Of a stretch of DNA of 20,485 bases, positions 1 through 20,485 are shown in pieces. Both the position numbers and the translations under genes were made by a program. The stretch is from a virus. The stretch covers positions 1 to 20,485 of the IMG/VR virus record IMGVR_UViG_3300048800_000003. One strand, given 5' to 3'. A model generated the notes under the pieces. The model was not told where the DNA came from, searched no databases, and was given only the letters and a program-made list of their open reading frames with translations. The stretch's first letter is position 1; each line of letters opens with the position of its first letter.

Positions 1-2163
1 GAAAGATCCAGTTATTATTCTACTAGAAGGATCATTGAACTCAGCTAATTGAGTAGAATAATAGTTAGTTATAAGGTTATTATTAGTAACATTAGTTTGT
101 GGGTAGAATAGTTTAGATGTCTGACCCCAGTTTAAATCATATGTAGGTAGTTGTGGATCATCAAAGTGACCAGCATATGGGTACGAGTAAAAATCTTGTG
201 AGTCCTTAACGTCCTGTAATGTACCACTACCATTAGAATCAAATAACCATCTATCAGCATATGAACTACCAGCAACTGTATGTAAGAGACCAGGGGTTGT
301 ACAATTAGGACCCAATCCTACCTTCTTTAATATTCTTAAATTAAATCCTGCAATACCCGAACCAGTTGAATCCTGTGTTACTATCTTTGGTATAACAAAC
401 ATTGTTGATCCTTCTACTAATACAAGAGGTGTTGGTGAGAATATACTTTCTATTTTAGTATCATCATTACTAAATTGAGTATCAATAATAGATGTATATT
501 CACCGTAGTTTAATGGTGATTGAGCTTTGTAGAATGTATTCCAATAGTCAGTATCATCTTTATATCTAAAGTGAGTTGTTCTTGGTTGTGTTGTGGATAG
601 TATCTCACCTCCAATTGGATCAAACGAATCTATCTTAGAAGACCAATCTTCTATTACACCAGAAGCATAATAGACATCTCTAGGTTCAATATTTAATGTA
701 TTGTTCTGTGTCTTTGATGGTTCAATATATAAATTAAACATCTGTGTAATGGACTTAACAAAGTCCTTCTGTTTAATAGATATAGGTAGAACTTGATTGT
801 AGTCAAGTGGCTGACCATATGTTAAACTTGTATCAACTTGATTGAACATTGAAGTAGATCCAGTTGGTCCGTGTATATTTAATTGATAAGGAGACACACC
901 TACAGTCTCAACAACAAGCATAACTTGCTCACCATATCTAATTCCTTGAGATGGTGGTAATCCTGGATTATTATCCAATAAATCAAATGCTATTGATACT
1001 TTATAGTTACTCATTGAGGCATTAATAGGAGATCCTACAATACCTGAGTTGTGTAAATCAAATCCAAACCCACCACCACCATATTGTATTTCTCTCCAAC
1101 TAGATAATGATGGATTAACTGGAAGTGTTGGCCACCCTGAGAAGGTAACACCCAATTGAGATTGAGATCTGTATAATTTAATCTGAGTAGCAGTTATAGT
1201 ATTCTCTAAATCTATATCAAGATTAACATTAAATCTCTGTTGAAAGGGTTCAACTGTTAAATTAGTATAAACATTATTTATTATGTCAAATAAACCATTT
1301 GGATCACTATATGGGATCGTTATATTATTAAGAGCAACCTTATCAAAGTATGGTGTAAGCGGCACACCAGGGTGTCCTATTGATTGTGATTGAGACATAC
1401 CAACTGTGAATTGTTTGGTTAATGAATATGTAGGACTCTGAGCTAAGTTAGATCTATTGAAAGGTATAATCAGATCAGTAAATGGTTCTGAGTTAAGGAA
1501 ATTAGAATTATATTTATATCCAGCATCAGTAAAAATTTGATCGAATATTACCTTAACGTAAGTAGCAGGAAAGAAGTCATACCAGTTGGCAGCACAAGCA
1601 ATAGTATTAGCTCCTTGTAAGTCACCAATATTCCAATCACGACCATAATCTATTAAAGGATAGTAAAATCCATTTGTATAAGATTGTGTCCAGGAACCAG
1701 ATATAATAGATTGTGATCCATATATGTGGTTGAATCTACTTAGATTCATATCTGTTAGATACTTCTCACCCATTGATGTATAGAAGTCTCCAGTACCAGA
1801 ATATAGAATAATCTCATACTCATTAGCACCAGTATCTAGATTAACATCGAAGTGAATTACTTGTAGGTACCCTTCAAATACAACAATAGAATCACATAAC
1901 ACATAAGATTTTACCTTAAGGTTTGGGTTATAATAAGTGGCAGTTGATGCCATATTAGCAATATCTCCAAATATTAATCTATTATTTGATGTCTCCGGTA
2001 TTGTTATTGTTAATGATGAGGAGTTATTAGTAGTTGATATATCAATGATATCATTAATTTGATAGTTCAAAGGTATTGCAACTCCCAAAGTATCAACATT
2101 ATATGTTACGTTATTTATAACTACGAATAATTCTACACGAGCCTGAGGGCCTATTTGGTTTGC
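1..2163 (-). CDS. Large tail protein, probable distal-tail/baseplate component (3'-truncated by window edge)
   Basis: An ATG at 2163 opens a frame that I checked in triplets over most of its length and found open to base 1, giving at least 721 codons with no stop in the window; the C-terminus is therefore missing. It starts MANQIGPQARVELF and reads on through VVFEGYLQV and, about residues 45-60, a TITIPETSNNRLIFGD segment. This pattern, a strand-rich opening, an 'IPxTxxNxxIFG' motif and then a 'xxxGYLxV' strand, is what I know from large tail proteins of Bacteroidota phages, thought to sit at the distal tail or baseplate. It is rich in Ser, Thr, Asn, Gly and Tyr, with no signal peptide or transmembrane segment. 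It follows the 494-residue tail protein after about 10 bases, so the two are probably co-translated. The structural role is fairly sure, the exact position in the tail is inference. Confidence 0.7.
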
Positions 2164-2173
2164 CATTTATTAA

Positions 2174-3658
2174 TTAACTATTTTGTACTTGTATGTTATA
2201 TGCCGCTGTGAATGATATACTCAACGCGAATAAACCATCTAGTATTTGTGTCTTACAAACATAAGTACTATCATCGATAATGATAGGTAGGTATTGACCA
2301 TTGTTATCAACGGTGTATACCTCTTTGCTGTAAAATAATTCACGGAGCCAAAGTGATTCATTCTCAGTAATCCAATCAGTTGATATCTGATAGGATTGAC
2401 TCACCTTCTGTGATAAAATAGTATCTTGTCTCTGACCTACAGTATAGTTCCAGGGTAATATAGCCTTGAACTTAACTCTATCCGTTGTAAAAGTTTGTTG
2501 ACTTTTCATTACAAACGAATAATAATCAAATGCTCCCAATCTATTCAAGAAGGCCAATCTAAATTGTGGCCAAGGACTTCTATTACAAGGTACAATCCTG
2601 TAAATTCTATTCTCTGATAGAACATTACCATTAAAGTCTTGTAGCTGAACAAAATAGAAGTTAACTCCTGTTAGACTAATACCATATAATGATAAGTTAG
2701 CTGGTCCAATACCTAGATCCAATCTTGTATTGTTAGTACTTGCAAATGGATTACTAATAGTTGCTGTTCTTAAGAAGTTATAAGTATTAAAGTCTTGTGT
2801 ATTACCAGAATACATACTAATGACAGCTGTTGATACAGTTGCTACTGTTGCTGATCCTATAAATGATATTGTCTCATAGTCATTGATGAATACATTTTTA
2901 CTTGTATATGTATTAAATGCTGGTACAAGAGCTGAATATACTGGATTAAGATAATCAGTTAAGAATTTACTTGCCTGAGCAATCATTAAATAGGTATTAG
3001 AAGATCCAAAGTTATATCCTTGTTCTGTATATTGTCTCGTACCATTAAATGCCTGTAACACAATAAAGGACTTATCCATTCTATTCCGGTCTGTTATCAA
3101 TCCAGATTGTGTTATACCACTTGGAGTTAATCCCCAAGGTATTGTAGTTTGTATTGTATTGGTCCCAACAGAGATAACTGCGGCTGATCCAATATATTGT
3201 GGGTTATAAACTGTATTAAATAATGTAACATATATAATATCATTAGATAGTACTCCGTGACCTGTTTGTAGTCCAGATAGCTCAACGAAGTTACCAATGT
3301 TCAATACATTTGAAAATGTTAAAGAAGGATTGTAATCAAACCCATAATCAATTTTGTAATCAATCATTGAGTTAGGAGCATTAGCGAATCCAACCGTTGC
3401 TGGTTGAATATCATAACTCAATTGTGATTTAAGAATGGATGATGGATCAAATATACCATCACCAGCACTAGGATTAGGTGGTATAAGATATCTTGGTCCT
3501 AATTGAGTCTTAACTTGTGTAACCAAATCAACCTTATATACATCGAATGTATATTTGAAGTTAGATAGATTGTAAGATGTACTCGATAATTGGTACCAAA
3601 GAGGACCATTTACGGGTGATAGTTGGTTAGGTGTTGTAATTAAGTTTATTGTTGGCAT
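2174..3658 (-). CDS. Tail protein, 494 aa, probable distal tail component
   Basis: I read this as a virion tail protein. It opens with MPTINLITTPNQLSPVNGPL, followed by strand-rich sequence containing FKYTFDVYKVD (about residues 34-44) and a Pro/Gly turn before IFDPSSIL. A 'Pxx-lsPvn-Pl-y' opening with a following 'F-Y-xDVY' strand and 'G-FDPSxIL' is characteristic of tail proteins next to the large baseplate-like protein in Bacteroidota phages. The composition is beta-type, rich in Asn, Thr, Ser and Tyr, without membrane segments. Aromatic and basic residues are frequent around residues 355-400 (CNRSPWPQFRLAFLNRLGAF). It overlaps the 3' end of the preceding very small gene by 13 bases and is followed within 10 bases by the large tail gene, so these act as one translational unit. 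The exact function is unknown; a receptor-binding or baseplate hub role would be guesswork. Confidence 0.6.
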   Translation of the reverse strand: MPTINLITTPNQLSPVNGPLWYQLSSTSYNLSNFKYTFDVYKVDLVTQVKTQLGPRYLIPPNPSAGDGIFDPSSILKSQLSYDIQPATVGFANAPNSMIDYKIDYGFDYNPSLTFSNVLNIGNFVELSGLQTGHGVLSNDIIYVTLFNTVYNPQYIGSAAVISVGTNTIQTTIPWGLTPSGITQSGLITDRNRMDKSFIVLQAFNGTRQYTEQGYNFGSSNTYLMIAQASKFLTDYLNPVYSALVPAFNTYTSKNVFINDYETISFIGSATVATVSTAVISMYSGNTQDFNTYNFLRTATISNPFASTNNTRLDLGIGPANLSLYGISLTGVNFYFVQLQDFNGNVLSENRIYRIVPCNRSPWPQFRLAFLNRLGAFDYYSFVMKSQQTFTTDRVKFKAILPWNYTVGQRQDTILSQKVSQSYQISTDWITENESLWLRELFYSKEVYTVDNNGQYLPIIIDDSTYVCKTQILDGLFALSISFTAAYNIQVQNS

Positions 3659-3780
3659 TTGATTTCCTTATCTTTTATTTCATTAAATAATATAGGATAA
3701 TTAACTTTAATAAATTTTATAAACTTACTAATGTGTTCCTTATCAGATCCTCTTTCTTTACTTCTTGGTTTCCTACTCAT
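3646..3780 (-). CDS. Very small basic protein, 44 aa, function unknown
   Basis: The open frame extends up to 3840, but that longer start lies well inside the connector gene. I prefer the ATG at 3780, five bases after the connector's stop codon, giving 44 residues beginning MSRKPRSKERGSDKEH. The protein is strongly basic at the N-terminus and predicted helical (HISKFIKFIKVNYPILF), ending in KEIKCQQ. Its end overlaps the start of the 494-residue tail gene by 13 bases, the tight packing expected of a real phage gene. I do not recognise the family. It fills the only gap between connector and tail genes, which is a weak argument that it is translated; it could instead be a short spacer frame. Confidence 0.45.
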   Translation of the reverse strand: MSRKPRSKERGSDKEHISKFIKFIKVNYPILFNEIKDKEIKCQQ

Positions 3781-3785
3781 TGTGT

Positions 3786-4373
3786 TTATAAATTTATTGG
3801 AAATCCAGTTGGTCCACCGCAACAAGTTGAATTTGGCCATAGTCCCGGTTTTTTATAATTTGGAGACATTCTCTTACCATATGTAGTTCTTTTTGCTACA
3901 ATCTGTTCGATACCAATCTGTGTATAGTATTCTGGAAATGCATTAGGATCATTAATGATGTAAGTTCTAATTCTCTGATTATACCAATCACCTCTTTGTA
4001 ATGATCTTGATTTTAATGCTTGTATTCTTTTCTCACTTGAATTTGCGCTATTGATGATATCACCACCTGTTTTCTCCAGGACCCCTTTGTTAGTAAGGCG
4101 ATCGGCAATATCATCAATAGACTCATATACTGTGTAGTGTGCAAGGGCTGGTTGAATGAAGTTATTCAATAGAATAAGATATTGACCAGTTGTAGTACCA
4201 GTGTTTGTAATATCACTTAAAAATCTCTGATATAGTTGTTGACCAAGAATAGATTGAATATGAATATCCTGAGCTACAAGAATATTAGGTAGAATAAGAT
4301 TAGGATCCGTATTGGAATCTATTGTAGTATATTTAAATATATTCTGTACTGATATTAAATAAGTTGGGCTCAT
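3786..4373 (-). CDS. Head-tail connector (adaptor) protein, 195 aa
   Basis: This is likely the adaptor that docks under the portal and closes the head after DNA packaging. The first 70 residues are helical with the pattern IQSILGQQLYQRFLSDI (about residues 38-54), preceded by 'LPNILVAQDIHI'. The series 'aQ-xxIxxxLGxxLYxxl' is typical of gp6-like head-tail connectors in Bacteroidota phages. A second helical part (FIQPALAHYTVYESIDDIADR) follows, then a basic C-terminal half with a Cys-Cys-Gly-Gly turn near residue 184. Its ATG overlaps the portal's stop as ATGA (4373/4370), giving coupled translation with the very protein it should bind. Length of about 195 fits the family. The family assignment is by recognised pattern, without a search. 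Confidence 0.65.
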   Translation of the reverse strand: MSPTYLISVQNIFKYTTIDSNTDPNLILPNILVAQDIHIQSILGQQLYQRFLSDITNTGTTTGQYLILLNNFIQPALAHYTVYESIDDIADRLTNKGVLEKTGGDIINSANSSEKRIQALKSRSLQRGDWYNQRIRTYIINDPNAFPEYYTQIGIEQIVAKRTTYGKRMSPNYKKPGLWPNSTCCGGPTGFPINL

Positions 4374-5860
4374 ATTTCTTCATTGTTTTTTTCTTGATTG
4401 GTTATAAATTTCTCATATCTTTCTTTCTCCATCTCTAATCTAGCATCACTTTTCAATGTTTTGAATGCTACTCTTGATTGTTTAGAGACTTGTTTCTTAT
4501 CTTCACCTTTAACACCTTCAACTAAATACTTGGCCTCATCCTCAGAATATCCAGATGCCATAAATACAGCAATCTTTTGTTCAGGAGTAATAGTTGACTC
4601 AAGTACACCAAGAATATCCTTAATATCTACATCAACTTCAACATCTAATTCATATTGAGAGATAACAATCTTATCAGGAATACCATTTACTCTTGCTAAT
4701 CTATTAAATATCTTTTCAATGAACTCTTGTTTAGGGTTAATGTATTCTGCTTGTAATACTTTTAATGATTGTATCATTTCATTCTTAGAAGACAAGGCTC
4801 CTGGTGTAGGTATTCCCATAATAGAGGGACTAACTACTTGGTGAGCGCACATTATCTTAGAAACTATTTTATCTTCAGCTGTAAGATTTAATTCTCCATT
4901 CTGTTGTGCATCTAAAATATCTATTAGAGGTGCATTATCCTTATTATCAGCAAAGAATATCATTGGAGTACCAGCATTCTTACTACCTTGATATTGTGCA
5001 GCTAATCTAGACAATTCAAAATCAATTTCCTCATCAGAAATATTTCCTGAATCAAGGAAAGTAATTGTCATTTGTGGTGAGAACCCATTTTTAATATTAT
5101 TCTTTCTAAAATTACCAATTAGATAATCAGATTCAATATCATCAGCCGCTGAAATGTATGCAGGGTTACCATAGAAATATACATCACCTCTATGTTCTTT
5201 AACATAAAGTATTTGACTAGGTTTCTTTCTATCGATTACAGAAAATTCAGAATATACTACTGGTTTATTTTCTTCCTTACGAATATTTCTCCAATCTTTA
5301 GAGATTGCATATTCATATTTTCCTTCTGGTGTTTCACCTTCTGGAGCAACTATTCTTAATGTTCTTGGGTTAATATAATTTATTTCTGATATTATTGTTC
5401 TATCTTTATTCCAAATAATATTTAATGCAATTGCTGAATAAACTTCCAAGTCTAATGATATTTTCTTTAATATTTCTTCTAAATCATCCTCGTTATAAGG
5501 ATTAGCAATGAATCTTAATGCCTCATTAGATAATCCATTTAGTGCAAATCCATTACCACCAATATACATTGCTTTATTATTTACAATTGCATAGTGTGTA
5601 GAGCTGGATGTTAATAAGGATAAAAGATAATTTGGATATTGATTATCATCTCCAAAGGAAACAATATTCAGTTGCTTATTTATTCTCTCACTATATTGTG
5701 GAAGATCAGCTGCAGCAAATGAATGATAATATTCATCAACTGGTGCGTATGTATATTCACCTTCGACCTTTATATAGGTTTCTGTTTTACTTTTAGTACT
5801 ATCATCCTTATCATCAAATGACATTCTTCTAATTCTTATTGGTTTCTTATTCTCTTCCAT
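4370..5860 (-). CDS. Portal protein, 496 aa
   Basis: This is the dodecameric vertex protein through which terminase pumps DNA and to which the connector and tail attach. After an acidic/basic N-terminal tail of about 55 residues comes FGDDNQYPNYLLSLLTSSST (about 69-88), then YAIVNNKAMYIGGNGF. This 'GxxNxxPxyl... s...a.i.n.k..yi.G.Gf' pattern is the N-terminal signature of portals in Bacteroidota phages. A clip/stem region follows (ISEINYINPRTLRIV; YFYGNPAYISAADDIESDY near 235-253), then helical C-terminal sequence, ending in a charged stretch with Lys and Glu (KSDARLEMEKERYEKF). Length fits the usual 450-550. It lies after the capsid gene rather than before the protease, which is an unusual position. 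It overlaps the connector start by four bases. Confidence 0.8.
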   Translation of the reverse strand: MEENKKPIRIRRMSFDDKDDSTKSKTETYIKVEGEYTYAPVDEYYHSFAAADLPQYSERINKQLNIVSFGDDNQYPNYLLSLLTSSSTHYAIVNNKAMYIGGNGFALNGLSNEALRFIANPYNEDDLEEILKKISLDLEVYSAIALNIIWNKDRTIISEINYINPRTLRIVAPEGETPEGKYEYAISKDWRNIRKEENKPVVYSEFSVIDRKKPSQILYVKEHRGDVYFYGNPAYISAADDIESDYLIGNFRKNNIKNGFSPQMTITFLDSGNISDEEIDFELSRLAAQYQGSKNAGTPMIFFADNKDNAPLIDILDAQQNGELNLTAEDKIVSKIMCAHQVVSPSIMGIPTPGALSSKNEMIQSLKVLQAEYINPKQEFIEKIFNRLARVNGIPDKIVISQYELDVEVDVDIKDILGVLESTITPEQKIAVFMASGYSEDEAKYLVEGVKGEDKKQVSKQSRVAFKTLKSDARLEMEKERYEKFITNQEKNNEEI

Positions 5861-5870
5861 TTATAGTTGT

Positions 5871-6293
5871 TTAATTTTGATAGACTGAATATGTAAATGA
5901 ATCATTACCAGTATAAGTTGATGTTGCTGATGATGTTCCTTGTATTGTTAATATATAATTACCTAAAACACCAATAGAATCACTTATATTTAGATCATAT
6001 GGATTTAACATTTCATATATAATTACAGAATATTGTGATCCAACTAAATTAATATTACCATTTGTTGCACCAATTGCAGAAAATGTTCCATTATTAGTAA
6101 ATGAAAATGCTGTATAATATCCATTATCAAATAATGGTGTTTGGTAAAATACGGTGCTAATCTTAGTTGTTTTATCTTGGACATACCAAGTATAAAATGA
6201 TTGAGTAGCAGCAGATTGAGCATTCAAACTTGTATTACTAAATAAATCACTAACATAAACGGTTGAACTACCAGTTATACCAATATAAAGCAT
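5871..6293 (-). CDS. Small beta-rich structural protein, 140 aa, function unknown
   Basis: I do not recognise a named family. The protein is rich in Ser, Thr, Asn, Tyr and Phe, lacks charged clusters and membrane segments, and alternates in a beta-strand manner (FYTWYVQDKTTKISTVFY; SQYSVIIYEMLNPYDL). Its second half carries a 'GxYsviiYE' strand that I associate with small virion proteins beside portal genes in Bacteroidota phages. Its ATG at 6293 overlaps the stop of the 80-residue gene (TAATG), and it ends 10 bases before the portal start. The tight placement just upstream of portal suggests a neck or head-decoration role, which is inference. Confidence 0.5.
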   Translation of the reverse strand: MLYIGITGSSTVYVSDLFSNTSLNAQSAATQSFYTWYVQDKTTKISTVFYQTPLFDNGYYTAFSFTNNGTFSAIGATNGNINLVGSQYSVIIYEMLNPYDLNISDSIGVLGNYILTIQGTSSATSTYTGNDSFTYSVYQN

Positions 6294-6535
6294 TATTGCA
6301 TTTCATTTTTATTCTCATCAAGAAATTCCACTAAAGGATTAACCACTTCTGGTTCTACAATACCTTTAAAATATATTGTATTTTCTTCCAATACTTCTTC
6401 AAAGAAGTTTGCGTGACCGTGATTGTAGTAATAATTATACAAATCAGTATCTAAGAATCTAATATGTACTGGCTTCCTAGTTAAAGGACAGCTTATAATT
6501 GAATCAATCAATTCATCTTTTATTTTAAGTTTCAT
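6293..6535 (-). CDS. Small protein, 80 aa, function unknown
   Basis: An acidic soluble protein beginning MKLKIKDELIDSII and containing CPLTRKP (about residues 16-22), then a Tyr-rich segment LYNYYYNHG and an acidic tail. A 'PLTxKPxxIxF' followed by 'LYxxYYxxG' recalls small conserved proteins near capsid and portal genes of Bacteroidota phages, whose role is not known to me. It is the first gene after the terminator at 6576-6606, so it either depends on read-through or begins a new transcript. I could not find a convincing promoter in the 40 bases before it. Confidence 0.5.
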   Translation of the reverse strand: MKLKIKDELIDSIISCPLTRKPVHIRFLDTDLYNYYYNHGHANFFEEVLEENTIYFKGIVEPEVVNPLVEFLDENKNEMQ

Positions 6536-6575
6536 AAAAGGAAATAGATAACCACTAAATAATATTCAGTGCATT

Positions 6576-6606
6576 AAAAAACCCACACAAGTTAATGTAT
6601 GGGTCT
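6576..6606 (-). terminator. Intrinsic (Rho-independent) transcription terminator
   Basis: Read on the minus strand the sequence gives an 8-bp stem, ACCCATAC pairing with GTGTGGGT (6604-6597 with 6588-6581), an 8-base loop, and directly after it a run of six T (6581-6576). One pair is G-U in the minus-strand RNA and would be a C-A mismatch on the other strand, so the hairpin is built for leftward transcription. It lies 20 bases after the stop of the 178-residue structural gene. Placement right after the capsid and tube-like genes suggests it limits read-through into portal and tail genes, setting a higher dose of the abundant proteins. The gene-level interpretation is inference. Confidence 0.8.
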
Positions 6607-6624
6607 TTATTAAATCATTTTAGA

Positions 6625-7161
6625 TTAAGATATTAGAGATGCTGCAGCTGCTGCAGATACTTCAAATGTTGGTTGTGTACCAAGAGCTGACATAGTGATC
6701 AACGCTCCATTTAAATCTCCCATCATTTTTCCAAGTCCTGCATCGATTGCAGTTACTTGACAAGGTGACTCAGCTCCAAGGAAGAAGAATCTACCATTTC
6801 TAGCTTTAACCATCAAGAAGAATACACCTTGACCAATCATTTTAATAGTGTTAATATTAAACGCTGATAGTGAATAGACTCCAAATTTCAAAGTTTGTGT
6901 GTAACCAATTGTGTTATTTTCTGTATTAACTTCTGCGGGTGCAGTTAATTCACCAACATTAATAGGTTGTGGGAGAATATACATCGAAGCTGTTGTACCA
7001 CCAAAACTTGTGATAAGGTTAAGTGTAGCTGATGCAGTTGAGAAAATAAAAGTCATTGGGGATGCTGTATCCAAGTTATAAGAACCAAGATACACAGTCT
7101 CTATACCACCAATGTCTTTACAACCTAGTGTTAAATCTTGTGTTATTGAACAACCTGCCAT
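6625..7161 (-). CDS. Virion structural protein, 178 aa, possibly tail tube
   Basis: The protein starts MAGCSITQDLTLGCKDIGGI, then alternates strands with Thr, Ser and Ala, and ends in FEVSAAAAASLIS. A 'GCKDxxGGIxxVYL' opening (about residues 13-25) is frequent in small virion proteins that follow the capsid gene in Bacteroidota phages, and its length suits a tail tube subunit. It lies between the capsid gene and a strong terminator, which fits a protein needed in many copies. The gap to the capsid gene holds a stable hairpin (7189-7212). It might instead be a head decoration protein; nothing in the sequence decides between these. Signal peptide and membrane segments are absent. Confidence 0.5.
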   Translation of the reverse strand: MAGCSITQDLTLGCKDIGGIETVYLGSYNLDTASPMTFIFSTASATLNLITSFGGTTASMYILPQPINVGELTAPAEVNTENNTIGYTQTLKFGVYSLSAFNINTIKMIGQGVFFLMVKARNGRFFFLGAESPCQVTAIDAGLGKMMGDLNGALITMSALGTQPTFEVSAAAAASLIS

Positions 7162-7188
7162 ATTATTTTATTTATTTTTCTTTGATAG

Positions 7189-7212
7189 GGGAAGCCCATT
7201 TAAGGACTTCCC
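7189..7212 (-). promoter_or_regulatory. Stable intergenic RNA hairpin between capsid and tube-like genes
   Basis: In the minus-strand RNA, GGGAAGTCC (7212-7204) pairs with GGGCTTCCC (7197-7189) around a 6-base TTAAAT loop: nine base pairs including one G-U. The G-U would be a C-A mismatch on the other strand, so it belongs to the leftward transcript. It is followed by CTATCAAAG rather than a T-run, so it is not a standard terminator. It could protect the 3' end of the capsid message, be a processing site, or hold back some polymerases. The hairpin itself is seen directly, its role is inference. Confidence 0.6.
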
Positions 7213-7244
7213 AAATCTTTATTTCATTATTAACAAACTAAGGA

Positions 7245-8279
7245 TTACCCTTTGTAGTAAACTACATATTGTGGGTAAGCTACTTGAGCTCCTGCTTTGA
7301 AAGCCGCTCTGTAGTACATCTTGTTTGCAAGATTCTCCCACCATAGTTGACCACTAGTTTGATCGTTAGTCTTATCAGTTCCAAAGAATAAATTCTCTGC
7401 GTATGTAAGAACCATTTTGTTGTTACCATTTGCAACACCATATGATAAACCTCTTGTAGCTTTTACAAGGATAGTTGTACCAGGCCAGTAGAAATACTGG
7501 TCATTAGTTGTTGTCGTAACATCAGTTTGACCTAATTCGATATGGAATCCATTAAATGCCTGCCAAGCGAATAAACAAGTCTGGAAGTTAGCGTAAGACA
7601 TAAATAGAGTCTTGTCTTTCTTACCAAGAATAGCTGGTACGTTAGCTGTCATATTCTGAATCATATTGTTTACGATTGTGATTGCGTTAGCTGTAGTCAA
7701 TGCTCCAGAGTAAGAAGAAGCTGATCCGATGATAGTGTTACCACTAACAACTGATGATGTTGCAGATGTGCTATCTAATTGATACAATAGACCATTACAC
7801 TGTTTCAAGTTCGCATCGTTAGAATACGTTCCTGATGTTGATCCTTCCCAGAACAAATCGTCAAGGAAAGCTGAAAGCTTTTCAGTCTTATCAGCTAAGT
7901 ATACTTTTGCAAGTGCCTTAGGCTCTAAGTCTTGTACATAAGATCCAAGTGGCATTAACATACCAGTCCAGTACGCTTCAAGATCTACTTCACAAACGGT
8001 CTCGATTAATTGCATTGGACAAATTTGAATCGTTTGCTGGGAAAGGGTTACCGAGCCACTAGCTGAAATTATTGAACCGTCAGCTGGACAACCATCTGGT
8101 GTAATAACCAGTGTAGATGTGATCAAGTTAATAGCCTGACCATTTTTAATACCATCTCTTGTAGTAACTGGATTTGGTCCAGTAAAAGTTGTTCCCAAAA
8201 GAACCGCTTCTCTCAAAATGTCTTGGTTAAGTTGATCGATGTATTTTGTCAAACTCGATAAATTTACTGTTGATGCCAT
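7245..8279 (-). CDS. Major capsid protein, HK97-type fold (probable), 344 aa
   Basis: This is the most likely shell protein of the head. The size (344 aa), and the run protease, scaffold-like, then this gene, match HK97-type capsid modules. The N-terminal helix (SLTKYIDQLNQDILREAVLL, about 9-28) would be the N-arm region. The middle is a mix of helices and strands with LSAFLDDLFWEGST (about 135-148), a pattern common in capsid proteins of this type. The C-terminal part has hydrophobic strands ending in FKAGAQVAYPQYVVYY. The gene is preceded by an A-rich leader (AATAATAAAACAAT before ATG) with no Shine-Dalgarno, as in Bacteroidota. Three Cys near residues 64-95 are notable (GCPADG, ICPMQ, VCEVD). 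I cannot rule out another head protein, but no better candidate exists here. Confidence 0.75.
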   Translation of the reverse strand: MASTVNLSSLTKYIDQLNQDILREAVLLGTTFTGPNPVTTRDGIKNGQAINLITSTLVITPDGCPADGSIISASGSVTLSQQTIQICPMQLIETVCEVDLEAYWTGMLMPLGSYVQDLEPKALAKVYLADKTEKLSAFLDDLFWEGSTSGTYSNDANLKQCNGLLYQLDSTSATSSVVSGNTIIGSASSYSGALTTANAITIVNNMIQNMTANVPAILGKKDKTLFMSYANFQTCLFAWQAFNGFHIELGQTDVTTTTNDQYFYWPGTTILVKATRGLSYGVANGNNKMVLTYAENLFFGTDKTNDQTSGQLWWENLANKMYYRAAFKAGAQVAYPQYVVYYKG

Positions 8280-8314
8280 ATTGTTTTATTATTTTTGTTT
8301 TTCTTTTATTATAA

Positions 8315-8968
8315 TTAGTTAAATCTTGCTCCTTTATTTCTAAAGATCTTAGAAAGATCTACTATCTCCTGTACATCTCCTTTGTTAACGCTATTTCTAG
8401 CAGATGACCTAAGAGTTGAATTTAATTTAGTAACTACTACTGGAGTATTCTTAATTGATTTAACCGCTGGTGAATCAGAGAACTTACTGAACTTATCAGT
8501 TAGATTCTTCATTGCTGTCTCCTGCAGATTAGATAGACCGTGAACGTATTCCATTATTTCGGAAAGTTGAGCTTCAAGAGCTTCCATTCTTTTAGACATA
8601 TCATCTTCTTCTGGATTAACATCTTCACCATCCACTGAATCATCAGCACTCATTGGTACGTCAGCTTCTGCTTCAGGTGTGCTTTCATCCGCAACTGGTG
8701 CATCAGAAATAGTTTGTACTGTGCTATCCTCAGCAACTTCAATAGATCTACCATCTTGTAGGTCATAATGTCCTGCTGGGACTGGGTTTTGATTACCGTT
8801 TTCATCAAGTAAATAGATTGGTGAACCTGCTGCCAAGTCCTTACCATCTTCAATACATAATGTTTTACCATCTACTGTTGGTATGTTTTCGAATTTCTTT
8901 TCAGATGCGAAAATTGTCCAACGTTTAAGAGAATCTTTTAAGTATTGCATTGCTTCTTCTTTAGTCAT
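8315..8968 (-). CDS. Probable capsid scaffolding protein, 217 aa
   Basis: A highly charged protein with an acidic middle (about residues 85-125, PEAEADVPMSADDSVDGEDV), then a heptad-like helical segment (MSKRMEALEAQLSEIMEYVHGL, 124-145) and a basic tail ending RNKGARFN. An N-terminal segment with IEDGKDLAAGSP and PVPAGHYDLQDGRSIEV recalls small beta modules that I have seen in Bacteroidota phage proteins between protease and capsid genes. It sits exactly between the protease and the capsid gene, where scaffold genes lie in HK97-like phages. Length fits scaffolds of 150-300 aa. No catalytic motif or membrane segment is seen. A second protein in another frame inside the gene is not needed to explain it. 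Confidence 0.6.
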   Translation of the reverse strand: MTKEEAMQYLKDSLKRWTIFASEKKFENIPTVDGKTLCIEDGKDLAAGSPIYLLDENGNQNPVPAGHYDLQDGRSIEVAEDSTVQTISDAPVADESTPEAEADVPMSADDSVDGEDVNPEEDDMSKRMEALEAQLSEIMEYVHGLSNLQETAMKNLTDKFSKFSDSPAVKSIKNTPVVVTKLNSTLRSSARNSVNKGDVQEIVDLSKIFRNKGARFN

Positions 8969-9030
8969 ATGATAATTTAATTTTGTGATTTTACCTTTGT
9001 ATAGATAAATAGAAATGTATTATATTATAT

Positions 9031-9702
9031 TCACTTGATAGATTTAATGAAAGCATTTATTTCTTCCTCTGTCATATCCTGTATGTATTCATCCATTGAT
9101 TTTGGTTTCATATCAATGATTTCTTTTATAGATGAGAAAGCCGGTAACTCAGACATTAGACCCTCGATAGAGAATCCATATTGCTCTTTACCCACAACAT
9201 CTTCATCCCAGAACTTCTTACCTTCTTTTGTGTTCTCTACTTGAACAATCGTGAACCAAGTTCCCACTGGTAGATCCTTGAACCCATATGATCTAGCATC
9301 CGTAAATGTAGAATCAGTTACAAGAAATTGTTGTGCAATAAATGCTGGTGCCATCTGTGTTCCGTGAGCTACGTTAATAGATTTATTATTATTATCTTTG
9401 TTGAATTTATTAATCATTTTATTAATAGTATCAGCTGAGAATACAACATTGTATTTATTACCATCATCATCCTTACGAACGATCTTAAGACCTGGAACCA
9501 TTGCAGGTCCAGCTATTATCATTTTCTTTTCATCTACTTTGAATTTAAGATCTCTCTCCTTCATTTCACTGAATAAGTTTCCTTTAATAAGGATTGCTGG
9601 ATCAGCAACTAGTGATAATAGTTTAATACCAGTAGTATCGTTATCATTTATAATGATTTCGAAAAGGGGTAGCTCAGCATCTTTGTAAACTTTTTTACTC
9701 AT
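9031..9702 (-). CDS. Prohead maturation protease, XkdF-like serine protease
   Basis: This enzyme likely cleaves scaffold and capsid N-termini inside the procapsid. The candidate catalytic residues are His113 in NVAHGTQ and Ser178 in YGFSIEGL; this is the His...Ser layout of XkdF and other phage prohead proteases, where Ser lies in 'GFSxxG'. Between them, DLPVGTWFTIVQVE (143-156) matches the 'P-GtW' strand before the active Ser. A third residue is uncertain. The N-terminal 100 residues are mixed, and the C-terminus ends in Asp/Glu-rich helix (PKSMDEYIQDMTEEEINAF). Length of 223 aa fits the family. The gene is upstream of the scaffold-like and capsid genes, as expected. A short A-rich leader precedes the ATG. 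Confidence 0.7.
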   Translation of the reverse strand: MSKKVYKDAELPLFEIIINDNDTTGIKLLSLVADPAILIKGNLFSEMKERDLKFKVDEKKMIIAGPAMVPGLKIVRKDDDGNKYNVVFSADTINKMINKFNKDNNNKSINVAHGTQMAPAFIAQQFLVTDSTFTDARSYGFKDLPVGTWFTIVQVENTKEGKKFWDEDVVGKEQYGFSIEGLMSELPAFSSIKEIIDMKPKSMDEYIQDMTEEEINAFIKSIK

Positions 9703-9716
9703 AACTTTATTTATTT

Positions 9717-11855
9717 TTAATGTGTCGAATATGATTCTACCACTTTTACTCTTTTTTGTGTTTTATTAATATCTTGTACGCTAACAACGGATGTTCCTGG
9801 GGCACCTGGTACAGTTGGTGTAGTTGATCCTAGTCCAAATACTTGTGGAGCTGATAGATTAGATCCACTTGAACTACTCATAGCAGCATTAATACCTGAT
9901 GTATTTGGGGGTGTTGGGGGTGAACCACCACCATCAAATGTAGTTGATGATATCTTTGCAATTGCAGCGGCAGAAGCAACAGCAGCAGCTATACCAGCAG
10001 CTATACCAACAGGGAAAAATGGTGCAGTAGCTAATGCATTTACTTCAGCTTCTATACCTGATATGATAGCACTTGACATCTTCATTTTCTTATCAACCTC
10101 AAAAGCTTTCTTCTTTATAGCTAAGTCCTTATTATAAGTCTGTAACTTAATTTGGTATTCAGCCATTGCATACTTTTCTTGTATTGATTTCTTTTGAGCA
10201 GAAGTAAGACCAGCAACATTTAACTCAGCGGCTTGAGCAGAGTTCATTGAATCTAATCTAGATTGTTGTGCTTGGTCAAAACTTTTTAACTCAGCAGCTT
10301 GTTGATCAGCTTTAATTGACATTAGATTAGTAAATATACTTTCAGCTTGGTTGGCAAAACCCTCTACCGCTGCTATTTGTTTGTGTAATAAATCAATAGA
10401 ATTTTGAGAATCTGTTTCGTTAGCATCTTTAACTTGGTCAGCACCATCTGATTTAATCTTAACAATACCCTTAGTTGTATTTTCAGTTTCCTTAGTAATA
10501 AGATCATTATAGAAGGCTGCTACAGCTACATCATCATCTCCATTTTCTTTGGCAAACTTAACAGCAGTATCTCTATCAGTCATTAACTTATCAATCTTTG
10601 ATTTAGATACTCTATTTAAAGAATCAACTTCTATTTGTGTCTTATCATTAATTTGCTTTATTGTATCTTCATTAAGTTTCTTTAATATAGCACCTTCTTC
10701 AAATACATTCTTCTCTCTTTTTAATAATCTTTGGTCTTCCTTTATTATTTGAGCATCTTGTCTCTTTTTCTCAGCGTCTGCATTCTTCTCTTCTAAATTA
10801 TTAACCATTACCGCATCTTGTACAGCCTTTTCTGATAGTTTTATCCTTTCAGCATCTATTTTTTCTTGTTCAGCTATCCATTTATCAGCATCTTTTTGAC
10901 CTTGTAACCATAATTTATCTTGATCCTGTTTAATTTTATCATCCTTTTTATTATATTTATCAATTATCTCTCTTCTTTTCTCTTGATACTCATCATCTTT
11001 AGCTAATTGTAAATTAGTTTGTGCTTTATATTCTTCGGCATTTGCTGCGTGTTCTTTAGATATACTAAGTTTTTCTTGTTTATGAGCAACCTCTGCTTGT
11101 TTTAATTCTTTAGCCATACCAGCCGCCATTGCATTTGCTTGTGCTGTTTCAGCTTCTAAATTCATTTGCTCAACATTCTTATTAGAATCTTGTTTTCTCT
11201 TCTCTAAATCTTCTGTGAATCCTTCATCTAATTTCTTTATTTCTTCTTTGGCTTTCTTATATGTTTCTAATTGTTCTTTAGTAAAACTATCATTAACAGC
11301 CTTCTCTTTAGCAGAACCCTTTTTAGCAGTTGATAAATAATCAGCCACAGCATCTTCGTGCTCTTTTGTAATCATCATTAACTGAGTTCTCTTATCAATA
11401 AATGCTTGTTTTTCCAATTCTTTTGTAGATTTACCTTGTAATTCATACATTTTCTTTTGGTGTTGGTACTCCTCATCTATCTTAGCTATCTCTTCATCTC
11501 TATGTTCTACAAATTTCTTTGAGGCTTCTTCATCAGCCTTCTTCATAGCACCAATAGCAACAACTACACCAGCAATTGCAGCAGCTAATAAGAATAATGG
11601 ATTATCTAATAGTTCATTTTTGATTGCCACTAAACCACCATTGAATAACTTTAGAGCAGCGTGACCTAATCTAAGTGCTTCTGTAGTTTGTCCGATAGCT
11701 TCACCCATCTTTTCAAAACCTTCACCACCCATTTTACCAATTGCTTTGGATGTTTCACCAAGTTCACGCATAGTCTTTCTAAAGTCACCAGCTTTTAGGG
11801 TTGCATTTACGGTGTCTAACGTTACGGGTATATTAATTGGATCCTGATCTGCCAT
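9717..11855 (-). CDS. Tape measure protein, 712 aa
   Basis: It probably sets tail length and is ejected with the DNA. Two hydrophobic segments flank a long charged coil: LFLLAAAIAGVVVAIGAM (about 87-104) and, near 609-637, a stretch starting ATAPFFPVGIAAGIAAAVAS. The middle (about 105-600) is Lys/Glu/Asp/Ala-rich with few Pro, as in tape measure coils. A Gly/Pro/Ser-rich tail follows, ending in basic KTQKRVKVVESY. The 'AAAIAKISS-x-FDGGG' ending is typical of tape measures in Bacteroidota phages. At about 1.5 angstroms per residue the length would suggest a tail near 105 nm. It is short compared with many phages and sits before the head genes instead of after the tail chaperone, which is odd. 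It follows the tail completion gene after one base. Confidence 0.75.
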   Translation of the reverse strand: MADQDPINIPVTLDTVNATLKAGDFRKTMRELGETSKAIGKMGGEGFEKMGEAIGQTTEALRLGHAALKLFNGGLVAIKNELLDNPLFLLAAAIAGVVVAIGAMKKADEEASKKFVEHRDEEIAKIDEEYQHQKKMYELQGKSTKELEKQAFIDKRTQLMMITKEHEDAVADYLSTAKKGSAKEKAVNDSFTKEQLETYKKAKEEIKKLDEGFTEDLEKRKQDSNKNVEQMNLEAETAQANAMAAGMAKELKQAEVAHKQEKLSISKEHAANAEEYKAQTNLQLAKDDEYQEKRREIIDKYNKKDDKIKQDQDKLWLQGQKDADKWIAEQEKIDAERIKLSEKAVQDAVMVNNLEEKNADAEKKRQDAQIIKEDQRLLKREKNVFEEGAILKKLNEDTIKQINDKTQIEVDSLNRVSKSKIDKLMTDRDTAVKFAKENGDDDVAVAAFYNDLITKETENTTKGIVKIKSDGADQVKDANETDSQNSIDLLHKQIAAVEGFANQAESIFTNLMSIKADQQAAELKSFDQAQQSRLDSMNSAQAAELNVAGLTSAQKKSIQEKYAMAEYQIKLQTYNKDLAIKKKAFEVDKKMKMSSAIISGIEAEVNALATAPFFPVGIAAGIAAAVASAAAIAKISSTTFDGGGSPPTPPNTSGINAAMSSSSGSNLSAPQVFGLGSTTPTVPGAPGTSVVSVQDINKTQKRVKVVESYSTH

Positions 11856-11856
11856 T

Positions 11857-12336
11857 TTATCTCATTGATTTATTTATATCTGCTACAACACCATTCATTA
11901 GTATTGATACATCTTCTCTTGCTGCTACCTTTAGTATGTCAGCCTTAGTAGACATAATAATATTGATAGTATTTTCTATAACATTAGTAGGTCTAATACC
12001 ATTTTCTTTAATAGATCTAGCTATTACAAAAGCTGTCTGATCTTCTGTTGCATTTTGCATTGTTATTCCTCTTTGACCAACCCATTCTTTAATTGCTCCT
12101 ATATTAGGATATTTACCTGGTGCTCTTCCTTCATCAACGAACTTTAAATAGTATGCGGCTTTAACATCTAATAATAATCCCTTAACATCTTCTAATACTT
12201 CAAATGATAATGAGTTAATTAGATTACCTGAAGCATCTTTACCCGCAGACATTAATTGATTTGCTAATTCCGCAGTAAATTCTGATCCTAATAGATTAAG
12301 AGCCTCTTTTAAATTATCCCATTTTACTTCAGCCAT
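11857..12336 (-). CDS. HK97 gp10-like tail completion / head-tail joining protein, 159 aa
   Basis: Typical features of the HK97 gp10 family can be seen: GNLINSLSFEV (about residues 37-47), then YYLKFVDEGRAPGKYP (62-77) and IKEWVGQRGI (about 81-90), followed by AFVIARSIKENGIRPTNVI. The 'xxYVDEGRxPGxxP' and 'I..WI..rGI' segments are the family's hallmark. In the virion it helps to finish the head-proximal end of the tail. The start at 12336 overlaps the stop of the ATP-grasp gene as TAATG, so the two are translationally coupled. The C-terminal helices are ordinary. Confidence in the family is good, but the exact position in the virion is inference. Confidence 0.75.
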   Translation of the reverse strand: MAEVKWDNLKEALNLLGSEFTAELANQLMSAGKDASGNLINSLSFEVLEDVKGLLLDVKAAYYLKFVDEGRAPGKYPNIGAIKEWVGQRGITMQNATEDQTAFVIARSIKENGIRPTNVIENTINIIMSTKADILKVAAREDVSILMNGVVADINKSMR

Positions 12337-13637
12337 TAGAATTTAATATTTAATTGTGTCTCCACATTTTGTAGAGTATCTGTTGCTGTTTTCAATGCAT
12401 CTTTATCAAATTTAATCTCATAAGGTGATTGAATACTTGCAGCAATTGTTAATGCTTGGCTCATAATAGAATCTAAATCATCACCAACTACTACAACACT
12501 ACCGAACTCGGTCATTTCAAATCCCGTGTGTCTAAATGGTATTATCCAATACTTATTATCCTTATATAAGGATCCTTTTAGTTTAATATTGTCTTTATAT
12601 TCATCTGGAAATGTTAATGGTAACCATCCAGCTTTCGTTCTTTCTGACTTTAATATGATTTCAACACCATATTTAGATCTGAAAATAGGTTCTACTATTT
12701 CACCATTAGCTCCACCAGATATAATCTTATCCCAATTACTAACCATCATCATATAAGTATTTGATGGAGGACTTCCAGCTCTCATACAAGGGTCCGTGTA
12801 ATAATTTTTACCATCTTCACCAACTCTTACTTCAGTGGAATAGAATCCTGTGTGATTATATTTAGTTAATATTGGTTTAAATCTATTTTGAACCTCTAAT
12901 AATGGTTTTGGTAGTTCTGATGTCTTACAAGTCTTACCTATATAGCCACAATTCTTAACTTCAATACCCCATATTTGATTCTGTGGGTGTATTCCATTAA
13001 CCGTCCATCCATCAGTTCCTAATTCAGCAACAGATTTAATAGGATCTTCGATAACGAATTCTATTTCGTCTTCTAACGGACCTAAATTATATTTCAAATC
13101 ATCTAATAATTGGTGTGATAGATCATAATTATCCCAATGATCTGTTTCCATTTCACCTCGATAGTATGTTACTTTAATCCACTTATCCTCCTTATCTTTC
13201 AGAAAGTCTAAGAGATTATTCACTCCAGTAATGTATTTAGATGGAGCAATATCCATCCCTATATCCATTAATTCTTGTTTGAATAATTTTCTTTCAGTTT
13301 CTAGTATCTCAGATATACCACCGCCCCAAATTTCTTTACCCATCTGCTTTAACATATATCCCCAATCAGAGAAATATATATCAGCAAATACAATTAGATC
13401 AATGTCCTTTAGATATGATCCTAATTCATTGATTACTATAATATTTTCATATCCTTTACCAATAAATTCCAATTCCATATGTGGAAAAGGATTATTACTA
13501 AATGAATAGAAATATGTTTTCTTATAATATTTGGATAGCTCTTGTGCTATTGGGAAATAGGCCCCACCAATGTTGTCAATGACACAAATAGTTTGATCAC
13601 TTTTTTCTTTATCGAATTTCTTCCAGGTTAATTTCAT
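12336..13637 (-). CDS. PurD-like ATP-grasp enzyme embedded in the structural operon, 433 aa
   Basis: This looks like an ATP-grasp ligase with the domain order of GAR synthetase (PurD). An N-terminal alpha/beta part (15-110) includes DLIVFADIYFSDWG and IWGGGISEILETERKLFK (103-120), the stretch that opens an ATP-grasp domain. The ATP-binding strand with Lys155 (WIKVTYYRGE) is followed by IEFVIEDP (192-199) and by YNHTGFYSTEVRVGEDGKNY, which parallels PurD's 'YTGFLYAGL' strand. TDPCMRAGSP (281-290) replaces PurD's 'EFNCRFGDP'; the metal ligands Glu and Asn would become Asp282 and Cys284, so catalysis may be altered. The end (FGSVVVVGDDLDSIMSQAL, 378-396) resembles the PurD C-terminal domain. The substrate is unknown: purine precursors are unlikely here, and a peptide or protein ligation role in virion assembly is possible. 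Neighbours are a 75-aa unknown and the gp10-like gene, with TAATG coupling. Confidence 0.7.
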   Translation of the reverse strand: MKLTWKKFDKEKSDQTICVIDNIGGAYFPIAQELSKYYKKTYFYSFSNNPFPHMELEFIGKGYENIIVINELGSYLKDIDLIVFADIYFSDWGYMLKQMGKEIWGGGISEILETERKLFKQELMDIGMDIAPSKYITGVNNLLDFLKDKEDKWIKVTYYRGEMETDHWDNYDLSHQLLDDLKYNLGPLEDEIEFVIEDPIKSVAELGTDGWTVNGIHPQNQIWGIEVKNCGYIGKTCKTSELPKPLLEVQNRFKPILTKYNHTGFYSTEVRVGEDGKNYYTDPCMRAGSPPSNTYMMMVSNWDKIISGGANGEIVEPIFRSKYGVEIILKSERTKAGWLPLTFPDEYKDNIKLKGSLYKDNKYWIIPFRHTGFEMTEFGSVVVVGDDLDSIMSQALTIAASIQSPYEIKFDKDALKTATDTLQNVETQLNIKF

Positions 13638-13651
13638 TTCTTATTTATATT

Positions 13652-13879
13652 TTATGAGTTATAGTGAGTATTTACATAATCTAATGCTGCTTGTTGAACA
13701 GCTGCTTGTACATCACCTACCGACATTGATGAATTGAATGGTATATTGATATCTCTATATTGAAAAAAACCAAAGGTATCACCTTCTATACCAACCATAA
13801 TTGATGAATTTTGATTAAATGATCCATCGTGATTATCTGTTATTGTTCCATAAGTTATTCCTGTTAATATGTAATTCAT
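13652..13879 (-). CDS. Small protein, 75 aa, function unknown
   Basis: I do not recognise the family. The sequence begins MNYILTGITYGTITDN, then Ser/Asn/Gly-rich strands (SSIMVGIEGDTFGFFQYRD) and a helical end with SVGDVQAAVQQAALDYVN. It may be a small beta-alpha structural protein. Its position between the collagen-like fusion gene and the ATP-grasp gene, with short gaps on both sides, makes it the nearest partner or substrate candidate for the enzyme. Yet it lacks the acidic/Ser/Thr repeats known from graspetide precursors. It contains a run of seven T at 13763-13769 that does not lead to a longer frame. Confidence 0.45.
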   Translation of the reverse strand: MNYILTGITYGTITDNHDGSFNQNSSIMVGIEGDTFGFFQYRDINIPFNSSMSVGDVQAAVQQAALDYVNTHYNS

Positions 13880-13895
13880 ATATGTTATTTATTTT

Positions 13896-16802
13896 TTAAT
13901 TTATAAAATACCAATTGAAAGTAGATGTATCCAAAGCATTAGTAGATGCTATTGAGAATCCAACTGAAGCTGTTTTAGCTGTTATATATAATGATCCAAT
14001 ATTAACACCACCTCCAGTATCCTGTAAAAATATTAAAGAATTTACTGATATACCTGTGGTATTTATAGATGCAACACCACTAACTAATGATCCAGTTCCA
14101 GCTGATGGCGCGGAACCAGTAGTTCCAATATTAAATTTTGCACCACTTGGAATACCTAATCCAACTTGACCTAATTGTATATTAGATCCATCATTCCACA
14201 TATCTCCACTATTAGGTGCTGATGGAGTACCACCTGATAACATTCTTCCTATTCTAAATGACGCATTAGCAGATGTTGCACCAACTACGTTTAAGAACGC
14301 AGTAGAGGGCCCATTATTTGCATCATTACCAGCACCACCAAAAGTTGTATGTGAATTTGATAATAAAATAGTATATGGGGATGCGTTACTAAGAGTATTA
14401 TTTAACATTGTAAAATTATTACCATTTAATCCCAAATACCATATTTGTGATGTTCCATTCCACCATTCAATAAGATTGATAGAACCACCTGTATTAGGAG
14501 ATAATACTAATCTACTACCTGTACTATTAGCAGCTCTACCACCAATACTTACATAACTTGCGTTACCAGAAAGACCTATTGTAAAATTACCAACCGTTTG
14601 TGTATTATTATTATTTGATTCATTTAAAACAATACTACCAATTGATATAGTTCCTTTGTTGGTATTATTTGTAGATGATATTGTAAGAGCACCACCTGAT
14701 GCGGTAGATCCATATATATGGTTATCAAGTATTACAACGGGTCCAAATGAAGATGTTGATCCAGCAGATATTGATGATGATAATATCGTTCCCATTACAG
14801 ATGCACTCGCAACTTGTAATCCAATTCCACTAACATTTAAATGTGTACCATCAATTATGACTCGAGTAACGTTATTAGTTTTAAATGATAAATTTTGATT
14901 ATCACTAGATCCAATACTAACAGTAGAACCTAATATATTACCATTTTGAAGTATGGCTGTTCCTGGATATAATATCCACTTTGTTCCATTCCATAGATAT
15001 GTAGTTAATGTAGTTGTTACAAATACGGTATTATTAAGAGTAGGTGCGGTATATGACCAAGAAGCACCTCCTCCTTGATATTGAGCGATATTATTAGATG
15101 CGGTTGACCAGGATCCAGTACCAGGACTTAGTATTAAATATCTATCACCTATTGATGGTGTTGGGCCAGGAGGAGCTGATTGATAATTTATAACTGGTTG
15201 TAATTCTACTGAGCCAGTACCAACAACAGCTGAGCTAACTGCCCAATATCCATTACCATTATTATCTGATGATGTAAATACATATCCGGTTGATGCTGCT
15301 GCGTTGACTTGTAAATTAGGAACAGACATTGTAGTTCCATTAAAGGTAAAATTAGAGGATGCAACTATTGAATTAGGACCATTCCAATACGCAACTGAAT
15401 TAGTTAAACCACCACTCATAGATGCTGCAATAAATTGACCATAGTTTACTGCATCAAGAGCATTTGAACCAGTTGCTAATGTAGTAATCTTATTATTATT
15501 CATATTAATAGAATATGTACCAGAACTATTACTAATAGCTAATGATGATGCTAGTCCTAAAGTAGGGCCTGTTGCTCCTGTAACACCTTGAATCCCCTGT
15601 GGGCCAGTAGCACCAGTGATTCCTTGGATACCTTGTGAACCTGTAGCACCAGTTGCTCCTGTAGCACCGGTAACTCCCTGAATACCTTGTGAACCTGTAG
15701 CACCAGTTGCACCATTCTGACCATTAACACCTATTGGACCTTGTGATCCAGTTGCCCCTGTGGCACCTTGAATACCTTGTGGTCCACTCATACTAGCTGC
15801 GATTAATTGTGAATAATTCACAGCATCTAATGGATTAGATCCAGTAGCAACGTTAATGATCTTATGAAAGACACCATTACCACCCTTCATATCAATAACA
15901 CCACCAAATGATGATGTAGGTGATTGGAATGTTATAAGCTTTGTACTAGATAAACCAATTTTATTCTGTGTAATAGTAATAAAGTTATTAGGAGAAGTTA
16001 AATCAATTGTACCAAACCCACTAGAAGAATTACTAGTATCAATGTTAATATAACCAACACTAGATGCATCAGCCCAGGAATTATTACCAGGACCCAGTGC
16101 AATTGATGTTTGAATTGTGGGATCAGTTATATAAGAACCTGTACCTAATATAATTGGTTGTGATCCTGAATCATTACTTACTAATAAAACTTGTGCAAGA
16201 CCTTCTGTTGATTGTGTTCCAGCAGGACCTGTTGGACCTAAACCACCTGCAGGACCTGTTGAACCAGCTGGGCCGTAATATCTAAATTGTGATAGATCTA
16301 TACCACCACCAAACGATGGGTAACCTGGAATAGGAAGAATAGGAGAGTTACAACTATTATAATTCATCGGAACTTCAAAAGAAATATCTGCCATCCATCC
16401 GTTCGCATTATCCACAGTTGATTCAAATACTCTATTAGCTGAAAAGCTTTTAGGTATGCATATATTTTGGTCGATATAGAATTGATTGTCTGTGATTTCA
16501 CCGATTATGGTGGACATAATGTAATCTGTTTGAGACATTGTCTCTACATAGTTAGCATCACCCTTATCAATCTTGTCTAATATATAGAACTTAAAGTTAT
16601 ATATCATTGACTTAACACCTTGAGCGCCACTAACATATTCTTTTTTACCAACTTCTACTGCGAAGTATGGATACTTAGCTGCAGAATTGGAAGCAAAGTC
16701 CCATTTAGGTGAGAAGTAATAGTTACCACCAATCATTAAATGCCTTACAGCAATGGATTGAAATACCTTATCGAAGTTTGAAATTGTTGATTGATTAACC
16801 AT
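13896..16802 (-). CDS. Tail-completion-like N-terminus fused to collagen-like tail fibre, 968 aa
   Basis: The first 150 residues are not fibre-like. They run [20 protein letters not shown], then [16 protein letters not shown] and end [19 protein letters not shown] (133-151); this 'YPy.aVEv' and 'GWmadIsf..P.nynsC' pattern is what I know from stand-alone tail completion or terminator proteins of Bacteroidota phages. After 176 comes a short collagen-like stretch (177-195), then a longer one (about 338-413, Gly-X-Y with GATGATG, GPIGVNG, GIQGVTG). A repeated linker occurs twice. About 534-610 ([26 protein letters not shown]) resembles DUF2793 of tail fibres. The last 75 residues match the beta-type fibre end 'G.gsLvsG..[11 protein letters not shown].IfL' closing with [11 protein letters not shown]. 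Start overlaps the preceding stop (TAATG). A fibre anchored at the tail's upper end is inferred. Confidence 0.7.
15412..15491 (-). repeat. Duplicated fibre linker motif, copy 2
   Basis: [20 protein letters not shown] followed by IAASMSG, matching copy 1 at about 19 of 26 residues. It precedes a non-collagen fibre segment ([10 protein letters not shown]) rather than a collagen stretch. Confidence 0.8.
15564..15789 (-). repeat. Collagen-like Gly-X-Y repeat region (long)
   Basis: About 75 residues of Gly-X-Y with Gly-Ala-Thr, Gly-Ile-Gln, Gly-Pro-Gln and Gly-Pro-Ile units, coded by nearly repeated 9-base DNA words such as CCTGTAGCACCA. Such stretches form trimeric rods in phage fibres. Repeated DNA of this kind can change in length through slippage or recombination. 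Confidence 0.8.
15784..15863 (-). repeat. Duplicated fibre linker motif, copy 1
   Basis: The residues [19 protein letters not shown] followed by IAASMSG are repeated as copy 2 at 15412-15491, 124 codons further on. 'KI.n(v/l)A.Gsn..DAVNy.Q' is a common connector in phage tail fibres. Both copies are followed by Gly-rich sequence. The DNA differs by third-position changes, so the duplication is old or under purifying selection. Confidence 0.8.
16218..16274 (-). repeat. Collagen-like Gly-X-Y repeat (short, next to the N-terminal domain)
   Basis: Residues 177-195 read [11 protein letters not shown] then LGPTGPAG, with one break after GPAGG. It directly follows the 'SQFRYY' linker after the N-terminal domain, so it would start a trimeric rod right at the virion attachment point. 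Confidence 0.75.
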
Positions 16803-17038
16803 TACGCGATTGAATTATTTTGAAGTTTTGCTTTCTGCATATCTAATGCTAATTTATTTAGACAAGTTAAATATCTTATCTCGTATATAGAATCATATTT
16901 TAATATGTCTCCGTTAGCCATTCTATCTACAAAGGCTAACCAACCCATTTTATTATTGTTATCATCACCAAGAAGCTGTTCGTTATCTACAACTTCCTCT
17001 GTCTTTATAAACAATTCAACATATTCTGTTTGGATCAT
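16802..17038 (-). CDS. Tail assembly chaperone, downstream frame (T-like part)
   Basis: The 78-residue frame contains [20 protein letters not shown] (about 33-52), matching the 'W..f.D.LAngDi.kyd.I' end typical of the second half of tail assembly chaperones in Bacteroidota phages. The frame lies -1 to the upstream 200-residue gene and its own ATG overlaps that gene's TGA (ATGA). It could be made alone by coupled re-initiation, or as the C-terminus of a frameshift fusion (see 16802-17637). Its stop overlaps the ATG of the fusion fibre gene (TAATG). Confidence 0.6.
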
Positions 17039-17637
17039 ACGTTCAAACTCAAAAAAAAATCAAGAACTGGATATGTATCCTTTGCTAATGCTTTCTCTTT
17101 AAATAATCTTGCTCTATGCTCTAAATTTAATATATCTCTTCTTTGAAATGGATCTTGTTCATATCTTATCTCACCAGTCTCTTCATCCTTAAATGATTTA
17201 CCAGGTCTTATAAGAACTGCTAGAGCTCTATAAACATATTCAAATCCTTTATATTGAGTTTGTAATGTTTTAATAGAAGAATATTCACCTGAGTTAAGAT
17301 CACTTATATCTTTTCTAAGTTTGATAACATATAATATACCATCCAATTCAAATGATTCGGGTAGTTTATTAAATGATGATACCTTTGTGATTAAAGGAAC
17401 TAAGCTAGTTTGTATTTCATTTAACTCACCCATTGTAAGTTCGTCTAATTCATATTCAGGAACACCAACTAATATATCAGTCATTGTTCTTACCTTTAAA
17501 TAATTAATAGGTGTATTGATCTCCTCACCTGGTTGGATTGTTTGAAGTATTTCCTGGAAGTCTAAGTATTGACCTAGCTTTAATTCATCCCAGCTTTCTG
17601 GTGTATTATATTCTTTATTGTTAAACTTAAATTTCAT
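16802..17637 (-). CDS. Predicted -1 frameshift product: tail assembly chaperone G-T type fusion, 278 aa
   Basis: The run GA-T9-GAG at 17061-17048 encodes Asp-Phe-Phe-Leu in the upstream frame and contains a T TTT TTT slip heptamer. In the -1 frame a TGA lies just upstream of the T-run (17062-17060), and the frame is open from there through the 78-residue segment. The upstream frame ends with TGA only about 15 bases after the heptamer. A slip would give ...[16 protein letters not shown]..., 278 residues (195 + 5 + 78). This is the gpG/gpGT layout known from lambda-like phages. I saw no clear downstream stem-loop. Transcriptional slippage on nine T is another option. The layout is seen directly; use of the shift is inference. 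Confidence 0.65.
17035..17637 (-). CDS. Tail assembly chaperone, upstream frame (G-like), 200 aa
   Basis: It most likely binds the tape measure protein and recruits tube subunits, then leaves the finished tail. The start, [20 protein letters not shown] (about 4-23), follows the 'f.g.ey..P.sWdEl.lgqyl' opening of tail chaperones from Bacteroidota phages. The rest is mainly helical and charged, with [15 protein letters not shown] in the middle and a basic stretch ([20 protein letters not shown]) near the end. It begins 36 bases after the terminase stop, which is an uncommon neighbour for this gene. It ends at a TGA overlapped by the next ATG, next to the T9 slip site. Confidence 0.65.
   Translation of the reverse strand: MKFKFNNKEYNTPESWDELKLGQYLDFQEILQTIQPGEEINTPINYLKVRTMTDILVGVPEYELDELTMGELNEIQTSLVPLITKVSSFNKLPESFELDGILYVIKLRKDISDLNSGEYSSIKTLQTQYKGFEYVYRALAVLIRPGKSFKDEETGEIRYEQDPFQRRDILNLEHRARLFKEKALAKDTYPVLDFFLSLNV
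17051..17059 (-). promoter_or_regulatory. Predicted -1 slippery site (run of nine T)
   Basis: Nine T in a row on the coding strand, read GAT TTT TTT TTG in the upstream frame. It is the only T-run of this length that I noticed in the coding sequences here, and it lies precisely in the short overlap that is open in both frames (between the -1 frame TGA at 17062-17060 and the 0 frame TGA at 17037-17035). It could act by ribosomal frameshift or by polymerase slippage. Confidence 0.65.
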
Positions 17638-17673
17638 ACATTAGATAATAGATTTTTATGTTTTTATATTCAC

Positions 17674-18858
17674 TTAAAACTTAAATGTTCGTATTTGTGT
17701 TCTTTTAGGATTATATGCTTTATTACTTACCTTATGAGAATGTATTGCATATCTTGTAGCATCCAATATATCATCCCAAAGCTTTACTGGTTCATCTAAT
17801 ACTCTTTGACCATCCATTTTCCAGCTATATAATCTATATTCTTTTAATAAATTAATTGAATTAACCTCTACAAATATCTCAGCGGACTTAACACTATCTA
17901 TTCCTTCTTTAACAGACTTATTAGAAGAGTAAGCATTTAATCCAGTGGTCTTTAGTTGAGCTATAATATCTGGTCTGGCACTATCACAATAGATTGGTTT
18001 GTTATCTGATATTAGTTCCCTTATCTTAGTACATAAATCATTAACGGTGATTTGATTCTCATATAATAGTTCTTCTATATAAACTTTATTATCAATAAAA
18101 GTTGTTTTAACTAACCCAGAGTGGTGATTATAACCAAAGTCTAACCCATAACACCAATCACTTGATGTGACTTTATCAGAGAATAGTTTAAAATGATTGT
18201 ATATTCTAGATCTAGCTATTGGTCTCTCACCTAAAGCATATATCTTATAATAATTTTCATCTGTATTAATCAACCCTTCTATCTCATCTATTTGATTCTG
18301 TCCTAAAAAGGTATTATCTTTATAAGTAGATTTGATTAGGATCGATTTGGGTTGTTTTATTATTTCATAGATGAAATGCTCAGTGTCGGATGGATTGAAG
18401 TCAAGGAAGATAGTCCCTGTTGTTCTGAGAGCTAATTGAATGTATTCATCATAGCTAATTTCATTAGCCTCATTGATATAGAGTATGTCCCTTTTCTTAC
18501 CTCTAAGGTTTTGTCCATCAATAGTTGCTAAGAACTTAACCTGAGAGCCATTATCAAACTCATAAATATTCTGAGTCATATTATGTTTAGTCTCTTTATA
18601 TAGATTTAATTCTTTAATTATCTCAAAGAAGTCACCCATAGATGAGTCTCGTAGTGATGGTAGAGTCTTTCTAACTATTGTTATATATATACCAGGTTGT
18701 TTAAAACAAAGATATACCATCAATTGTAGTAGTGACCAGGTCTTTGATGATCTTGAACCACCTTGATTAAGTATATATCGATTGCCTGCTTCATAAGCCG
18801 CTAAATTATCATCAAAGATGGGAGTAACTTTAAAGTGTAGTTCATTCTTCGGAATCAT
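17674..18858 (-). CDS. terL: Terminase large subunit (ATPase and nuclease), 394 aa
   Basis: This is the packaging motor and DNA-cutting enzyme, bound to portal and small terminase. The N-terminal ATPase has a Walker A, GGSRSSKTWS (33-42), with Lys39, and a Walker B, RDILYINEANE (123-133), with catalytic Glu130. FLDFNPS (151-157) is the coupling motif. The C-terminal RNase H-like nuclease shows Asp240 in YGLDFGYNHH, Asp292 in IYCDSARPDI and Asp363/Asp366 in WDDILDATRYAIHS. All key residues are present, so it looks active. The 'GGSRSSKT' form and 'LDFGYNH' resemble the PBSX-like terminase group. Length 394 is in the normal range. Its start overlaps the end of the small terminase gene by 17 bases. 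Confidence 0.93.
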   Translation of the reverse strand: MIPKNELHFKVTPIFDDNLAAYEAGNRYILNQGGSRSSKTWSLLQLMVYLCFKQPGIYITIVRKTLPSLRDSSMGDFFEIIKELNLYKETKHNMTQNIYEFDNGSQVKFLATIDGQNLRGKKRDILYINEANEISYDEYIQLALRTTGTIFLDFNPSDTEHFIYEIIKQPKSILIKSTYKDNTFLGQNQIDEIEGLINTDENYYKIYALGERPIARSRIYNHFKLFSDKVTSSDWCYGLDFGYNHHSGLVKTTFIDNKVYIEELLYENQITVNDLCTKIRELISDNKPIYCDSARPDIIAQLKTTGLNAYSSNKSVKEGIDSVKSAEIFVEVNSINLLKEYRLYSWKMDGQRVLDEPVKLWDDILDATRYAIHSHKVSNKAYNPKRTQIRTFKF

Positions 18859-19252
18859 TTGATGGTGCTCTTCTTTGTGTATCTATTCTAATAACTTCTG
18901 GAATAGATATGGTACCTGAATGTTCAACCTTATCGACAACTAATTGGGCTATCTTATCCCTCTGTAATCTATATTTACGCGCTAATTCCTTGTCTCCGGA
19001 TAATTCCGATCTATTTATGAGAGAATCATATTCAGCTACTGCTTGCTCACGATCTATCTTGGATTGTTCTCTGAGAAAAGAATATACGATGGTTAAATAT
19101 CTTTCTATTTGTCTTCTACCAATACCCCATTCTTTACTACATATATCAATCACTTGATATACTTTATAACCTAATGCGATTAGATCTAATACCCTTTGTA
19201 CTCTTATCTCTCTGTCTATTTTACAACTTGCTTTTGCCATATTAATTTTCAT
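18842..19252 (-). CDS. terS: Terminase small subunit, 136 aa
   Basis: It likely recognises phage DNA and hands it to the large subunit. A helix-turn-helix like region lies at about residues 23-60 (LIALGYKVYQVIDICSKEWG, then IGRRQIERYL), followed by a long helix with alternating charge (LREQSKIDREQAVAEYDSLI; about 62-98) that would form the oligomeric ring, and a short Ser/Pro-rich tail ending NDSEE. The pattern 'Gyxxxxi...cskewgigrRqieRYl' is typical of small terminases from Bacteroidota phages. It precedes and overlaps terL by 17 bases. A later start at residue 5 (MAKASC) is equally possible. Confidence 0.8.
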   Translation of the reverse strand: MKINMAKASCKIDREIRVQRVLDLIALGYKVYQVIDICSKEWGIGRRQIERYLTIVYSFLREQSKIDREQAVAEYDSLINRSELSGDKELARKYRLQRDKIAQLVVDKVEHSGTISIPEVIRIDTQRRAPSNDSEE

Positions 19253-19284
19253 TTTACGTCTTCCCTTGACCCCATTGAATAGAA

Positions 19285-19638
19285 CTATCCTTTAAAATAT
19301 TCACTCAGTCTTTTAAATAAACTATCATTAGAACTATTCTTTTGTAGATAAGTTATATAACTAAATGTGAATATTTGTTTAATAGATGCCATCCAATCAT
19401 CTCTGTGATGCTTTGATATAACCATTCCTCTTATATTTAAATCAAAATCATCTTTGGATAAGTATTTACCAGCACATTTACAATCTTCTACTTCACCAAG
19501 TTCGATTGCTCCCTTAATCTTTGTAATGAACTCATCATTGAAATATTTCTTTGATAGGTATTCATTGAAGTTAATGTTATCTTTAACACTAACAAGATAG
19601 GTGAATAGTTCTTTTGATATTTGATTATATGTTTTCAA
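19285..19638 (-). CDS. Small protein, 117 aa, function unknown
   Basis: No family was recognised. The sequence is mostly helical with CKCAGKYLSKDDFDLNIRGM in the middle and an aromatic-rich end (FTFSYITYLQK). A Cys-Lys-Cys pair near residue 53, together with the Cys-x-Cys of the next gene, could bind metal, but too few ligands are visible to claim it. Its start overlaps the stop of the 75-residue gene (ATGA), so the two are co-translated. It sits just upstream of the small terminase gene. Confidence 0.5.
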   Translation of the reverse strand: MKTYNQISKELFTYLVSVKDNINFNEYLSKKYFNDEFITKIKGAIELGEVEDCKCAGKYLSKDDFDLNIRGMVISKHHRDDWMASIKQIFTFSYITYLQKNSSNDSLFKRLSEYFKG

Positions 19639-19862
19639 TTTATAAATAGGGATGCGTTTTTGGATGTAAAGTCTCTTAGTTTAGTCCAGTAGTTGGATAT
19701 ACCGAATTGACAATTACAATTGGATAGAATAGGTCTAGGTGCAGTAGAATCAATATATTCTTTATATAGTTCATATATCTGATCTATTTGAGTAGAGTTT
19801 GGATTAATAATCCTAGCTAATTCTTGTAGAGTAACTAAATCTGATTTTATATACCTGTTCAT
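19635..19862 (-). CDS. Small protein, 75 aa, function unknown
   Basis: A mainly helical protein: LVTLQELARIINPN, then IDQIYELYKEYID (about 27-39), then a Cys-Asn-Cys turn (about 49-51) and ISNYWTKLRDF. A pattern of 'iy.lYk.yid...C.C...ISnYW..lr.' occurs in small proteins of Bacteroidota phages that I recall without a named function. It overlaps both neighbours by four bases (ATGA), a tight co-translated set before the terminase genes. Confidence 0.5.
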   Translation of the reverse strand: MNRYIKSDLVTLQELARIINPNSTQIDQIYELYKEYIDSTAPRPILSNCNCQFGISNYWTKLRDFTSKNASLFIN

Positions 19863-20140
19863 TCTAACGTTATTTTATTTATATAAGCTCCTATGAACTT
19901 TGTATATAGCCCAGCGATGAAATAAGACGCACTGGCGACATAAATATCACCGGAGATAGCCCAACCTATCCAAAAACTACAACACTGCAAACACGATAAA
20001 ACAAGTTTTAAAACGTATTTGAAGAAATTTGGTTTTAACTCCGTCCATTTCATATCAACAATCCATTTAAATGCTGGGAATTCTACTATTACATTTGCTA
20101 GTAATAGGATTTTAATAATCATAAGGCTTGTCATCAACAT
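19859..20140 (-). CDS. Small membrane protein, DUF1360-like, 93 aa
   Basis: Three hydrophobic stretches can be seen: MIIKILLLANVIVEF (about 7-21), FKYVLKLVLSCLQCCSFWIGWAIS interrupted by two charged residues (40-63), and IYVASASYFIAGLYTKFIGA (about 67-86). The CLQCCSFWIGW segment fits the 'C..C.sFW.gw' motif of the DUF1360 small membrane proteins. A holin-like role is possible but unsupported. The ATG at 20140 overlaps the upstream gene by 29 bases; the later ATG at 20122 (residue 7) gives an overlap of only 11 bases and is perhaps the real start. Confidence 0.55.
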   Translation of the reverse strand: MLMTSLMIIKILLLANVIVEFPAFKWIVDMKWTELKPNFFKYVLKLVLSCLQCCSFWIGWAISGDIYVASASYFIAGLYTKFIGAYINKITLE

Positions 20141-20485
20141 ATTTAATATTTTTCTTTTTGTATATGAATTTAATATACTTTTCTTTTAATTCATTTGGTA
20201 AATGTTTAATAATTTCTTTCTCACTCTTTCTTGTATATCTTAATATTGCTTGATAGTTAATATCAGTTCTAGCACTTATCTCTCTTAATGTTAATCCTTC
20301 TTTAATATGTAACATAAGATTAATATACCATTCTGGTTTCAACTTCATATACACATTCTTCTCTAAGTATTCTCCAATTTCATTTAGTGTCTCCACATAA
20401 TCATTTAATTCTTCATTGATATTCGAATTCCAATCCGTTATCTCTACAAAGTTTATAATCGATCCCTTATTATAGTTTCCTTTAT
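20112..20485 (-). CDS. Helix-turn-helix protein, 5' end beyond window
   Basis: The frame stays open from its stop at 20112 to the right edge of the window. A GTG at 20396 would give a 94-residue protein, but the same frame continues upstream without a stop (reading KGNYNKGSIINFVEITDWN and NINEELNDY), so the start is probably outside. A helix-turn-helix is suggested by LTLREISARTDINYQAILRY (about 35-54 counted from the GTG), like homeodomain or sigma region 4-type motifs, preceded by a helical arm. A Lys-rich C-terminal part ends KKNIKYVDDKPYDY. It may bind DNA as a regulator or in packaging; the role is not known. Confidence 0.55.
   Translation of the reverse strand, partial: KGNYNKGSIINFVEITDWNSNINEELNDYVETLNEIGEYLEKNVYMKLKPEWYINLMLHIKEGLTLREISARTDINYQAILRYTRKSEKEIIKHLPNELKEKYIKFIYKKKNIKYVDDKPYDY

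Follow-up and report, generated by a model that had tools for sequence, protein, structure and literature searches.

Our analysis of a virus record of 20,485 bases (hereafter the window, meaning the whole stretch of DNA analysed; end repeats are absent from it) revealed a PurD-like gene that belongs to a real and broad phage branch of the PurD-type ATP-grasp enzymes, one whose active site is altered and which is apparently undescribed. Roughly 180 phage loci encode relatives of this protein, which we refer to below as the ligase and assign to family A. The features of the window that bear on its identity and setting are the following:

4370..5860, minus strand: portal protein
9031..9702, minus strand: XkdF-like phage protease (PF14550)
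9717..11855, minus strand: tail tape measure-like protein (phrog_9483)
11857..12336, minus strand: gp10-like (putative head-tail/neck) protein, 159 aa, cluster c10
12334..12338, minus strand: TAATG stop/start overlap leading from the ligase to the 159-aa gp10-like ORF (sequence)
12336..13637, minus strand: PurD-like ATP-grasp protein of family A, 433 aa (ORF, model and fold search, relatives)
13652..13879, minus strand: ORF of 75 aa immediately upstream of the ligase, without assignment
13896..16802, minus strand: 968-aa protein with a clade-wide N-terminal domain (cluster c5) followed by collagen-like Gly-X-Y repeats
17674..18858, minus strand: terminase large subunit

A PurD-like ligase in a virion gene module

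The ligase ORF has exactly the extent given in the original prediction (12336-13637, 433 codons, with an ATG start). It is read from the minus strand; stops abound on the opposite strand over this interval. Its proposed TAATG coupling to the gp10-like gene is present in the sequence, and its placement within a structural and packaging module likewise holds. Its strand also encodes the large terminase subunit, the portal, the XkdF-like protease and the tape-measure protein. For the 159-aa neighbour, identity with HK97 gp10 was not confirmed: it matched only PHROGs of unknown function, and Pfam returned no family above cut-off for it. In the 968-aa protein of the virion module (13896-16802), the collagen-like Gly-X-Y runs are long.

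Since the single window sequence gave no meaningful match in Pfam, PHROGs, NCBIfam or PDB sequences, the ATP-grasp assignment rests on its relatives. The first five of these came from searches of viral contigs, and a DNA pattern for YxxDPCxRxGSPP then yielded 95 stretches, almost every one with a gene for a relative. An AlphaFold model of the window ligase built from 76 aligned sequences reached a pLDDT of 94.5 and a pTM of 0.92 (the pLDDT was 46.5 when two sequences only were supplied). In a Foldseek search of the PDB with this model, the best 15 matches were GAR synthetases, all 15 of them (E 5e-22). VIA-align superimposed the model on human GAR synthetase over 378 residues (Z 30.4, rmsd 3.5); the next families, PurK and PurT, gave Z = 23, and values for PurK, PurT and biotin carboxylase spanned 21-23. 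RimK-type ATP-grasp proteins were not among the 50 structural matches listed, although a family missing from such a list is not thereby excluded. The BFVD viral structure library contained no full-length relative of the ligase (best TM 0.45).

Profile comparisons pointed to the same family. The NCBIfam purD model (TIGR00877) matched 27 of 76 family members with a best E of only 3e-8, and the window ligase by itself gave no match; bacterial PurDs score 480-630 bits, over a curated cut-off of 288 bits. Profile searches of PDB sequences ranked PurD first, and a global profile-profile alignment (hhalign) of family A with 19 bacterial PurDs, from which one over-long PurD row was left out, was collinear over the whole protein (E 9e-8). 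Because of these fold matches, the purD and PDB profile matches and the full-length global alignment, we regard homology of the ligase to PurD as established. The structure prediction that had been proposed for this gene returned an ATP-grasp fold, with GAR synthetases ranked first, and the predicted fold type is supported.

Active-site residues of family A

Five segments of the ligase stand out in its alignments with relatives and PurD:

13290..13301, minus strand: ETER, residues 113-116; E113 and R116 invariant, R116 at the Lys of PurD LEGSK
13143..13175, minus strand: KVTYYRGEMET, residues 155-165; K155 and the R-G-[DE]-x-E-[TS] motif
13044..13061, minus strand: EFVIED, residues 193-198, aligned to PurD VVIEEF
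12825..12851, minus strand: TGFYSTEVR, residues 263-271, the 'YTGF' strand; E269 invariant, Gly in PurD
12765..12803, minus strand: YYTDPCMRAGSPP, residues 279-291, the remodelled metal site D282/C284/R286, on PurD EFNxRFGDPE

K155 occupies the position of the second ATP-grasp lysine, and the R-G-[DE]-x-E-[TS] motif stands in place of the PurD GLAAGKG loop. In the profile alignment to 19 bacterial PurDs, D282-P283-C284 is aligned with E-F-N, as had been surmised from the window sequence. Further along, RFGDPE has become RAGSPP in family A, and the GPNTGGMG loop is deleted. The alignment indicates that the two acidic metal-ligand positions on the C-terminal strands are kept (E269 and D282 are invariant); the Asn that commonly, though not in every ATP-grasp enzyme, provides the third metal ligand (E-x-N) is absent from the EFN position of the ligase relatives.

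Because the 95 loci had been found with the DPC motif itself, we drew a second sample by the independent motif VK-x4-RGDMETF, which gave 73 loci in which the 3' motif was not selected for. In this sample, E269, D282, R286 and N301 were each conserved in 69/69 sequences, and E226, K228 and D209 each in 72/72, and the position of the EFN Asn was filled by Cys (54), Thr (12), Met (2) or Leu (1) in 69 sequences. Invariance of DPC as a family rule was accordingly rejected as an artefact of the motif search, given that Cys and Thr vary in the independent sample. Residues inside the RGDMETF motif were scored only in the DPC-pattern sample, where K155 was found in 86/86, R160 in 86/87 and E164 in 86/86 sequences.

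At one locus (L016), an intein-like insert interrupts the PurD-like gene (1801-4149, residues ~154-513 of a 783-aa ORF). The insert carries a LAGLIDADG domain (PF14528, E 2.5e-7), has Cys as its first residue, ends in SGN before a Ser, and splits RGD from xET between residues 162 and 163. Inteins habitually sit at essential sites. The residue conservation in both samples, together with the insert within the L016 motif, argues for a working enzyme.

The original prediction had left a choice between a new substrate and a lost activity. As the active-site residues are near-invariant in 73 relatives unselected for DPC, we favour the new substrate over the lost activity on sequence grounds. That the substrate would be other than that of PurD is argued by the loss of GPNTGGMG and RFGDPE and by the gain of the Arg, of RG[DE]xET and of E269. 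Judged by these residues, the window protein is not a GAR synthetase, and ordinary purine nucleotide supply, which had also been considered for it, is unlikely, since the substrate signatures of GAR synthetase are gone.

Descent, distribution and gene partners

A tree of 71 proteins recovered family A as one clade (100/100) and bacterial PurD as another (100/100). Between them falls family B, further PurD-like proteins of phages that surfaced from a viral-contig scan for the small protein c4 (described below) and that forms a single group with support of only 70/64. Both E-x-T-x-RxG and a GPNTGxxG loop are retained in family B, and the Arg of LE-x-x-R is common to A and B. The tree is midpoint-rooted with long branches, which leaves the direction of change formally open; the simple reading of the sequences would be that family A is derived from PurD. 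Plain tblastn with one family B protein (L233) retrieved purD-annotated genes and, as the sole phage match, MW202796.1 (39% identity over 99%). MW202796.1 is a deposited complete circular phage genome, in which the PurD-like frame, a 435-codon open frame of family B at 42140-43444 (L283, 6001-7305), carries no annotation.

Four different family A queries found nothing in 50,697 deposited phage records. A scan of genome contigs found one family A locus, in Bradyrhizobium sp. YR681, and the contig with the ligase gene is also listed as viral in IMG/VR (L068). Plasmids gave no match for this Bradyrhizobium member, and samples of 398 genomes of its phylum and 392 of its family returned only YR681 again.

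We compared gene neighbourhoods at 125 non-identical loci. The original prediction had raised the gp10-like gene as a possible constant companion; it was found downstream of the ligase in 10 of the 104 loci whose sequence extends far enough on that side, and those gp10-paired loci that were placed in the tree all fall in the window's clade. A general tie between ligase and gp10 was rejected on these counts.

A SpeD-like gene is present at 53 loci, mostly directly upstream of the ligase and with a 4-base overlap in 13. Against PF02675 (cut-off 25 bits), its product scored 56.2 bits at L051 and 32.5 bits at L023, with others weaker, and it matches PDB 2iii. In Thermotoga maritima numbering, the pyruvoyl-forming Ser63 and the catalytic Cys83 are each present in 53/53 proteins. 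Position 68 is His in 6/53 and Asp in 46/53; because His68 is missing in 47/53, the protein's own activity is uncertain from sequence. The gene is limited to one large part of the ligase tree, the window's clade being without it, and a PF02675 search of 31 records, window included and fragments as they are, found no SpeD-like gene. A reverse search by the SpeD-like motif returned five more stretches, of which four have an adjoining PurD-like gene; the fifth comes from elsewhere on the L008 contig, and that contig carries one too.

The second partner, c4, is an HExxE protein of about 125 aa with the pattern HELxE...EPGxxxxAPYxxxH...E (L166-L282; e.g., L006:929-1285). H-E-x-x-E, D, EPG, APY, H and E are invariant among the matches listed; the search pattern contained EPG, APY and H, and HE, E, D and the last E lay outside it. 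No PDB match was obtained for c4, and its PHROG and Pfam matches were weak only. Among the c4 matches listed, 59 of 113 loci carry a PurD-like gene, on the same strand in 59/59 and mostly overlapping or adjacent, and 54 of 113 are without a detected PurD-like gene. Several c4 loci without the ligase adjoin terminase genes.

Other neighbours were seen at individual loci. A ~390-aa membrane protein (cluster c12), with a likeness by eye to the O-antigen ligase type, is encoded a few genes upstream of the ligase at L012, L014, L022, L030, L093, L096 and L100. At L046, L076 and L092, relatives of the window's clade, a small HAD-like protein adjoins the ligase, the one at L046 giving a weak match to the 5'-nucleotidase family PF06189. 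A radical SAM protein (PF04055, E 1e-12) lies at the edge of the L006 stretch analysed (11743-12538), and the same virus also has c4, SpeD-like and PurD-like genes.

Proposed function and likeness to known systems

We propose, with moderate confidence, that the window gene encodes an active ATP-grasp ligase of PurD descent, re-tooled in phages to serve a small biosynthetic pathway as its carboxylate-amine ligase. The enzyme probably joins two small molecules. By analogy with the ATP-grasp superfamily, ATP would convert a carboxylate to an acyl phosphate, which an amine would attack to form an amide; E269 and D282 would be the metal ligands, and Cys or Thr would stand in for the classical Asn. 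Partner enzymes might supply the amine or a precursor of it, possibly the SpeD-like protein where present. The product would most likely be a small amide or conjugated amine, perhaps used late in infection, because terminase, portal and tail genes surround the ligase and its partners. A phage pathway in which an amine is first produced and then conjugated is plausible, since some SpeD homologues of phages act as ornithine or arginine decarboxylases (PMC9992855, PMC10407285). The term 'ATP-grasp' is absent from both of these texts, and the literature searched contained no description of an ATP-grasp/SpeD phage cassette. For the window phage, neither a c4 nor a SpeD-like partner was found within the 20 kb, and the SpeD-like gene cannot alone explain the window gene, being absent from the window's clade and record; most records are fragments. 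Tentatively, we suggest that the PurD-derived ligase and the HExxE protein (with the SpeD-like protein in one part of the family) could form an undescribed late biosynthetic system whose product, an amide-linked amine such as a polyamine conjugate, would be required in packaging or assembly.

A ligase that modifies a virion protein during assembly by adding an amino acid or an amine, with the gp10-like neighbour as one possible target, is an unlikely alternative to this carboxylate-amine ligase of small molecules. Protein-modifying ATP-grasp enzymes exist (RimK, tubulin ligases and graspetide ligases), and the ligase lies in a structural module, TAATG-coupled to a gp10-like gene in a pairing kept in ten loci. 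However, virion marking and the gp10 link find no support beyond one clade, the downstream neighbour varies across the family, a recurring short precursor peptide was not noticed beside the ligase, and the nearest folds are small-molecule enzymes, namely PurD followed by PurK and PurT.

We give a still lower probability to a catalytically dead protein with a structural or regulatory role in the virion. Although loss of the metal-ligand Asn and the location among virion genes would fit such a role, family members are only about 30% identical, yet many of their polar residues are near-invariant, and no convincing match to a virion-protein PHROG was obtained. Also improbable, and slightly more so, is a DNA or nucleotide modification in which a decarboxylase-made amine would be ligated to a modified base: relatives do pair the ATP-grasp protein with a decarboxylase-like partner, in late, packaging-adjacent genes, but a non-systematic look noticed no base-modification genes beside the ligase, and the literature search gave no match. 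Least probable of all is an auxiliary metabolic PurD raising host purine synthesis, for which the full-length PurD fold, the PurD descent and the counting of phosphoribosylamine-glycine ligase as virus-enriched in an ocean survey (PMC11360552) speak, but against which stand the changes in family A (RFGDPE to RAGSPP, EFN to D-x-C/T, GPNTGGMG lost), the fact that no further purine genes were noticed in the window, and the Bradyrhizobium sp. YR681 genome, which has a PurD of its own (541 bits) in addition to the relative.

The ligase defines an enzyme family that is large, occurs in uncultivated phages and had not been labelled before; its conserved active-site residues and recurrent partners make the question of its substrate testable. 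Viral 'purD' genes counted as purine auxiliary genes in surveys may include these enzymes, above all those of family B (cf. PMC11360552). The original prediction could name no described equivalent, and none was found in the libraries and papers searched.

Among known systems, PurD (TIGR00877) is like family A in its full-length fold and in the collinear order of its ATP-grasp elements, with LE..[KR], VK, IEEF, TGF..dG and the E/D-x-x-x-R metal strand in common. In contrast to PurD, family A has Arg for Lys in LE-x-x-K, RG[DE]xET for GLAAGKG, an extra Glu (E269), D-x-C/T for E-F-N and RAGSPP for RFGDPE, and the GPNTGGMG loop is absent. Family B (L233, L246 and MW202796.1 42140-43444) resembles family A in being phage-borne, in the Arg of LE-x-x-R and in having the same c4 partner, but differs from it in retaining the GPNTGxxG loop of PurD and the Glu of E-x-T-x-RxG, and in its place between PurD and A in the tree. 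PurK and PurT share the ATP-grasp core with family A (Z about 23), a match clearly weaker than that of PurD. The SpeD-like partner is comparable to SpeD/AdoMet decarboxylase and its ODC/ADC derivatives, some of them phage-borne (PMC9992855, PMC10407285), in its PF02675 likeness and its Ser and Cys, but differs from SpeD in the Asp that replaces His68 in 46/53 and in its gene-order coupling to a PurD-like ligase.
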